Source: Verrucomicrobiota bacterium (lineage in GTDB: Bacteria; Verrucomicrobiota; Verrucomicrobiia; Opitutales; Opitutaceae). Taken from it: DNA of 64,000 bases. The translations under genes and the position numbers were made by a program. The stretch covers positions 1 to 64,000 of the forward strand of contig JACRKC010000082.1 of assembly GCA_016235555.1 (NCBI GenBank). Reading direction: 5' to 3'. The notes beneath the pieces are model-generated. The model was not told the DNA's origin. It saw only the letters and a program-made list of their open reading frames with translations, and made no database searches. This document shows positions 1-64,000 of this stretch, one piece after another (position 1 is the stretch's first letter; every line of letters begins with the position of its first letter).

Positions 1-1657
1 AATCGAGGGCGAGGGTGGCGTTCGCCGCCGAGTTGTAGGCGAAGGCGCCGGTGCCCGTCACCGTGCCCGTGCCGGAGAGGCGCGCGAGGTCGAGGCCGAA
101 GCTGGCGGTGTCGAGCGTCGCGCCGGTGGCGACCGAGATCGAGCCGCCGCCGCCGAGGGCGCACGCGGAGCCGGCCGCGAGCGTGCCGGCGGAGACGGTG
201 GTGGTGCCGGAAGAGGTGTTGGCGCCGGAGAGCGTGAGCGTGCCGGCGCCGGACTTCGCGAGCGTGCCGCCGGTGCTGGTGAGGGCGGTGGCGAGGGTGA
301 CGGCCTCGCCGTTCGTATCGAAGGCGTAGGCCTGGCTGGCGGCAGTGGAGAAACGCGACGAGTAGTCGGTGGTGTTGCTCGCGGAGAATTGCAGCGTGCC
401 GCCGCCGAAGGTGATCGGGCCGGTGCTGCCGATCGCTCCGGAGCTGCCGAGGGCGAGCGTGCCGCCGGTGAGCGTGGTGCCGCCGGTGTAGGTGTTGGCG
501 CCGGAGAGGGTGAGCGTGCCGGTGCCGGATTTCGCGAGCGTGCCGCCGGTGCTGGTGAGCGCGGAGTTGAAGGTGACGTTCTGGCCGTTCGTATCGAAGG
601 CGTAGGCCTGGCTGTCGGCCGTGGAGAAACGCGACGAGTAGTCGGTGGTGTTGGCCGCGGAGAACCGGAGCGTGCCGCCGCCAAACGCGATCGAGCCCGA
701 GCTGCCGAGGGCGCCGGCCGAGCCGAGGGCGAGCGTGCCGGCGTTGAGCGTGGCGCCGCCGGTGAAGGTGTTGGCGCCGGTGAGGGTGAGGGTGCCGGCG
801 CCCGCCTTGGTGAGGGCGCCCGAGCCGGAGAGCAGGCCGGAGAGGGTCGTCGCGAAACCGTTCGTATCGACGGTGGAGGTCGTGGCGCTGGCGAGGGCGA
901 TCGGCACGGAGGAGGTGAGCGCGGCGGTGGCGCGCAGGGTGCCGCCGGCGAAATTCACCGTGCCCGTGCCAGCGCCGATGCGCAGTCCGTCGGTGCCGCC
1001 GAGATTGAGCGTGCCGCCGTTGAGGTTGAGCGTGCCGCTGGAGCCGGCGAGGACGCCGAGCGCGAGTTCGGTGCCGGGCGTGACGGTGGCGCCGGCGTTG
1101 AGGTTGATTGTGCCGCTGCCCAAGTAGCCGGCATAGAGAAACGTGCCGGTGGTGAGCGTCGACCCGGTGCCACCGATCGTGAGCGTGCCGTTGGAGCCGG
1201 CGAGGACGCCGAGCGCCAGCGAGGACACGGTCGAGACGGCTCCGCCGTTGGTGATCGTCAGCGAGCCGGTGCCAGCAGTGGCGATCTCGATGTAGGAGCC
1301 GGTGGCCGAGAGGCTGGAGCCGACGCCATCGACGGTGCCGGAGCCCGTGGCGGCGCCAGTGTGACCAAACCGGACGATGCCGGTGGAAACGACATGGCCG
1401 CCGTCGCTGACGACGAGCGACCCGGTGTCGCCCGCCGTGTTGCCGCCCACGTGAAGCTGGCCGGTGCCAACGTTGCCGGAAGAACCGACGGTGAAGGTGG
1501 CGCCGCCGCGGACCTCGGTGTCGCCAAGGAGGTTGCTGGTGAAGGCGTAGGTCGTGTTGGTCGTGAAGACCGTCTGGGCGGAGGCCGGGGTAAGACAGGC
1601 AAGGAGCAAGGCGGCGGGCGCGACAAAGCGGCGCGGTCGGCGGGAGCGGAACGGCAT
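1..1657 (-). CDS. Autotransporter-associated beta-strand repeat protein, 5' part
   Basis: The minus strand is open from the ATG at 1657 to the window edge, about 552 codons, with the C-terminus outside. An N-terminal signal peptide (MPFRSRRPRRF, hydrophobic core, cleavage after PASA) is followed by glycine/threonine-rich strands with motifs such as LTLSGANTFTG, TLALGSAGALG and TTDYSSRFST, typical of autotransporter-associated beta-strand repeat proteins of Verrucomicrobiota. Three repeat units near the left edge are spaced 276 and 273 nt apart (about 92 residues), the first two almost identical. Probably a secreted or surface beta-helix protein. Plus-strand ORFs over this stretch are low-complexity shadows. 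The family is clear; the ligand is unknown. Confidence 0.85.
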   Translation of the reverse strand, partial: MPFRSRRPRRFVAPAALLLACLTPASAQTVFTTNTTYAFTSNLLGDTEVRGGATFTVGSSGNVGTGQLHVGGNTAGDTGSLVVSDGGHVVSTGIVRFGHTGAATGSGTVDGVGSSLSATGSYIEIATAGTGSLTITNGGAVSTVSSLALGVLAGSNGTLTIGGTGSTLTTGTFLYAGYLGSGTINLNAGATVTPGTELALGVLAGSSGTLNLNGGTLNLGGTDGLRIGAGTGTVNFAGGTLRATAALTSSVPIALASATTSTVDTNGFATTLSGLLSGSGALTKAGAGTLTLTGANTFTGGATLNAGTLALGSAGALGSSGSIAFGGGTLRFSAANTTDYSSRFSTADSQAYAFDTNGQNVTFNSALTSTGGTLAKSGTGTLTLSGANTYTGGTTLTGGTLALGSSGAIGSTGPITFGGGTLQFSASNTTDYSSRFSTAASQAYAFDTNGEAVTLATALTSTGGTLAKSGAGTLTLSGANTSSGTTTVSAGTLAAGSACALGGGGSISVATGATLDTASFGLDLARLSGTGTVTGTGAFAYNSAANATLALD

Positions 1658-1682
1658 GGGTAGTTTATGCCTGTTGCAGCGA

Positions 1683-1970
1683 TTATGCACAACTAGACTT
1701 CGGTCTAGGTAGTTTACCGGACTCATCCGGGGGTGGGTGGATGGGCGGGGTGCTGGCGGCGGTCGTGAGAGCGGCGGCGGTGCGGCTGGTGACGCCGAGC
1801 TTGCGGTAGAGGGTCGTGAGGCGGTTGCGCACGCTGCCATGGGTGAGACCGAGGTGGGCGGCGATGGTCTTGTCGTCGAGGCCGCGGGCGACGAGAGCGA
1901 GAATGGCCTGCTCGCGCGGGGTAGGCACGGCGGCAGAAACGGTGAGCGGTGCGTGAGGCATCAACCCCAT
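1683..1970 (-). CDS. Orphan LuxR/GerE-type HTH protein
   Basis: A 95-residue protein, nearly all of it a GerE-type DNA-binding domain: TPREQAILALVARG then GLTHGSVRNRLTTLYRKLGV. It has no receiver domain. The recognition region GLTHGSVRNRL is identical to that of the response regulator encoded immediately upstream (2072-2725), so it looks like a duplicated output domain. ATG at 1970 is chosen; ATG at 1961 is equally possible. It lies between the two-component genes and the beta-strand repeat gene on the same strand. The last codons contain a perfect 6-bp stem with a TTCG loop (1693-1708) without a T tract. It could regulate by sharing sites with the response regulator (inference). Confidence 0.8.
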   Translation of the reverse strand: MGLMPHAPLTVSAAVPTPREQAILALVARGLDDKTIAAHLGLTHGSVRNRLTTLYRKLGVTSRTAAALTTAASTPPIHPPPDESGKLPRPKSSCA

Positions 1971-1999
1971 TCTACCGGATACGGTGCGGATGCGCAGCG

Positions 2000-2013
2000 G
2001 TGACAAATGTCAC
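2000..2013. promoter_or_regulatory. Perfect 6+6 palindrome upstream of the orphan HTH gene
   Basis: GTGACA-AA-TGTCAC lies 30-43 bp upstream of the ATG at 1970, in the 101-bp gap after the response regulator gene. Position and symmetry suit an operator, perhaps for one of the two neighbouring regulators with the same recognition helix. No convincing -35/-10 pair was found. Confidence 0.3.
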
Positions 2014-2071
2014 ACCGGGCCGACGCTGTGGGCGCGGCGGGGTCGGGCGGGTCGGGGACCGGGCTCTACAA

Positions 2072-2725
2072 TCAGTGGTTGCGCCAGCGCAGGGCGGCGG
2101 CGGTGCGGGAGGTGACGTGGAGCTTGCGGTAAATCAACTGGAGGCGGTTGCGCACGCTGCCGTGGGTGAGGCCGAGCTGGTCGGCGGCGGTTTTGTCACT
2201 CGCGCCGTCGGCGATCAGGGCGAGCAAGGCGGCTTCGCGCTCCGTGAGGGCGGCGAGGGCGAGGTCGCGGACGGGCGCGGCGGGTGGCGGGAGTTTTTTC
2301 GCGGCGAAGAAGCCGACGATCTTGCGGGCGATGGCCGGAGACATGGGCGAGCCGCCGGCCATGGCGGTGGCGACGGCGGCGAGGATCTCGTCGGGCGCGG
2401 CGGTTTTGAGCAGGTAGCCGATGGCGCCGGCCTGGAGGGCGGCAAAGACGAGGTCGTCGCGGTCGTGGGCGGTGAGCATCACGATGTGGGTGGCCGGGGT
2501 GGCAGCGAGGAGCCGGGGCACGGCGGCGTGGCCGGGGAGGCCGGGCAGATCGATGTCGAGGAGGAGGACGGCGGGCGCGGCGACGGCGAGCTCTGGCAGG
2601 GCGGCTTCGACGGTTTCCCAAGCACCGACGCAGCGGGGGCCGAAGCAGCGGGCGAGGGCGCGGCAGTAGCTCGCATCGTCTTCGATGAGGGCGACGGTGG
2701 CGGTTGGGATGGTGGGCGGGGACAT
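2072..2725 (-). CDS. NarL/FixJ-type response regulator
   Basis: A 217-residue regulator with an N-terminal receiver domain (residues 9-120) and a C-terminal GerE/LuxR HTH (about 150-215). Receiver landmarks are the acidic pair in VALIEDD, the phospho-acceptor Asp57 in LLLDIDLPG, Thr85 in MLTAHD and Lys107 in GYLLKTA. The HTH reads LTEREAALLALIADG...GLTHGSVRNRL. The ATG at 2725 follows the kinase stop at 2736 by 10 bp, so kinase and regulator form one transcript. A longer upstream reading would overlap the kinase and is low complexity. DNA target unknown. Confidence 0.9.
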   Translation of the reverse strand: MSPPTIPTATVALIEDDASYCRALARCFGPRCVGAWETVEAALPELAVAAPAVLLLDIDLPGLPGHAAVPRLLAATPATHIVMLTAHDRDDLVFAALQAGAIGYLLKTAAPDEILAAVATAMAGGSPMSPAIARKIVGFFAAKKLPPPAAPVRDLALAALTEREAALLALIADGASDKTAADQLGLTHGSVRNRLQLIYRKLHVTSRTAAALRWRNH

Positions 2726-2735
2726 GCGGAGCGGG

Positions 2736-4118
2736 TCAGCGTCCGGCCGGGGGGACGGATGGCGCGACGGGGAGTTCGACCCAGAATTCGGCACCGTGGC
2801 CGGGGGCATCGGCCACGCCGACGGTGCCGCCCATCGCGGCGGCCAGGCGGCGGGCCACGGCGAGGCCGAGGCCGGTGCTGGCTTCGCCGGCGGTGGGTTG
2901 GGCGGAGAGGCGGGCGAATTTGGCGAAGGCGCGGGCTTTGTCGGTGTCGCTGAGGCCGGGGCCCTGGTCGCGCACGACGAGGCGCACGGTGGCGGCGGAC
3001 TCGCCGACGGTGGTGTGCAGGGTGATGGCACCGCCGGCGGGGGTGAACTTGATCGCGTTGGTCAAAAAATTATCGAGCACCTGGGAGACGAGGGCGGCGT
3101 CGGCGTGCGCGGGGGGGAGCAGGGCGGCGGGCGGGACGAGGGAGAGCGGTTGGTGTTTGGCGGCAGCGGCGGCGGAGTGGCGGCGGAGGGCTTCGCCGGC
3201 CGCTTCAGCAAGTGCGAGCGGGGCGAGGCGGACGGGGAGATCGCCGCGTTCGGCGGCGTGGGAGCGGAGGAAGCTGGCGACGATGTCACCCATGCGGGTG
3301 GCGGCACCGGCGATGTCGGCGAGCAGGTCGCGCAGGGGGCCGCGTGCGGTGGGCTCGGCGAGGGCGAGGCCGGCGGTGAGCTTCACGGCGTTGAGCGGGG
3401 CCTGGATGTCGTGGGCGGCGATGGCCATGAACTCGCCGCGTTCGGCGTGGAGGCGGGTGAGCTCGGTGTTCAGCGCGGCGAGGTGCTCTTGTTGCGCAAA
3501 ACGGCAGCGGTCGTCGCGCTCGCGCAGCCAGCCGGCGATCGCGATGATGGCGGCGTAGGCGACGATTGAGGCGAGAACGGCCTCCACCCACTGGTAGCCG
3601 CCGCCGATCCGAAAGAGTCCGGTGAGCACCGGCCCGACGACTCCCAACGTGATCGCCATGACAAGGGTGGAGCGAAAGCGCACCGGCAGCAAAATGGTCG
3701 CGAACAACAGCATGGAGGCCATATCACTGGAGAGGATGGAGAAGGCCGACCGGTTGACGGGACCGTAGTAGGCCGGCATCCAGGCGGCGACGGCGCTGAC
3801 CCCGAGCGCGACCCAGAGATCGAGGTTCGCGCGCGGGACGCGCTGCCAGGCGAGGCACGCCAGACCGAGCCAGATGGGGAGCTGCACGCCGAAGCGGAAC
3901 CGGAGCGCATGGGACACGAACCACGCGTCTGCGGCCGGGAGGGGTTGCAACACATCCAGGAGCCCGATCCCGACCGTGAACGCCACGGCGCACCCGATGC
4001 CCCAGCGCACGCGCGTGAGGCCCTCGGTGAGGTGCGCGCGGAGAAAGCGCTCTTCGCGCGCGGGGTCGGCGAAGCGCAGGCGGCGGGCTTGGGCGAGGAG
4101 GGCCTGGAGTGGGTCCAC
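2736..4118 (-). CDS. Membrane sensor histidine kinase
   Basis: A 460-residue kinase with a GTG start at 4118. About six hydrophobic segments lie between residues 37 and 197, followed by a short linker. The H-box is AAHDIQAPLNAVK (His236), the N-box DNFLTNAIKFTP (about 350-360), the G1 box DQGPGL and the G2 box STGLGLAVARRL, a full HATPase_c set. There is no large extracytoplasmic loop, so sensing is probably within or at the membrane. It precedes its response regulator by 10 bp and is the first gene of the operon. The signal is unknown. Confidence 0.9.
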   Translation of the reverse strand: MDPLQALLAQARRLRFADPAREERFLRAHLTEGLTRVRWGIGCAVAFTVGIGLLDVLQPLPAADAWFVSHALRFRFGVQLPIWLGLACLAWQRVPRANLDLWVALGVSAVAAWMPAYYGPVNRSAFSILSSDMASMLLFATILLPVRFRSTLVMAITLGVVGPVLTGLFRIGGGYQWVEAVLASIVAYAAIIAIAGWLRERDDRCRFAQQEHLAALNTELTRLHAERGEFMAIAAHDIQAPLNAVKLTAGLALAEPTARGPLRDLLADIAGAATRMGDIVASFLRSHAAERGDLPVRLAPLALAEAAGEALRRHSAAAAAKHQPLSLVPPAALLPPAHADAALVSQVLDNFLTNAIKFTPAGGAITLHTTVGESAATVRLVVRDQGPGLSDTDKARAFAKFARLSAQPTAGEASTGLGLAVARRLAAAMGGTVGVADAPGHGAEFWVELPVAPSVPPAGR

Positions 4119-4441
4119 GAAGGAGGATGGAGCGGATCAACCGTGGCGGTGGCCGCGCGCTTCGCAGGCGGCGGACGGTGGCGGGGTATGCGGAAGGGCG
4201 GCGGGGAATTGCGGAGGTGCCACGGCTGGAGCAATGCGCAAAGGAGGCGGGACGGAAAGCACGAAGATGGCGGAGAGCGACCGGCGGAAATGGCGAGGAG
4301 GGGTGGAAGACAGCGGTGGGTGAGGAGGGAGCGAAGGGAAAAACACTTGGCCAAGGTTGAGGGAATTTCTTGTGGAAATGGGTTTTTGCGGCAGGGTGCG
4401 CGCCTCCCCGTGGTTTACCCCACCCCCATTTTCGTCAGCCC
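4119..4441. other. Intergenic, divergent regulator genes
   Basis: This gap of about 320 bases separates the kinase (leftward) and a LuxR regulator (rightward), so it should hold two promoters. No gene was recognised. The only notable item is the 10-bp perfect palindrome CTTGGCCAAG at 4346-4355, some 87 bp before the rightward ATG, a possible but unproven operator. Confidence 0.4.
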
Positions 4442-5257
4442 ATGATGGTTTCCCACGCGGATCTCGGTGCGTTTTCGCGTGCCAGCCTGAGGCTTTATGC
4501 GCCGGAATTGACCGCGGAGACGTATGCCACGCAGTGCGTGCAGTTCCTGCGCGAGTTGGTGGAGGCGGACATGTATTGCGTGGGCGACATGGACAAGACG
4601 GCGGGGACGCTGGGAGTGGACTTCAGCGATCCGGATGCGGCCTTGCCGCGTTTGCTGGACGGGTTTGGGCGCACGATGGGGCGCTACCGGTTGTTCAACT
4701 GGGATCCTACGGTGAACGAAGGGCGGCCGTTTTTCCGGCGCGATTTTTTCAGCGAGCGGCAGTTTCGCGATCTCGACGTCTATGCCGAGAGCTTCGCGCT
4801 GATGGGCTGGGTCAACCACTGCGCCGTGCATGTGCCGACGGGAGATGACCACGTGATGTTCGTCGGGCTCGAGCGCAGCGGCACGGTGGATTACTCGGAG
4901 CGCGACCGCTCGATTCTGACGTTGGCACAGGAGCATCTGGACAATGCGCGGCGACTGGCACATGCGCGCACCAAGGCGAGGCGGGAGAAGCCGCTCGATC
5001 CGCGGGAGTTTGCGCGGGCGGGGTTCAGTCCGCGCGAGTCGGAGGTGCTGATGTGGCTCACGGAAGGCAAGTCCAACGCGGAGATGGCCACCTTGATGCA
5101 CGTCTCACTCCAGACGGTAAAATTTCACCTGACTTCCATCTTCAACAAGGCCGGCACGGGCAACCGGCTCGCCACAACTCTCTACGCACTCGACCTCGCG
5201 CAGCGCTTGCGCCGGGCGGGCGACCGAAAGGTGCTCACGGTGCGCGTGCAGCCGTGA
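4442..5257 (+). CDS. LuxR-family transcriptional regulator
   Basis: About 271 residues. The C-terminal 60 residues form a GerE HTH (FSPRESEVLMWLTEGKSNAEMATLMHVSLQTVKFHLTSIFNKAGT, split here as FSPRESEVLMWLTEG and VSLQTVKFHLTSIFNKAG). The first 170 residues are a soluble domain with no motif I can name, perhaps a GAF/autoinducer-type sensor fold. ATG at 4442 or 4445 is chosen; a TTG at 4370 would add 24 atypical residues. No Shine-Dalgarno sequence is visible, as is common in this window. It is monocistronic and followed by repeat DNA. Target unknown. Confidence 0.8.
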   Translation: MMVSHADLGAFSRASLRLYAPELTAETYATQCVQFLRELVEADMYCVGDMDKTAGTLGVDFSDPDAALPRLLDGFGRTMGRYRLFNWDPTVNEGRPFFRRDFFSERQFRDLDVYAESFALMGWVNHCAVHVPTGDDHVMFVGLERSGTVDYSERDRSILTLAQEHLDNARRLAHARTKARREKPLDPREFARAGFSPRESEVLMWLTEGKSNAEMATLMHVSLQTVKFHLTSIFNKAGTGNRLATTLYALDLAQRLRRAGDRKVLTVRVQP

Positions 5258-5504
5258 TTCGCCCCGTCGGGCCATGAGGCACCGGCGACTCCAGCGGGGC
5301 CAGCCGCCGAAGCCACCGGGGCAGGCCCGGGTTCCCCAGAGTCACTGGCACCAAACCGCCAAGACCAACCGCCTTCGCGCGGGGATGCACCCCACCCTGC
5401 TCCATCGCCGATCATGGTTAGGAACGGCGAACTCGCGGCGGCCGGGCGCACGTTGCGGGCGTTCCAGCTGGCGAGTCCCCTCTCGTAGCCGGAGCGTGGC
5501 GGTC
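5258..5504. other. Non-coding stretch before nested repeat
   Basis: No gene, RNA or clear terminator was recognised. It is GC-rich sequence leading into the nested repeat at 5505. Confidence 0.4.
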
Positions 5505-5624
5505 GAGGTGGGGCGCGTTGACCCCAACGCGCTGGTTTGAAGGTGGGAGCGGGTTTACCCCGCGACTCGTCGGGGCTTAAAGCCCCTCCCACAAAAGCGC
5601 GTTGAGGGCAACGCGCTCCACCTC
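5505..5624. repeat. REPIN of GGTGGAG family with a second REPIN nested inside
   Basis: The outer arms at 5505-5533 and 5596-5624 each form an internal hairpin around GCGCGTTG/CAACGCGC and are inverted copies of each other. Between them sits a complete pair of a different family, GTGGGAGCGGG...CTCCCAC (5543-5592). The outer family recurs at 35621 and 59067. Confidence 0.8.
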
Positions 5625-5627
5625 AAG

Positions 5628-7469
5628 TCACGGCAGGACGGCATCGGTGATCGTGAGGGTGTTGAAATCGAGGACGCGCTTCAGTTTGCCGTGCGTCATC
5701 GTGAGTGTGCCGCTGCCGGGCTCGGCGTTGAGATACGGGCCTTTGAAGAGCTTCCATTCCTTCGCGTAGTCGATCGTGCGGCCGTCAACGCGCGGAGCGG
5801 CGCCGTAGGTGCATTCTAGTTTGCGGCCGCGGAGCGTGGTGAAGGTGACGCCCGGCTTCGGCGCGGTTTTCATTTCGAGCGGGAGCGCGCGGATGGTGGC
5901 CTTGAAGTCGTCCCACGATTTGAATTCGGCGGCGGACGCGACTTGCACGACGGTGCCGTTTTGCCGCGCGGCGGAGCGGAGGCGTTTGCCGCCGCCGTCG
6001 ATCGGGCGCCACTCGTAGGCGGAGAGCGGACGGTAGGCGATGTAGGCGCGGCCGCCTTGCGCGAAGAGCCAGCCGGACGCGTCTTCCTCGAGGCGCGTGA
6101 GGTCTTTCGAGAAGAAGCCGTTGATGTGCTCGAAGGTCTCGCCGGCGGGCACGTCGGTGAGCTGGATCACGCAGTCGTCCTGCTGGAAGAGTTGCTCGTG
6201 GGGCGAGCCGCCGAGGAGCTTGCCGTCGCTGATGTAGCTCGGCTTGCCCTGGAACGTGACCGACGCCGGCATGTAGTCGGGCATCTCGGTGAAATACATC
6301 ATGAGCTCGTGCGTGCCGTAGTGCGCCTGGAGCGAGAAGAGCGTGTTTTGTTTTCCGCGCGGATCGTCGAGCGCCCAGGTCACGTCCCACGAGTGTTGCT
6401 GGATGGGCTGGAGCAGGCCGCCCTGGTCGGAGCCGATGGCGTAGTCGCGCGTGAGGTAGGTGGTCTTGTAGACGGGGGCGTTGCGGACGTCGCTGTTGCG
6501 CCAGCGGTGGCGCGTGCGCTTTTTTTCGTAGTGGGTGTAGTTCGCGGAGCGGTCGACGGCGATGCGGTAGATGACTTCGGGGAGGTCGAAGTTGCGCGCG
6601 GCCGCGGCGACGTAGAGACCCCAACTGTAGCCGGCGACCGGCGGCGTGTTGCCGAAGAACAGCCACGCCAGCGAGGACGCCAGGCAGTTCCATTTCTCGA
6701 GCACGGCGACGTCGGTCGTGCGCGCGTGCGAACCGATGTAGGTGCCGTTGAGCGTCTCGACGGCGAAGTCGGCGAGCACGTATTCGAGCATCATGCGGCC
6801 GCGCTGGCGGATGACGGAGTCCTCGGCCCACGAGGCGAGGAACAACATCGGGATGGTGTATTCGCCGAGGTATTCGGTGCAGTCGTATTCGCCCTGGCCG
6901 ATGGTGGTGGTGAGGCCCATCCAATGGATGAGATACTCGCGCGCTTCCTGGAAATTCTCCGTCGAACTCTTGCCCGTGAACCAACGTTCGCCGGGTTCGT
7001 TGGGCCAGAGCTGGGCCATGAGATAGAGCGACGTGTAATACATCGCCCAGTGGTTCTCGGTGTCGCCGCGCAGCGGCATGTAGGTGCGCCACGCTTCGCG
7101 CACGGCGGCCTTGGCCTCAGGCGTGAGCTGGTCGCGGCCGAGGTAGGAGATGCACGTGACGGGGAACATCCAGAACATGTCGCCCGACGGCGTCTTCATC
7201 AGCTCGATGAGGCGCGCGGAACAGAGGGCCGCATCCTGGCGGAGTGCGAGCTTGCCGACGATGTCGGCGAGGCCGACTTTTTCTGGCTCGGTGGATTTGA
7301 CGACGTTGGCGCGCCACGTGAGCACCTCGGCGATGCGCGCGTGATAGGCGGCACGGCGGTCGGCGGCGTTGTTGACGACGGTCAACGGCGGCACCGGGCC
7401 GGAGAAGGAGGGCTGGGCGCGACCGGCAACAGCGGACAGCGCGAGGAGAGAGAGGAAAAGTCGTTTCAT
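5628..7469 (-). CDS. Exported protein of unknown function, possibly alpha-toroid
   Basis: A 613-residue protein with a Sec signal peptide (MKRLFLSLLALSAVAGRAQ). The ATG at 7469 is chosen because the signal peptide begins there; the longer reading lacks one. The body is aromatic and helix-rich in its first two thirds (TENHWAMYYTSLYLMAQLWP, EYDCTEYLGEYTIPMLFLAS), then strand-rich, the layout of alpha/alpha-toroid plus beta-sandwich polysaccharide lyases such as heparinase II/III-like proteins. No catalytic motif was identified, so this comparison is only structural. It follows the Asp-box propeller gene by 20 bp on the same strand, suggesting a joint role in handling an extracellular polymer. 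Confidence 0.6.
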   Translation of the reverse strand: MKRLFLSLLALSAVAGRAQPSFSGPVPPLTVVNNAADRRAAYHARIAEVLTWRANVVKSTEPEKVGLADIVGKLALRQDAALCSARLIELMKTPSGDMFWMFPVTCISYLGRDQLTPEAKAAVREAWRTYMPLRGDTENHWAMYYTSLYLMAQLWPNEPGERWFTGKSSTENFQEAREYLIHWMGLTTTIGQGEYDCTEYLGEYTIPMLFLASWAEDSVIRQRGRMMLEYVLADFAVETLNGTYIGSHARTTDVAVLEKWNCLASSLAWLFFGNTPPVAGYSWGLYVAAAARNFDLPEVIYRIAVDRSANYTHYEKKRTRHRWRNSDVRNAPVYKTTYLTRDYAIGSDQGGLLQPIQQHSWDVTWALDDPRGKQNTLFSLQAHYGTHELMMYFTEMPDYMPASVTFQGKPSYISDGKLLGGSPHEQLFQQDDCVIQLTDVPAGETFEHINGFFSKDLTRLEEDASGWLFAQGGRAYIAYRPLSAYEWRPIDGGGKRLRSAARQNGTVVQVASAAEFKSWDDFKATIRALPLEMKTAPKPGVTFTTLRGRKLECTYGAAPRVDGRTIDYAKEWKLFKGPYLNAEPGSGTLTMTHGKLKRVLDFNTLTITDAVLP

Positions 7470-7489
7470 GGTGAAGCGCGATCGTGCTT

Positions 7490-8506
7490 TCAGGGGTGCG
7501 GGAGGAACCGGATGTCGTAGACGATCGCTTTCTCGAAATACTTGGGGCGCCACGTGCGGCCGTTGTCGTCCGAGACATGCACGGGCGCGAGGTAAGGCGC
7601 GGCGTAGAGGCGGCCGGGGAGGTCGGGGTCGATGGCGATGGACCAGATCTGGCGATTCGGCAGGCCGGCCGTGCAGTCGGTCCACGTCGTGCCACCGTCC
7701 TCGGAAATCTGCACGCCCGCCTCCCAACCGCAGACCACGAGGCGCTTGGCGTCGTGCGGATCAAAGCGCGCGTAGTGGAGCGTGTGCTTCGTCGGCAGGC
7801 CGGCGAAACGCTGCCACGTGCGCGCACCGTCACGCGAGATGAACGCACCGTCGGCCGATGTCGCCGCGATGAACACCTTCGGATCGTGCGGCGACTGGGC
7901 GAGTTCGTAGGTGACTTTGGCGGTGGGGAGGACGCGTTGCCACGATTTCGCTCCGTCGTCGGAAATGTAGATGCCGAGCTCGGTGCCGGCGATCACGCGG
8001 CCTTTCTTCGTGCGATCGACGACGATGGGGTGCGTGTAGGCGCGCTTGATGCCGTCGTGCGAGCGGCGCCATGTCTGCCCGCCGTCGTGCGAGACCGCGA
8101 TGCCGTCGGGCAGGCCCATGTAGACGTCGTCGGGCGCGTTCGGATCGAAGGCGACGCCCTTGGGCTCGGTCATGTCCCAACCGGTGGTGCGGCGCCAGGT
8201 TTTGCCGCGATCCGTGGAGCGTTGCGCGCCGTCGATCACGGTTTCGAGGAGGATGGCGGAGTTGCGCGGATCGCTCGTCAGCCCGAAGGTGCGGAAATTA
8301 TTGAACCCGACGTGCTCGAGTTTTTCGCGGTCGCCGGAGCGGTAGAGTCCGCTGGCGGCGGCGACGCGGCTGCCCATGACCGAGCCCTGGCCGCTCACAT
8401 TCACACAGAAATAGAGATCGTGCTTGAGGTCAGCCGCGCGGGCGAAGCCGGCCAGCAAGGTGGCGGCGCCGAGCGCGGCGAGGAGACGGGGTTTCGGATG
8501 GCTCAT
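7490..8506 (-). CDS. Exported Asp-box (BNR/sortilin-like) beta-propeller
   Basis: A 338-residue protein with a signal peptide (MSHPKPRLLAALGAATLLAGFARA). Six Asp-box motifs of form SxDxGxxW recur at propeller spacing: STDRGKTW, SHDGGQTW, SDDGAKSW, SRDGARTW, SEDGGTTW and SDDNGRTW. This places it with sialidase-fold/VPS10-like propellers. Sialidase catalytic residues were not identified, so a binding or structural role is as likely as hydrolysis. It is first of a two-gene operon with the 613-residue exported protein and divergent from the Rid gene across 45 bp. Confidence 0.8.
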   Translation of the reverse strand: MSHPKPRLLAALGAATLLAGFARAADLKHDLYFCVNVSGQGSVMGSRVAAASGLYRSGDREKLEHVGFNNFRTFGLTSDPRNSAILLETVIDGAQRSTDRGKTWRRTTGWDMTEPKGVAFDPNAPDDVYMGLPDGIAVSHDGGQTWRRSHDGIKRAYTHPIVVDRTKKGRVIAGTELGIYISDDGAKSWQRVLPTAKVTYELAQSPHDPKVFIAATSADGAFISRDGARTWQRFAGLPTKHTLHYARFDPHDAKRLVVCGWEAGVQISEDGGTTWTDCTAGLPNRQIWSIAIDPDLPGRLYAAPYLAPVHVSDDNGRTWRPKYFEKAIVYDIRFLPHP

Positions 8507-8551
8507 AAAAAGTCAGCTCGCCAGCGGCGGGCGGCGACGCACAGTCGCGGC

Positions 8552-9076
8552 ATGCACCTCCCCCGCCCCTTCGCCGCTGTCATTGTGTCGTCGGTTCTGC
8601 TCCCGGCCGCGTTCGCCGCGACGCCCGAGCAAAAGCTCGCCGAACTCGGCGCCAAGTTGCCACCGACGAGTGCGCCGGTCGCGAACTACGTGCCGGCGGT
8701 GCGCTCGGGCAACCTTGTGTTTCTCGCGGGCCACATCTCGCGCGACGCCGACGGCAAGGTGCTCGCAGGCAAAGCCGGCAAGGAGTTCACCGCCGAGCAG
8801 GCCGCGGCCGCCGCACGCGAGACCGCGCTCGCGATGCTCGCGACGCTCAAGAAGGAGATCGGCGAACTCGCGAAGGTGAAGCGCGTGGTGAAGGTGAGCG
8901 GCTTCGTGAACTCGACGCCCGATTTCACCGCGCAACCGACAGTGATCAACGGCTGCTCCGATTTGCTCGTGGCGGTTTTTGGCGAGAAGGGAAAACACGC
9001 GCGCGCGGCGCTTGGCATGGTGTCGCTGCCGCTCGGCGCCGTGGTCGAGATCGAGATGGTGGTGGAGGTTGAGTAG
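8552..9076 (+). CDS. Exported Rid (YjgF/YER057c/UK114) family protein
   Basis: 174 residues. A signal peptide of about 22 residues (PFAAVIVSSVLLPAAFAA) precedes a full Rid domain (NYVPAVRSGNLVFLAGHISR ... VEIEMVVEVE). Rid proteins are normally cytosolic enamine/imine deaminases. Here the protein seems periplasmic, and where RidA has Arg before Leu-Pro near the C-terminus (ARLP) this one reads VSLP, so the Arg needed for deaminase activity appears absent. The ATG at 8552 fits the signal peptide. It is monocistronic and followed by a perfect inverted repeat. A non-deaminase role is likely (inference). Confidence 0.8.
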   Translation: MHLPRPFAAVIVSSVLLPAAFAATPEQKLAELGAKLPPTSAPVANYVPAVRSGNLVFLAGHISRDADGKVLAGKAGKEFTAEQAAAAARETALAMLATLKKEIGELAKVKRVVKVSGFVNSTPDFTAQPTVINGCSDLLVAVFGEKGKHARAALGMVSLPLGAVVEIEMVVEVE

Positions 9077-9087
9077 GCGGCGCGAGA

Positions 9088-9162
9088 GGTGGGCCGTGCG
9101 CTCCGCGCGCGGCCGGACGAACGCCCCCGAAAATTGGCCGCGCGCGGAGCGCACGGCCCACC
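9088..9162. repeat. Paired-hairpin repeat, GGTGGGCC family
   Basis: Perfect 27-bp inverted arms at 9088-9114 and 9136-9162 around a 21-nt spacer. It lies between convergent genes and might act as a bidirectional structure, but there is no T tract. A diverged copy is at 24088-24168. Confidence 0.85.
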
Positions 9163-9189
9163 AGCAAGGTGTCTGCGTCGGCATGTTCA

Positions 9190-10500
9190 TCACGCGCGCA
9201 GGATTTTTCCAACCGCGGCGACGAGCGCATCGCACTCGGCGGGCGAATTGAACAGGTGGGTCGAGACGCGGATGGCGTTGAGGTCCTGCTCGGACACCGG
9301 ACGACAGCGGAGGCCATGACCTTTGAAAAGGCGCTCGAACAGCTTGTCGTAGGACAGCGCGGCGGCGCGGAACGTAATCATCGAGGCGCTGAGTTCCGCG
9401 GCGGCCGGCGTGAGGATTTCGATGCCTTTGATCGCAGCGAGGCCGGCGCGCACGCGTTGCGCGAGTTCGCGTCCGCGCGCCGCGATCCGGTCGCGGCCGA
9501 TGCGCTCCTGAAACTGCGCGGCTTCGGCGAGGCCGACGACGGCGGCGACGTTGCGGGTGCCGTATTCGTAACGCTCCGCCGTGGCGGCGAGGGAGAATTT
9601 CGCCGGCAGCGCGTGCGAATCGATTTCGCCGGAGTGGGCGCCCACGAGCGGTGGCGTGACGTCATCGAGCCGTTCGCGCCGAATCCACAGCACGCCGGTC
9701 TCGAGCGGGCCGCCCCACCATTTGTGTCCGCTCGTGGCGTAGGAATCGCCGCCCAGCTCGCGCACGGAAACCGGGATCATTCCGGCGGTCTGCGCCCCGT
9801 CGATATGGAACCAGATGCCGCGCTCCCGGCACACGCGAGCGATGGCGGCGACCGGCATGACGATGCCGGTCGGCGCGGTGACGTGCGATACCTGCACGAC
9901 GCGCGTGCGCGGCGACAGGAGCGCGGCGATGCGTGCGATGTTGTCCGCCGGATCAAGCGGATCGGGCTCGAATAGCTTCACTTTCACGCCGCGCAGCTTC
10001 TCCTGGTGCAGCCACGGGAACGACCCGCCGGGATGCGCGTGCGTCTCGAAGATCACTTCGTCGCCAGCGCCGAGCTTCAGGCCCGCGGCCACGATCGCGT
10101 TGCCCTCGGTGGCGTTGCGCACGAAGGCGATCTCCTCGGGCGCGGCGCCGAGAAACTTCGCGACGGTCGCGCGCGCACCACGGTAGCGCTCGTGGCCGTG
10201 TTCGGATTTTTTTTGGAGCTGCGCGGTGAGATCGGCGGCAGCGGCGAGCACGGACTGCGGCGCGGGACCGAGACCGCCGGTGTTGAAATAGGTGAGGCCG
10301 GGCTCGAAGGAGAATTGCGCGCGCACGGCGGACCAAAACGACTCGGGATCGCGGGCGTCGAAGCGCGGCAGCGGCCCGTTCGACCGGCTCAGGGCAGGCG
10401 GCGGGTTTTTCGTCTCCTCGCCCGGCAGCGCCGCCGCGGCGACCAGACCGAACGAACCGGCGCCAAAGCGGCGGAGAAAAGTTTTGCGGTCGAGGCTCAT
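9190..10500 (-). CDS. Tat-exported class V aminotransferase-fold PLP enzyme
   Basis: 436 residues starting at the ATG at 10500. The N-terminus SLDRKTFLRRFGAGSFGL is a twin-arginine-type signal with a short hydrophobic stretch. The rest is an aminotransferase class V fold: TYFNTGGLG near the start, PLP-contacting HIDGAQTAG, and the Schiff-base lysine in SGHKWWGG. It resembles isopenicillin-N-epimerase/cysteine-desulfurase-like proteins of unknown substrate. The linker after the signal contains a short repeat-derived piece (GGCTCAGGGCAGG at about 10387), as in the methyltransferase gene at 59223. It is convergent with the Rid gene. Confidence 0.8.
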   Translation of the reverse strand: MSLDRKTFLRRFGAGSFGLVAAAALPGEETKNPPPALSRSNGPLPRFDARDPESFWSAVRAQFSFEPGLTYFNTGGLGPAPQSVLAAAADLTAQLQKKSEHGHERYRGARATVAKFLGAAPEEIAFVRNATEGNAIVAAGLKLGAGDEVIFETHAHPGGSFPWLHQEKLRGVKVKLFEPDPLDPADNIARIAALLSPRTRVVQVSHVTAPTGIVMPVAAIARVCRERGIWFHIDGAQTAGMIPVSVRELGGDSYATSGHKWWGGPLETGVLWIRRERLDDVTPPLVGAHSGEIDSHALPAKFSLAATAERYEYGTRNVAAVVGLAEAAQFQERIGRDRIAARGRELAQRVRAGLAAIKGIEILTPAAAELSASMITFRAAALSYDKLFERLFKGHGLRCRPVSEQDLNAIRVSTHLFNSPAECDALVAAVGKILRA

Positions 10501-10531
10501 GCAAACGGACGCGCGGCTGCTGGTCACACCG

Positions 10532-10718
10532 AGCCCCAACGGGGCGAAATTCGATAGCCCGGGGCAACGCCCCGGGATCTCCATGAGAAAAGAACCCAAG
10601 CCCTGAAAGGGCGATACTCGCCGACGGAATCGCGCCCCTTCAGGGCGCCTGAAACGAATCGGACCGGACCCTTCCCAGGGTTGCACCCTGGGCTGTCGAA
10701 TCGCGCCCCGTTGGGGCG
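10532..10718. repeat. Composite palindromic element with several hairpins
   Basis: About 187 bp of nested hairpins. GCCCCAACGGGGC at the left end is matched by GCCCCGTTGGGGC at the right; a CCCGGGGCAACGCCCCGGG hairpin is matched by CCCAGGGTTGCACCCTGGG; and two CCCTGAAAGGG/CCCTTCAGGGCG hairpins lie inside. It occupies the gap upstream of the PLP enzyme and downstream of the PmoA-like gene. Confidence 0.8.
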
Positions 10719-10774
10719 CAAGCCGGCGACCGCAATCGACCGCGGGGGGCGAGTGGCATGGGGAGTCGTTGTCG

Positions 10775-11629
10775 TCATGCGTTGGTGAACGTCAGCACGT
10801 GTTCGAGGCGCAGCGTGCCGCCGGCCGGAAGAGCGTGCGGGTGCTCGCGATGGAAAGCAAACGCGGCGCAGGGCAGTTTCGGACGCACGAACCACGGCAG
10901 CGGGCCGCCGACATTTTCGAACCGGATCCGCGTGCGGCGCAGCGAGCCGTCGTGCTGACACGACCACTCCATCCAGCGTGCGCTCGCACCATGCACAGCC
11001 TTTTCGCCTGCGAGGCCGCCTTCGGCGGTGAGACCGATGGTGGCATCGCCGTGGTCATCGAGGATTTCGCGCGCGCCGCGGAAGAGCAGGCCGGTGTAAT
11101 GCGAGCCGGCGAGGCCGTTGCGCGAGTGGTAGTTTTCGAGCGCGAGATCGCGGCCGGTGACATTGCGGAGTTCGCTCGTCCAGTGGAGCGACCACGCCTC
11201 GGCGGCCACGGATGTGCGGAGCGTGCGCTGCTCGTGCAGCACCGTGCGGCCGGATTTGTTTTCGCACCAGTCGAGGCGTTCCACCAACTGCTCCGGGGCG
11301 AGCGCGAGCCACTCGCGGTGGAGCTGGGCGCCGTGATCGTCGCGCCATTGATAGCCGTCGGCGGCACGGTGCGTGGGGCCGCCCCAGAAGTTTACGCCGT
11401 CGACGCTCGTCAACGTGAGACTGAGCGCGTGGTGCCACGGGTGATCGTTCGGGCGGAAGTTCGTGAGCACGTCGCCCGCGAGCGAACGCACCGGATGCGC
11501 GTAAGGTCGCGTCGCCTCGGTGGCCGGCGTCGCCGGTTGGTAGACATAGCGCCAGAGCGGCGCGCCCGCGGCGGTGGCGATCTCGACGCCGCGGCCGGCC
11601 TCATGGCGAAGTTGCAGCACCGCGCTCAT
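10775..11629 (-). CDS. PmoA-like (DUF6807) family protein
   Basis: 284 residues without a signal peptide. Sequence features (VLTNFRPNDHPWHHALSLTL, ENYHSRNGLAGSHYTGLLFR) match the PmoA-like family common in carbohydrate loci of Planctomycetes and Verrucomicrobiota; the family name does not imply methane oxidation. The ATG at 11629 overlaps the GH78 stop as ATGA, so the two are translationally coupled. The fold suggests a beta-sandwich sugar-binding or mutarotase-like role (inference). Confidence 0.75.
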   Translation of the reverse strand: MSAVLQLRHEAGRGVEIATAAGAPLWRYVYQPATPATEATRPYAHPVRSLAGDVLTNFRPNDHPWHHALSLTLTSVDGVNFWGGPTHRAADGYQWRDDHGAQLHREWLALAPEQLVERLDWCENKSGRTVLHEQRTLRTSVAAEAWSLHWTSELRNVTGRDLALENYHSRNGLAGSHYTGLLFRGAREILDDHGDATIGLTAEGGLAGEKAVHGASARWMEWSCQHDGSLRRTRIRFENVGGPLPWFVRPKLPCAAFAFHREHPHALPAGGTLRLEHVLTFTNA

Positions 11630-14067
11630 GCGAGCGCGATCTCCGCGGCGAATCTGCCGCCGCCAAACTCGCGCCGCTCGCCATTGGGCAGGCGCACGTG
11701 CACTGCGACGGCGGCGGGCGCGGCGACCTCGAGCGCGAATCGTCTGTCGTCCACGCGCCAGGCGACATCGACCGGACCGCGCGGGGTGCAGACGCGGCCG
11801 CGCGCGTGGGTGAGACCGCAGCGTTGCGGGGCGATCTCGATCTCGCCGAAGCCCGGCGTGCGCGGCGTGACACCGAGGATACGCGTCATGAATTCGATCG
11901 CGGGGTGCGCGCTCCACGCGTGGCAGAGCGAGCGCCAGTAGCTGTTTTCCTCAACGAACGTCGAGAGGCCGTAGTCGACCATCTCGTGCCACGGGCCGAG
12001 AAACTCCGGCATGCGGTCATACGCGCCGCACTCAGCCAGCGCGCGGAAGCCCGCGTGCCACCAGAAGAACGAGCCCGGGGCGAGCTTCGGGTCGGACGGG
12101 AAACGCCGCAGGATGCGGGCGCGCACGGGGGCATCGGCCGCGCCGCACACGATGGCCCAGGCGTTGCTGTATTGAGAAATCTCCGGGCCGCCGGGCCGGT
12201 CGAAGTAGAGGCCTTCGGACTCGGACCAGAAACGGGCGTGCAGCTTCGCGCGGAGCGCGGTGGCCTCGGCGGCAAGTTCGTCGGCCTCACGTGCGCGGCC
12301 CAGGAGCCGGCAGAGATCGGCGACTTCGGTGAGGCCGAGGATGTATTGCGCGGAGATGATGCAGGTCGGGCCGGAGTCGGCGCCGGGCACAACGCCGCGC
12401 GGCCACCACGGACACCAGTCGGTGATGTTCCAGTAGGGCAGTTTTGCGGGGAGCCCGTCGGCGTCGGCGTGGCGGCGGAACCAGTCGAGCACGCCGCGCA
12501 TGCCGGGCAGCAGGTCGCGCGCGACCGAGAGATCGCCGGAGCAATAGGTGTAGTCGCGCGTGTTGGTGATCCAGTGCAGCGACCACGAGGGGATGACTTG
12601 CAGGAGGCGCGACGGATAGCGGCTGTGCGTGAGACCGTCGGGCAGGCGCGACCAGTCGAAGTGGTAAAGCGCCTGCCGGCTGAGGCGATAGTCCCCGGTC
12701 GCCAGCATCGCGATCTTCGAGGTGATCATCGTGTCGCCGGCATACTGCATCTGCTCGTAGTGCGGGCAGTCCTCGAACGTCTCGTGCGAGCAAAGCCGCA
12801 TCGTGTAGAGACTCGCGCGCCAGATCCGGTCGAGGCGCGCGTCCGAGCATTCGAAGGCCGCGCCGATTTCGTAGGGATAGGCGGTGAAGCGAAACTGGAC
12901 CGCGCGCAACGTGAGCGGCGCCGCGCCGGTCTCGATCGACAAACCGACGTAGCGAAAGCACCGCCAGTGCAGCGGCTCGAACATCTCCGGCGCGTCGCCG
13001 CGGCCGTCGCCCGCCGGCTCCCAGACATCGCCCCAGCCCGTGACCTTGCCGCGCCGGTCGAAAGTCCAGCCCGTGCTTTCGTCGGCGAAGTGCGAGGCGA
13101 GGTTGGCGAGCGGTTGCTGGCGGCCGAGCAGTTGCACGCCAGGCGTGCCCCACGGCAGACGCAGCGCCTCGGCGTAAGTGAGGCGCAGCGTGCTGCCCGC
13201 GCCGCCCGTGAGGGCCAGACCCGGAAACGCGGTCGTCAACCCGCCGGCGTCGAGCACGACTTCGCAGCGGGAATTCGCCGGCACCTCGACCGCGCCCGCT
13301 CCCGCCAGCACTGGGCGCCAGGCCGCGGCGGGGTCGCCCCCGCCGGGCACAAACACCTCGGTGAACCGTTCGCTCCACCCTTCCTCCATCGGAGGAATCA
13401 TCCGCGGCACGAGACCGTAGGGGCTCGCCGGGTCGCGGCGATTTTCGAGTCGTTCGGCTTTGTAAAGCACGGTCGCGGCCGGCCACGCGTGGTCGTCAAA
13501 ATCGGGTTCGGTCCAGCCCGGCGGCATCTCGCGCGACACCCGGTGCTCGAAATAACCGTGATAGCCCTCGAAGGTCGTGTGGTCGTTTTGGAACCGGTGG
13601 GCGGCGTCGACGGCGACCTTCCAGCGTTCATCGGTGGACAGTTCCTCGCGTCCCAGCGCCCCTTCGAGCACGAACCCGCCCGCATACGTCATCACCGAAC
13701 AAGGCGCACCCAGCTGCGTGGGCCGGTGCGCGACGCGCGACAGGTCGAGCACGAGCGCCGCGAGGACGTTCCGCCCCGGCTGCAAGCGCGACGTGAGATC
13801 GAAGCTCTCGTAGAACTGATGATGGATGTCGCCCTTCGCCGGTCCGCGCCCGACGAGCTGGCCGTTGCAGAAAAACAGATAGCGGCTGTCGGCCGACACG
13901 TGCACTTCGAGCCGCTCGGCGCGGGGATTGTCGCCGCTCACCCGAAACGTCCGCCGGAACATCCGCACCTGGTAATGCGAGGGCGAGCCAGCCCCCGGCG
14001 CCGGGACCGCATGCGTGCCCTCGGCGGACCAGATCCACGAGGCACGTTGGAGGAAGGGCAGCGGCAT
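11626..14067 (-). CDS. GH78-type alpha-L-rhamnosidase family protein
   Basis: About 813 residues from the ATG at 14067; a TTG at 14130 would add 21 residues. An N-terminal sandwich domain (VHVSADSRYLFFCNGQLVGRGP) matches the accessory domain of GH78 enzymes. The mid-protein motif TFEDCPHYEQMQYAGDT corresponds to the GH78 catalytic-domain signature, followed by an alpha/alpha toroid (YWNITDWCPWW, GSFFWWHAGF) and a C-terminal sandwich. No signal peptide is evident, so cytoplasmic action on imported oligosaccharides is possible. It is divergent from the epimerase-like gene across 93 bp and coupled to the PmoA-like gene. It probably removes rhamnose or a related residue. Confidence 0.85.
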   Translation of the reverse strand: MPLPFLQRASWIWSAEGTHAVPAPGAGSPSHYQVRMFRRTFRVSGDNPRAERLEVHVSADSRYLFFCNGQLVGRGPAKGDIHHQFYESFDLTSRLQPGRNVLAALVLDLSRVAHRPTQLGAPCSVMTYAGGFVLEGALGREELSTDERWKVAVDAAHRFQNDHTTFEGYHGYFEHRVSREMPPGWTEPDFDDHAWPAATVLYKAERLENRRDPASPYGLVPRMIPPMEEGWSERFTEVFVPGGGDPAAAWRPVLAGAGAVEVPANSRCEVVLDAGGLTTAFPGLALTGGAGSTLRLTYAEALRLPWGTPGVQLLGRQQPLANLASHFADESTGWTFDRRGKVTGWGDVWEPAGDGRGDAPEMFEPLHWRCFRYVGLSIETGAAPLTLRAVQFRFTAYPYEIGAAFECSDARLDRIWRASLYTMRLCSHETFEDCPHYEQMQYAGDTMITSKIAMLATGDYRLSRQALYHFDWSRLPDGLTHSRYPSRLLQVIPSWSLHWITNTRDYTYCSGDLSVARDLLPGMRGVLDWFRRHADADGLPAKLPYWNITDWCPWWPRGVVPGADSGPTCIISAQYILGLTEVADLCRLLGRAREADELAAEATALRAKLHARFWSESEGLYFDRPGGPEISQYSNAWAIVCGAADAPVRARILRRFPSDPKLAPGSFFWWHAGFRALAECGAYDRMPEFLGPWHEMVDYGLSTFVEENSYWRSLCHAWSAHPAIEFMTRILGVTPRTPGFGEIEIAPQRCGLTHARGRVCTPRGPVDVAWRVDDRRFALEVAAPAAVAVHVRLPNGERREFGGGRFAAEIALA

Positions 14068-14160
14068 GAGGGGAGGGCGAAAGGGGGCGGCGGAACGCCA
14101 AAAAGGAGCTAGCCACCGCAGTCGTTTCAATCCCTATTTTCACGCTTTTTCAGCAACCCC

Positions 14161-15015
14161 ATGAAAATTGTTTCAGCCCCGCCCCGCCTCGTCATGTGCG
14201 CCGCCCTGTGGTCGTTGGAAAAACATCCCTCAGCCGGCCGTGAGTGGAGCCTTGGCCGCAAGGTCGCCGCCATCGCGGCGGAGGGCTTCGATGGCATCTG
14301 CGGCTATGTCTCGCCCGAGTTGAAAACCGCCGCCGCCACCCACGGCCTGCGTCTCATGAGCGGCTTCGACTGCGGCGACCTCGCGACGGCGCTCCCGCGG
14401 CTGCGCGCGCAGCGCGACCTCGGCGTGCGGTTCGTCAACATCCAGTTGCTCGACCACGATACGCCGCCCGCCGTCGCCGCGCCGCTCGCCGTGAAACTCG
14501 TCCGCGACGGCGCCGCGCTCGGCCTCGCCGTGCACATCGAAACCCACCGCGACACGGCCACCGAAACACCCGAAAAATTCGACGAGATCGCGCGTCGCTA
14601 CCGCCGCGCCACCGGCCGCCCCATGCCCGTGACGTGGGATCACTCGCACTTCGCCGTCTCGAAGCACATGCTGCCGCCCGACTATTCGGCGCGCCTCCTC
14701 GCGTGGCCCGAGCTGATCCAGCGCTCGCAGATGTTCCACCTGCGGCCCTTCAACAGCCAGCATTGCCAGGTGCCCGTCACTGACGGCCGCGGCCGCCTCA
14801 CGCCGGAATTTCGCGACTACCTCCCCTTCGTCGAAGACCTGTTCGCGCTATGGCTGGCGGGACCGCGACCGGGCGGCGAGCTGTGGGTCTGCCCCGAACT
14901 CGGCGCGTCGGTCGGCTACCACGTCTCCACCAATCCGCCGGTGTGGCCCGATGCGATCCGCGCCCGGCGCGAGATCCTCGTCGCCTGGCGGCGGGCGCTC
15001 GCGCGCCAAGCGTGA
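14161..15015 (+). CDS. Sugar phosphate isomerase/epimerase-like TIM barrel
   Basis: 284 residues with the pattern of AP-endonuclease-2/xylose-isomerase-like TIM barrels: LGLAVHIETHRDTATETPEK and PVTWDHSHFAVSKH carry metal-binding type acidic and His residues, and WVCPELGA comes near the end. No signal peptide. It lies between divergent GH78 and a downstream LacI-type regulator, fitting a sugar catabolic role. The substrate cannot be told from sequence. Confidence 0.75.
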   Translation: MKIVSAPPRLVMCAALWSLEKHPSAGREWSLGRKVAAIAAEGFDGICGYVSPELKTAAATHGLRLMSGFDCGDLATALPRLRAQRDLGVRFVNIQLLDHDTPPAVAAPLAVKLVRDGAALGLAVHIETHRDTATETPEKFDEIARRYRRATGRPMPVTWDHSHFAVSKHMLPPDYSARLLAWPELIQRSQMFHLRPFNSQHCQVPVTDGRGRLTPEFRDYLPFVEDLFALWLAGPRPGGELWVCPELGASVGYHVSTNPPVWPDAIRARREILVAWRRALARQA

Positions 15016-15181
15016 CGGAGCGACGGTTTGCAACCGCCGAGCTTGGGCGCTTGGAAAAGCGCCCCTCCGCAGTGCAAGAAAGTAAGATGCGCCGCCCGTG
15101 CCGTTGCATGAAAGCTCTTGACGTTTCGGGCGCTCGTTTCATTCGTTTTCCTGAAATTTTCACCGTCCCAAGCACGACCCC

Positions 15182-16228
15182 ATGCTGATCACTGAGATCG
15201 CCAAGAAGGCGAAAGTCTCTCCGGCCACTGTTTCGCGCGCCATCAACCAGCCGCAAATCGTCGCCCCGGACAGCCTCGCGCGCATCCGCGCCGTGATGCA
15301 GCAGCACAATTACGTGCCGGCGCCGCTCAACCGCCGCCGCGGCCCCAAGAGCCGCCTCTCCGAACAGCGCCGCATCGGCGTGTGGTTTGTCGGCGGCAAG
15401 GCCTCCAGCCCGAGTCACAACTGGTTTCAGGACCAGCTCCTCCAGGTGCAGTCGACCGACCCGCGCTACCGCGTCGACCTGCGCGTGCTGTTCTCCAATT
15501 CGCCCGACGAGCTGCCCACCGCGCTCGCCAACGAGAAGCTCGACGGTCTCATCGTGCAGGGCATGGAGCCCTCGTCCGCCTGTCTCGCGAAGCTGCGCGA
15601 GCTGCCGCACGTGTGGTTCATGACGCGCCGCTCCGCCTCCTACCCCGGCGATTTCGTCGAGCCCAACAACGAGGAAAACGGCCGCCTCGCCGCCGACTAC
15701 CTCGTGCAAAAAGGCCACAAGGCCGCCGCCGTCATCAGCACCGACCCCGGCTACAGCGCCGTCGCCCGCCGCGTGAAGGCCTTCGTCGAGCGCGCCGCCG
15801 AGCTCAAGTTCCCGGTCCATACCATCCTCGGCAAGACCACGCCCGGCGTCAGCTACCTCGAGATCGCGCCCGTGCACAGCGAGACCGACACGCTCGTGCG
15901 CACGCTCCTCGCCACCAAGCCCCGCGCGACCGGCCTCTATCTGCCGGTCGATCACTTCTGCGGCTCGTTTTTCCGCGCGCTGCGCGAGGCCGGCTGCAAA
16001 CCCGGCCGCGACTTCGAAGCCATCCTCGGCAACTACAACCCCCTCGTTTACCACAATCTCGACCACCTCCCGCCCGCGATCGACATCAACCTGCCCACGC
16101 TCGTGCGCAAGGTCGTCGATCACCTCATGTGGCGCATCGAGAATCCCCACACCGCCGGCCGCATCGGCGTGACCATCTCCCCTTCCCTGCTCGAACCCAA
16201 ACCCGCCAACGGCAGCCCGACTGCCTGA
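15182..16228 (+). CDS. LacI-family transcriptional regulator
   Basis: 348 residues. The first 25 residues are a LacI HTH (ITEIAKKAKVSPATVSRAIN), then the hinge and a type I periplasmic-binding-like sensor (RRIGVWFVGGKASS ... KAAAVISTDPGYSAV ... YLPVDHFCGSFFR). It sits directly before the TonB receptor and after a sugar epimerase-like gene, so it probably controls this glycan locus. The motif TCGTTTCA, like half of a LacI-type operator, occurs both upstream of this gene (about 15134) and in the 14068-14160 divergent region; this is suggestive only. No Shine-Dalgarno sequence is seen. Confidence 0.9.
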   Translation: MLITEIAKKAKVSPATVSRAINQPQIVAPDSLARIRAVMQQHNYVPAPLNRRRGPKSRLSEQRRIGVWFVGGKASSPSHNWFQDQLLQVQSTDPRYRVDLRVLFSNSPDELPTALANEKLDGLIVQGMEPSSACLAKLRELPHVWFMTRRSASYPGDFVEPNNEENGRLAADYLVQKGHKAAAVISTDPGYSAVARRVKAFVERAAELKFPVHTILGKTTPGVSYLEIAPVHSETDTLVRTLLATKPRATGLYLPVDHFCGSFFRALREAGCKPGRDFEAILGNYNPLVYHNLDHLPPAIDINLPTLVRKVVDHLMWRIENPHTAGRIGVTISPSLLEPKPANGSPTA

Positions 16229-16313
16229 GGCTCAACCAACCGGCCCGCGCCACCCTGCGACCACCCCAACCAAAAACCACCGACCGACCCAAACCGCCCA
16301 AACTCTCACCCCA

Positions 16314-19300
16314 ATGAACAAACATCGCACACCAGCAAATCGATCCGTCCGATTCGGACGGTATCTCAGCCTCGGTCTGGCGACCACCCTCGCCATCCCG
16401 ATCGGCCTCGCGCAGGATGCGGATTCACTCCGCCGTCTGCAGGATGAAAACGCCGCGCTGCGCAAGCGCCTCGCCGAGATCGAGGGTCGCGCCGCGCCCG
16501 CCCCGGCGACCACCGCCCCCGCCGCCCGCACCCCGGCGGCTCCGGCCGCGGCCCGGCCCGCGCCCGCCCCGGCGGCCGGCTCCGCCACGACCGTCAACGA
16601 CGAGGGCATCACCGTCCTCTCCCCGTTCCAGGTCAACGACGACAAGGACTACGGCTACCTCAAGACCAACTCCGCCACCGCCACCAGGATCGGCATGGAG
16701 ATTCAGAAGGTGCCGCTCAACATCTCCGTGCTGTCGCGCGAGTTTCTCGACGACACCAACGCCAAGTCGCTGACCGACCTGTTCCGGTATTCCGCGGCCG
16801 CCTCGGGCGACACGCGTTTTGCCATGCGCGTGCCGGCCAACGAAGCGACCCCGCAGGGCGGCTTCACCATGCGCGGCTTCTCGGTCAACACGCTGATGCG
16901 CGACGGCATCTTCCGCTACACGGCCTACAGCCTCGACAACACCGAGCGCGTCGAAGTCGTGAAGGGCCCCGCCTCCGTGTTCTTCGGCCAGGGCTATCCC
17001 GGCGGCGTCATCAACTACGTCACCAAGCGGGCCAGCTTCGCGAAGGTGCCGACGTCGTTCACCTACGCGATCGATGACAACGGCGGCGACAAGTTCAAAT
17101 ACGACCACAACGTCGTTCTCTCGAAGAAGACGGCCTTCCGCGTCGTCGGCGCGTGGGAGGACACGGTCGGCGAACGCCGCTTCGAATTCAAAAAGGGATT
17201 CAATGTCACGCCTTCGCTCACCGTCGTGCCGTTCGACAGCGGCAAGGTGCGCGTCAACGTCGACTTCGAATACCTGAAGGAGCGCTTCAACTACAACGAC
17301 TACGATTGGATCTACAGCGACTTCGCCGGCTGGCAGAGCGCCGCGCGCACCGGCCAGTATGGCACCTCCACCGCCACGCTCTCCAACACGATCGCCATTC
17401 CCGGCGGCACGCCCGTCGTGCAGGCCACCACCACGCCGACCGTGGCGTATGCGACCTACATCAACAACAAGCGGGTCGCGACCGGCGATCTCACGCTGCC
17501 CGCCTACACCAAGGTCAAGCGCGGCGGCTACTACATCGATCGGAACAACCGCACGATCTACGACGAGGCGTTCAACTACACCAGCCGCGGCTCGTGGAGC
17601 GACAACGAGGTCAAGGTCATGACCGCCGCCGTGGAATTCGCCCCGTATGACTGGCTCAGCGGCCGCGCCGCGTGGGTCCGCGACGTTTCCAACTTCAACA
17701 ACTTCGGCAACAGCGCCGTCACCACGCCATATGCCGACGGCGTGCACTGGAACGTCGGCCTTTCCGCCGGCGGCTCCGGTTACTATCGCGAAACCAAGAC
17801 CTCCCTCATCGACCTGGTCTTCAAGAAGGACCTGTGGGGCACGAAGAACAAGCTCCTCACCGGCTTCCAGAAATCCGACTGGCGGCAACTCTATCTCGGC
17901 AAGGCCGCCGCCAGCGACGCGAACCTCGCCTTCCTCCCCGGTGCCCGCAACGCCACGGCGAATCCCGATTACGCGGTCAACCCCAAGGTCTACGACTTCG
18001 GCGGCGTGCCGGTGAACCAGGTCATCCGCCAGCGCGACGGCTCCGTCAAGCCCGTGCGCCAGATCTACTCGAATTGGGACCCGGGCGCGGAAATCAGCCC
18101 CGACATCAGCGTCTACTGGCAGGACGACCGCAACGCCCTCGACGGCTACCGCCCCTCGCTCCAGAGCCACTACATCAACTACCAGGGTTCCTTCTTCAAG
18201 GACCGCCTGACCGTGCTCGCCGGCTACCGCGAGGAAAAGCGCTGGGAACGCTGGCAGGACCAGTCCAACAACTTCCCGTGGTATGTCTACACCTCGGACA
18301 TGATCACCAATCCGACCGCCTACCCCGAGGACGTCTGGGGCCATTCGAAAGCCTACCAGCAGACCATCCCCCTCGATCAAAAGGGCCGTTCGGCGATGGG
18401 CGGCCTCTCGTATTCGGTCACCAAGTCCATCAACGTCTACGCGTCCGCCTCGAAGCTGTTTAAGTTCAATTCGGGCAATGTCGGCGGCTTCTTCCCCGGC
18501 CCCGGCGTCGGCGATGAATTGAGCGTCTATCAGAGCGCGCTCAACTACGGCTTCCAGGGCCTCAACCCCCAGGGCCAGCCCATCCTGCAGCCCGGTTCGT
18601 TCATCTACCAGGGCCAGCGCATCACGTCGGTCGCCCAAGCCAAGCAGGTCATGCAGGCGAAGGGCGCCTACGACCAGATCAAGAACGAGTCCGGCTCCAA
18701 TATCGAATTCGGCGCCAAGATTTCCACGCCCGACAACAAGATCGTCGGCACCATCTCGTTCTTCCGTGGCGAGCGCTCGAACCAGAAGCTCGACGACGGC
18801 GCCCACCAGTCCAACCTCGAGGAGCCGTTCAACTTCAGCACCACGCTGTTCGCTCCCGGCAGCGTCGGTTACAACGCCCGCAATTTCCGCTGGCGCACGA
18901 CCGATCTGAAGAACCGCATCGAAGGCTCCGAGGCCGAGGTCATCTGGACGCCCCGCCGCAACCTGCAGGCCGTCATCAACGGCTCCTGGTTGTGGACCGC
19001 CAAGACCGTCTACGACAAGACCCGCGCCATGCCCGGCTCGACGGCCTACAATGCCTCCAGCGCCGCCGCCAAGATCGCCTCCAACATCTACTACACCGCC
19101 CGCCTCGAAAACGTGCCCGAATACCGCCTGAACTTCTTCGGCAAATACACCCTCACCGAAGACCTCATCGGCAACTACGGACGCGGTGTCTCGCTCGGCG
19201 GTGGCATGCGCTACTCGTCGAAGACCGTCGTCTCGCGCTCGGTCGACTGGAATCCCCTCGCCGGTGGCTACCACGCCGGCAACTACCTGGTGTTCGACCT

Positions 19301-19448
19301 CACCGTGGGCTATCCGTGGGAGGTTCTGGGCTACCGGCTGACCAGCACGCTCGGCGTTTACAATGTGACCGACGAGAAATACTCCGAAGGCTCCTTCGCG
19401 ATGTCGCCCGCCCGCAACTGGCTCTTCACCACCGCGGTGAAGTTCTAG
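16314..19448 (+). CDS. TonB-dependent outer-membrane receptor
   Basis: 1044 residues. A signal peptide (about 1-33) is followed by a short coiled coil (DADSLRRLQDENAALRKRL), an Ala/Pro linker of about 35 residues and the motif VLSPFQVNDDKD, which occupies the TonB-box position in this phylum. A plug domain follows (MRGFSVNTLMRDG, VEVVKGPASVFFGQ, YPGGVINYVTKR) and then a long beta-barrel ending in aromatic Phe (FTTAVKF). It should import a glycan fragment or siderophore-like ligand with TonB/ExbBD. Gene order after a LacI regulator supports an oligosaccharide. The 5' leader (16229-16313) is almost G-free and unstructured. A strong terminator follows. Confidence 0.95.
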   Translation: MNKHRTPANRSVRFGRYLSLGLATTLAIPIGLAQDADSLRRLQDENAALRKRLAEIEGRAAPAPATTAPAARTPAAPAAARPAPAPAAGSATTVNDEGITVLSPFQVNDDKDYGYLKTNSATATRIGMEIQKVPLNISVLSREFLDDTNAKSLTDLFRYSAAASGDTRFAMRVPANEATPQGGFTMRGFSVNTLMRDGIFRYTAYSLDNTERVEVVKGPASVFFGQGYPGGVINYVTKRASFAKVPTSFTYAIDDNGGDKFKYDHNVVLSKKTAFRVVGAWEDTVGERRFEFKKGFNVTPSLTVVPFDSGKVRVNVDFEYLKERFNYNDYDWIYSDFAGWQSAARTGQYGTSTATLSNTIAIPGGTPVVQATTTPTVAYATYINNKRVATGDLTLPAYTKVKRGGYYIDRNNRTIYDEAFNYTSRGSWSDNEVKVMTAAVEFAPYDWLSGRAAWVRDVSNFNNFGNSAVTTPYADGVHWNVGLSAGGSGYYRETKTSLIDLVFKKDLWGTKNKLLTGFQKSDWRQLYLGKAAASDANLAFLPGARNATANPDYAVNPKVYDFGGVPVNQVIRQRDGSVKPVRQIYSNWDPGAEISPDISVYWQDDRNALDGYRPSLQSHYINYQGSFFKDRLTVLAGYREEKRWERWQDQSNNFPWYVYTSDMITNPTAYPEDVWGHSKAYQQTIPLDQKGRSAMGGLSYSVTKSINVYASASKLFKFNSGNVGGFFPGPGVGDELSVYQSALNYGFQGLNPQGQPILQPGSFIYQGQRITSVAQAKQVMQAKGAYDQIKNESGSNIEFGAKISTPDNKIVGTISFFRGERSNQKLDDGAHQSNLEEPFNFSTTLFAPGSVGYNARNFRWRTTDLKNRIEGSEAEVIWTPRRNLQAVINGSWLWTAKTVYDKTRAMPGSTAYNASSAAAKIASNIYYTARLENVPEYRLNFFGKYTLTEDLIGNYGRGVSLGGGMRYSSKTVVSRSVDWNPLAGGYHAGNYLVFDLTVGYPWEVLGYRLTSTLGVYNVTDEKYSEGSFAMSPARNWLFTTAVKF

Positions 19449-19476
19449 GCCGGTTGCCGGTTTGCCTCGGCTTTGC

Positions 19477-19511
19477 ACGGGCGGAGACACACGTCTCCGC
19501 CCGTTTTTTTT
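19477..19511 (+). terminator. Rho-independent terminator after the TonB receptor
   Basis: A perfect 12-bp GC-rich stem (19477-19488 with 19493-19504), ACAC loop, then a run of eight T. It begins 29 bp after the receptor stop. Confidence 0.95.
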
Positions 19512-19568
19512 CCGATTCCCGGCCCCCGGCCGGCCCGGTGCTTGATTTGGCCCCCAGCCCTCCCTCTC

Positions 19569-20060
19569 ATGAAAGCGATTTTTCCCCTCGGTGCTCCGCT
19601 CGCCTGCCTCGCGCTCGCCGCCGCCGGCTGCCAGCATCCGCGGGCGGCCCGCATCCAGGAGCACGCGGCCCTGTTTCGCTCGCTCGACGCGTTCTCGCAA
19701 AACCTGATCGAGAACGGCCTCGTCAACTACGGCTTCACCCCGGAACTCGTTTACATGGCGCTGGGCAAACCCAGCCGCGTCAGCTCCACCGCGACACCGG
19801 AGGGTCCGACGGAGACGTGGATCTATAAAAACTTCCTCTACGCCTCCGCCAACGCCGCGAAATTCGGCGTCAACAACCCCGGCACCAAGCAGCAGCCCGG
19901 GCCGATGCTCTCCTCCAGCGCTCCGGGCGGACCGAGCCTCACCAGCACCAAGACCAGTCCGGTCCAACCCACCGTTTCCGACATGAGCGACACCCCGATC
20001 GCCACCCTCTTTCTCGAACTGCGCGAAGGCCGCGTAGTCACCGTCCGGATCGAACCCTGA
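19569..20060 (+). CDS. Small lipoprotein, SmpA/OmlA-like motif
   Basis: 163 residues. The signal ends in a lipobox (CLALAAAGC, lipidated Cys at about residue 21). The segment LVYMALGKPSRVSSTATPEG resembles the GxP turn of SmpA/OmlA/BamE-like small lipoproteins, and a central Ser/Pro-rich linker is followed by a short strand (VVTVRIEP). The ATG at 19569 fits the lipobox. Only 4 bp separate it from the next gene. Function unknown; an envelope location is likely. Confidence 0.7.
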   Translation: MKAIFPLGAPLACLALAAAGCQHPRAARIQEHAALFRSLDAFSQNLIENGLVNYGFTPELVYMALGKPSRVSSTATPEGPTETWIYKNFLYASANAAKFGVNNPGTKQQPGPMLSSSAPGGPSLTSTKTSPVQPTVSDMSDTPIATLFLELREGRVVTVRIEP

Positions 20061-20064
20061 AACC

Positions 20065-20598
20065 ATGACCACCCTCCGTCTGCGCTGGGCGCCCATGCTG
20101 CTCGGCTTGAGCGCTTCCCTCTGGGCCCAACCCGCACCCGCCACCCCGTCCCTCCTCGCCGGCAAGTGGAAATTCGACGCCACGCGTTCCACCGAACTGA
20201 GCCCGTGGAAAACCTACGATCTCACCATCGCCCTCGACGGCACCAGCGTGACGATCGATCGCAAGCTGGCCTGGGGCCGCCGCGACTACTCCGACCGCCT
20301 CGCGCTCGACCTGGCCAGGTCCGACAACACCGTCCCCCTCGCCTACTGGCCCGACAACCGCCACCTCGGCGCCTACGTCGGCGACGACAAAACGAAACGC
20401 ATCCGCGCCACCCTCCTCGACGGCGGCCGCATCCTCCGCCTGAGCAGCGATCTCACGCTCGACACCCAGCAGGGCCCGCGCGCCGTCAACGTTCTCAGCG
20501 ACTACAAGGTCTCCGCCAACGGCGCCGTCCTCACCCTCACCGAGCTCCGCAGCACGCGCAACCGCCCCGTCGTCTACGTTTTCACCCGCGCCCAGTAG
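20065..20598 (+). CDS. Small exported protein of unknown function
   Basis: 177 residues with a Sec signal (about 1-21, ending SLWAQ). The mature part is strand-rich (LAGKWKFDATRS, YDLTIALDGTSVTIDRK, GGRILRLSSDLTL), suggesting a lipocalin-like or small beta-barrel fold. It is in an operon with the small lipoprotein (4-bp gap). Not recognised further. Confidence 0.65.
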   Translation: MTTLRLRWAPMLLGLSASLWAQPAPATPSLLAGKWKFDATRSTELSPWKTYDLTIALDGTSVTIDRKLAWGRRDYSDRLALDLARSDNTVPLAYWPDNRHLGAYVGDDKTKRIRATLLDGGRILRLSSDLTLDTQQGPRAVNVLSDYKVSANGAVLTLTELRSTRNRPVVYVFTRAQ

Positions 20599-20612
20599 GG
20601 CCGGCTTCTCCC

Positions 20613-22370
20613 ATGATTTTAATTCCGCAAAAGGTAGGAGCCTGCTTGCAGGCGATTTCGTGGCACGGGTCTCCCGACCCGTGTTCGGTTTCACGGGTCA
20701 GGAGACCCGTGCCACTCCAAGCCATCGCCCTTCTTCTCTCCCTCCTTGCGCTCGCGAGTCCCGGCACCCTCGCCCAGCCCGCCCCGCGCAAAGTCGATCG
20801 CGCGCCCGCCACCGCGACGATCATCCCGCTCTCGGAAAACTGGCGCCTCGATGGCGACGTGCCCGTCCACGCGCTGCTCATCTCCCTCCAAGGCCTCGCC
20901 AACCGCGACTACCCGCGCCTCTACCTCGAATACCCGAAGAACTGGCAGTGGGAAATCGTCCACCCGCTCGTCGGCTTCCTCGAGAAACGCCACGGCGTGA
21001 AATTCGAGCGCCTCGGCCTGAACGACGCCGACGCCGCCCTCGCCAAGTTTGCCCGCCACGCCAAGGGCTACGTCGTCTGGGATCGCGCCGTGCGCTCCTC
21101 GCTCACGGTCGCGTTCACCATCGCGGGCGTCGAAGACGCCGTGATCGTCCGCGACGACCAGATCGCCCTCGCCGAGAAACACGGCCTCAAGAAACTCGCC
21201 GACCTCCGCGGCCAGTTCACCGGCATGCCCGATCACCAGATCTACCAGTGGGCCTACGACCGCTATTTCGAAAAATGCTCGCGCGACTACTACGTCGTGC
21301 TCGGCGGCCACGCCGGCGCCGAGATGCAGCCCGCCATCGGCGACTTCGGCATCATGCAGCGCGCGTTCTTCACCGACCTCTCCGCCAACCCGAAGCACGT
21401 CGAGGAACTGGCGCTCCTCAAAAAAATCTTCGGCCGCCAGAACCCCGCGAGCATCGTGCTCGGCTGGCATTCCTACGCCAAGGACACCGAGGGCCAGCAC
21501 ACGACGCTCGTCGGCAACTTCGGCCTGAAGATGGAGGGCCTGCACAACCTCCCCAACGTCTCCTTCACCTGCCAGATTCCGCTTACGCCGGACTTCAAGT
21601 TCACCAACAACCACGCCGTCACCCGCGACGCCAAGCTCACCGCCGAGAAAAAAGTCTACGTCTGCGCCGCCGCCACCGACTCGATGGGCATCGGCACCTG
21701 GACCAAGCCCGGCCGCGGCAAGATCCCCTACACCTGGCAGGTGCTCATGAACTGGTCGTGGATGAACCCGCCCGCCCTCCAGTTCTTCTACGAGGACAAG
21801 ACGCCCAACGACTACTTCATCGGCGGCCTCAGCGGCCCGGGCTACATGTATCCCAAGTCGATCCCCGCGGAAAAATTCCCCGCGCTGATGAAGAGCGCCC
21901 GCGAAATGATGGCCACGCTCGATCTCCGCGTGATGGAGATCATGGATTACTCCGAGGGCAACCGCCACGTCGGCAACACCGACCTCCCGAAAGCTGTCGT
22001 CGACCTCTACTATCGCGAATTCCCCGACGTGCTCGGCTTCATCAACGGCTACGGCACCGCGCGCACGTTCGATCTCCGCGACACGCGCCCGTTCATCAGC
22101 TACGACTACTACCTCGACGTCGCGCGCCCCGGCGAGGAAGCCACCGCCGATCTCGAGGAACTCATCCAGCTCAACCCCGCGCGTCCTTACTTCCTGCTGA
22201 TGCACGTGCGCGAATCCAACACCATCGAGAAGGTCGCCACGATCCTGAACAGCCTGAGCGAACCCGTGGAAGTCGTCCCCCTCGACAAATTCCTGAAACT
22301 CGCCGCCAGCGCCAAAACCTACCGCACCCGCTACCAGCAGCCGACTGATCCGGTGGACCACAACCCGTAG
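20613..22370 (+). CDS. GxGYxYP-family exported protein
   Basis: Up to 585 residues. The conserved block GGLSGPGYMYPKSIP gives the family its name; the family is associated with carbohydrate loci, with an N-terminal domain and a barrel-like putative hydrolase. The start is uncertain: the ATG at 20613 gives a 34-residue n-region encoded by REP DNA before the hydrophobic core LQAIALLLSLLALASPG, and a GTG at 20709, itself inside the repeat, would give a short signal peptide. Either way a repeat supplies the 5' end. It lies 14 bp after the previous gene. Substrate unknown. Confidence 0.75.
   Translation: MILIPQKVGACLQAISWHGSPDPCSVSRVRRPVPLQAIALLLSLLALASPGTLAQPAPRKVDRAPATATIIPLSENWRLDGDVPVHALLISLQGLANRDYPRLYLEYPKNWQWEIVHPLVGFLEKRHGVKFERLGLNDADAALAKFARHAKGYVVWDRAVRSSLTVAFTIAGVEDAVIVRDDQIALAEKHGLKKLADLRGQFTGMPDHQIYQWAYDRYFEKCSRDYYVVLGGHAGAEMQPAIGDFGIMQRAFFTDLSANPKHVEELALLKKIFGRQNPASIVLGWHSYAKDTEGQHTTLVGNFGLKMEGLHNLPNVSFTCQIPLTPDFKFTNNHAVTRDAKLTAEKKVYVCAAATDSMGIGTWTKPGRGKIPYTWQVLMNWSWMNPPALQFFYEDKTPNDYFIGGLSGPGYMYPKSIPAEKFPALMKSAREMMATLDLRVMEIMDYSEGNRHVGNTDLPKAVVDLYYREFPDVLGFINGYGTARTFDLRDTRPFISYDYYLDVARPGEEATADLEELIQLNPARPYFLLMHVRESNTIEKVATILNSLSEPVEVVPLDKFLKLAASAKTYRTRYQQPTDPVDHNP
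20634..20715. repeat. REP hairpin plus REPIN at the 5' end of a gene
   Basis: A single GTAGGAGCCTGC-family hairpin (20634-20659) abuts a complete GTGGCACGGGTC...GACCCGTGCCAC pair (20660-20715). Both are translated in frame as the N-terminus of the GxGYxYP protein. Relatives are at 54084 (first family) and 59969 (second family). Confidence 0.85.
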
Positions 22371-22379
22371 CGACCACCC

Positions 22380-22640
22380 TCAGAACATCCGCCCGAAATC
22401 CTGCCGCGTGCCGACCCACAGTCAGACGACGTTTTCTCCGTCACGCCGGCACACGGCCCGATAGCCGCCGCCGAAACGCAACGACCAAAGATTGCCGGGG
22501 CTATTCAACTTCTTGAAGCGCAGGCTGGGATGATCCGGGTTGGCCATGAAAAGCCGGTAGGCTTGGCGCGATTGAGCCCGCACCGGTTCCGGCAGCAGGT
22601 GGTAGAGCCGCCAGAACTCTTCGGTTCCTGCCGATTTCAC
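22380..22640 (-). pseudogene. RelE/ParE-type toxin with premature stop
   Basis: A GTG start at 22640 overlaps the antitoxin stop as GTGA. The protein reads RelE/ParE-like (FWRLYHLLPEPVRAQSRQAY, SLRFGGGYRAVCRRDGENVV) but ends at a TGA at 22422-22424 after 72 residues. Reading through in frame gives LWVGTRQDFGRMF and a natural stop at 22380, matching the usual WxWxGxHxxY-like end of this family; the TGA sits exactly where Trp is expected. A TGG-to-TGA nonsense change is the simple explanation, removing a terminal strand and probably activity. Confidence 0.75.
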
Positions 22641-22906
22641 AGTCGCGCCGGGTCAATCCGCCGCGGCTTTTCGCGGGCGACACATTCATCCGCCCAGCGC
22701 ACGAGGTTCGCCACCTTGGCCGGGTCGTTGAAATCGCGCGCCCACGCCGCCTCGTCCTCTTCATCCACCTTCTCGAATGCGACCTGCGCCTCCTGCGCCT
22801 TGAGGAACTGTGCAAACGCCAGCAACGAAGACTGGCGCGCCGGATCGAGGCTGCTGCACAGCTCGGCCACCGCCTCGGGCGTGGAGGGAGTCAGCGTGTT
22901 GGGCAT
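22637..22906 (-). CDS. Antitoxin-like protein
   Basis: 89 residues, acidic and helical: EAVAELCSSLDPARQSSLLAFAQFLK then a flexible tail (EEDEAAWARDFNDPAKVANLVRWADE). The stop overlaps the toxin start, the classic type II toxin-antitoxin layout. The DNA-binding fold is not obvious. It appears intact while its toxin is truncated. Confidence 0.65.
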   Translation of the reverse strand: MPNTLTPSTPEAVAELCSSLDPARQSSLLAFAQFLKAQEAQVAFEKVDEEDEAAWARDFNDPAKVANLVRWADECVAREKPRRIDPARL

Positions 22907-22990
22907 GGCGACAAGCGTGTCCCAAAAAACGACGCCCGCAAGTCCGGGATTACCCGGTGTCCGGCCGCAACGCCGTGATCGCGGCGGCTG

Positions 22991-23687
22991 TTAGTCGTTT
23001 TTTTCGAGAATAGCGGCGTCCAACGGTAGTTCCTCTTCAGTGTCGCCCGTTGATTCACCCCGATCGCCGGTTAGAACGCTGGCAATAAAATCAAAGCTGC
23101 TAGCGCCGACCTTTTCAGTGAAATCGACTTTGGCTGTTGCGATCGTCGTGAAATAGCCTCGAAACGCTGCGGAGACTTCAGTCGCCCATGCTTTTGATTT
23201 TGGAACCGGGATTCGCACTTCCAAGTAACGGTCGCCGCAATCCTCACGATTTGTCTGCATCAGGGTCACACGTTGCCACTGCCTCCTCGTAGCGCGGAGG
23301 CAAAGCGCCCAAAACATGTAAAAAGGATCCCACCCTTCGTCGTTGGCGTCGGCCACGCGGACGACGAAGACTTCTTTAGTGACGACGATCTGCTCTTCAC
23401 CGGGTAGGAGAATAACCGTGCGCTGCGGATTTCGCCCAAACGCGGTCATTCCCACAGCGACGCGATGAGGCACGGCCCAGAAGCGGTCGCCGAAGGGCAC
23501 CACGGTGTCGTGGCCGTAGAGCACGAAGCCGGCGGCGAAGCGTTTGCCGGCCGCCGTCGCGAGCTTGCGCAGGCCACGCCCGAAGCCCGTCGGATCGCGC
23601 CGCGCGGCCTCGAGGGTTGTGACATCATCGAACGTGAGGAACGGCCGGCCGTCGTCCGCCAGCGTGGCGTGCCGGACTGACGCGGAC
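22991..23687 (-). pseudogene. Chimeric remnant: DUF4143 ATPase end fused to restriction-modification end
   Basis: The open frame joins two unrelated family fragments. Upstream (about 23450-23687) reads HATLADDGRPFLTFDD and then KRFAAGFVLYGHDTVVPFGD, which match the start of the AAA_14 module and the C-terminus of a DUF4143 ATPase with the middle missing. Downstream (22991 to about 23440), EGWDPFYMFWALCLR and QRVTLMQTNREDCGDRYLEV resemble the C-terminal part of type I-type restriction-modification methylase/specificity proteins. Its only start codon lies inside the adjacent transposable element. Almost certainly non-functional debris of a lost defence or mobile region. Confidence 0.65.
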
Positions 23688-23830
23688 GGGTGTGACTCAA
23701 ACAACTGAGGTCAGCGATTTGTAGCGGCGGTCTATGACCGCCGAACGAAGACCCTTGGGCAACGCCGGCGGTCATAGACCGCCGCTACAGCCGAGGCATT
23801 CGGAAACTGATCTCAGTTTGAGTTACGCTC
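23688..23830. mobile_element. MITE-like element copy 1, 9-bp target duplication
   Basis: A 143-bp element beginning GGGTGTGACTCAAAC and ending with the inverted form (GTTTGAGTTACGCTC). It is flanked by the 9-bp direct repeat GACGCGGAC at 23679-23687 and 23831-23839. Its core (23721-23788) is a REP pair GTAGCGGCGGTC...GACCGCCGCTAC. It interrupts an AAA_14 ATPase gene at its P-loop. No coding capacity. Confidence 0.9.
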
Positions 23831-23909
23831 GACGCGGACCGTTGATCAGCACCACGCCGGTGTCGGCCAGCGCCGTGCGCAGTCGGTCGGTGATGAAGCG
23901 CGGGGGCAT
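23831..23909 (-). pseudogene. N-terminal fragment of AAA_14/DUF4143 ATPase
   Basis: From the ATG at 23909 the minus strand reads MPPRFITDRLRTALADTG and VVLINGPR, the usual start of AAA_14 ATPases up to the Walker A loop, and then runs into the element. Deleting the element and one 9-bp duplicate gives GPRQSG, the beginning of a GPRQSGKTT P-loop, followed by a small frame-shifting deletion. The remainder is in the chimeric frame at 22991. Confidence 0.75.
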
Positions 23910-24087
23910 GGTGGCAGCAGTTTGTCGGGCAGGAAACCGTCCGGCCGTTTGAAGGCGAAACGCCGACCAATTGAAAGCGGTCTGGGCTAAGACTTTGTTC
24001 CGTAGTTAATAATACCACGGCCAGCAGTTGCGATGGAATCACGGAGACACTGCATGGCACATCTCACTTTCTTGCAGCGAGGCGAAA
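23910..24087. other. Non-coding, gene debris
   Basis: No gene, RNA or promoter recognised. It lies between the ATPase remnant and a run of three repeats that fill 24088-24521. Confidence 0.4.
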
Positions 24088-24168
24088 GGTGGGCCGGCCG
24101 CTCCGCGGGCGGCCAGGGGCGGGTGAGAACTGAAGTCAACTGGCCGTGCGCGGAGCGCCCCGCCCACC
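24088..24168. repeat. Paired-hairpin repeat, GGTGGGCC family
   Basis: GGTGGGCCGGCCGCTCCGC on the left is matched in inverted form by GCGGAGCGCCCCGCCCACC on the right; a diverged copy of the perfect element at 9088. Confidence 0.75.
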
Positions 24169-24254
24169 CTCTGGCACGCGCACTTCGCAGAAAATTGAGA
24201 TGCGTCCGACACTGCATGGCGGAGCCGCAACCAAAGCCACGGACAAAAACAACT

Positions 24255-24370
24255 CGACCGCAGATGACGCGGATATTGCGGATAAAGTTTACCCGCCGCT
24301 GGCGGCGCCAAAGGCGACCAGGGGCAGGAATACCTCCGACTATCCGCGCCATCAGCGAAATCCGCGGTCA
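24255..24370. repeat. Imperfect palindrome with periodic GCGGAT words
   Basis: Left part GACCGCAGATGACGCGGAT and right part ATCCGCGCCATCAGCGAAAT are rough inverted copies built of short repeated words. A cleaner copy is at 47117-47191. Confidence 0.6.
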
Positions 24371-24445
24371 AAGCCTGAGCGATGCAGCGTTGAATTCGAG
24401 CGCCCGATTGAAAAGCAAAGGCGGCGATGAGCCCAAAAATACAGA

Positions 24446-24521
24446 GCGTCAGAAGTCGCCGACCGAGATTGGCAACGCGTAGCGGCGGGCGTCCCTGCCG
24501 CTACACCGCGGCTTCTGACGC
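24446..24521. repeat. Hairpin within hairpin, GTAGCGGC family
   Basis: Outer arms GCGTCAGAAGTCGC (24446-24459) and its near-perfect inverse (24508-24521) enclose GTAGCGGCGGGCGTCCCTGC...CTAC (24479-24504), related to the core of the MITE-like elements. It sits in the 30 bases before the dehydrogenase 3' end. Confidence 0.65.
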
Positions 24522-24550
24522 CGTGTATCGCGAGGTGCCCATCAACAGGC

Positions 24551-27500
24551 TCACTTCAGCTCTTCAATAAACGTCAGCAGATCCGCCATGTCCTGCACGC
24601 TGAGGCCGGCTTCGAGGCCTTCGGGCATCAGGCTTTTGCCGGCGGACGCGGAGCCTTTCACGTTGGCGCGCGGGATCGCGATCTCGGCGCCACCCATGAT
24701 TTTCAGCGCCAGGCTGGAGGCGTCGTCGCGCACGATCATGCCAGTGAGCGCATTGCCGTCCTTCGTCGTGACATCGTAGGCGATGTATTGCGGGGCGACT
24801 TCCTTGTGCGGGTCGAGAATCGCGGTGAGCAGGCTGTCGCGACCCTTGGACTTCACGGAGATGAGGTCCGGGCCGAGCACCATGCCTTCGTTGCCGGCGC
24901 GGTGGCAGACCATGCAGCGGCCAAGGTAGTGCGTCTTGCCGCGGGTCGCGTCGCCCTTGGTCGTGACGGCTGCCGCAAACTTCGCCTGCACCTCAACGCG
25001 TGAGGGCGGAATGACGGCGGCGAGTGCGACCTTCGCGAGGCCGGAGACCTTGGCGGATTTGTGATGGGCCAGTGTCTCGACTTGCGAAGCGCTGAGCGCC
25101 GCGGCGGGGATCTGGCCGGCCTTGACCGCTTCGAGCAGGGCCACGATCCGTTCTTCTCGGCCCATGAGCGCGGCCAGCGCGGCGTCCTTCGCCTTCGCGG
25201 CGTAACCGGACCAGCCGCGCACCAGCGCCGCCGTCACTTCCGGAGCCGCGAACTGAGCGACCGTCTTGATCGCGGCGGCCTGCACCGCCTCGGGCTGGCC
25301 CGCGGCGAACGCCGCCACGAGCGCCTCGCGCGACTGCGCCAGCGTGCCGGCGCCCAGCAACTCAATCGCGTCAAGGCGGGCGGCCGGAGCGGCAGAGCGG
25401 TTGGCCGCTGTCGCGGCCGCGCTGCTGAGCAGGGCGGAGAGTTTCTTGCCGGAATCAGCGGCCTCGACCGTCGTGCCGGCGCGGCGCAGGCCGTCGCCCA
25501 GCGCCCGCAACCAAGCCGGACTCGTGCCCGGTCGCGCCACAAAATCGATCAGCGCCGCGTAGCCCTCGGCGGGTTTGGCGGCGGCGCGGTTTTCGATGAG
25601 TTTGGCGATGAAGCCGGATGCCTTCTTCGCGAGCGCGGCGTCCGCCGTCGCCGCGGGGAAGACCGCCGATCCGATCAGCTCGGGCGTGGCGCTGAGCAGC
25701 GCGGCCCCGATCCAGGTGTCGGCGGCGTCGCGGCTCGTGATGCGCTTGAGCGCAGGCGCGAGGGCCGGCACGCCGCCGGCGACGAGTGCGAGTTGGAAGC
25801 GCACGCGCGGCTCGGCATCGTCGGCGAGCGCGTTGAGTTTGGCGGTCAGGGCCGAGCCCGCGCCGGCCTTCGGCAGGATTTTTTCCGCGAGGACGACGGC
25901 GCGCTCGCGCACGTGGGCATCCTTGTCGCCGAGGGCGGCGAGCACGGTGCCTTCATCGAGGGCGCCGAGGCCGTCGAGCACACCGAGCGCGTGATGGCGG
26001 CCGACTGCTGAAGCCGACTGGCGCATAAGCGAGGCGAGCGCCGGCACGGCGGCTTTGTCCTGGCGCTCGAAGAGCAGGCGCGAGGCGGTGTCGCGGTGCC
26101 AGCCGTTGGGGTGATTGAGCGTGGCGACGAGTTCGGCGGTCGTGGCGCGACCGAGGCTCGGGACGGGACGGCGTTTCCACGCCGGATCGTCGGGCACGAT
26201 GCGAAAGATGCGGCCGCGGTCGTTGCCGCTGTTGAGATCAAGGTGCTGTTTGATTTCCTCGGGCAGGCTCCACGGGTGCTCGATGATCTCGCGATACATG
26301 TCGCAGATGTGGAGCGTGCCGTCGGGCGCGTTGGCAAAGTCGACCACGCGCACCCACGTGTCGGTGCTGGCGGCGAACTCGAAGTTCTGTTCGTCGGCGG
26401 GTCGACGGCCGATCATCCCCACACCTTCGGGCGAGAGTTTCTTGCGGTGCACGAGCTGGCCGCCCGAATCACCGGAAAACGAGTTGTTCACGAAATCCGG
26501 GCCGTAGGCATCGCCGCGGAAGATCTTCGTGCCGCTGGCGCCGGTGAAGTAGCCGCTCACGCGGCCGCCGCCCTCGACCACACCTTTCACGACGCCGGAG
26601 ATGCGCCAGCGCGTGCGGATGATGCGCCACGGCTCATCGGGGCTGATGCGGTAGACCTCGGCGGCGCCGCCATCGGCGGCGATGCTCTGGCGCGGATTCG
26701 GCATGGGCGCGAAGGGATTGCGGTCCGCGTGGCGGCCGTCGAAAAACCACATCTGGAGGTGATCGGAGTTGGAGCAGCCGAATTTGCGGCCCCAGTCGTC
26801 GAAGCTCATGCCGTATTGCGCACCACCCGGCTCAAAGCCCCATTCGTAGGTGCGCGGGTCGAACCAGAAATCGCGCGCCCCGAGTTCCTGCGCCGGCAGG
26901 TCCGGCCGGCGTGAACTGGAAATCTTTCCGCGGTTGCCCGTGCCGCTTTGCACGTGGATGCGGTTGTCCTGCCCCCACGTGAAACTGTTGAAGAGCGCCT
27001 GCACGTTGAGGCGCGCGAGGCCGGTGCCGAAACCGGTGAAGACTTTCTCGCGCACCTCGGCGCGGCCATCGCCGTCGCGATCCTCGAACCGCCAGATGTC
27101 GGGCGTGGCGCCGACGAAGAGGCCGCCGTTGGCCCAGATGAGGCCGGTGGGCCAGGGCAGATCGTCGGCAAAGACGCGCGTCGTGTCGTAGACGCCGTCG
27201 CCGTTGGTATCTTCGAGCACGGAGATCCGCCCGAGGTGCGGCGTGCGCTCCCGCTCCTCGGAGTAGTCGATCATCTCGCAGACGAACATGCGGCCGTTCT
27301 CGTCGAAACAGATCGCGATCGGATCACGCACGAGCGGTTCCGCAGCGGCGAGCTCGACCTTGAAGCCGCGCTTCACCTTCCAGGTCGCGACGGCGTCGCG
27401 CGGCGCGACGGCGGGGTAGCGCGGCAGATCCTTCGCGGGATCCACCGTGACGGTGCCCTTGGTCGCGCCGTAGGCCTGCGAGTAGGTGTTGCGGTTCGCC

Positions 27501-27577
27501 GGGACTTCCGCGGCGAACGCGAGGGACGAGCTGAGCAGAATGAACGCGAGGGAGCGACGAAGGGGCATGGAGGGCAT
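24551..27577 (-). CDS. Exported PVC-type dehydrogenase with HEAT repeats and heme-c domain
   Basis: About 1008 residues from the ATG at 27577 (27568 also possible), giving the signal MPLRRSLAFILLSSSLAFAA. Domain order: a putative membrane-bound dehydrogenase propeller (IAICFDENGRMFVCEMIDY, DTNGDGVYDTTRVFADDLPW, CDMYREIIEHPWSLP), a long run of HEAT-like helices (about 500-860), and a C-terminal cytochrome-c-like module with one CxxCH site (CMVCHRAGNEG). This composition is characteristic of Planctomycetes and Verrucomicrobiota. It probably oxidises a sugar or alcohol in the periplasm and passes electrons to the heme. Substrate unknown; apparently monocistronic. Confidence 0.85.
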   Translation of the reverse strand: MPSMPLRRSLAFILLSSSLAFAAEVPANRNTYSQAYGATKGTVTVDPAKDLPRYPAVAPRDAVATWKVKRGFKVELAAAEPLVRDPIAICFDENGRMFVCEMIDYSEERERTPHLGRISVLEDTNGDGVYDTTRVFADDLPWPTGLIWANGGLFVGATPDIWRFEDRDGDGRAEVREKVFTGFGTGLARLNVQALFNSFTWGQDNRIHVQSGTGNRGKISSSRRPDLPAQELGARDFWFDPRTYEWGFEPGGAQYGMSFDDWGRKFGCSNSDHLQMWFFDGRHADRNPFAPMPNPRQSIAADGGAAEVYRISPDEPWRIIRTRWRISGVVKGVVEGGGRVSGYFTGASGTKIFRGDAYGPDFVNNSFSGDSGGQLVHRKKLSPEGVGMIGRRPADEQNFEFAASTDTWVRVVDFANAPDGTLHICDMYREIIEHPWSLPEEIKQHLDLNSGNDRGRIFRIVPDDPAWKRRPVPSLGRATTAELVATLNHPNGWHRDTASRLLFERQDKAAVPALASLMRQSASAVGRHHALGVLDGLGALDEGTVLAALGDKDAHVRERAVVLAEKILPKAGAGSALTAKLNALADDAEPRVRFQLALVAGGVPALAPALKRITSRDAADTWIGAALLSATPELIGSAVFPAATADAALAKKASGFIAKLIENRAAAKPAEGYAALIDFVARPGTSPAWLRALGDGLRRAGTTVEAADSGKKLSALLSSAAATAANRSAAPAARLDAIELLGAGTLAQSREALVAAFAAGQPEAVQAAAIKTVAQFAAPEVTAALVRGWSGYAAKAKDAALAALMGREERIVALLEAVKAGQIPAAALSASQVETLAHHKSAKVSGLAKVALAAVIPPSRVEVQAKFAAAVTTKGDATRGKTHYLGRCMVCHRAGNEGMVLGPDLISVKSKGRDSLLTAILDPHKEVAPQYIAYDVTTKDGNALTGMIVRDDASSLALKIMGGAEIAIPRANVKGSASAGKSLMPEGLEAGLSVQDMADLLTFIEELK

Positions 27578-27675
27578 AAGGGGCGAAACTGCATGCATGA
27601 CGACGGATGCGATCGCGGTCAACGCGCCACCCACGACGTCACACTCCATCGTGATGCCCACATCGCGGCTCAGAG

Positions 27676-27746
27676 GTAGGGCAAGGTCTGTGCCCTGCCC
27701 TTTCGACGCGCCAGGTGTTCGAGGGCGGGTCACAGACCCGCCCTAC
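27676..27746. repeat. REPIN, GTAGGGC...GCCCTAC
   Basis: Inverted hairpin pair bounded by GTAG (27676) and CTAC (27746). It lies between the M16 gene end and the dehydrogenase start. Confidence 0.8.
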
Positions 27747-27756
27747 TCTACGCGGC

Positions 27757-29411
27757 CTACTTCGCGAACAGCTCCGTCACCGGCACGATCTTCACGGCCT
27801 CACGTGCGACCGACAGCGGGAACGTGGCGATTTCCTTGTCCGCAGCGAGCACGGCTTCGGTCTTCGGCGATGAGTAGGTGATCGGGCTCGGGGCGTTGGC
27901 CACGAGTGCGTCGGCCAACGCCGCGGCCCCCTGCGTCACGATGGCGATTTTCATGTTCGCCAGCTGCCAATGCTTGCGAATGGCGGCGTTGACCTCGTCG
28001 AGCGTGATCTCGTCCATCAGCCGGCGGTAGCGGTCGAGGTGCGGCTCCGCCAGGCCGTAAAAAGCATCGTCGATCGCATAGCCCAGGCGCTCGCTCGTGG
28101 TCGAAGCGTAGTGGAGCACGTATTTCTTGAGAAACTCGCGCCGCTCCTCGAACTGCGCGGGCGTCAGGCCGTGTTTGATCAACTGGTCCACTTCGCGCAA
28201 TGCCGCGCGCAACGCAAAGTGTCGCGCCTCGTGCGGCACAGGCCGGATCCAGATTTCGAACAGTTGCCGGCGGCGCGCCACATTCTGCGGCGGGGTCATC
28301 CGGGCGCCACCGTTGGGATAATGCTCGATGTAGGCGTAGTCGCCGTAGTTGAGGCCGCGTTGCTCCCGGATGACCTGATAGAGCCGGCCGCTGGAGTTGC
28401 GGTGCTCGCCGAGCCACGAATTGGCGATCGCCAACGCATACCACTCGCGCGCGCCGCGCACGATCTCGAGAGGGAAGCCGATGCTGATCGCCGTGGAGGC
28501 GGTGTTCTTTTCGACGAGCGTGACACTCACGCCCTTCAGCGGCTTGGGCGCGGGGGCCGGCACCGGGGTGGGAGCGCCGGGCGGCAGTTGGTTGAGGTCG
28601 CGCTTCAGCTGCTCGAGCACGTTTGCCGCATTCACCTGGCCAGGTGCCGTCGTGATCGGCGCGACGGCTCGGTCGGTCGGCTGGCCCGCATCCCGCGGGA
28701 TCGCCCCGCCGAGGCCGATGACGACGTTGTCGCGGGTGAAGTGCTTCGCATAGAACGCGCGCACATCGTCGAGCGTGACGCCCTTGAGCGAGGCCACGGT
28801 GCCGACCTCGAGGTGGCCGTAGGGCGTGCCACCAAAGACGTCGTGATAGAGCACGGCTTTGCCGAGTTCCTCGTCGCTGGCGAACCGCAGCTGGTTCTCG
28901 ACCTGGTTGAGCGCCCGACTGCGCAGGCGCTCGAGATCCTCCGGCTTGAAGGCCGGGGCCAGCACCGCATCGCGGAGCAGCGGATAGAAGTCCGCCAGGT
29001 TGTCGACGTGGGTGCGGCCGCTCACGACCGTCATTTCCATCGACGACGAAGCGCCGTAACCGGACGCGAGCGGAAACAGGCGGTCGAGGATTTGATCGTA
29101 GCCATGCTGCTGCGTGGCGGCCTCGGTGAGCATCGCGGCGGTGAGCGCGGCGAGTCCTTCCTTGCCCGGAGGATCGTCCTGCGCGCCGACCTTGAACCAG
29201 AGGCGGACTGACACCGTGGGGTCGTTGGCCACCGGCACGAGGACCGGAGCCTGGGCGGCGAGCACGCGCTGAGGCCCGGAGAGGATGGCCGCAAAGAGGC
29301 ACAGAAGGGCCGCAGCCCGCCGGCGGAGATCGCCCGTGCGCCTATAGGCGCCTTGAGAGCTCGTTTCGCCTTCAGGTCGTTTGCGACTCTTTGCGGCCAA
29401 TAGTTCGGGGC

Positions 29412-29415
<4 letters not shown>
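27757..29415 (-). CDS. M16-family protein lacking the zinc motif (pseudopeptidase partner)
   Basis: 552 residues. The N-terminal extension contains an export signal (LRRRAAALLCLFAAILSG). Two M16 half-domains are recognisable, including GRLYQVIREQRGLNYGDYAY, the conserved C-terminal R/Y region. In place of the HxxEH zinc motif it reads AMLTEAATQQHGYDQIL, so it should be catalytically inactive. The ATG at 29415 overlaps the stop of the active M16 gene (ATGA). Paired active/inactive M16 subunits form a clamshell peptidase in other systems, and that is the likely arrangement here. Confidence 0.85.
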
Positions 29416-30743
<1,328 letters not shown>

Positions 30744-30810
30744 GGGCAAAATGCCGGCGGGCGATCCGGTCCGGCGCAAGCGGTTTCAGCACCCGAATCG
30801 TGCCACGCCA

Positions 30811-30915
30811 GGTAGGGACGGCTCTCCGAGCCGTCCTTGGTTCCGGCGCGGATTCGAGAACCAAGCCAGCGAAACATACCGTCAACCCAGGACGGCTCGG
30901 AGAGCCGTCCCTACC
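30811..30915. repeat. REPIN, GTAGGGACGGCTC family, overlapping the bshA stop
   Basis: Perfect 26-bp inverted arms (30811-30836, 30890-30915), each itself a GGACGGCTC/GAGCCGTCC hairpin, with an inner TTGGTTC/GAACCAA pair. The TAG inside the right-arm boundary is the stop codon of bshA. Confidence 0.9.
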
Positions 30916-32044
30916 CCGCCATCGTCCGACGATACAGCGCCTCGTAGAGCGGCACGATCGCTTTCGCGGAGAACGTGGTGCGCGCCCGCGTGCGCGCCGC
31001 CTCGCCGATCGCGCGGCGCTTCGCGGGATCGCGCAGGAGCGTCTCCACCGCCCGGGACAGTTGGTCGGCATCGTGGGCGGGCACGAACAGCCCGCTCTCG
31101 CCCTCGCGCATCACCTCGGGAATACCGCCGACGGCGGTCGCCACGCTTGGCACACCGAAGGCCGCCAGTTCGAGGATGCTGAGACAGAAACTCTCCGACT
31201 CCGACGTGAACAAGCCCACGTCGGCCGCCTGCAGGTAGTCTTCCACCGTGAGCACGTTCTGCCGGACGACCACGCGGTCGGCGAGGCCGAGCCGGCGAAC
31301 TTCATGCAGGTAGGGCGAGAAATCGCCGCCGGCGAGGATCGCGAGCTTGAACACCTCGCGCGGACGCAGGCGCGCCGCCGTCTCCAGCAGCAGGTCGATA
31401 CGCTTGATCGGGCGGAGATTCGACAGATGCAGAATCAACGCCTCGTCGTCCCGCACACCGAGTTCGGCGCGCACGGCCGCCCGCGAGCGCGCCGGGCTGC
31501 GCGGCTCGAAGAAATTGTAGATGACGTCGATGGCGCGCTCCACGCCGAGAAGCCGGCGCGTCTCGTCGCGCAGGAATTCGGAGACGGCCGTAACCGCATC
31601 GGAGCGCTCCAGGGCGTGGCGGATGGCCGGGCCGTAGCCAGGATCGCGACCGAGGAGCGTCGTGTCCGTGCCGTGGAGCGTCGTCACGATCTGCGGGCGC
31701 CGGTCGGCCGGGAGCATGTCGCGCGCGAGAATCGCCGCGGTCGCGTGCGGCACCGCGTAGTGCACGTGCAGCACATCGAGTCCGTGGTCGCGGCTGACCT
31801 CGGCCATCTTCACCGACAGCGGCAGCGTGTAGTCGGGATACTTGAACAGCTCGTAGCCGCTCACCTGCACCTGGTGGAAAAACATCCGCGGCGCATCCGC
31901 CGGCACGCGAAACGGCCGCTCATAGGCGATGAAATGCACCTCGTGTCCGCGCGCGACGAGTTCCTCGCCGAGCTCCGAAGCAAGAATGCCGCTCCCGCCG
32001 ACGGACGGGTAGCACGTGATGCCGATTTTCAACGCTTCGGGCAT
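30911..32044 (-). CDS. bshA: N-acetyl-alpha-D-glucosaminyl L-malate synthase
   Basis: 377 residues, GT4 glycosyltransferase, first step of bacillithiol synthesis (UDP-GlcNAc + L-malate). Characteristic features are KIGITCYPSVGGSGILASEL, the donor-site block ESFCLSILELAAFGVPSVAT, HVHYAVPHATAA and LHGTDTTLLG. Context confirms the assignment: the PIG-L deacetylase gene lies upstream on the same strand, with a BshC-like gene before that. The stop codon lies in a REP arm, so the last residues may have been altered by repeat insertion. The start ATG at 32044 is unambiguous. Confidence 0.92.
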   Translation of the reverse strand: MPEALKIGITCYPSVGGSGILASELGEELVARGHEVHFIAYERPFRVPADAPRMFFHQVQVSGYELFKYPDYTLPLSVKMAEVSRDHGLDVLHVHYAVPHATAAILARDMLPADRRPQIVTTLHGTDTTLLGRDPGYGPAIRHALERSDAVTAVSEFLRDETRRLLGVERAIDVIYNFFEPRSPARSRAAVRAELGVRDDEALILHLSNLRPIKRIDLLLETAARLRPREVFKLAILAGGDFSPYLHEVRRLGLADRVVVRQNVLTVEDYLQAADVGLFTSESESFCLSILELAAFGVPSVATAVGGIPEVMREGESGLFVPAHDADQLSRAVETLLRDPAKRRAIGEAARTRARTTFSAKAIVPLYEALYRRTMAG

Positions 32045-32062
32045 GAGGCTGAGATTGAAAAA

Positions 32063-32144
32063 GGCATAGCCACAAAAAGCACAAAAGGCGCAGAACCGGA
32101 AGCCAGCGGCTCAGCTTTTGCGCCTTTTGTGCCTTTTGTGGCCA
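32063..32144. repeat. Palindrome of CACAAAA-type words
   Basis: GCATAGCCACAAAAAGCACA on the left and an inverted TTTTGTGCCTTTTGTGGCC on the right form an imperfect hairpin filling the bshB1-bshA gap. Confidence 0.65.
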
Positions 32145-32153
32145 TCCTCCGTC

Positions 32154-32975
32154 CTAAAACGTCCGCGCCGCGCCGCCCAGCGCGGCGAGCGATTCGCACA
32201 CGATCGGATCGGCCGGGAAGAGCTGGATCGCGTGATCGAGCCCGGCGCGCATGCCGTGGACTTTGGCGCGGGCGAGGTGGAACTCGGCGTAGCGGCGCGT
32301 CGCTTGTTGCGAAGCGTGCGCTTCCATCGCGGCCGTCCACGCCGCCACGACAGCGGGCGCCGACACATCCACGAGGATCGGCTGGCGGTCACGCGGTTCG
32401 GCCTCGACGGTGACGGCGTAGAACATCAGGTGCTCGATCACGCGGCGCGGCAGTTTCTTGAGTTCGGCCACGCCGCCGTAACGCGCGAGTCGGCACGCGT
32501 GGCGCACGGTCTGGCCGACGACGACGTGATCCGGGTGTTGATTTTCGACGGTCGTCGGCGCGAGCACGATCCGCGGGCGCAGGCGGCGGATGATGCGCGC
32601 GAGCTTCAAGGTGTGCGCCAGTCGCGGCTCCATGTGGGCATCGCCGCCGAGGTCGACAAACTCGATGGTGGCGCCCAGGAGCGCGGCGGCCTTCTTCGCC
32701 TCGGCCAGGCGCTGGCGCGGCGTGCCGTTGGTGCCGGACTCACCGAGCGAGCAGACGACGAAGTGCGCCGCGTGGCCCGCCTGCGTCTCGCGCGCGATGA
32801 CACCACCGCAGCCAAACTCAATGTCGTCGGGATGCGCGCCGACGGCGAGGATGAGCGGGGTGCGGCCGGCGGTAGCGGCCGACGTGAGGAGGCCGGCGCC
32901 GACCGAACCAGCCTCGTCACCTCGGCTGCTACGGGAGAACGTCGGCTTACGAAGGGATTTCAGTGTAGGCTTCAT
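32154..32975 (-). CDS. bshB1: GlcNAc-malate deacetylase, bacillithiol pathway
   Basis: 273 residues, PIG-L/LmbE family. Zinc motif AHPDD at residues 47-51 and the distal HPDHVVVGQTVRHA. Second step of bacillithiol synthesis, N-deacetylation of GlcNAc-malate, judged from bshA next door. Residues about 15-35 (SRSSRGDEAGSVGAGLLTSA) are encoded by an inserted REP pair between the start and the first strand of the domain, an extension absent from ordinary family members. The ATG at 32975 lies inside the end of the BshC-like gene (29-bp overlap), so the genes are coupled. Confidence 0.88.
   Translation of the reverse strand: MKPTLKSLRKPTFSRSSRGDEAGSVGAGLLTSAATAGRTPLILAVGAHPDDIEFGCGGVIARETQAGHAAHFVVCSLGESGTNGTPRQRLAEAKKAAALLGATIEFVDLGGDAHMEPRLAHTLKLARIIRRLRPRIVLAPTTVENQHPDHVVVGQTVRHACRLARYGGVAELKKLPRRVIEHLMFYAVTVEAEPRDRQPILVDVSAPAVVAAWTAAMEAHASQQATRRYAEFHLARAKVHGMRAGLDHAIQLFPADPIVCESLAALGGAARTF
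32872..32932. repeat. REPIN, GTAGC-GCCGA family, in frame within bshB1
   Basis: Bounded by GTAG (32872) and CTAC (32932); arms GTAGCGGCCGACGTGAGG and CCTCGGCTGCTAC (inverted). Related copies at 41743 and 56859, all three inside reading frames. Confidence 0.85.
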
Positions 32976-33720
32976 CGGAGCGGTCGATGGGGTCGCGGCT
33001 GACGAAGGTGATGTCAGGCGCATCGGCTTTGTTCAAGTAAGCCTGCTCGCCGGCGCCCGCGATGTAATGCGTGCAGCGCACCACCGTCTGCATCCAGCGC
33101 AGGCGCGTGTCGCGGGTGGGGCTGATCTGCTCCTTGGTGAAGGGCGTGTCGGGCAGGGTGATTTTCGAGTCGCCGCCCTCGTGCAGCTCGAAGCCGCCCG
33201 GCACGCGGCGCGCGCGGACGATTTCGCCGCCATGCGGCAGGTCCACGAAAAAGTCATCCACGTCGCACGCCGCGCGACGCACCGCGGGATCGCTCGAGCG
33301 GACGACCTCCACGCCCTCGAGCAGGCCCATGCGGCGATACATCTCGAGGCAGAAGTCGGCGACGTTGGTCGCGGTCACGGTCTTGAACGCTTCGACCAGC
33401 GGCGGCGCCACGAACGCGGGCAACTGACGCGCGGTGTTGGCCTGCCAGCCGGCCGGGATGCGCTTCAGGTGCGACGGCGAGAACTTGCGCTGGAGTTTGT
33501 TTTCGAAGGCGAAATTGAAGGTCTGCTCCGCGCCGGTCTTGCGATGGTGCAAAATGGTCTGCGTCTCGCGCGGGTCGTGGTCGCTGTCGTGCAGGAAGAA
33601 CACGACGCGCGCGCCCAGCTCCGCGCGCAGCCGGCGCGCGGTGATAAATTTCGCCGCGAGGAAGCGTCGCGGAAAAATGCCGCAGGGCTGCTGGCCGAAA
33701 CAGATGACGGGAGAAGCCAT
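32947..33720 (-). CDS. Compact BshC-like protein, candidate bacillithiol cysteine ligase
   Basis: 257 residues. The start ICFGQQPCGIFPRRFLAAKF and ARVVFFLHDSDHDPRE resemble the BshC N-terminal Rossmann-like core (TGQQ.GLFGGPLY, PVFWL..EDHDF), and HYIAGAGEQAYL near the end resembles AYVGGPGE.AYW of BshC. Known BshC proteins are about 540 residues with a C-terminal coiled coil; this one is half as long. Position directly upstream of bshB1 and bshA, with a 29-bp overlap, supports a role in the final cysteine addition. Assignment is by motif comparison and context, not certain. Confidence 0.6.
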   Translation of the reverse strand: MASPVICFGQQPCGIFPRRFLAAKFITARRLRAELGARVVFFLHDSDHDPRETQTILHHRKTGAEQTFNFAFENKLQRKFSPSHLKRIPAGWQANTARQLPAFVAPPLVEAFKTVTATNVADFCLEMYRRMGLLEGVEVVRSSDPAVRRAACDVDDFFVDLPHGGEIVRARRVPGGFELHEGGDSKITLPDTPFTKEQISPTRDTRLRWMQTVVRCTHYIAGAGEQAYLNKADAPDITFVSRDPIDRSDEAYTEIPS

Positions 33721-33816
33721 TTAGGAACCACGAATGGACACGAATGAACACGAACGTCCTGTCCGCCCCTTTTCGACACCGAATTCGTGTCTATTCGTGT
33801 CCATTCGTGGTTAGGA
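33721..33816. repeat. Palindrome of CACGAATGGACACGAATG words
   Basis: GGAACCACGAATGGACACGA at the left and an inverted TCGTGTCCATTCGTGGTT at the right make a long imperfect hairpin. It fills the space between the symporter 3' end (overlapping its last codons) and the BshC-like gene. Confidence 0.8.
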
Positions 33817-35499
33817 ATTCTGCTCCGACCGCATCATCGCCTGCAGCACCACCGCGAAAATCACGCAGGTCGCGCAGCCGATCGGGTTGAGCCAGAGGTA
33901 GGCGATCTTGCCGTGGAAGTAGAGGGCGATGACCACGGCCTGCGCGCCGAGCGCGCCCCAGAACGCGGCCGAGCCCTTCACCCACTTCACGAAGAACGCC
34001 ACCACGAACACGCCGAGCAGCGCCGGGTAGAAGATCGAGGCCACGATATTGAGCGACTCGATGAGGTCCTCCTTGAAGCTCACGAAGAGCGCGAATCCGA
34101 TGGCGAAGAGGCCCCAGAACGCGGTGAACCATTTTGCGTTCCGCACATTGCGCGCCTCATCGTGCTCGGCGAGCGGGCGGAACGCCCGCCAGAGATCGAT
34201 CGTGCTCGTGGTGGCGAGGGCGTTGAGCTCGCCGGCTTTGGAGGAGAGCGCGGAGGCAAACATCACGGCGAGCAGCAGTCCGATCGCACCGTGCGGGAGC
34301 TGCGTGAGGATGAAGGTGATGAAAACATAATCGGAGTCCTTGGTCTTTTTTGCGCTGGGATCGGCGGCTTGGAGCGCGGCACGGGCTTCGTTGCGGACAT
34401 CGAGTGAGGCTTTCTGCGCGGCGGCGAGTTCGGCGCGTGCCTTGGCTTCGGCAGAGGCGTCGCCGCGCTCATGGGCGGCGGCCCAGGTGTTGATTTTCGC
34501 CTGCTTGTCGGCGTGGAGCGCGGTGTGTTTCTCCTCGAGCGCGCGGAATTTCACGCCGTCGGGTCCCTGCACCTGCCGCTGCCATTGGGTCTGGTTGAAG
34601 ACGACGGGCGTGTTCGGCTGGAACTGGTAGAACACGAAGAGCAGCGCGCCGAGCATCACGATGGCGAACTGCATGGGGATCTTGAAGACGGCGTTGAACA
34701 TCAGGCCGAGCCGGCCCTCGCGCAGCGCGGCGCCGCCGATGTAGCGCTGCACCTGCGATTGGTCGGTGCCAAAATACGTGAGCTGGAGGAAAAATCCCGC
34801 GAGCAGTCCGCTCCAGATCGTGTAGCGGCGCGTGAGGTCGGGCGTGTAGTCGACGCCTTCGAGCTTGCCCATCACGCCGGCGATGGAGGTCGCATGGTCG
34901 GGGAGCTTGCTCACGAGGATGACGAACGCGGTCAACATGCCGCCAAAGATGACGGCCATCTGCCATTTTTGCGTGAGGTTCACCGCCGCGCTGCCGCCGG
35001 TGACGGTGTAGATGATCGCAAGCAGGCCGGTGAAGATGATCGTGAGGTCGAGGCGCCAGCCGAGCACGGTCGCGAGGATGATCGCGGGCGCGTAGATGGT
35101 CACGCCGGCCTGGATGCCGCGCTGGATCAGAAACAGGATCGCACCGAGCAGACGCGTCTTTTGATCGAAGCGTTGACCGAGGTATTCGTAGGCGGTGTAG
35201 ACGCCGAGCTTCCGGTAGATCGGCAGGAAGGCCACGCACACGACGATGAGCGCGAGCGGCAGGCCGAAATAATTTTGGATGAAGGCGATCCCGTTCTCGT
35301 AGGCCTGCCCCGGCAGCGAGAGGTAGGTGATCGTGCTGGCCTGCGTGGCGGCGACGGAGAGGCCGATGGTGAACCAGCCGGTGGTGCGACTGCCCTTCAG
35401 GTAGGTATCGAGCTTGTCGGTGTGCCGCGTGCGCCAGGTGCCGTAGGCGGCGATGCCGACGATGGCCCCGATGAGGACGATCCAGTCGAGGGCGTTCAT
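33811..35499 (-). CDS. Sodium:solute symporter (SSS family)
   Basis: 562 residues with about 13 hydrophobic segments. Family marks include TYLKGSRTTGWFTIGLSVAA, TYLSLPGQAYENG and TDQSQVQRYIGG. A hydrophilic, charged, helical insertion of about 70 residues (RALEEKHTALHADKQAK..., about 335-405) sits between membrane segments. The start ATG at 35499 overlaps the stop of a 55-residue membrane protein (TGATG). Substrate unknown; SSS proteins in such loci often import sugars or sugar acids. Confidence 0.88.
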   Translation of the reverse strand: MNALDWIVLIGAIVGIAAYGTWRTRHTDKLDTYLKGSRTTGWFTIGLSVAATQASTITYLSLPGQAYENGIAFIQNYFGLPLALIVVCVAFLPIYRKLGVYTAYEYLGQRFDQKTRLLGAILFLIQRGIQAGVTIYAPAIILATVLGWRLDLTIIFTGLLAIIYTVTGGSAAVNLTQKWQMAVIFGGMLTAFVILVSKLPDHATSIAGVMGKLEGVDYTPDLTRRYTIWSGLLAGFFLQLTYFGTDQSQVQRYIGGAALREGRLGLMFNAVFKIPMQFAIVMLGALLFVFYQFQPNTPVVFNQTQWQRQVQGPDGVKFRALEEKHTALHADKQAKINTWAAAHERGDASAEAKARAELAAAQKASLDVRNEARAALQAADPSAKKTKDSDYVFITFILTQLPHGAIGLLLAVMFASALSSKAGELNALATTSTIDLWRAFRPLAEHDEARNVRNAKWFTAFWGLFAIGFALFVSFKEDLIESLNIVASIFYPALLGVFVVAFFVKWVKGSAAFWGALGAQAVVIALYFHGKIAYLWLNPIGCATCVIFAVVLQAMMRSEQNS

Positions 35500-35666
35500 C
35501 AAGTGAAACGCGTGAGCAGCGTGAGCCCGATCACGCACGCGACAAACCACGCGAGCACGAACCAGTAGACGCCGCGCCACGTGCGGAAGGCGGGCACGCC
35601 GGGGGATTCGTCAGGTTCTGAGGTGGAGCGCTTTGACCTCAACGCGCTTTTTTCCGGTTCGCTCAT
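35499..35666 (-). CDS. Small single-span membrane protein coupled to the symporter
   Basis: 55 residues: a soluble N-terminus, then FRTWRGVYWFVLAWFVACVI, one membrane span, and a short tail ending LLTRFT. The stop shares bases with the symporter start (TGATG), so it is probably a small accessory subunit, as small partner proteins accompany some SSS transporters. Residues 6-16 (KSALRSKRSTS) are translated from one arm of a REP pair, and the ATG lies in the spacer of that pair. The gene is below usual ORF length cutoffs. Confidence 0.65.
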   Translation of the reverse strand: MSEPEKSALRSKRSTSEPDESPGVPAFRTWRGVYWFVLAWFVACVIGLTLLTRFT

Positions 35667-35700
35667 GCTGAAAGCGCGTTGGGGTCAACGCGCTCCACCC
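35621..35700. repeat. REPIN, GGTGGAG family, across the start of a small gene
   Basis: Arms AGGTGGAGCGCTTTGACC and its inverted partner GGGTCAACGCGCTCCACC. Same family as 5505 and 59067. Confidence 0.85.
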
Positions 35701-35724
35701 ACGGAGCTGGCAGTCGACGGCACA

Positions 35725-38340
35725 TCATTTCCCGAGCGAAACGAGATTCGCAAAGAGCCGGTAAGCGCCGGGCACGCCGGCGGGCAACTGGCGGAAGAAC
35801 GCGATCCCGGTGTAGACGTAATAGCCCTTGCCGTGCTGCGCGACGAGGAGGCTGCTGTCGGGTTGTTTCTCGCCGGGGTCGCTCATGGCGAGGATGGTCT
35901 GGAAGCGCTCCTTGTCCCACGCGCTCGGGAAATACGCGCCGCGCTCCTGCACCCAGCCGTCGAAGTCGGCCGGGCCGATCTTGTTCGGCAGGTTGAGCGC
36001 GGGGTGACCGGACGCGACGAAGGTCACGGGCGCGGTCTCGTCGGTCACGCGCAACGCCGGGGCGTTACCGTTGATTGAGAGTTCGTAGGGAGCGAGCGGG
36101 CCGCGAAGGTTGTTCGAGGGGCGGTTGTATTGCGCGATCACGGTGCCGCCGGCTTCGACCCACGCGAAGAGGCCGGGGAGATTCTTTTCGAGATCGCGGC
36201 GCTCGTTGAACGCGCGCACGCCGATCACGACGGCATCGAGGCCGGCGAGTTTTTCGGGCGTGAGGTCGGCCCCGGTGAGCGGGCGCACGGTGTAGCCGAG
36301 TTGTTCGAGATTCTCGGCGGTGTTGTCGCCCGCGCCGGGGAGGTAGCCGACGGCTTTGCCGCGGATCGCGAAATCGCACGCGGTCACCTTGAGCCGCGCG
36401 GGCGGCTGCAGGAGCTGCACGGGGAGATGCGCGTAACTGAACATCGAGCGGCCGGTGTGGTAAGTGGCGCCGCCGATCTCCGCGCTGGCCGCGAGCGCGC
36501 CGCGCGCGGTCTGCGCCGGGGCGGTGACGGTGAAGGTCACGCGCGCCTTGTCGCCGACCTTCGCAAGGGTGAACGGCTGCGCGGCGGGCGAAATCTTCCA
36601 GCCGGCCGGGCCGGTGAGGCGCACGGTGCCGGCGCTGCCGGCGCGGGCCGCCGTGATTTCGACGATGGTGGTCTTGGTGGCGCCGAGGTGGAAGAGCTCC
36701 GTCTCGTAGGGAAACCCGAGCGACACCGGCGGGATCACGGTGAGCTTGCGCTTCTGCTGTGCGGCGGGCGCGCCGGCGACAATTTGCACGGGCTCGGTGG
36801 CGACGACGAGGGTCTGTCCGCCGACGGAGAACACGAATTCGACGGGAAACGCAGGCGGGTTTTCCGCGAGCCCGATCAGCTTCGACTCATCGACGCGGAA
36901 CAGGCCGGGCGCGGCTTCCTCGCGCAGCCAGTAGGGCTGGCTGATGGGCGTGCGCGCCGGAAGTGTCGTCGAGGCTTCGCGGACGAGCGGCTGCCCGGGC
37001 GTGAGCGCGGCATCGATTTTTTCGCCGCCCTTCGACGACGGGTAACGCACGGTCACGAGCTTCAGCGGCTCTTTCGCCTTCACGGTCGCGGTGTGGCGGA
37101 GCTTGAGCGTCTCGCCGGGCACGGCTTCGGCCGCGGCCACCGTCGTCTCGAGGTCGAGCCCGAGGCACGCCTGCAAAATCCGGTCGAGCTGCGCGCGCTT
37201 GTCGGCGACGACCGGATCGGTCGGGAGCGTGGCGAGCTTCGCGCGGATCGCGAGGAGCGCGGGCACGCTGGCGGCAGGATCGTCGAGTTTGAAATTGGCC
37301 GCGGCTTCGTCGGCGAGCTTTGCGACGTCGGCCCCGCCGGGGAAACGCGCGAACGTCGTGTCGAGCCCGCCGAACAGATCGCCGTCCGACGGATCACCAG
37401 CGATGAGATTGAAAGTGGCCGTGCCGCCGCCACCGCCAGTGCCGAACGCGCCGCCGCCGCCGGCCGCGCCGAAATTGAGCCCGAATTGGGTCTTGTGCAT
37501 GCTGCGGCTGCGCGAGGCGATGTTGCCGAGGCTCTCGCCCGTCGCGGGATCCTCGGTCGGCATCTCGAAGCGGACCGCACCGGCCGCCGGCGGCTCCGCC
37601 GCGGGCGCGCCGCCACCGCGACCACCCCGGCCGCCACCGCCGCGGCCGATGATGCGCTTCGGCTGCCACGGCTTGAGGCCATCGGCAAAGTGCTCGGGGT
37701 ATTTCGTCGGATCGCCGGCAAGCTTGAAGGCCTCGATCGCGAGCACGGCGGAGGCGACGTGCTGGCCGTGCTGGCCCGGCGTTTGCACCGGGCTCATGCC
37801 GGCGAAGACGACATCCGGCCGGTAGAGACGGTAGACGCGCACGACGTCGCCGAGGACTTTCTCGTGCTCCCAGAGGCGCAGCGCCTCGTTCACGTCCTTG
37901 GAGAAACCGTAGTCGAGCGCGCGGGTGAAATACTGCCGGCCGCCATCGGCGCGGCGCGCGGCGAGCAGCTCGTGGGTGCGCGCGAGGCCGAGCTTCTCGC
38001 CAAACTCGGGGCCGATCTCGTTCTGCCCGCCATCGCCGCGCGTGAGCGAAAGGTAGGCGGTGCGATAGCCGCGACCGCGGGCGAGCTGCGCGAGGAGGGC
38101 GTTGTTCTCGTCGTCGGGATGCGCGGCGACGTAGAGCACGGAGGCGACCGTGGCGAAGCTCTTGAGCTCGGCCTGGATCGCGCGGGGCGTCTCGGGGATG
38201 TAGTCGGTGGCGCGGGCGAACGGGGCGAGAGCGAGGAGCGCAGCGAGGTAGGGCGGGTTATCCCTAACCCGCCGCTTCAGCACGTTGGCCAACCGTTGCG
38301 GCGCGTTAAGGATAACGCGCCCTACCTTCGTGGCACGCAT
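35725..38340 (-). CDS. Large exported PIG-L/LmbE-family deacetylase
   Basis: 871 residues. A PIG-L domain occupies about 50-330 with AHPDDENNALLAQL, RGDGGQNEIGPEFG and the distal QTPGQHGQHVASAV. It is followed by a Gly-rich segment (about 330-350) and a C-terminal half with Ig-like strands and a glutamine-amidotransferase-like fold (VVIGVRAFNERRDLEK). The ATG at 38340 overlaps the stop of the DUF2911 gene (TGATG). The first 35 residues (VGRVILNAPQRLANVLKRR...) are translated from a REP pair, placed before the signal core YLAALLALAPFARA. Probably acts on N-acetylated sugars outside the cytoplasm. Confidence 0.82.
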   Translation of the reverse strand: MRATKVGRVILNAPQRLANVLKRRVRDNPPYLAALLALAPFARATDYIPETPRAIQAELKSFATVASVLYVAAHPDDENNALLAQLARGRGYRTAYLSLTRGDGGQNEIGPEFGEKLGLARTHELLAARRADGGRQYFTRALDYGFSKDVNEALRLWEHEKVLGDVVRVYRLYRPDVVFAGMSPVQTPGQHGQHVASAVLAIEAFKLAGDPTKYPEHFADGLKPWQPKRIIGRGGGGRGGRGGGAPAAEPPAAGAVRFEMPTEDPATGESLGNIASRSRSMHKTQFGLNFGAAGGGGAFGTGGGGGTATFNLIAGDPSDGDLFGGLDTTFARFPGGADVAKLADEAAANFKLDDPAASVPALLAIRAKLATLPTDPVVADKRAQLDRILQACLGLDLETTVAAAEAVPGETLKLRHTATVKAKEPLKLVTVRYPSSKGGEKIDAALTPGQPLVREASTTLPARTPISQPYWLREEAAPGLFRVDESKLIGLAENPPAFPVEFVFSVGGQTLVVATEPVQIVAGAPAAQQKRKLTVIPPVSLGFPYETELFHLGATKTTIVEITAARAGSAGTVRLTGPAGWKISPAAQPFTLAKVGDKARVTFTVTAPAQTARGALAASAEIGGATYHTGRSMFSYAHLPVQLLQPPARLKVTACDFAIRGKAVGYLPGAGDNTAENLEQLGYTVRPLTGADLTPEKLAGLDAVVIGVRAFNERRDLEKNLPGLFAWVEAGGTVIAQYNRPSNNLRGPLAPYELSINGNAPALRVTDETAPVTFVASGHPALNLPNKIGPADFDGWVQERGAYFPSAWDKERFQTILAMSDPGEKQPDSSLLVAQHGKGYYVYTGIAFFRQLPAGVPGAYRLFANLVSLGK
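38247..38326. repeat. REPIN, GTAGGGCG-GTTA family, in the signal-peptide coding region
   Basis: Arm GGTAGGGCGGGTTATCCCTA at the left, inverted TAAGGATAACGCGCCCTACC at the right. Same family as 40923. Confidence 0.85.
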
Positions 38341-39215
38341 CACTTCAGGCTCGCGATCAGCCCCTCGTTGAGGCGCACGTATTCGTCCTGCAGCGGACCT
38401 GGCTTGTCCTTCTTGGCCATCTCGATCGACTTCTGTGCGGTGGCGATCGCCCCGGCTTTGTCGCCCATGGCCGCTTGAATCTTCGCCTTGCGGTAGACGA
38501 TGTAGTAGCCGGAAGGTGTGGCCGCGATGGCGGCGTCGGCCCACGCGAGCGCTTTCTTCAGGTCGAGGTTGTGGTCGAGGTAGAACATCGCGGCCTGCAG
38601 GTAGGGTTTCTTTTCCGCGTTGGAGGCCATCAGCGTTTCGATCTGCGGGACGAGGTCCTTCACGACATCGACCTCGATCGGCACGGCGACGAAGGTGCTT
38701 TCCCAGACGATGTTCATCACGGCGGACTCGTCGCGGATGTTGTTGAGATCGATCAGCAGCGTCTCGACCTCGAAGCCGAGGTTGCCGGCCTTCACGGTCA
38801 CGCGGGCGACGTCATCCTTTGGGTCGTAGCGGTAGGAACCCCACTGGTTGTTGGCGGTGCTGAGGATCACGGTCCACTCCTCCTGGCCGACTTTGGCGAA
38901 GAGGGCGTATTTGCCGGCGGGCACGGACTTGCCGCCGAAGCGCACCGGCGTGCTGAACGAGACGGTCGTGGCGTTGTTGGCGCCCGCGCGCCAGGTCTCA
39001 CCCCAGGCGACGAGGCCGCCGAAGACTTTCCGGCCCTTCATGCCGGGACGCGAGTAGACAATCTCGATGTCGGTGAGGCCGACGCGCTGTTTGAGCGTGG
39101 CGGTCGGGCTCGGCGCCGGGAAGTCGACCTTGGGCGCGGGTGACTGGGCAAACGCGCTGGCGGCGACGAGGCCGGCCAGCGCGAGGGAGGTGCAGCGGGA
39201 ACGGAACAGGTTCAT
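38340..39215 (-). CDS. DUF2911 protein with helical C-terminal region
   Basis: 291 residues with a signal peptide (ending ASAFAQ). The DUF2911 domain spans about 30-180 (IEIVYSRPGMKGRKVFGGLV, WRAGANNATTVSF, VPAGKYALFAK), followed by TPR-like helices (KKALAWADAAIAATPSGYY). First of a coupled pair with the large PIG-L gene. Function of DUF2911 is unknown; a periplasmic beta-sandwich is likely. Confidence 0.85.
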   Translation of the reverse strand: MNLFRSRCTSLALAGLVAASAFAQSPAPKVDFPAPSPTATLKQRVGLTDIEIVYSRPGMKGRKVFGGLVAWGETWRAGANNATTVSFSTPVRFGGKSVPAGKYALFAKVGQEEWTVILSTANNQWGSYRYDPKDDVARVTVKAGNLGFEVETLLIDLNNIRDESAVMNIVWESTFVAVPIEVDVVKDLVPQIETLMASNAEKKPYLQAAMFYLDHNLDLKKALAWADAAIAATPSGYYIVYRKAKIQAAMGDKAGAIATAQKSIEMAKKDKPGPLQDEYVRLNEGLIASLK

Positions 39216-39239
39216 GGGAGAGGGGCGTGGCGCGTTGAG

Positions 39240-39848
39240 TTATTTCTGGAGCGTAAAGGGCAGCGAGAACTTGGTTTTCTCCCACGCGATGGTGAGCTTG
39301 CCGCCGAGATTCGCGCCATCGGGCACGATCGTCAGCGTGAGCTGATCGACGGAGTTTTCGAGCGACTCCTTGGTGAGATCGAAACGGGCGGCGTCCTTGG
39401 TCTCGTCGACCGGAATGCCCCACTTGCCGACGCGGGTGCTGAAGGCGAGTTTCGAGACGCCGGACTCGGACGCGACGATGTAGAGCGTGTAGGCGCCGGC
39501 GGGCAGGGTCTTGCCGGCGACGGTGATGGGCAGCTCGGTGAGGAGCGTGGTGGCTTCGTCGGCGCCGAGGCGGTCGGCCTTGTCCCACTTCACGAGTTCG
39601 CCCCAGATCTTGCGCGGCTCGCCTTTGCCACCGCGGGCGGAATACGGGCGGCCGTAGGTGATCGTGACGCGCGGCCCGCCGCGGCCGCCGAGGACGGCGC
39701 TGATGGTTTCGTGGGGGCTGGTGCGGCCGCCGGGGCCCTTGGCGGCTTTCTTGGGAGCATCACCCGCGGGCGGCTGGGCGAGGAGCGGAAGCGCGGCCGC
39801 GAGGCCGGCGCACACGGCGAGGGTGGAGAGGAGGGAGCGACGATTCAT
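39240..39848 (-). CDS. DUF2911 protein
   Basis: 202 residues. Signal peptide MNRRSLLSTLAVCAGLAAAL; the domain shows ITYGRPYSARGGKGEPRKIW, RLGADEATTLLTELPI and LPAGAYTLYIVAS. A paralogue of the downstream gene, 24 bp away, without the helical tail. The ATG at 39848 fits the signal; upstream residues are low-complexity. Confidence 0.85.
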   Translation of the reverse strand: MNRRSLLSTLAVCAGLAAALPLLAQPPAGDAPKKAAKGPGGRTSPHETISAVLGGRGGPRVTITYGRPYSARGGKGEPRKIWGELVKWDKADRLGADEATTLLTELPITVAGKTLPAGAYTLYIVASESGVSKLAFSTRVGKWGIPVDETKDAARFDLTKESLENSVDQLTLTIVPDGANLGGKLTIAWEKTKFSLPFTLQK

Positions 39849-40026
39849 GACGGATCCTGTTTTCGGGTTGGGGTTGAAGGCGGAGCGGTGAAGGTGCAGC
39901 GCCAGCCGGAGCGAGACGCGCATCCGCCACTTTCGTTGCGCCACGCCGGGCGTCAAGGACGGGGGCGATTTCGTCGACGAACCCACACCGGTCGGCGCCG
40001 AAAGGACCGCCCCGCGCCACGGGCGC

Positions 40027-41853
40027 TCACCGCCCGATCACAAACGTCTGCTCAACCGGCGCCGCCGCCTGCCGCGCGGGTCCGGCGGCACGACCGGGCT
40101 GCCAAGCCACGATGGTCACGCGGACCGGGAATTTCGCCCGTGGCGGAATCGGCGTGAAGCGCAGCGCCTCGCCGTCCGCATCGAGCTCGGCCGGCCCCTC
40201 GCGCACGTAGAAATAGACCTTCGCCTCCGGGCCGGCACTCGAGGTCGCGCGCAGGGCGAGTGAATTTGCCCCCGCCTTTTGGTCGGGAATCGCGTCAAAG
40301 GCGATCCGCTGCTCCGCGCCGGCCGTGTGGCGCGGGAGTTTCAGCACGGCTTGTTGCACGGTGCTCTTGCAGGCGGCATCGCCCGGATGCCACGCGCAGA
40401 GCCAGATGTCGCCACCGAACTGGCCGCCGCGCACCGAGGCGCGGTTGTAGGCGACGCGAAACGTGTGCGCATCCAGCTGCACGACCGGACCCGTGAGGCG
40501 CGCGAGGCGAACCGGGCCGGGGGCGTGCGCGTCCGCCGCCGCGGTCGTCGGCGTCACCACCGTCGGTGGCGGCGGTTTGTCCTTGGCCGCGAGACGCGGT
40601 TTGGGCGGCAGTGGCGCGATGAAGTCGGCGTCGAGTTCGAACGTCACGCCGTCGGCGAGCGGCTCGAATTTCAATTCGACGCCCGCATGACCGGAGGAGA
40701 TCGGCACGAACTCGCTTGCCTGGCGGAAACTCACCTGCTGCGTCCGCTTCCCGCGCATGCGTGTGTAGTAGGCCTCGGTCGCGCGCGCCATCTCCTCGTC
40801 GAAACACCAGAACGCTTCCTCCGTCTCCACAAAATCCGCGACCCGAGAAAAACGTTCGCGCAACGGCTCGTCGCCCCGCCACCGATCGACGAGCCAGTCT
40901 TGGGCGGGATCGATCTGCCGAAGGTAGGGCGCGTTGTCCTCAACGCGCCGCGCGGATTCGGACGCGCTGAACGGCGCTTTCGGGACAACGCGCCCGACCT
41001 CCGGCAGCCGGAACTGCGCGGCTTTGCGGATGAAGAGCGCGAGAAATTCCACCAACTCGTCCGAGGCGTCGAAATGTCCGCGCCCGACATCGGCGAGCAG
41101 CGCCAGCGGTGCGGCGGGATGCGCGGCCTTGAATCGCAGCAGCGGGTCCAGCCGCGCTTCCCACCATTCGGCTTCGCTCATCACCATGAGCCCTGGCACG
41201 CCGTCGATCGTGCGCGCGCCCCAGTCGGGATTCGGCCGGCCGCTGCCGGTGAGATCGGTCTGCGGCACATCGCCCTTGACCGAGACGACGGCGAGCGTGC
41301 GATCGGGATTCCACGCGGCAAAATTCCACGGGTAGGACGCACACGCCGAATGCCCGATGGGGACGACCGGCGCGGTGGCGAGCTCGGCGTAGCCCGACTC
41401 TTCGGCCAGCGCGCGCAGCATCGCGTCGAAGTGCCCGCCCGCGCCGCGGTCGAACTGAAAAACCGGATCGAAGACCGGCGCGATGAACACCTCGGCGATC
41501 CCGAGCGACGCGAGCGTGCGGCGCAGCGCGATGTGTTCGAGGATGCCTTCCTCGAGCAGGTTGTTCTGGCCGATGACGACGGCGCGGACGTGCGTGCAAT
41601 CGGGCGGAATCCACAGGAACGCCCGACCGGCGCCCATCGGCACGGACCATTGCCACTCGGCGGCGGACAGCGAAACGACCGCCGCTAACCCGAGCGTGAA
41701 GAAGCGCAGTCGAAAAAACGAAGCCGCAAGACGCGAGACCAGGTAGCCGCCGAGGTGACGAGGCGGGCGCACGTCCCTCGCGCTCATACCGGCCTCCTCA
41801 CGTCGGCCGCTACCAAGGATCGGCCATCGCATCTCGGGCGGCGTTGAGATCAT
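40027..41853 (-). CDS. Exported alpha/beta-hydrolase-like protein with two in-frame REPINs
   Basis: 608 residues from the ATG at 41853, which overlaps the GH127 stop (ATGA). A nucleophile-elbow-like GHSAC (PVVPIGHSACASYPW) and HFDASDELVEFLAL suggest an alpha/beta-hydrolase fold in the first 290 residues; the rest is strand-rich, with a Pro-rich linker (KDKPPPPTVVTP). Two REP pairs are translated in frame: residues about 14-37, just before the signal core (FFTLGLAAVVSLSAA), and residues 285-310 (VGRVVPKAPFSASESARRVE). An internal ATG at 41787 lies in the first repeat. Exact function unknown; an esterase on sugars is plausible in this locus. Confidence 0.7.
   Translation of the reverse strand: MISTPPEMRWPILGSGRREEAGMSARDVRPPRHLGGYLVSRLAASFFRLRFFTLGLAAVVSLSAAEWQWSVPMGAGRAFLWIPPDCTHVRAVVIGQNNLLEEGILEHIALRRTLASLGIAEVFIAPVFDPVFQFDRGAGGHFDAMLRALAEESGYAELATAPVVPIGHSACASYPWNFAAWNPDRTLAVVSVKGDVPQTDLTGSGRPNPDWGARTIDGVPGLMVMSEAEWWEARLDPLLRFKAAHPAAPLALLADVGRGHFDASDELVEFLALFIRKAAQFRLPEVGRVVPKAPFSASESARRVEDNAPYLRQIDPAQDWLVDRWRGDEPLRERFSRVADFVETEEAFWCFDEEMARATEAYYTRMRGKRTQQVSFRQASEFVPISSGHAGVELKFEPLADGVTFELDADFIAPLPPKPRLAAKDKPPPPTVVTPTTAAADAHAPGPVRLARLTGPVVQLDAHTFRVAYNRASVRGGQFGGDIWLCAWHPGDAACKSTVQQAVLKLPRHTAGAEQRIAFDAIPDQKAGANSLALRATSSAGPEAKVYFYVREGPAELDADGEALRFTPIPPRAKFPVRVTIVAWQPGRAAGPARQAAAPVEQTFVIGR
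40923..40999. repeat. REPIN, GTAGGGCG-GTT family, in frame
   Basis: Left arm GGTAGGGCGCGTTGTCCTCA, inverted right arm GGGACAACGCGCCCGACC (last bases diverged from CTACC). Same family as 38247; translated within the hydrolase-like gene. Confidence 0.8.
41743..41813. repeat. REPIN, GTAGC-GCCGA family, in frame near a gene start
   Basis: Bounded by GTAG (41743) and CTAC (41813); arms GTAGCCGCCGAGGTGACG and inverted CTCACGTCGGCCGCTAC. Confidence 0.85.
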
Positions 41854-44249
41854 CGCGGCACGCGCGACAGTTCGCAGAACGCGATGTGCGCCATGCCGTG
41901 ATCGGCGCGACCTTCGATGCGCACCGGCACGGCGGTTTTTCCGGCGAGGGCGGCCGGCGGCAGAGCATAGGTTTTGATCACCGGGTCGGTGCGGCCTGGA
42001 GGTGTCTGGGTGGACGAGCGTTCCTCCGCCACCTTCTCACCATCGATGAACACATCGAACGCGAGCTTGGCGGCGTCGACCACGCCGACGCGCAGTTGGA
42101 GCTTTTCCGCCGCAACGAGCTGCATGGTCCACGTCACGCTGCCACGCGTTGCGTCGCGGTAGAGTTTCAGCCGCGAACTGACGAGCGGGGCCGCCTCCGC
42201 CTCCACGCGGTGCGCGGTCTCGCTGTCGGCGATGCCCGCCCAAACAATATCGACCACGCTCGCCACCGCGGCACGACGGGCGGTTTCCTTCGCGCCGGCA
42301 CTCGCGAAGTGTCGTTGCCAGCCCGGTTCGTCGTAGAGCCGGAAATAAACGGTGTAGCTCTGGTCAACGATGCGTTGGAGCGGCCGGAGCGTGACATCGG
42401 CCGGCCGGCCGATGCCGCGGGTAGCGAACGTGAGCGGCCGGCCCGGCACCGGCTCGACCTGCGCGAGCAAATCCTGCGGGCCCGCGACCAGGCCCGGCGC
42501 GAGCACCAACTCCTCCGGCGCGAGCGGGACGCGGCGGCCTTTGCCGTTTTCGACCGTCTCAGTCGGACGATGTGCGGGGCTGTCGCGTCCGAGGTCGGCG
42601 GCGAGCACGAGCGGGCCGTAGGTAAACGCGACGAGTGCGGGATCATCGGGGAGCGGGTGAGCCTGCAGGCGCATCGGAAAACGCACGATCACACGATCGC
42701 CGTCGCGCCACTCGCGCGCGATCTCCAGGTAGGACGAAGGAGTCGACGGGGCCGCATGCGTGAGGCCGTTGATCGTGATGATGGGCGTGTCGCACCACGC
42801 GGGATGGCGGATCTTGAGCGCGAACGCTTGCGGCTGGAGAGCGCGGACCGTGAGGACGGTTTCGACGCTGTCCGGGAAAGTCGTTTCCTGGCGCACGGTG
42901 AGCTGCCGCTCCTTCCACGTCAGCTCGGAGGGGACGAAGAGATTCACGTAAAGCGCACGTTCGTCGTGCGCGTAGATCGTGTCGGCGTATTTCGCGTGGT
43001 TCTCCATGCCGGAGCCGGTGCAACACCAGAACGTGTGCTCGCGCGTGCCGAAGCGCTTCCGATCTCCCGGCTGGAGCGAGAGGAAATAAATGAGGCCGCC
43101 CGTGTCGGGATTTTGCGTCGCGAGGATGTGGTTGTAGAGGGCGCGCTCGTAGAAATCCATCGCCGCGGCGTCGGGCCGCCAGGTGAACAGGCGGCGCGTG
43201 AGCTTGAGCAGATTGTAGGTATTGCAGCCTTCGGCAGTCGTCATCGTGAGGTGCTGCGCCTCGGTGCCGCGCGCGAAGAAGCGCTCGGAGTCGGTGTTGC
43301 CACCCGTGAGGAAGCTGCGCTGCTGCGTGACAATCCGCCAAAAATTCTCGGCGACGGCGCGGTAGGCGGCGTGGCCGGTGAGCTCGAATTCGCGCGCGGC
43401 GCCGAGCGCCTTCGGCACCTGCGTGTTGCCGTGGAGCAGACCGCCGGGCGCGCGCGGATCGTTGGTGGCGGGACCGAGCGGATCGAGGCCGCGGCTGAGT
43501 GGTTCGAAAAACAACTGGTGGTTGAACGCCTCGGCGAGCCGCAGGTGGTCGGGGTTGCGCGTGTGGGCGTAGAGGCTGGCGAGTGCGTCGTTGATGCCGC
43601 CGTGCTCGATGCGCAGCGCGTGTTGGAGCTGCGCGGGGGTGAGCCGGTCGATGCGGAACTTCAGCCACGCGGCGAGCTTCGCGAGCACGTCGAGCGCCTG
43701 GGCATTGTGCGCGAGTTCGCCGGCGTCGATGAGCCCGGCCATCGTCTTGTGCATCGTGTAATACGGCACGCCGCCGCCCGCGTCGCCGCGTTCGAGCCGG
43801 GCGAAGCGCTCCTCGGGCAGCGGATCGACGAAGCCGGGATGCGAGACCTTCGCCGCCAGCGCGTCCTGACACTTCGCCAGCTCGGCGACCAGGTAGTCGA
43901 CGCGCCGTTGAAACTCCGGCTCGCCGCCGTGCGCCGCCATCAACGCACACGCGCTCAGGTAGTGGCCGAGCGTGTGGCCGGCGAAGTCCCAGTCGGCGCC
44001 CTCCCAGCCGCCGTAGGGCGGCACGGTCGTGGGCAGCCCGGCGTTTTTCCGGAAGTGAAAAAGAAAGCGGTCCGGGTCGAGCGAGAGCAGCCACGTGCGG
44101 TTGATCGTCTCGGCGTGCTGGAACGGGCCGCCGGTCACGCGCACCTCCGCGGGAGCGAACCATCGCACCGCAGGTGAAAACTCAGCCGCCGCAAGCGTGG
44201 TGCTCCCGGCCAGCAGCCCGACAATCGTGAGGAGAGCGGTGAATCGCAT
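41850..44249 (-). CDS. GH127-type (DUF1680) beta-L-arabinofuranosidase family enzyme
   Basis: 799 residues with a signal peptide (MRFTALLTIVGLLAGSTTLAAA). The alpha/alpha-barrel shows GHTLGHYLSACALM, AEGCNTYNLLKLTRRLF and EHTFWCCTGSGMENHAKYAD; the Cys pair and nearby Glu match the zinc/cysteine active site of GH127. A C-terminal sandwich (about 620-799) follows. Probably periplasmic, releasing L-arabinofuranose or a related sugar from glycans. First gene of a coupled pair with the hydrolase-like gene. Confidence 0.88.
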   Translation of the reverse strand: MRFTALLTIVGLLAGSTTLAAAEFSPAVRWFAPAEVRVTGGPFQHAETINRTWLLSLDPDRFLFHFRKNAGLPTTVPPYGGWEGADWDFAGHTLGHYLSACALMAAHGGEPEFQRRVDYLVAELAKCQDALAAKVSHPGFVDPLPEERFARLERGDAGGGVPYYTMHKTMAGLIDAGELAHNAQALDVLAKLAAWLKFRIDRLTPAQLQHALRIEHGGINDALASLYAHTRNPDHLRLAEAFNHQLFFEPLSRGLDPLGPATNDPRAPGGLLHGNTQVPKALGAAREFELTGHAAYRAVAENFWRIVTQQRSFLTGGNTDSERFFARGTEAQHLTMTTAEGCNTYNLLKLTRRLFTWRPDAAAMDFYERALYNHILATQNPDTGGLIYFLSLQPGDRKRFGTREHTFWCCTGSGMENHAKYADTIYAHDERALYVNLFVPSELTWKERQLTVRQETTFPDSVETVLTVRALQPQAFALKIRHPAWCDTPIITINGLTHAAPSTPSSYLEIAREWRDGDRVIVRFPMRLQAHPLPDDPALVAFTYGPLVLAADLGRDSPAHRPTETVENGKGRRVPLAPEELVLAPGLVAGPQDLLAQVEPVPGRPLTFATRGIGRPADVTLRPLQRIVDQSYTVYFRLYDEPGWQRHFASAGAKETARRAAVASVVDIVWAGIADSETAHRVEAEAAPLVSSRLKLYRDATRGSVTWTMQLVAAEKLQLRVGVVDAAKLAFDVFIDGEKVAEERSSTQTPPGRTDPVIKTYALPPAALAGKTAVPVRIEGRADHGMAHIAFCELSRVPR

Positions 44250-44279
44250 AAGCGGGCACTCGGCTGATGTCCGACGTGA

Positions 44280-45212
44280 TCAGGGCCCCGGTTTCGGATC
44301 GCCCGTGCCTTCGTGGCGGGCGAAACGCGCGAGCTTGGCGAAGAAATCTTCGAGCAGGAAACGGGCGTCAAACGTCTCGTATTCGCGCACGGGCCGCGCG
44401 GTCGTTCCCGCGCGTTCGGGCAGTAGCGTGGCCGGATCGTAGCGCGGCGCCGGACGCGACTGCCAGCGCCCGGCGTGCGGGGCCAGCAGCACACCCACCG
44501 CCGCCGAATCGCCGAGCGAGCGATACTCCCGCGCCATCGCACTGCTGGCGGCATTGTAGGCGACGAGTTGCTCCACCAGGTAGCGGCCCAGCGCGCCCTG
44601 CGGGTGGACCTTTTCGAACAACTCCGCGTAGGAGACGCAAAAATGGCCGTAGAGCGGATAAGGGATTTGAGTGAACGCGAGACCTGAGCGGAGCAGGAGG
44701 TTGGCCGCAGGCACATCGTTGGACAGGTTGAATTCCGGGCCGTAGTGCGTCGGTCCTTCGGCGCCGCCCACCCAGATGATATGCACGGAACGCTCGGCCA
44801 GACGCGGCTCAAGCAGCAGGGCCGACGCCGGGTCGGTCAGCGGGCCGAAGCACAGCACGTGGAGTGGTCGCGGATCGGCGCGCATCGCCTCGGCAATGAT
44901 CAGCCGGGCGCCGGCGGACGGTTGGGGCGTGCGCTCGTCGGGCAACGCGCGCCGGGCCCCCGGCGCCACTGGCACTTTTCCGTCGAGGTGCATGAGCCGG
45001 AGTAACCGCTCCACCTCGGCCTGACTCGCCTCCATGCTTTCCGCGGGCCGGCCCGCGTGGAGTCCGAAGTGCGCGGGAATGATGCCGTGAATTTCAAACG
45101 CCGGGGTCAGCAGCGCGTGCACAATCGCAAACTGATCGTCGGCCTCGTTCTTCGCGTCGGTGTCGATGATGACGCGGTGCCGCTGCGCGGTAGGAAAACC
45201 AAAGTCGGACAT
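44280..45212 (-). CDS. Inosine-uridine-type nucleoside hydrolase family protein
   Basis: 310 residues, no signal peptide. The N-terminal metal site DTDAKNEADDQFAI is a variant of the DxDxxxDD motif, and GPEFNLSNDVPAAN corresponds to the ribose-binding/metal Asp region. The family cleaves N-glycosidic bonds of nucleosides; divergent members in glycan loci may take other substrates. It sits 30 bp upstream of the GH127 gene on the same strand. Confidence 0.82.
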   Translation of the reverse strand: MSDFGFPTAQRHRVIIDTDAKNEADDQFAIVHALLTPAFEIHGIIPAHFGLHAGRPAESMEASQAEVERLLRLMHLDGKVPVAPGARRALPDERTPQPSAGARLIIAEAMRADPRPLHVLCFGPLTDPASALLLEPRLAERSVHIIWVGGAEGPTHYGPEFNLSNDVPAANLLLRSGLAFTQIPYPLYGHFCVSYAELFEKVHPQGALGRYLVEQLVAYNAASSAMAREYRSLGDSAAVGVLLAPHAGRWQSRPAPRYDPATLLPERAGTTARPVREYETFDARFLLEDFFAKLARFARHEGTGDPKPGP

Positions 45213-45245
45213 GGGAAGAACGAGAAAAATGCGTCGGCTGAGCTC

Positions 45246-47099
45246 CTAGAGAGGCTCGATCCAGATCGCCTGGCCGCCGGTGGCGAGGAGCGGGACTTCG
45301 AGCGTCACGGTGGAGTCGACGGTGCGCGTGGTCACGCCGACTTTCGTCGCGGTCGCCGCCGTGGCGTCATCGGAATAGAGGTGCGCCGTGTATTTCTTCC
45401 CGGGCGCGAGGAAGGCGAGCGGCACGCAGAGCGTGCGCGGCTCCTTCGCGTTGATCGTGCCGACGAACCACGCGTCGCCTTTGCGGCGCGCGATGGTGGC
45501 AAATTCGCCGATGCGGCCGTGGATGACTTTCGTCTCGTCCCACACGGTCGGCACGGCGCGGAAGAACTCCACTTCGGGTTCGCCGTGATATTGCGAGGGC
45601 CGGTCATACCAGAAAATCCACTGGAGCGGACTGAACGACACGACGGCCATCGCGAGCTGGTGGGCGTGCGTGGTCTTCGTGAGGCGCTTGTCGTAGTAGC
45701 AGACGGTGTAGTCGCCGACGCCCGCGACGTAGCGCGTGAAGGGCAGCGTGCAGTTGTGCTCGGCGGTCGGGAAGTGCTCGTTGCCGCGGATGCCCTCGAC
45801 GGTCATCAGGTGCGGCCACGTGCGGCTGAGGCCGGTCGAGCGGTAGCCGTCGTGGATGTTGAGCATGAGGCGGTGTTTCGCCGCCTGCCGAATCGTCTCG
45901 GTGATCCACGCGGTCTCCGTCTGCGGACCGACGTCGACGAAGCCGATCTTCACCCCGGCCACGCCCCACTGCTCGAACATGGCGAAAATCTTCTCGCGGT
46001 CGCGCTTCAACTGGCGGCGGTCGACATAGAGGATGAGACCCACGCCTTTTTCGCGTCCGTAGCGGATGATTTCCGGCACATCCAGGTTGGGCGCCCGCAC
46101 GATCGTCTCACCCGCGGCCTCGAACTCCACCGGGCCATACCACTTCCAGTCGAGATGCACGTAATCGAGCCCGCCAGTCGCGGCGAAATCGATGATCGCC
46201 TTCGAGTTCGCCGTGGTGAGCGTGGTGTCGCGCATCGCTTTGCCGGGCTTGATCCACGACGCGTCGGTGAGCGCGGACGGCGGGTTCAGGTTCAGCATGA
46301 GGTAGTTTCTTTCGAGCAGGTCGCCGGGTTGGTCGCCGACGACGAACATGCGCCACGGCGTCGATTCGCCCGCGGTGAGCTTGATCGATGGATCGTGGCG
46401 CTGCGCGAACTCGGCGACGCGCGCGAGATTCGAGCTCGAACCGCCGAGGGCGGTCACCAGCGCGTCGGCCGCGCCGGGGATCGGGCTGAGCAACATGCGC
46501 GGGTAGGCGGTGTTGGCCGCTTCGGCGAGCGACGCGAACGCGCCACTCGCAAACTCGAGCGTAAGCGGCCGCTCGCAGTAGGGCGTGATCGCGCCGACGG
46601 GCGTGCGGTGGTATTCGCCCTCGGTGCCCTGCTCCTCCCAACCGAACGTGCCGGCGGGAAAGCGAAACTCGGTCAGTTCGCCGGCGGCAAATTCAAGGGT
46701 CTTCGTCGCCTGATCGGGAAAGGTGTAGCGGAACGCGGCGCCTTCGTCGCAGGCGCGCAGTGTCACGCGCAAGAGCCGGCCGGAGGTGTGCCGCAGATCG
46801 ACCGCGACTTCGTTGAAGTTGTCGGGCACGCGGCGCCGCTCGCCGAACTCCTGCGTCCACTCGCCGCGGTGTTGGTTACGCGTGGCGCGCGTCTGCGTGA
46901 AACCGGCGTTGAAATCCGGAAACCCGAGCCGCGACGCGAGCACGAGCGGCCGGCCACGGTAGTCGATTTGGTAGACCGGCGCACCGCCCTCCTGGAGCGA
47001 GAATTCGACGGCGACGAGGCCGTTCGGCGACGCGACGCGCTCGACGGCAAAGAGCGCCGAAACCCCGAACGCGAGCGAGAGTAGAATCGCAGATTTCAC
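45246..47099 (-). CDS. GH97-family glycoside hydrolase
   Basis: 617 residues with a GTG start and signal MKSAILLSLAFGVSALFA. An N-terminal sandwich, a TIM barrel with LDYVHLDWKWYGPVEF, MLNIHDGYRSTGLSRTWPHL and TVEGIRGNEHFPTAEHN, and a C-terminal sandwich match GH97. The position equivalent to the Asp nucleophile of retaining members (KxDF) reads KIGF, suggesting the inverting type that uses Glu bases, but I cannot align it fully. Likely an alpha-glucosidase or alpha-galactosidase in the periplasm. A repeat separates it from the symporter gene. Confidence 0.85.
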   Translation of the reverse strand: MKSAILLSLAFGVSALFAVERVASPNGLVAVEFSLQEGGAPVYQIDYRGRPLVLASRLGFPDFNAGFTQTRATRNQHRGEWTQEFGERRRVPDNFNEVAVDLRHTSGRLLRVTLRACDEGAAFRYTFPDQATKTLEFAAGELTEFRFPAGTFGWEEQGTEGEYHRTPVGAITPYCERPLTLEFASGAFASLAEAANTAYPRMLLSPIPGAADALVTALGGSSSNLARVAEFAQRHDPSIKLTAGESTPWRMFVVGDQPGDLLERNYLMLNLNPPSALTDASWIKPGKAMRDTTLTTANSKAIIDFAATGGLDYVHLDWKWYGPVEFEAAGETIVRAPNLDVPEIIRYGREKGVGLILYVDRRQLKRDREKIFAMFEQWGVAGVKIGFVDVGPQTETAWITETIRQAAKHRLMLNIHDGYRSTGLSRTWPHLMTVEGIRGNEHFPTAEHNCTLPFTRYVAGVGDYTVCYYDKRLTKTTHAHQLAMAVVSFSPLQWIFWYDRPSQYHGEPEVEFFRAVPTVWDETKVIHGRIGEFATIARRKGDAWFVGTINAKEPRTLCVPLAFLAPGKKYTAHLYSDDATAATATKVGVTTRTVDSTVTLEVPLLATGGQAIWIEPL

Positions 47100-47116
47100 T
47101 ACAGCGAATGATTTTT

Positions 47117-47191
47117 TGACCGCGGATTACACGGATTGACGCGGATCAGAGCGGGATTGAATCCGTGTTCATCCGTGTAATCCGTGGTTAA
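47117..47191. repeat. Palindrome of GCGGATTACACGGATT words
   Basis: GACCGCGGATTACACGGATT at left and an inverted AATCCGTGTT...TGTAATCCGTGGTTAA at right make a long hairpin. Related to the degraded copy at 24255. Confidence 0.85.
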
Positions 47192-47205
47192 ACTCTGCGG
47201 TATTT

Positions 47206-49032
47206 TCATCGCATCGCCTCGGCTGCGATCCGCTCTTCCGTGCGCTTCTGGTTGGCCACCGCGTAAAGCACCGCGCCCGCGGCGCCGATGATGCCGCCGA
47301 CGAAGAGGAAGCACAGCCGGCCGCCGAGGCCGTTGGGGATGAACATCAGCAGGAGGATGAACGCGCCGTAGATCATGCAGAGCACGCCGAGCAGCCGGTA
47401 GACCGGCTCGTCGCTCATGGCGGCGTCTTCCATCGGTTTCAGCGGGGTGCGGAGTTTCGCGAAGAAACTTTCGGTGCGGGTGCGATCCCGCTCGGGAGAT
47501 TTCCGATAAAAAATCGTCGAGCCGAAGAACACCACCAGCGAAACCACCGCGGTGCCGATGGCCGTGACGGCGAGGAGCAAGTCGGCGCGCTCGGCGCCGG
47601 TGAGCGGCCGCGTCGGATTGCCCAGCAAGTCGCCGAAAAAGCCGGGCAGCTGCGGCAGGAAGTCCGGCGACTCCAGGCGCGCCTTGAAAATGAAGTTGGC
47701 CCATGCCGACCACGCGAAGCTCGCGAGCGCCGTGCCCCACGCCGACCAATCCGGCGTGCGCCGGTAGAACAGCCCGAGAAACACCGGAAACGTGAGCGGC
47801 AGGCCCACGCTCACCATCACCTGGTTGAGCAGCGTGAACACATCGGTCGTGCGGTAGGTGTTGATCAGCAGGCTGAGGCCGATGATGAGCGCGCCGAAGA
47901 CGAGCGTGCAGAGCTTGCCGACGCGGAGGAGGTGCGGCTCGGACGCGTCGGGCCGCAGCACCGGCCGATAAAAGCTGCGCACGAAGACGCCGACGTATTT
48001 GTTCACCGCGGCATCCATCTGCGTGAGCGTGGCGCCGAACATCGCGCACAACAGCAGGCCGATGAGGCCAACCGGCATGACTTTCAACGCCACGGCCACG
48101 AACGCGCCCTCGGTCGGCTTCGACAGGTTGGGAAATACGCTGGCGAGGTCCGGAAACATCACGGTGGCCGCCAGCGGCGGGATCACCCAGAAGAGCGGCC
48201 CGACCACACCGCCGACGAACGGGATCGCGACCATGCGGCGCGCGTGCGCCTCGCTCTTGGGCATGAGATACATCGTGGAGTATTCCATGCTGTTCAGCTC
48301 GGCGAACTTAACCGCGAGAAACGCCCCGCCCCACGCGATCAAAATCGCCGGACGGAATGCGAGCCACCACTGGAAGTGGCCCGGGTGCTGCGCATCGACT
48401 TTGTCGAGGAGCCCCGTGAGTCCGCCGATCTCGGGCCGCCGCAGCGTGAGCACGACGGCCAGCAGCGTGATCGTCATCACGAGCAGCATCTGCACGAAAT
48501 CACTCGCCAGCACCGCAAACGCGCCGCCCGCGAACGCCACGATCGTGATGGTGATGCCGAGCACGACGATGACGGAATTGATCGGCACGTGAAAGACCGC
48601 CGCCATGAAAACCGAGATGGTCATGAGCCCGATGCCGGCCTTCAACAGCTCCACCGGCACCTTGATCCACGTGTAGAACTGCTCGGTCACCGGGCCGAAG
48701 CGCTCGCGCACGGCTTCCATCCATGTTACCACGCGCATGCGCCGGAAGCGCACCGCTGTGATCCAGGCCACCAGCGCGAGCGGCGGAATCGACGCGTAGA
48801 ACAACAGCATCACCTTCAATCCGGAGCGGTAGATCTCGGAGGCCGCGCCGACGAACGACCACGCGGAGAAGGTCACGAGCCACGCGGAGGTGCCGGTGAT
48901 CCACCACGGCATCGCACCGCCACACCGGAAGTAATCGGACGTGTTTTTGCTGAGCCCCTTGAAGACCACGCCGAGCGACAGCATGAACGCCACGTAGAAT
49001 CCGATGACGAGGTAGTCGTAGCCAGTGATCAT
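47206..49032 (-). CDS. Sodium:solute symporter (SSS family)
   Basis: 608 residues with about 14 membrane segments. Family marks: SDYFRCGGAMPWWITGTSAW, FSAWSFVGAASEIYR, FAGGAFAVLASDFVQMLLV and NSMEYSTMYLMPKS. The ATG at 49032 begins directly before the first span (YDYLVIGFYVAFML). Placed upstream of GH97, nucleoside hydrolase and GH127 genes on one strand, it likely imports their sugar products. Different subgroup from the 33811 transporter, with no hydrophilic insert. Confidence 0.9.
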   Translation of the reverse strand: MITGYDYLVIGFYVAFMLSLGVVFKGLSKNTSDYFRCGGAMPWWITGTSAWLVTFSAWSFVGAASEIYRSGLKVMLLFYASIPPLALVAWITAVRFRRMRVVTWMEAVRERFGPVTEQFYTWIKVPVELLKAGIGLMTISVFMAAVFHVPINSVIVVLGITITIVAFAGGAFAVLASDFVQMLLVMTITLLAVVLTLRRPEIGGLTGLLDKVDAQHPGHFQWWLAFRPAILIAWGGAFLAVKFAELNSMEYSTMYLMPKSEAHARRMVAIPFVGGVVGPLFWVIPPLAATVMFPDLASVFPNLSKPTEGAFVAVALKVMPVGLIGLLLCAMFGATLTQMDAAVNKYVGVFVRSFYRPVLRPDASEPHLLRVGKLCTLVFGALIIGLSLLINTYRTTDVFTLLNQVMVSVGLPLTFPVFLGLFYRRTPDWSAWGTALASFAWSAWANFIFKARLESPDFLPQLPGFFGDLLGNPTRPLTGAERADLLLAVTAIGTAVVSLVVFFGSTIFYRKSPERDRTRTESFFAKLRTPLKPMEDAAMSDEPVYRLLGVLCMIYGAFILLLMFIPNGLGGRLCFLFVGGIIGAAGAVLYAVANQKRTEERIAAEAMR

Positions 49033-49159
49033 GGGGCGGGGCGGCGAAGGTTGGACCCGAGCGTGACGCCACGTGAGGCGGCCGGGCAAACCACGGCAAG
49101 CTTACACTGGAAACAAAGCGGACGGAAAGATTGCACCGAGCGACCCGAACAGCCGCCCC

Positions 49160-49315
49160 TCACTCTCCCGCCGCTTTGAGCACCTTCTCAACCAGACCTT
49201 GGTCAACAAGAAGACCATGCTGGCGCAATGCCTCCAACTCCGGCGCGAGTGCGGCGATCAGACCGTGGCGTTTGGAGGGTTGAGGCAAGTTCGAGTATTC
49301 CGCTTGGGCCCCGAT
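49160..49315 (-). pseudogene. 3' remnant of a DUF3368/PIN-type toxin gene, frameshifted
   Basis: The minus strand reads KRHGLIAALAPELEALRQHG and ends KVLKAAGE with a stop at 49160, the usual C-terminus of DUF3368 PIN-domain proteins (RGLIPA..PLL..L...GF.....LV..VL..AGE). Just upstream the neighbouring frame gives GILELAS, the preceding GTLGILELA motif, so a frameshift separates them. The gene is cut at 49315 by a MITE-like element and its 5' part is missing beyond it. Confidence 0.6.
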
Positions 49316-49509
49316 GGGTGTGACTCAAACTGATGTCAGGAAACGGCGAAAAAGCCTGCCCAAGGCACACGCTCACCGGCGCCGGCTCGGCGTAGCGGTG
49401 GGCGTCCCTGCCCGCCGATTCAGGACTTTCGCCCGATCCCTCGGCGGGCAGAAACGCCCGCCGCTGCAACCGAGGCCTTCGAGCACCGACATCAGTTTGA
49501 GTTGCACCC
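49316..49509. mobile_element. MITE-like element copy 2, 9-bp target duplication
   Basis: A 194-bp element starting GGGTGTGACTCAAACTGA and ending with the inverse (CAGTTTGAGTTGCACCC). Flanked by the direct repeat GGCCCCGAT at 49307-49315 and 49510-49518. Its core (49392-49467) is a diverged GTAGCGG...CCGCTGC hairpin pair. The left interior differs from copies 1 and 3. Confidence 0.9.
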
Positions 49510-49532
49510 GGCCCCGATGGAAATCGCGAGAC

Positions 49533-50438
49533 TCACAAAACCTGCCCGACCCGCAGCGCCGGCGGCGCCGCGCCGCGCCATTCGATCTTGGTGAGTTCGA
49601 GCGCGCCGTCGCCGGTTGCGACGACAAGGGGTGTAACCGAGAGGATTTCGCCCGGGGCGCCGTGGCGGCCGTGGGTCGCAGGTGAATCGGGTTCGGCCCA
49701 CCAGACCATCAACCGGGCGGCGTCGACGTCGGTGAACGCACCCGGGTAGGGATCGGTGACGGCGCGGATGAGGTTGAAAATCTGCCGCGAGGTCTGGGTC
49801 CACCCGATCCGCCCGTCGTCGGGTTTGCGGCCGGTGAAATACGTCGCCTGCGCCTCGTCCTGCGGCGTCTCGCGGGCGGTGCCGGCAAGCAGTGCGTCGA
49901 TCTGGCGGGCGAGCACGGTGCGGGCGCAGGGCAGGACCTTGCGGAAGGCCTGCTCGGCGGTGTCGCGCGGGCCGATCTCCACCCCCTCCTGATCGACGAT
50001 GGCGCCGGCGTCGGCCGACTTGACCATGCGGTGCAGGGTCATGCCGAGGCGCGGCTCGCCGTGGAGCACGGCCCAGTTGATCGGGGCGCGGCCGCGATAC
50101 TTGGGGAGCAGCGAGCCGTGCATGTTCCAGGCGCCGAGGGGCGGCAGCGCCAGGATCTTGGTGCCGATCATGTGGCGGTAGTAGACGGAGAGGATGAGGT
50201 CGGGGGCGAGGGCGGCGATCTTCTCGCGCCACTCGGGCGTGTTGACCGACTCGGGCGTGAAGACCGGGATGCCTTTCTCCCGCGCGGCGACGGCCGGGGT
50301 CTTGAACCAGATTTTCTCGTGCGGGTTGTCCTCGTGCGTGATGAGGGCGACGACGTGATCGCCGCGCTCGAGAAGCAGCGAGAGACAGGCGTAGCCGACT
50401 TCGCTGTAACCGAAAAAGAGGAGGCGCGGGCGGAGCAT
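49533..50438 (-). CDS. ArnA-type formyltransferase, free-standing
   Basis: 301 residues. Close to the N-terminal formyltransferase domain of ArnA (UDP-L-Ara4N formyltransferase): LLFFGYSEVGYACLSLLLER, THEDNPHEKIWF, ILSVYYRHMIGTKIL, NMHGSLLPKYRGRAPINW with the catalytic Asn and His, and MVKSADAGAIV with the catalytic Asp. The dehydrogenase/decarboxylase half of ArnA is absent; it may be a separate gene elsewhere. Methionyl-tRNA formyltransferase is the alternative, but YYRH and DNPHEK favour ArnA, as do arnB-, arnC- and arnT-like genes upstream. The ATG at 50438 is chosen. Confidence 0.78.
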   Translation of the reverse strand: MLRPRLLFFGYSEVGYACLSLLLERGDHVVALITHEDNPHEKIWFKTPAVAAREKGIPVFTPESVNTPEWREKIAALAPDLILSVYYRHMIGTKILALPPLGAWNMHGSLLPKYRGRAPINWAVLHGEPRLGMTLHRMVKSADAGAIVDQEGVEIGPRDTAEQAFRKVLPCARTVLARQIDALLAGTARETPQDEAQATYFTGRKPDDGRIGWTQTSRQIFNLIRAVTDPYPGAFTDVDAARLMVWWAEPDSPATHGRHGAPGEILSVTPLVVATGDGALELTKIEWRGAAPPALRVGQVL

Positions 50439-50470
50439 CGCTTGTGAATGCCGCAGGCGGCGCGGGCGCG

Positions 50471-51220
50471 TCAAGGCGCCTTGCGGCGGTAGGTCTCGTT
50501 GTAGAACGTGAGCGACACTTGGTCGGGAAACTCGATGAGCGCGCGGTCGTCGGCGAGCAGCGCGGGGCGGCCGCGCGATTGCACGGGCTGCACGACGATC
50601 TCCGTTTCCTCGGCGATGGTGCCGTCGGGGCCGAAGGTTTTCCACCGGGCCGGCCTACCGGCGTTCAGCACCAGCGCCCGGGCGCCCGCGGTGGTGCCGC
50701 TCTGGTATTCGCCGGCGACGGAGGCGAGGAAGCGCTGGCCTGGCTCAGCCGCGAGGTCCATGTAGGCGGGCAAAAAGGGAATCTCGGGACGACGCGTCAG
50801 CATCCAGGCGGTGATCGCATTGGTCGCGACGATCAGAATCACACAGCCGAGGAGCAGGCCGCGACGCGAGCGAGCCGACCCGCCAACACTCGCCTCCGCC
50901 ACGGCGTCCGCCACCGCGGTGGAGCCGGTGATCAACGTGAAAATCTGATCCGGACTGAGATCGGCGCCGCCGACGCGCATCGTCCAGCTGTTGATGCGCA
51001 GCCGCCCGCCCGCGGCCTGCACGACGAACTGGCCGTGCGGTGCCGCCACGCGCAACTCCGGCGACGCGGCGCCATGGTTCTCGCGCGCGCGTTCCGCGAG
51101 CGCCCGGATGAGCGCGCGGAGCTTTTTCTCGGGGATTTCCGGCAGCTCGGTGTCGGCGAAAGTGCTCCCGGCCTGCCTCGCATCCGGTGAGAGATGGTGG
51201 AGTGTAACGGTGAACATCAT
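50471..51220 (-). CDS. Single-span membrane partner of pseudopilin, copy B
   Basis: 249 residues: a cytoplasmic N-terminal domain (about 1-115, LPEIPEKKLRALIRALAE, SPELRVAAPHGQFVVQAAGG), one membrane span (LLLGCVILIVATNAITAWML, about 125-145) and a periplasmic C-terminal domain (LPAYMDLAAEPGQRFLASVA). It is homologous along its whole length to the 51800-52573 product. It lies 6 bp after the pseudopilin B gene. No known family was recognised; by context it probably works with the pilin-like proteins at the inner membrane. Confidence 0.6.
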   Translation of the reverse strand: MMFTVTLHHLSPDARQAGSTFADTELPEIPEKKLRALIRALAERARENHGAASPELRVAAPHGQFVVQAAGGRLRINSWTMRVGGADLSPDQIFTLITGSTAVADAVAEASVGGSARSRRGLLLGCVILIVATNAITAWMLTRRPEIPFLPAYMDLAAEPGQRFLASVAGEYQSGTTAGARALVLNAGRPARWKTFGPDGTIAEETEIVVQPVQSRGRPALLADDRALIEFPDQVSLTFYNETYRRKAP

Positions 51221-51226
51221 TCCGCC

Positions 51227-51730
51227 TCAAAGCTGGATGACGTAGACCGGGACGAAGCTCGTCCCGAGACGGAAACTACCGCCCAGCCAGTTGAACGAGC
51301 CGGCATCAATGGTCTCCTCGAGGTCCCGCAGCTGCGGGACGTCGAGCGTCAGCGGGGCACCGGTGGCCGACGCGATCGAAATCGCCGCGGTGATCGTGGT
51401 GCCGAGGTGGTTCTGCCGGTAGTCCCAGTTGTATTTGCCGCCCATCGGGGTCGTGCGGCGCCAGGCGGCGGGGTTGACGCGCGAGGTCATCACGGGCGGG
51501 CACACGCCGGCGGCGGTCTCCGCGGGCCAGCCGCCCTTTTCGTGCGAGTAGGTCTCGAAGGCGGCGGCGAAGGTGCGGAAATCGTTCAGGATCGCCGTGG
51601 TTTTCGCGCGGCGCTGGATGCGGGTGAACGCCGGCACCGCCGCCATCGCGAGCACGCTCACGATGAGCACCATGACCATGACCTCCACGAGGCTGAAACC
51701 TCGATGTGTCCGGTGCGGCACGGGGGACAT
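51227..51730 (-). CDS. Type II/IV pseudopilin-like protein B
   Basis: 167 residues with a class III signal: HRTHRGFSLVEVMVMVLIVS, cleavage after Gly, Glu at +5 of the mature protein, then a hydrophobic helix. The remainder (FRTFAAAFETYSHEKGGWPA, GGKYNWDYRQNHLG) matches pseudopilin A over its length. It needs a prepilin peptidase, not encoded here. It is followed by its membrane partner. Confidence 0.82.
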   Translation of the reverse strand: MSPVPHRTHRGFSLVEVMVMVLIVSVLAMAAVPAFTRIQRRAKTTAILNDFRTFAAAFETYSHEKGGWPAETAAGVCPPVMTSRVNPAAWRRTTPMGGKYNWDYRQNHLGTTITAAISIASATGAPLTLDVPQLRDLEETIDAGSFNWLGGSFRLGTSFVPVYVIQL

Positions 51731-51799
51731 CGAGGGAAGCGGAGCGGGATGCGCGGATGATCCGGGCGGGGCGGGCGGCCGGGGCGCGCCCGCCGGAAT

Positions 51800-52573
51800 T
51801 CAGCGTTGGACGCGTTGGTAGGTGTCGCCGTAGAGCACCACGGAAAGGGGATCCTTGATCGTGATGAGCGTCTTGCGGCTGGCGTTGATGCTGGCGACGA
51901 GCGCCTGTCTGCCGCCGGCATCAGCCGCCTCGACGGTGAAGGACTGCGGCGAGACGAGCTTGCGCTCGGGCCCGAGCTTGAAGCGCTGCACCTTGCCGGT
52001 CTTGTCGATCTCGAGACGGCGTTCGCCGGTTTCGTAGAAGCCGGCGACGTTTTCGAGCACGCGCCGGGCGGGCTCGGCCGCGAGGACGGTGTATTTGGGC
52101 AGGAGGGTCTTCTTCGGGCGGGAGACGAACCAGAACGTGAAGCTGTTGACGGCGACGATGGCGACGACGAGCAGGGCGAGCATCGCCTTGCTCTGCATGA
52201 GGCCGCCCGACGCCGGCCCGGCCGTCATCTGGGCGCGCATCGCCTCGGCCTCCTCTTCGCCGGTGATGATCGAGTAGATGCGCGCGGCGGAGTATTCGCC
52301 GCCCTTGTGTTTCGACGACCAGCTCACGAACTGGAGGCGGCCGCCTTTGAGTTGGACCACGTATTTGCCGTCGGGCGCGGTGACGCGGAGTTCCGGTTCG
52401 ACCGGGAATACCACGGTCGGGCCCAGCGCGGCCAGCGCGTCGAGCAACCCGCGCAGCTGCTTGCCGGGAATGTAGCTCAACTGCACCTCCGGCAGATCGG
52501 CCGCGGCTTTTTTGCCATCCCTCGCGAGGTGCTTGAGGGTGACCATGTAGAGCGCTTCGCCGGACTTGCTCAT
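51800..52573 (-). CDS. Single-span membrane partner of pseudopilin, copy A
   Basis: 257 residues with the same plan as copy B: soluble N-terminal domain (LPEVQLSYIPGKQLRGLLDA, EPELRVTAPDGKYVVQLKGG), a span (AMLALLVVAIVAVNSFTFWF, about 140-160) and a C-terminal domain (LPKYTVLAAEPARRVLENVA) ending VLYGDTYQRV (copy B: TFYNETYRRK). The ATG at 52573 overlaps the pseudopilin A stop (ATGA), so the two are translated together. Confidence 0.6.
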   Translation of the reverse strand: MSKSGEALYMVTLKHLARDGKKAAADLPEVQLSYIPGKQLRGLLDALAALGPTVVFPVEPELRVTAPDGKYVVQLKGGRLQFVSWSSKHKGGEYSAARIYSIITGEEEAEAMRAQMTAGPASGGLMQSKAMLALLVVAIVAVNSFTFWFVSRPKKTLLPKYTVLAAEPARRVLENVAGFYETGERRLEIDKTGKVQRFKLGPERKLVSPQSFTVEAADAGGRQALVASINASRKTLITIKDPLSVVLYGDTYQRVQR

Positions 52574-53094
52574 TGCGCGATGATGAAGATCGGCTCGTCG
52601 TCCGAACCGAGGCGAAAGTTGCCGGCACTGAGATTGGCGGTGCCGTCGATCAGCTTGTCGATGGCCTCCCACAGCTCGATGTCCTGGGGCAGGGGGGCCG
52701 TCGCCGTGGAGCTGATCTGGATGACGGCTTTGTATTTCGTGCCGTAGTGCGTCTGGTTGTTGTCCCAGTTATACTGGCCCCCGATGGGGGTGCGCTTGAG
52801 CCAGACCTGCGCGCTGATGCGCTGGTCCATCTCGGGCGGAAGCACGCCGGCGTCGGTCTCCGCCGGAAACGAGCCGCGCTCCTGCGCGTAGCCATCGAAC
52901 GCCGCCGCAAACGTGCGCAGGTCGTTGCCGATGGCGGTGGCCATCGCCTGCCGCTTGGTCGAGGTCAGCCGCGGGACCAACACGGCGATCGAGATGCTCA
53001 GGATGATGATCGACATCAGCACATCGGCGATGGTGAACCCGGCGCGGCTCCGGAACGGGGAGCGCGGGCGGGGAATACGAAGTGGCGCGGTCAT
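52570..53094 (-). CDS. Type II/IV pseudopilin-like protein A
   Basis: 174 residues with prepilin-type leader SRAGFTIADVLMSIIILSIS. The +5 residue is Asp rather than the usual Glu. The body (DLRTFAAAFDGYAQERGSFP, GGQYNWDNNQTHYGTKY) parallels pseudopilin B. The ATG at 53094 is chosen. It lies 33 bp after the arnC-like gene, so it may share its transcript. Confidence 0.8.
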   Translation of the reverse strand: MTAPLRIPRPRSPFRSRAGFTIADVLMSIIILSISIAVLVPRLTSTKRQAMATAIGNDLRTFAAAFDGYAQERGSFPAETDAGVLPPEMDQRISAQVWLKRTPIGGQYNWDNNQTHYGTKYKAVIQISSTATAPLPQDIELWEAIDKLIDGTANLSAGNFRLGSDDEPIFIIAQ

Positions 53095-53127
53095 GGCGGG
53101 AACACGGATGAAAATGATGGGCAAAAA

Positions 53128-54075
53128 TTACTTCTCCAAAACCTCCCTTACATGGTAACGGGACCGCGCGCGCACAACCTGATAAGTGCGGCCTACGTAT
53201 TCTCCGATGAGTCCGATCCCGATCATCGCCACGCTGAGCAGCAGAAACAGGAGGCCGAAGAGGGTGAACACGCCGAAGGTGTCGCGGTCGAGGTTGTCGA
53301 AGACGAACCGGCGCACGAACAGCACCGCCACCAGCACGAGGCTGCCCACGGAGCTGAGCATCGCGAACATCGTGAAATACTGGAGCGGCGCGATGGAGAA
53401 GCCGGTGATGAGATCGAAATTCAGGCGGATCAGCTGGTAAAACGAGTAGTTCGACACGCCGGCGTGCCGCTCCTCGTGCTTCACGCCGACCTCGCCGGGC
53501 CTGCCCGCAAAGCTGTAGGCGAGCGCGGGGATGAAGGTATTGATCGCGCCGCTGCGCACGATGGCGTCGATGATCGGACGCGAGTAGGCGCGGAGCATGC
53601 AGCCCTGGTCGGTCATGCGGATGCTCGTGGTTTTTTCGCGCACGAGATTGATGAGGCGCGAGGCGTAGGTGCGGAAGAGGGAGTCCTGCCGGTCGAGCCG
53701 GTAGCCGCCCACATAGTCGAAGCCGGCGTCCATTTTTTCCAGCAGCTTGCCGATCTCCTCGGGCGGATTCTGGAGGTCGGCGTCGAGGGTGACGATGATC
53801 TGGCCGCGCACGCGCTCGAACGCCGCCATGATCGCCATGTGCTGGCCGTAGTTGGCGTTGAAATCGATCACGCGCGTGACGTCCGGTCGCGCGGCGTGCT
53901 GCGCCTTCAGCAGCTCGAACGAGCGGTCCGCCGAGCCGTCGTTGGTGAAGATGATCTCGTAGCTGCGCTGGAGCGCATCGAGCGAGGGATACAGGCGCGC
54001 GAAGAGCGTGGGGAGATTCAGCTCCTCGTTGTAGACGGGGATGACGATCGAGAGCTCGGGGGTGGCGGTGGTCAT
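53128..54075 (-). CDS. ArnC-like undecaprenyl-phosphate glycosyltransferase (GT2)
   Basis: 315 residues. GT-A domain with LSIVIPVYNEELNLPTLFAR, IIFTNDGSADRSFELL and the DxD region VTLDADLQNPPEE, then two C-terminal membrane spans (about 235-300). DYVGGYRLDRQDSLFRTYAS and HAGVSNYSFYQLIRLNFDLI resemble ArnC, which loads formylated L-Ara4N onto undecaprenyl phosphate. Dolichol-phosphate-mannose-like GtrB enzymes are the alternative; neighbouring arnB- and arnT-like genes favour ArnC. Confidence 0.75.
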   Translation of the reverse strand: MTTATPELSIVIPVYNEELNLPTLFARLYPSLDALQRSYEIIFTNDGSADRSFELLKAQHAARPDVTRVIDFNANYGQHMAIMAAFERVRGQIIVTLDADLQNPPEEIGKLLEKMDAGFDYVGGYRLDRQDSLFRTYASRLINLVREKTTSIRMTDQGCMLRAYSRPIIDAIVRSGAINTFIPALAYSFAGRPGEVGVKHEERHAGVSNYSFYQLIRLNFDLITGFSIAPLQYFTMFAMLSSVGSLVLVAVLFVRRFVFDNLDRDTFGVFTLFGLLFLLLSVAMIGIGLIGEYVGRTYQVVRARSRYHVREVLEK

Positions 54076-54083
54076 GGCGTGGA

Positions 54084-54149
54084 GTAGGAGCCTGCTGGCA
54101 GGCGATTCGAGCACTCCGGGTATTCCATCGCCTGCAAGCAGGCTCCTAC
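54084..54149. repeat. REPIN, GTAGGAGCCTGC family
   Basis: Left arm GTAGGAGCCTGCTGGCAGGC, inverted right arm GCCTGCAAGCAGGCTCCTAC; it occupies the arnB-arnC gap. A single arm of the same family is at 20634. Confidence 0.9.
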
Positions 54150-54166
54150 CTGTCGGCGGCGGGCAT

Positions 54167-55327
54167 TCATGAACGAAAATGGGCCGTGAGGATCGCCGTG
54201 AGCTCACGCACGACGCGCTCGGCGTCGGCGCGCGTCATCGTCGGGAAGAGCGGAAGCGTGAGGATATTCCGGCACACCTGCTCGGCGAGGGGGAAGTCGC
54301 CGTCCTTCCAGCCGAGGCGGCGGTAGACGCCGAAGAGATGGATCGCCGGGTAGTGCACGCCGGTGCCGATCCCGGCGGCGTGGAGTTTTTCCATCACGCC
54401 GGCGCGCTTGATGGTCAGGCGCTCCCCGGGCAGCACGACCTGGAACATGTGCCAGTTGGTCGTCGTGAAATCGCGCGGGGGCAACTGCAGGCCGAGATCG
54501 CGCCCGGCGGGCGCGTCGAACAACTCGAAGTAAACGCGGGCCAGCGCGGCGCGCCGGGCGTTGAATTCGTCGAGACGCGGGAACTGGCCGAGGCCGACGC
54601 GCGCGGCGACATCGGTGAGGTTGAACTTCCCGCCGACGATCTCGACCGCCATGCCATCGAAGCCGGAGCGGACGACGCCTTGCAGGCGGTATTGCTCGGC
54701 GAGTCTGGCCTCGGCGTCGTTGTTCAACACGAGCGCGCCGCCCTCGATGGTCGTGACGTTCTTGTTCGGGTGAAAACTGAATGACACGAAGTCGCCGATC
54801 GCGCCGATGCGCCGGCCGCCCCACGTGCTGCCGTAGGATTGCGCCGCGTCCTCGACCACGCGGAGGTTGTGCTTTTTCGCGATGGCGTAGAGCCGGTCGC
54901 GATCCACGGGGAGGCCGGCGAGGTCGACCGGCATGAGGGCGCGCGTCGCCGGCGTGATCGCGGCCTCGACGCGGGCGAGGTCGATGTTCCGCGTGACCGG
55001 ATCGATGTCGACGAACACGGGGCGCGCGCCGACTTCGAGGATCACGTTGCTCGTCGCCACCCACGACAGCGGTGTCGTGATGACCTCGTGGCCCGGGCCG
55101 ACGCCCGCGAGGCGCAGCGCGATCTCCATCGTGCAGGTGCCGGAGTTGAAGACCCGCACCGGCCGGCCGCCGCAATACTCGGAGAGTTTCGCCTCGAGCT
55201 CCTTCACCTTCGGGCCGGACGTGATCCAGCCGGAGCGCAGGACCTCGCCGACGCCGGCGATCGTCTCGTCGTCAATGGTCGGACGCGTGAGCGGCAGGTA
55301 AGGCGTGGGCGTGGCGGTAGCGGACAT
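54167..55327 (-). CDS. ArnB-like DegT/DnrJ/EryC1 aminotransferase
   Basis: 386 residues, fold type I PLP enzyme of the sugar aminotransferase family: SGWITSGPKVKELEAKL, FNSGTCTMEIALRL, VEDAAQSYGSTWGGRRIG and the Schiff-base lysine in SFHPNKNVTTIEGG. The order arnB-arnC, with arnT- and ArnA-like genes nearby, suggests UDP-Ara4O to UDP-L-Ara4N conversion. Other NDP-sugar aminotransferases are possible. The ATG at 55327 is chosen. Confidence 0.8.
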   Translation of the reverse strand: MSATATPTPYLPLTRPTIDDETIAGVGEVLRSGWITSGPKVKELEAKLSEYCGGRPVRVFNSGTCTMEIALRLAGVGPGHEVITTPLSWVATSNVILEVGARPVFVDIDPVTRNIDLARVEAAITPATRALMPVDLAGLPVDRDRLYAIAKKHNLRVVEDAAQSYGSTWGGRRIGAIGDFVSFSFHPNKNVTTIEGGALVLNNDAEARLAEQYRLQGVVRSGFDGMAVEIVGGKFNLTDVAARVGLGQFPRLDEFNARRAALARVYFELFDAPAGRDLGLQLPPRDFTTTNWHMFQVVLPGERLTIKRAGVMEKLHAAGIGTGVHYPAIHLFGVYRRLGWKDGDFPLAEQVCRNILTLPLFPTMTRADAERVVRELTAILTAHFRS

Positions 55328-55334
55328 GGTTTTT

Positions 55335-55549
55335 AACACAGAGCACACAGAGCGGCAGAGCCGCAACCGAACGATTTTGAACAGGAAGGCCGGAAAGAGC
55401 AGAAATTGAATCCTTCCCGTCCTTCCCGAGCTTCCTGTTCAAGAATTTCGTTCGAGACGATCGATTCTTCGACATGGTGATACCGAGGGCGCGGAGGAGA
55501 AACAAAAAGAATCTGTCTCTGTGTTCCCTGCGGCCTCTGGGTTGAAAAC
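55335..55549. repeat. Two nested palindromes between arnT- and arnB-like genes
   Basis: The outer pair AACACAGAGCACACAGAG / CTCTGTGTTCCCTGCGGCC spans 55335-55549; inside, 55377-55443 has GAACAGGAAGGCCGGAAAG with an inverted CTTCCTGTTC. No gene was found in this gap of about 230 bases. Confidence 0.65.
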
Positions 55550-55556
55550 AATACCA

Positions 55557-57434
55557 TCACGGTTGGTTGCTGAAGAGATAGTGGTCGCGGCTTTCGGCGA
55601 GCAAATGATAACGGAACGCCGCGTCGCCGAAGAGTTCCTTCACGTCGCGTTTGCGCGCCGCGGCAAACACGCGCGTGGGGCTGGTCCAGAGTGAGCGGAA
55701 CGTCGCCTCGTCCATGAAGCGTCCGCTCGCCCGCGCGGCGGCGTCCTCCTCCAGTTCGAGTTCGCCCTTGAAGGCCACCACGTCGACGACGCGCGCGGCG
55801 TAGAACGTGAAGTCGTGGAAAAACTCGTGGTAGTGCAGCACGCGGTCGCCCGGTTTCGCGCGCTCACGGACGAGGTGCGCGAGGGTCTTGGTGCCCGGCT
55901 TGTTGATGTCCGGCGCGGCGAATTGCAGGGCCGCGAGAAACACCGCCATCGTCGCCACGCTGCCGGCGAGCGCGGTCCTCACCCCGCTCACGCGCGCCAG
56001 CCACGGCACCAACACGCCGCCGGTCAGCAGCACGGCCGCCATGAGGCACGCCGGCAGGAGCAGCGCCTGCGCCTGCGCGGGATCGCGGATGATTTTTCCC
56101 GGCGCGAGCACGGCGACGAGCAATGCGACCGCGAGCAGGCCGTTGACGAAGGTGTAGAGGCGCAGGCCCCAGCGCAGGCGCGACGCGGCGTTTTCCGCGA
56201 GCACCTTCGCCAGCCACGCGCCGATCAGCACCGCGAGGCCCGGGAAAATCGGGAGGATGTAGGGCGGGAGCTTCGACTTCGAGATCGAGAAAAAGAAGAA
56301 GACGAACGCGACCCAGGTGACGAAGAACCAGGCGTCGGCGTTTTCCTTGCGGCGCGCCCAGGCCGCCGGGAGTGAAACCCGCCGCTGCAGGGCGGGGTCG
56401 CCGGACCCCGCCGCTTCGATTCGATCGTCCCGCGCGGCGGGGTTCGGCGACCCCGCCCTACACACCGCGTCACGCACCGCCGGCCACAAGAACCCTGTCC
56501 ACGGGATGAGCCCCGCGAGCACGATCCACACAAAATAGTGGATCGGCCCCGGCCGCGACGCGGCCGAGGTGAGGAAGCGCTCGAAGTGCTCGAACACGAG
56601 GTAGCGGTGCACCCACGTTTCGTTGCGCTGCGCCGCGAGCACGTGCCACGGCGCCGCGAGCACGAGGAAAATCAGCACGCCGCTCGGCAGGTAGAGCGGG
56701 CGGAGGCGGTGCCATTGGTTGAACACGAGCAGCCACAGGAACATCACCGCGCCGGTGACGAGGAAGCCCATGAGGCCCTTCGCCAGCGTCGCCAGCGCCA
56801 TGCTCACGTAGAGGCCGTAGAGAAACCAGCGGCGGCGAGTCGTGCCGCCAGTCAGTTCGTAGCGGCCGACGTGAGGAGGCCGGGCGGCCTTGTCTGCGCC
56901 AGCCCCGTCACCTCGGCTGCTACAATCCGCTGCCGGTTCGCGCACGCCGAGGATGAAGCAGAACAGCGCCGCCGCCATGAACACCGACACCGCCATGTCG
57001 AGGATCGGGATGTGCCCGATCGCAAACCACAGCAGCGACGTGCCGAGCACCACGGCCGAGAGCAGTCCGGCCATCCGCCCATGCAACGCGCGCGCCGCGC
57101 CGTAGGTGAAGAGGATGCCGAGCAGCGCGAACAACGCCGGCTGCGCCCGCACGCTCCACTCGTTTTGCCCGAAAACCGTGAACAGCTCCGCGGTCACCCA
57201 GTAGACGAGCGGCGGTTTCTCGAAGTAGTTCACCCCGTTGAGGCGGGGCGTCACCCAGTCGCCGGTGGCGAGCATCTCGCGCGCGATCTCGGCGTTGCGG
57301 CCCTCGTCGGGGTTGCTGAGCGGGTAGCTGCCGAGGCGGAAGCCATAAAGCGCGCCAAACGCGAGCAGGAGCAGCAGGAGATCGCGGCGCCAGAAGGCGG
57401 GTGGATTCGATTCAGCAGGCGAAGCGGACAGCAT
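55557..57434 (-). CDS. ArnT-like membrane glycosyltransferase (GT83/PMT) with two in-frame REPINs
   Basis: 625 residues with about 11 membrane spans. The first periplasmic loop has the catalytic block NPDEGRNAEIAREMLATGDW and NGVNYFEKPPLVYW, typical of ArnT and related lipid-linked sugar transferases. It would transfer L-Ara4N from undecaprenyl phosphate to lipid A. Two loops contain repeat-encoded segments: about residues 170-190 (SSRGDGAGADKAARPPHVGR) and about 325-350 (GSPNPAARDDRIEAAGSGDP), both between spans with spans resuming in frame afterwards. The ATG at 57434 is chosen; a TTG at 57470 is possible. Confidence 0.82.
   Translation of the reverse strand: MLSASPAESNPPAFWRRDLLLLLLAFGALYGFRLGSYPLSNPDEGRNAEIAREMLATGDWVTPRLNGVNYFEKPPLVYWVTAELFTVFGQNEWSVRAQPALFALLGILFTYGAARALHGRMAGLLSAVVLGTSLLWFAIGHIPILDMAVSVFMAAALFCFILGVREPAADCSSRGDGAGADKAARPPHVGRYELTGGTTRRRWFLYGLYVSMALATLAKGLMGFLVTGAVMFLWLLVFNQWHRLRPLYLPSGVLIFLVLAAPWHVLAAQRNETWVHRYLVFEHFERFLTSAASRPGPIHYFVWIVLAGLIPWTGFLWPAVRDAVCRAGSPNPAARDDRIEAAGSGDPALQRRVSLPAAWARRKENADAWFFVTWVAFVFFFFSISKSKLPPYILPIFPGLAVLIGAWLAKVLAENAASRLRWGLRLYTFVNGLLAVALLVAVLAPGKIIRDPAQAQALLLPACLMAAVLLTGGVLVPWLARVSGVRTALAGSVATMAVFLAALQFAAPDINKPGTKTLAHLVRERAKPGDRVLHYHEFFHDFTFYAARVVDVVAFKGELELEEDAAARASGRFMDEATFRSLWTSPTRVFAAARKRDVKELFGDAAFRYHLLAESRDHYLFSNQP
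56387..56461. repeat. REPIN, GTAGGGCGGGGTC family, in frame in arnT-like gene
   Basis: Left arm GCAGGGCGGGGTCGCCGG, inverted right arm TTCGGCGACCCCGCCCTAC. Translated in a loop of the transferase. Confidence 0.85.
56859..56923. repeat. REPIN, GTAGC-GCCGA family, in frame in arnT-like gene
   Basis: Bounded by GTAG (56859) and CTAC (56923); third copy of the family at 32872 and 41743. Confidence 0.85.
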
Positions 57435-57473
57435 TCGCCCTAGCCCAACGCGCGACCCGCCTGCTTTCAACTG

Positions 57474-57641
57474 TCATTCTGGGTTCTCCGAATCTTCGCC
57501 GCTACCAAACCGGATTGAAAACAGAAAGCCCGGGAAGGGCGGGAAGAAATTTCCTGTTCCTGCTTCCCGCTCTTCCCGGCCTTCCTGTTCAACTGCTTCG
57601 GCGCGAATTCCACTGGATGCTTCGCTCTGCTCAGCATGACC
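57474..57641. repeat. Nested palindromes upstream of holA
   Basis: The outer pair TCATTCTGGGTTCTCCGAA / GCTTCGCTCTGCTCAGCATGA encloses 57515-57592, where TTGAAAACAGAAAGCCCGGG is matched by an inverted CCGGCCTTCCTGTTCAA. No gene was seen in this 270-base gap. Confidence 0.65.
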
Positions 57642-57705
57642 CGCGCTTCGCGCCGGTCATTTTTTTCGTGCGCCGATCCGCGGATTACTCCGGGATCATC
57701 CGCCC

Positions 57706-58803
57706 ATGGCACCCGCAAAAAATTTCACCTTCATCTGCGGCCCCGACGATTTTCTCGTCGGGCGGCTGGCGAAGGAGCGCTTCGAGAAACTCGCGGCCGA
57801 GGCGGAGGCCGACGAGTTTGCGCGCGAGGTCGTCAATGGCTTCGCGGCCAACGTCAGCGAGGTCGAGGCCGCCGTGAACCGGTTCCGCGACGCGGTGCAG
57901 ACGGTGTCGATGTTCGGCGGGCGGCGCGTGGTGTGGTTGAAGGATGTGAATTTTCTCGCCGACACCGTGACCGGCCGCGCCGAGAGCACGCTCAAGCTCG
58001 TCGAGGACTTGCAGCAGATTCTGGCAGCCGTGAATCCCGCCGACACGGCGGCGCTCGTCAGCGCCGCGCCGGTGGACCGGCGGAGGGCGTTTCCGAAGTG
58101 GTGCGAAAAGAACGCCGACTTCGTGCTCACCGGCGGCGAGGGCGAGGGCGCGTCCGAGGCGCTGGCCGGCGCGGTGCTGACCGAGGCGAAGGTGATCGGT
58201 GTGAAATTCGCCCCGGGCGCCGTCGAACTCCTCCTCGCCAAGATCGGCCCCAACACGCGCCTGCTGATGGAGGAGACGAGCAAACTCGCGTCCTACGTCG
58301 GCGAGGCCGCGGTGATCGAGGAGGCGCACGTGGCCGAGCTCACGCCCAACGTGGCTGAGGGCGATTTTTTCGAGACCGCGGAGGCGTTCTTCAGCGGGGA
58401 TCTCAAGTGGACGATCGCGGCGCTGCACCGGCACTTTTTTTCCGGCGGCGACGCGCGCCCGGTCATCAGCGCGCTGCAAAACCGCAACCGCATCCTGCTA
58501 CAGGTGCGCGCGCTCGTCGACGCGGGTGATGTGCGTGTGGGCCCGCGGGGGCTGGACGGGTTTCCGAAAGCGCAGGCGGCGCACGGCGCGAAATTCGTCG
58601 GCGCGACGGAGAAGAGTTCGTTCAACCTCTTCACGCAAAACCCGTGGTATCTCGGCAAGCTGGCCGGCGGCGCGAAGCTCCCCACCCTGCGCCGCCTGAT
58701 CGACAACCAGCAGGAATTCATCGCCGCCTTCGAAGAGATCATCGACCGCCCCGATGAGCAGGAGGAAGTCTTGCGGGAGCTGGCCGTCAGGTGTTTGACC
58801 TGA
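57706..58803 (+). CDS. holA: DNA polymerase III subunit delta
   Basis: 365 residues. HolA pattern: FTFICGPDDFLVGRLAKERF at the N-terminus (clamp-loader wrench), FGGRRVVWLKDVNFL, GPNTRLLMEETSKLASYVG (conserved L..E..KL) and a C-terminal helical collar domain (FFSGGDARPVISALQNRNRI). It loads the beta clamp as part of the gamma complex. Monocistronic and flanked by repeats. Confidence 0.88.
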   Translation: MAPAKNFTFICGPDDFLVGRLAKERFEKLAAEAEADEFAREVVNGFAANVSEVEAAVNRFRDAVQTVSMFGGRRVVWLKDVNFLADTVTGRAESTLKLVEDLQQILAAVNPADTAALVSAAPVDRRRAFPKWCEKNADFVLTGGEGEGASEALAGAVLTEAKVIGVKFAPGAVELLLAKIGPNTRLLMEETSKLASYVGEAAVIEEAHVAELTPNVAEGDFFETAEAFFSGDLKWTIAALHRHFFSGGDARPVISALQNRNRILLQVRALVDAGDVRVGPRGLDGFPKAQAAHGAKFVGATEKSSFNLFTQNPWYLGKLAGGAKLPTLRRLIDNQQEFIAAFEEIIDRPDEQEEVLRELAVRCLT

Positions 58804-58805
58804 CG

Positions 58806-59219
58806 GAAGCTCCAAGCCCCAACCTCCAAGCTCAAAAAAACCTCAAGCGCCCCAAAACTCGAAAAAGCTAAGAGCGCGTCGAAAAGGGTCCGTCATTCTG
58901 AGCGCAGCAAAGAATCCAGTTGGATTCACGCCGCGTCTTGAGAGGTGCGAACGTCCTGCTGGATTCTTCGCTGCGCTCAGAATGACAATCCATGCTGGCT
59001 TTTTCGACGCCCTCCAAGCCGGATGCTTGCAGTTGAACTCCATCTCGCTCGAAATCGAACGGACTTGAGGTGGAGCGCGTTGACCCCAACACGCTGCTCG
59101 ATTTCCGCTCGCGCAAAGCGCGTTGAGGTCAACGCGCTCCACCTCCAAACTGCTACCTTCCGGCTAGGATCTTTTTGAAGTTTGATGCTTCTCTGGATAT
59201 TGGAGCTTGGTCCTTGGAG
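58806..59219. repeat. Nested repeat block in a 400-base gap
   Basis: No gene. Three palindromes: outermost GAAGCTCCAAG (58807) against CTTGGAGCTTC (59213-59223 area); TCATTCTGAGCGCAGCAAAG (58893) against an inverted CTTCGCTGCGCTCAGAATGA (58968-58986); and the GGTGGAG-family REPIN at 59067-59145. Layering suggests successive insertion. Confidence 0.75.
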
Positions 59220-59222
59220 CTT

Positions 59223-59924
59223 CTACTTCACCGCTCCGAACACCACCGCCGCCGCTTCGCGCCAGAAGCACTCGGGCTCGGCAAAGCCGGCATCGGCGAG
59301 CATCCGCAGCTCGGTGATCAGCGGCGGGTAGTAGTCTTCGTGCGCCCAGCTCGCGAAGTGCGCGCAGGCCTCCTTTTCGCCGATGCCGTGGGGTCGCATC
59401 GAGGCGGCCCAGAGGCGGAACGCGTGGTCGCGCAACGCCGGCGTGGCGCACACGGCGGTGTCGGCGTTGACGAAGATGCCGCCGGGGCGCAGCGCGGCGT
59501 GGATGTTTTGGTAGATGCCGGCTTTCACCGTGAGGTCCTTCACGTGATGCAGCGCGATGCACGCGGCCACGGCATCGCACGGCGGCAGCGGGTCCGTGAA
59601 CGAGCGCTCGACGTAGCGCACGCGATCGCCGAACGGCGCGCAGCGCTCGCGCGAGACGGCGAGCATTTCCGGATCGGTGTCCCAGATTTCCACGGTTGCG
59701 CCGGGGAAACGCTCCGCGATCGCGGCGGCGAGCGCCCCCGTCCCGCCGCCGAGGTCGAGCACCCTTCGACTTCGCTCAGGGCAGGCGCCGCCGTCGGGTA
59801 GCGCGAGCGCGAGCAGATCGAGCTGCACGGGCCGCATCGCCGGGTAGGCGGGCACGAGGCGGCGGATGAGTTCGTCGTATTCGGCGACGCGGAGCTTGAG
59901 GTGACCGGAGACGGAGTGGGCCAT
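59223..59924 (-). CDS. Class I SAM-dependent methyltransferase with repeat insert
   Basis: 233 residues. Motif I is VLDLGGGTGALAAAIAERFP and motif II region VEIWDTDPEMLAVSRER; VAACIALHHV and ALRPGGIFVNADTA follow. Directly before motif I, residues CPERSRR come from a short repeat (59762-59783, CCCTTCGACTTCGCTCAGGG), separating the first helix from the strand. The ATG at 59924 is chosen; a GTG at 59975 lies inside a REP pair. Substrate unknown. Confidence 0.8.
   Translation of the reverse strand: MAHSVSGHLKLRVAEYDELIRRLVPAYPAMRPVQLDLLALALPDGGACPERSRRVLDLGGGTGALAAAIAERFPGATVEIWDTDPEMLAVSRERCAPFGDRVRYVERSFTDPLPPCDAVAACIALHHVKDLTVKAGIYQNIHAALRPGGIFVNADTAVCATPALRDHAFRLWAASMRPHGIGEKEACAHFASWAHEDYYPPLITELRMLADAGFAEPECFWREAAAVVFGAVK
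59762..59783. repeat. Short in-frame repeat in the methyltransferase gene
   Basis: CCCTTCGACTTCGCTCAGGG, a hairpin word also met (diverged) near 10387 in the PLP enzyme gene. Confidence 0.6.
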
Positions 59925-59968
59925 CGCGCCGAGCGTGAATCCGCGTCGCGCCGAGGCGAGCAGAAGTC

Positions 59969-60027
59969 GTGGCACGGGTCTCCTGACTCGTGTCGGACTA
60001 ATTCACGGGTCAGGAGACCCGTGCCAC
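59969..60027. repeat. REPIN, GTGGCACGGGTC family
   Basis: GTGGCACGGGTCTCCTGACT at left and CACGGGTCAGGAGACCCGTGCCAC-type inverse at right, in the divergent gap between the methyltransferase gene and purB. Same family as 20660. Confidence 0.9.
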
Positions 60028-60076
60028 TTTCCGGTCGCCAATCCATCCTCGCGACCCTTACTGAACCAGCTTTGCC

Positions 60077-61528
60077 GTGAACGAATCACCCACCGCTTCC
60101 GTCGCCGCCGCGCCCATCCCCAACGTCCTCGCCGAGCGTTACGCCTCGCCGGCGATGAAGGACATCTGGTCGCAGCACGGGCGCGTGGCCCTCGAACGCG
60201 ATTTCTGGATCGCGGTGATGAAGGGCCAGCGCGACCTCGGCGTGCCGATCCCGGCCGAGGCGATCAAGGACTACGAGAAGGTGAAGGACCAGATCGACCT
60301 CGCCGCGATCGCGAAGCGCGAGCGCGTGACGCTCCACGACGTGAAGGCGCGAATCGAGGAATTCTCGGACCTCGCGAAGCGGCAGTTCATCCACCTCGGG
60401 CTCACCAGCCGCGATCTCACGGAAAACGTCGAGCAGCTCCAGATTTTGCGGGCGTTGAAACTGGTCCACTTCAAGGCCGCGGCCGTCCTGCTCGCCCTCG
60501 CGCGACAGGCCGAGGCGCACCGCGATCTGATGATCACGGGGCGCACGCACAACGTCCCCGCCCAGCCCACCACGCTCGGCAAGCGGCTCGCGATGTTCGG
60601 CCAGGAGACGTGGCAGGCGTTCACGCGGCTGGATGAGTTGCTCGCGCGCTACCCGGTGCGCGGCCTCAAGGGCGCCGTCGGCACGCAACTCGACCAGCTC
60701 ACGCTGCTCGGCGGTGACTCCGCTAAAGTCGATCAGCTCGAGACGCGCGTGCTCAAGCACCTCGGCTTTCACGCTTCGCTCGGCGCGGTCGGGCAGGTCT
60801 ATCCGCGGTCGCTCGATTTCGAGGTCGTGAGCGCGCTGCACCAGCTCGGCGCGGCGGGCGCGAGCTTCGCCACGACGACGCGGCTGATGGCGGGCGCGGG
60901 CCTGCTCACGGAGGGTTTTCAGGACGGCCAGGTCGGCTCCTCGGCGATGCCGCACAAGGTCAACGCGCGCAATTGCGAGCGCGTGTGCGGTTTTGCGACC
61001 ATCCTGAGCGGCTACGTCACGATGACGGGCGCGCTCGCCGGCCACCAGTGGAACGAAGGCGACGTCTCGTGCTCGGTCGTGCGGCGCGTGGCGTTGCCGG
61101 ATGCATTCTTCGCGGTCGACGGGCTGCTGGAGACGTGGCTCACCGTGCTGCGGCAGATGGAGGTGTTTCCCGCCGCGGTCGCCGCCGAAAACGAACGCAA
61201 CCTTCCCTTCCTCGCCACCACAACGATCCTCATGGAGGCCGTGAAGCACGGCGCCGGCCGCGAGACCGCGCACGAGGCCATCAAGGAACACGCGCTCGCC
61301 GCCGCGAAAGCGCTCCGCTCCGGCGACGGCAACGCCGACCTTCTCACCCGCCTCGCCGGCGATCGCCGCGTCGGGCTCGGCAAGAAGGCGCTGCAGGTCA
61401 TCCTCGCCGAAAACGCCCGCTTCGTCGGCGCGGCTCCGCATCAGGTCGACGCGTTTGTCAACGAGGTGAAGCCGCTCGCGAAAAAGCACAAAGGCGCGGC
61501 GGAGTATCGGCCCGGCCGGTTGTTGTGA
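60077..61528 (+). CDS. purB: Adenylosuccinate lyase
   Basis: 483 residues with a GTG start. The fumarase/aspartase-superfamily signature is GSSAMPHKVNARNCERVCGF; HLGLTSRDLTENVEQLQIL and GRTHNVPAQPTTLGKRLAMF supply other active-site blocks. It acts in two steps of purine synthesis (SAICAR and adenylosuccinate cleavage). The length fits the longer bacterial type. Downstream is a transposable element rather than a partner gene. Confidence 0.93.
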   Translation: MNESPTASVAAAPIPNVLAERYASPAMKDIWSQHGRVALERDFWIAVMKGQRDLGVPIPAEAIKDYEKVKDQIDLAAIAKRERVTLHDVKARIEEFSDLAKRQFIHLGLTSRDLTENVEQLQILRALKLVHFKAAAVLLALARQAEAHRDLMITGRTHNVPAQPTTLGKRLAMFGQETWQAFTRLDELLARYPVRGLKGAVGTQLDQLTLLGGDSAKVDQLETRVLKHLGFHASLGAVGQVYPRSLDFEVVSALHQLGAAGASFATTTRLMAGAGLLTEGFQDGQVGSSAMPHKVNARNCERVCGFATILSGYVTMTGALAGHQWNEGDVSCSVVRRVALPDAFFAVDGLLETWLTVLRQMEVFPAAVAAENERNLPFLATTTILMEAVKHGAGRETAHEAIKEHALAAAKALRSGDGNADLLTRLAGDRRVGLGKKALQVILAENARFVGAAPHQVDAFVNEVKPLAKKHKGAAEYRPGRLL

Positions 61529-61620
61529 CCAGGCCGGAGCACCTCTGGCCGACCGCACCGATTACTTCGGACGACGGGAGGTCAGGACCGCCAGGCAGAT
61601 CACGCCCCGGGCGTAACGCT

Positions 61621-61761
61621 GGGTGCAACTCAAAGTGCGGTCAGTTTTCGAATGCCCCGGCTGTAGCGGCGGTCTATGACCGCCGACGTTGCGCCAAGGG
61701 CATTCGTTCGGCGGTCATAGACCGCCGCTACAAATCGCTGACCTCAGTTTGAGTCACACCC
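61621..61761. mobile_element. MITE-like element copy 3, 9-bp target duplication
   Basis: 141 bp, inverted relative to copy 1. Ends GGGTGCAACTCAAAG and GTTTGAGTCACACCC. Flanked by the direct repeat CGTAACGCT at 61612-61620 and 61762-61770. Core REP pair GTAGCGGCGGTC...CTAC at 61663-61731. It lies in the gap after purB, which otherwise holds nothing recognised. Confidence 0.92.
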
Positions 61762-61882
61762 CGTAACGCTACGGAGGGGGAAAGGACGGCCCGCTGGGTA
61801 TCAATCCTCAGAAAGTTGCTTTGCGGGCGGGCCACACTCCGCCCAACGTCGCGTCATCCGCTTGCGGACCGATAATCCACCA

Positions 61883-62323
61883 GTGAGCACCACGACCACC
61901 CACTCGTCCCCTCCCCCGGCCATCCTCGTCGTTGAAGACGACCTGGCCGTGCGCGAAACCACCACGGATTTGCTCAGCCTGACCGGCGCCGAAGTGCATG
62001 CCGCCTCAAGCGGTCGCGAGGCGTTTGCACTGCTGACCCGGGCCGCTCCGCCCAGGATCGACCTCGTGATCACCGACCTCTCGATGCCGGACGGCGACGG
62101 CCACTGGCTGTTGGCCCAGATCCGGGGTTCGCCCTCGATCAGCCACCTCAAGGTCTTGATCATGTCGGCGCACGCGCAGACCGAAAACATCGAGGCCGGC
62201 CACAAGGCCGGCGCCGATGGCTATCTGGTCAAACCCTACGCGCCCGCGCGGTTTCTGGAAATAGTGGAGCAGCACCTCGCCAACGCCGCCGCGGCACGTG
62301 GCGTCCACACACCCCGATCCTGA
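61883..62323 (+). CDS. Single-domain response regulator
   Basis: About 146 residues from a GTG at 61883 (TTG at 61862 possible). Receiver fold only: ILVVEDDLAVRETTTDLLSL, phospho-acceptor Asp in LVITDLSMPDGDG, MSAHAQ and Lys in GYLVKPYAPARF. No output domain. It precedes a sensor kinase gene by 27 bp and is probably its partner or a phosphorelay receiver. Confidence 0.88.
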   Translation: MSTTTTHSSPPPAILVVEDDLAVRETTTDLLSLTGAEVHAASSGREAFALLTRAAPPRIDLVITDLSMPDGDGHWLLAQIRGSPSISHLKVLIMSAHAQTENIEAGHKAGADGYLVKPYAPARFLEIVEQHLANAAAARGVHTPRS

Positions 62324-62350
62324 GCCGGCGGACGCGATCGACGAACACCG

Positions 62351-64000
62351 GTGAACACCGCAACACCAGCCAGCGGCACCAGGCCGCGGGCCTCGTGGCA
62401 GACCGTGGGCGAAGTCGGGCTGTGCGGTTTGCTGGCGGGATTGGCCGACTGGTTCGCCCCGACTATTTTCACCGGCCATACCCTCGTGCTGGGTATCGTG
62501 TTCTACTGGATCGCCCGCCGCCGGATCGGCCCGCACGCCGCGCTGCTGCCCCTCCTCGTCAATCTCGCGGTGCTCTGGTTCAAGTGGTCGCAGCCCTATT
62601 CGGCGTCGCTGATGATCCTCGAAGGGCTCTGGGTGGCCTGGCGCTGGGAAAAAGGACGGAACCCCCTCATCGCGGATGTGGAATACTGGCTGCTCTTCGG
62701 CACCCCGATGTCGTGGTTCCTTTACCGCTTCGTTTACGTCATCCCCAGTCCGTCGTTTGAAGAAGCTCTCGTGGTGCAAGTGGTGAACGGCCTCGTGGCC
62801 ATCTGGGTGGCCGTCGTCGTCGTCGGGCTGCTGCCCACCACGGCGTCCGCCATCCACCTGGAAGCGCCGCAGAGCTTCCGCCGGTTCCTGGTGCATCGGC
62901 TGGCCACGTTCGGTGTCTTCCCGGTGCTCATCGCCGGCATGCTGGTGGTCCGCCAGACGGAGAAATCCGCCATCGCCGATGCCAAGGAGCGCCTCGCCGC
63001 CAATGCCGGCCAGATCGCCGGCGCCCTGAGCCGGGTGCTCGCCGCGGACCTGGATTCGGTTCGTGCGGTCGCCCAGCGCGTCGCCCAGCCAAAGGAGTTT
63101 GGCGACCCAAGCCACCTGCAGGAAGTGCTTGGCCTGGCCCTGGCATCGGGCGGCAGATTCGCCACCATGCTCGCCGCCGATGCCAGCGGAACCGTGGTCG
63201 CCCGGGCCGCGAGCGCCCGGTTCCAAAATGCGCTGCCCGCCACTGCACGAAGGTCCGTGGCCGACCGCGACTATTTCTCGGTGCCCATCTCCAGCGGCCA
63301 CGCCTATCTTTCCGGCCCCTTCCGCGGCCGCGGGTATTCCTCGGAGCTGTTGGTCGCCGCCAGCGCGCCCGTCGTCGCGCCGGCCGGACGGCGTATCGGC
63401 GTCATCGAGGGCTCCATCCTGACCTCCACGCTGACGGAGTTCCTGCGGACCAACACCCCGGGGCCGCGCTGGCGCGCCTTGCTCGTCGATCGAAGCCTGC
63501 TGGTCGTCGCCTCCCACGGGTTTGAGCTGACTCCGTTGCAGACCCTCAAAGGCACCCCGTTGCGCGCACTGGTGGAACGACCGAATCCCACGCCCTCGCG
63601 CTTCACGGACTACGTCGGCGCGGACCGCGTCAGCCTGTTCTCGATCACGGTGCCCGTGCCCGACACGAACTGGTCGCTCACCCTGCAGCGGCCGTGGGGG
63701 GACGTGACGACCTCGGTCATGCGAGCCTACGCAACCCTGCTCGGCATCGCCGCACTGGCCGGGATGGCCGCTGTGATCTTCACCACGTGGTCCATCCGCG
63801 ACATGCTCAATGCGTGGAGCCGCTTGTTGAGTTTCGCCCGCGATCCTCTTTCCCGGGTCGGCGACCTCAACCGGTTCAACCACCTCCAGCTGCCGGTCGA
63901 GTTCCAGGAGCTGAAGCTCAACCTCGTGGCCATGGCGGAACGGCTCGCGTCCGAGAAACAGCAACGCGAAGCCCTGCTGGCCGAACTCGAATCACGGGTG
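62351..64000 (+). CDS. Membrane sensor kinase, 5' part
   Basis: Open to the window edge: 550 codons from a GTG at 62351. The first 210 residues hold about eight hydrophobic spans (GEVGLCGLLAGLADWFAPTI, HTLVLGIVFYWIARRRIG), resembling a MASE1-like domain. A periplasmic Cache-like domain follows (about 220-440: TMLAADASGTVVARAA, RSVADRDYFSVPISSGHAYL), then another span (LLGIAALAGMAAVIFTTWSI) and a helical linker beginning LASEKQQREALLAELESRV. HisKA/HATPase should follow outside the window (inference, supported by the adjacent receiver gene). Confidence 0.75.
   Translation, partial: MNTATPASGTRPRASWQTVGEVGLCGLLAGLADWFAPTIFTGHTLVLGIVFYWIARRRIGPHAALLPLLVNLAVLWFKWSQPYSASLMILEGLWVAWRWEKGRNPLIADVEYWLLFGTPMSWFLYRFVYVIPSPSFEEALVVQVVNGLVAIWVAVVVVGLLPTTASAIHLEAPQSFRRFLVHRLATFGVFPVLIAGMLVVRQTEKSAIADAKERLAANAGQIAGALSRVLAADLDSVRAVAQRVAQPKEFGDPSHLQEVLGLALASGGRFATMLAADASGTVVARAASARFQNALPATARRSVADRDYFSVPISSGHAYLSGPFRGRGYSSELLVAASAPVVAPAGRRIGVIEGSILTSTLTEFLRTNTPGPRWRALLVDRSLLVVASHGFELTPLQTLKGTPLRALVERPNPTPSRFTDYVGADRVSLFSITVPVPDTNWSLTLQRPWGDVTTSVMRAYATLLGIAALAGMAAVIFTTWSIRDMLNAWSRLLSFARDPLSRVGDLNRFNHLQLPVEFQELKLNLVAMAERLASEKQQREALLAELESRV

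Follow-up and report, generated by a model that had tools for sequence, protein, structure and literature searches.

The stretch of DNA analysed here (the window) comprises 64,000 nt from Verrucomicrobiota bacterium (assembly GCA_016235555.1, contig JACRKC010000082.1, positions 1 to 64,000, forward strand). Within it, an AAA_14/DUF4143 ATPase gene is broken by a MITE, a short element (143 bp here) without coding capacity for a transposase. Very probably, a transposase acting in trans inserted the MITE within the Walker A codons of this gene, duplicating 9 bp of the target; the enzyme most likely belonged to the ISKra4 family, part of the prokaryotic Mutator superfamily. The gene is now a pseudogene with three lesions besides the insertion. 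As damage to a gene, the insertion is of an ordinary kind; it brings to light a high-copy element family together with its likely transposase family. The features of the locus, and the two further copies of the element in the window, are as follows.

23688 to 23830, plus strand: MITE (nonautonomous element), 143 bp.
23679 to 23687: target-site duplication, copy 1, GACGCGGAC.
23831 to 23839: target-site duplication, copy 2, GACGCGGAC.
23688 to 23714, plus strand: left terminal inverted repeat, with a 3-nt insertion relative to the 24-nt consensus GGGYGTRACTCAAACTGAGRTCAG; missed by an ungapped scan owing to this insertion.
23807 to 23830, minus strand: right terminal inverted repeat, one mismatch to the consensus.
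23721 to 23743, plus strand: GTAG-type REP, dimer unit 1.
23766 to 23788, minus strand: GTAG-type REP, dimer unit 2, inverted.
23832 to 23909, minus strand: ATPase remnant, N-terminal piece up to the GPR of Walker A; 77% identity over 26 aa to the homologue L073; overlaps the target duplication.
23570 to 23662, minus strand: ATPase remnant, middle piece (LADDGRPFLTFDD...GRGL), not in the frame of the N-terminal piece; 31 aa align with the closest homologues at 71 to 77% identity.
23468 to 23575, minus strand: ATPase remnant, C-terminal piece; 68 to 78% identity to the closest homologues; GL common to the joint with the middle piece.
23446 to 23466, minus strand: ATPase remnant, end (IASLWE, then stop), frame shifted by one nucleotide relative to the C-terminal piece.
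49316 to 49509, plus strand: second copy of the element in the window, 194 bp; its GTAG-type pair is a different one, and its 9-bp duplication is GGCCCCGAT.
61621 to 61761, minus strand: third copy of the element in the window, 141 bp, with the 9-bp duplication CGTAACGCT, between adenylosuccinate lyase and response regulator genes.

A preliminary description of this DNA had placed an element inside the P-loop codons of an AAA_14/DUF4143 ATPase, with an insertion point readable to the base, and our coordinates and anatomy agree with it. On the minus strand, positions 23909 to 23832 encode MPPRFITDRLRTALADTGVVLINGPR, which runs into the element as described; the reading is cut between 23831 and 23830, and both 9-bp GACGCGGAC copies are exact. 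The duplication takes in the greater part of the Gly-Pro-Arg codons plus the first base of the codon that follows, which places the insertion inside P-loop coding sequence. Beyond the element, in the gene's own frame, GPR continues into QSG before the frame is lost, and excision thus restores GPRQSG as had been proposed. The whole remnant spans 23446 to 23909.

The three gene fragments are collinear on intact AAA_14/DUF4143 ATPases of related genomes. By blastp, the N-terminal 26 residues matched the start of L073 (40.8 bits, E = 1.5e-9), the middle 31 residues its residues 40 to 70, and the C-terminal piece its residues 358 to 403; several loci represented by a wrong-frame ORF, among them L041, L084, L086, L092, and L099, were not counted as homologues in this comparison. 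The alignment with intact DUF4143 ATPases, which the preliminary description had put forward as a check, thus places the pieces in order on the same ORFs. Both homologues that were scanned carry AAA_14 (E = 1.1e-24 for L073 and 2.7e-23 for L075) and DUF4143 (E = 1.5e-44 and 2.5e-45, respectively), and the three scanned window ORFs overlapping the remnant or the element had no Pfam match. When 79 aa of the downstream flank served as the query, 24/150 family genomes, the own genome included, gave matches. In 10 of the other 23, two pieces of the query fell on one ORF of 408 to 464 aa; in one genome (G095), they fell in two open frames. Judged by these alignments, both flanks belong to one AAA_14/DUF4143 ATPase gene.

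The three further lesions lie downstream of the GPR codons. The ten codons that separate GPR from the middle piece in the closest homologues correspond to 17 nt in the window, a net loss of 13 nt that removes the Walker A lysine and the following loop residues and shifts the frame; the small frameshifting deletion noted earlier is therefore present, and the loop is damaged beyond its interruption. Where the middle piece meets the C-terminal piece, an in-frame loss has removed 299 or 300 residues (897 or 900 nt, depending on the homologue), with GL shared by both sides; this bears out the reported loss of the central domain. To these we add a frameshift just before the stop: one extra nucleotide near the end of the remnant puts the probable natural stop at 23446 to 23448, which appears to be the ATPase gene's own, out of frame. 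With Walker A interrupted and shortened and 299 or 300 residues gone, the window copy has no complete Walker A or DUF4143. A listed ORF (22991 to 23704) extends through the remnant into the next ORF.

The sequence gives no order for the insertion relative to the other lesions. There is an even chance that the gene was already dead when the element landed, in which case the insertion was a neutral passenger; this reading departs from the main one only in the timing of the insertion. In its favor, the three lesions are independent of the element, prokaryotic MITEs are normally intergenic according to part of a review (PMC10969869), and the third copy in the window sits between two genes. However, the lesions carry no date, and all that the perfect duplication indicates is an insertion of no great age. 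A possible gene fragment also adjoins the second copy, and insertion into coding sequence may therefore not be rare in this family. Either the insertion or an earlier lesion would have released the ATPase gene from selection.

The element belongs to a large family. At up to 3 mismatches, the end GGGYGTRACTCAAACTGAKRTCAG occurs 338 times in the 8.03-Mb genome (165 forward and 173 reverse; reversed control, 0), which corresponds to some 170 copies provided that each has one end of either kind. We compared 48 distinct copies with distinct flanks, drawn from the loci fetched and hence biased to copies like the one in the ATPase gene and to exact ends. Their lengths range from 99 to 195 bp, with 39/48 at 140 to 142 bp. 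At fixed borders, an exact 9-bp repeat flanks 18/48 copies, and a repeat with at most 1 mismatch flanks 28/48; among shuffled pairs (n = 23,479), the corresponding values were 0 and 0.05%. The other 20/48 copies have no 9-bp repeat at this tolerance at the fixed borders, and a few of them have repeats of other lengths. The family is thus a MITE family: short, bounded by terminal inverted repeats, accompanied by a target-site duplication, and present at many unrelated sites. As single-stranded DNA, the MITE copy in the ATPase gene folds into one long hairpin of −52.8 kcal/mol (average of shuffles, −20.7; z = −12.3). A stop-free-frame test on 46/48 copies left genic and intergenic sites indistinguishable in this GC-rich DNA. 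The second window copy is preceded by a 51-aa open stretch (49160 to 49315) that ends at the element and has a subthreshold DUF3368 match (E = 4.8e-4); this copy may lie in another gene remnant, possibly a second gene cut by the family.

Outside this genome, a search of 37 relatives with the complete element gave no match. Of the 251 other family genomes, none of which belongs to the genus of this bacterium, 14 contain the end pattern, with 1 to 15 ends each; the control gave two hits over all 252. Three end pairs in one of these genomes (G130) span 145 bp, and other genera thus seem to have short elements of a related kind. A scan of named genomes, a set that may leave out the own or very near genomes, gave no match to the exact inner 20 nt of the end.

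A candidate for the mover comes from a degenerate 859-bp element on contig C139 of the same genome. Its terminal repeats fit those of the MITE with 1 and 3 mismatches, and between them lies the tail of an ISKra4 transposase (NF033572, E = 7.3e-21); no exact 9-bp duplication was found at its borders. The ISKra4 transposase model has three matches in the genome, two over the cutoff and this tail. A related genome (G040) has a gene akin to those of ISKra4 transposases, 61% identical to the C139 tail over 96 aa, with a MITE-type end (3 mismatches) at its terminus; the stop codon of this gene falls within the repeat, the gene is cut short by the contig border, and the assignment was made by tblastn only. 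Mutator-like prokaryotic elements, the ISKra4 group included, are described in part of a published account (PMC3942029) as having 18- to 39-bp inverted repeats, a conserved terminal C, and 8- or 9-bp duplications, and the MITE agrees with them in repeat length, terminal C, and duplication. The same part reports insertion upstream of sigma-A promoters for several ISKra4 members. Taken together, the mover of the MITE is likely an ISKra4-family transposase.

Other candidate parents were rejected. The genome holds two full-length ISKra4 elements (L118:6043-7544 and L119:3303-4796), with transposases 84% identical and ends unlike those of the MITE. The one on contig C44 is 1,494 bp long, with GGGCGCA ends and a perfect 9-bp duplication; its relative on C1 is 1,502 bp long, with a duplication matching at 8/9 positions. 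Because their ends (GGGCGCA...) differ, these are relatives rather than the parent. An ISKra4-like gene in a further genome (G005) has no MITE-type ends around it, and for an IS4/IS5-type parent, none of the four PF01609 matches in the genome has a terminal repeat at up to 6 mismatches in its locus. Two lone MITE ends (L053:1501-1524 and L059:1501-1524) have no partner at up to 6 mismatches within about 1.5 kb, and no transposase was recognized by eye in the ORF lists of these loci. Among the listed part of 330 end positions in the assembly of 140 contigs, no intact autonomous element with GGGYGTRACTCAAACTGA ends was seen.

The core of the MITE is a second kind of repeat. It consists of two inverted units, GTAGCGGCGGTCTATGACCGCCG, and forms a GTAG-tagged REP dimer in the sense of PMC3733652. 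The 23-nt unit occurs 365 times in the genome at up to 1 mismatch and not at all in 37 relatives. We selected 20 core loci by eye as being without a listed near-perfect end, two of which (C10:56565 and C16:22727) nevertheless had one. In 9/20, no end was present at up to 7 mismatches within about 400 bp on either side, and the other 11 have at least one. The REP dimer therefore also exists free of terminal repeats (as a single unit in one of the nine loci); the spacers of the free dimers are 12 to 36 bp. Within the MITE, the cargo varies: at least two different REP pairs occur in the same terminal repeats, the 181- to 195-bp copies carrying a different GTAG-type pair, and the 99-bp copies hold a single REP unit. 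Orientation and loop could be read in 26 copies; in 3 of them (L047, L056, and L066), the REP loop is inverted with respect to the outer arms, as though recombination of the dimer's own arms had flipped it.

In the simplest reading, the MITE captured GTAG-REP dimers, which would then have been amplified along with it. In its fuller form, this reading has two mobile systems combined in one element: an ISKra4-type MITE would have captured GTAG-REP cargo more than once, and a Mutator-like transposase would have spread REP dimers through the genome instead of, or besides, RAYT; we regard this form as tentative, its chances falling somewhat short of even. A very improbable alternative is that the moving unit is the GTAG-REP dimer itself (a REPIN, moved by a RAYT tyrosine transposase), with the outer inverted repeats serving as a preferred target or as a passenger. 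The form of the core and the nine sampled loci outside terminal repeats are compatible with it, as are the 10 Y1_Tnp (RAYT-type) matches in the genome, all above the cutoff, two of whose loci (L230 and L237) contain the exact 10-nt tag GTAGCGGCGG. GTAG dimers inside long palindromes are likewise described for A. variabilis in part of PMC3733652. Nevertheless, the 9-bp duplications lie at the outer terminal repeats and not at the dimer, and a single strict pattern of two units describes 26/48 copies, whose loops are mostly similar; amplification of the composite would be expected to give this result. Moreover, the full 23-nt unit at up to 6 mismatches is in none of the 10 Y1_Tnp loci; thus, no RAYT-type gene there is flanked by the same REP.

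That the two flanks of the element are different genes joined by rearrangement, with GPRQSG arising by coincidence, is hardly credible: the flanks are short and partly out of frame, but their pieces align in order to the same ORFs, intact homologues carry every piece on a single ORF, 15 distinct homologue segments (14 from other genomes and one from an own paralogue) have an uninterrupted GPRQxGK[ST] loop, and shuffled N-terminal pieces reached at best 21.9 bits in 200 trials versus 40.8 for the real one. The preliminary description, which had named different-gene flanks as the finding that would overturn it, therefore stands on this point. It had also suggested looking for an intact orthologue at the same site. 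None was found in relatives' loci around the neighboring cytochrome-type gene, and the empty site is for this reason inferred from homologues elsewhere. In this sample (the best 80 of 98 named loci with a relative of the cytochrome-type gene, some of which end at contig ends), the ATPase and the GxGYxYP gene had no match at E = 1e-6, and the ParE-like ORF had a match in one locus. A query with the downstream ORF matched only loci of the window itself.

The surroundings of the remnant contain further small features. A 152-aa ORF (22991 to 23449) directly follows the remnant, its start overlapping the remnant's stop; it has no match in NCBIfam, PADLOC, or Pfam and may represent the C-terminal part of a type I restriction specificity protein. 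Two small overlapping minus-strand ORFs (22422 to 22906), the downstream one matching Pfam ParE_like (E = 5.6e-6), are perhaps a toxin-antitoxin pair. Other inverted structures include a hairpin element at 24439 to 24528, with 21-nt arms (86% complementary) around the GTAG-type palindrome GTAGCGGCGGGCGTCCCTGCCGCTAC; an imperfect 40-nt inverted repeat at 24077 to 24179 (78%, 23 nt between arms); and, by eye, a GTGGCACGGGTCTCCCGACCCGTG-like palindrome present as inverted copies in the intergenic stretch at 20660 to 20717.

The locus thus shows to the base where one member of a MITE family with some 170 genomic sites has interrupted a gene, and the degenerate element bounded by MITE-type ends connects this family to ISKra4 transposases. 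Should REP dimers move as cargo of MITEs, RAYT activity would not have to be the only source of REP numbers in Opitutus-like genomes. MITEs, ISKra4 elements, GTAG-REP dimers, and DUF4143 ATPases were each known before; the MITE family described here is new, is tied to ISKra4 elements, and has REP dimers as cargo. Such a family is not named in the titles and abstract openings listed for ISKra4 and MITEs, for Verrucomicrobia MITEs, or for REPINs, MITEs, and RAYT.

Compared with the ISKra4 family (p-MULT 4) and its nonautonomous derivatives, the MITE shares the 9-bp duplication, has 24-bp repeats that begin with G and end with C, and has a counterpart in which a transposase remnant of this family lies between MITE-type ends. 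It differs in that it lacks a transposase, has a REP dimer as its core, and has no intact autonomous partner among the elements seen. The GTAG-tagged REP dimers (REPINs) show the same arrangement as the core, a GTAG followed by a short palindrome, with two units in opposite orientation, whereas many of the dimers here lie inside a MITE with a target duplication. The GTAG-15 dimers of Anabaena variabilis, in the section of PMC3733652 devoted to them (section 7), are likewise regularly nested in a longer palindrome; that palindrome differs in sequence, and section 7 mentions no target duplication or transposase for it. Finally, the window pieces are 61 to 78% identical to the closest intact AAA_14/DUF4143 ATPases (PF13173 and PF13635; L073 to L078), with lower identity to others, but the window copy, unlike these, is broken in four ways, the element included.
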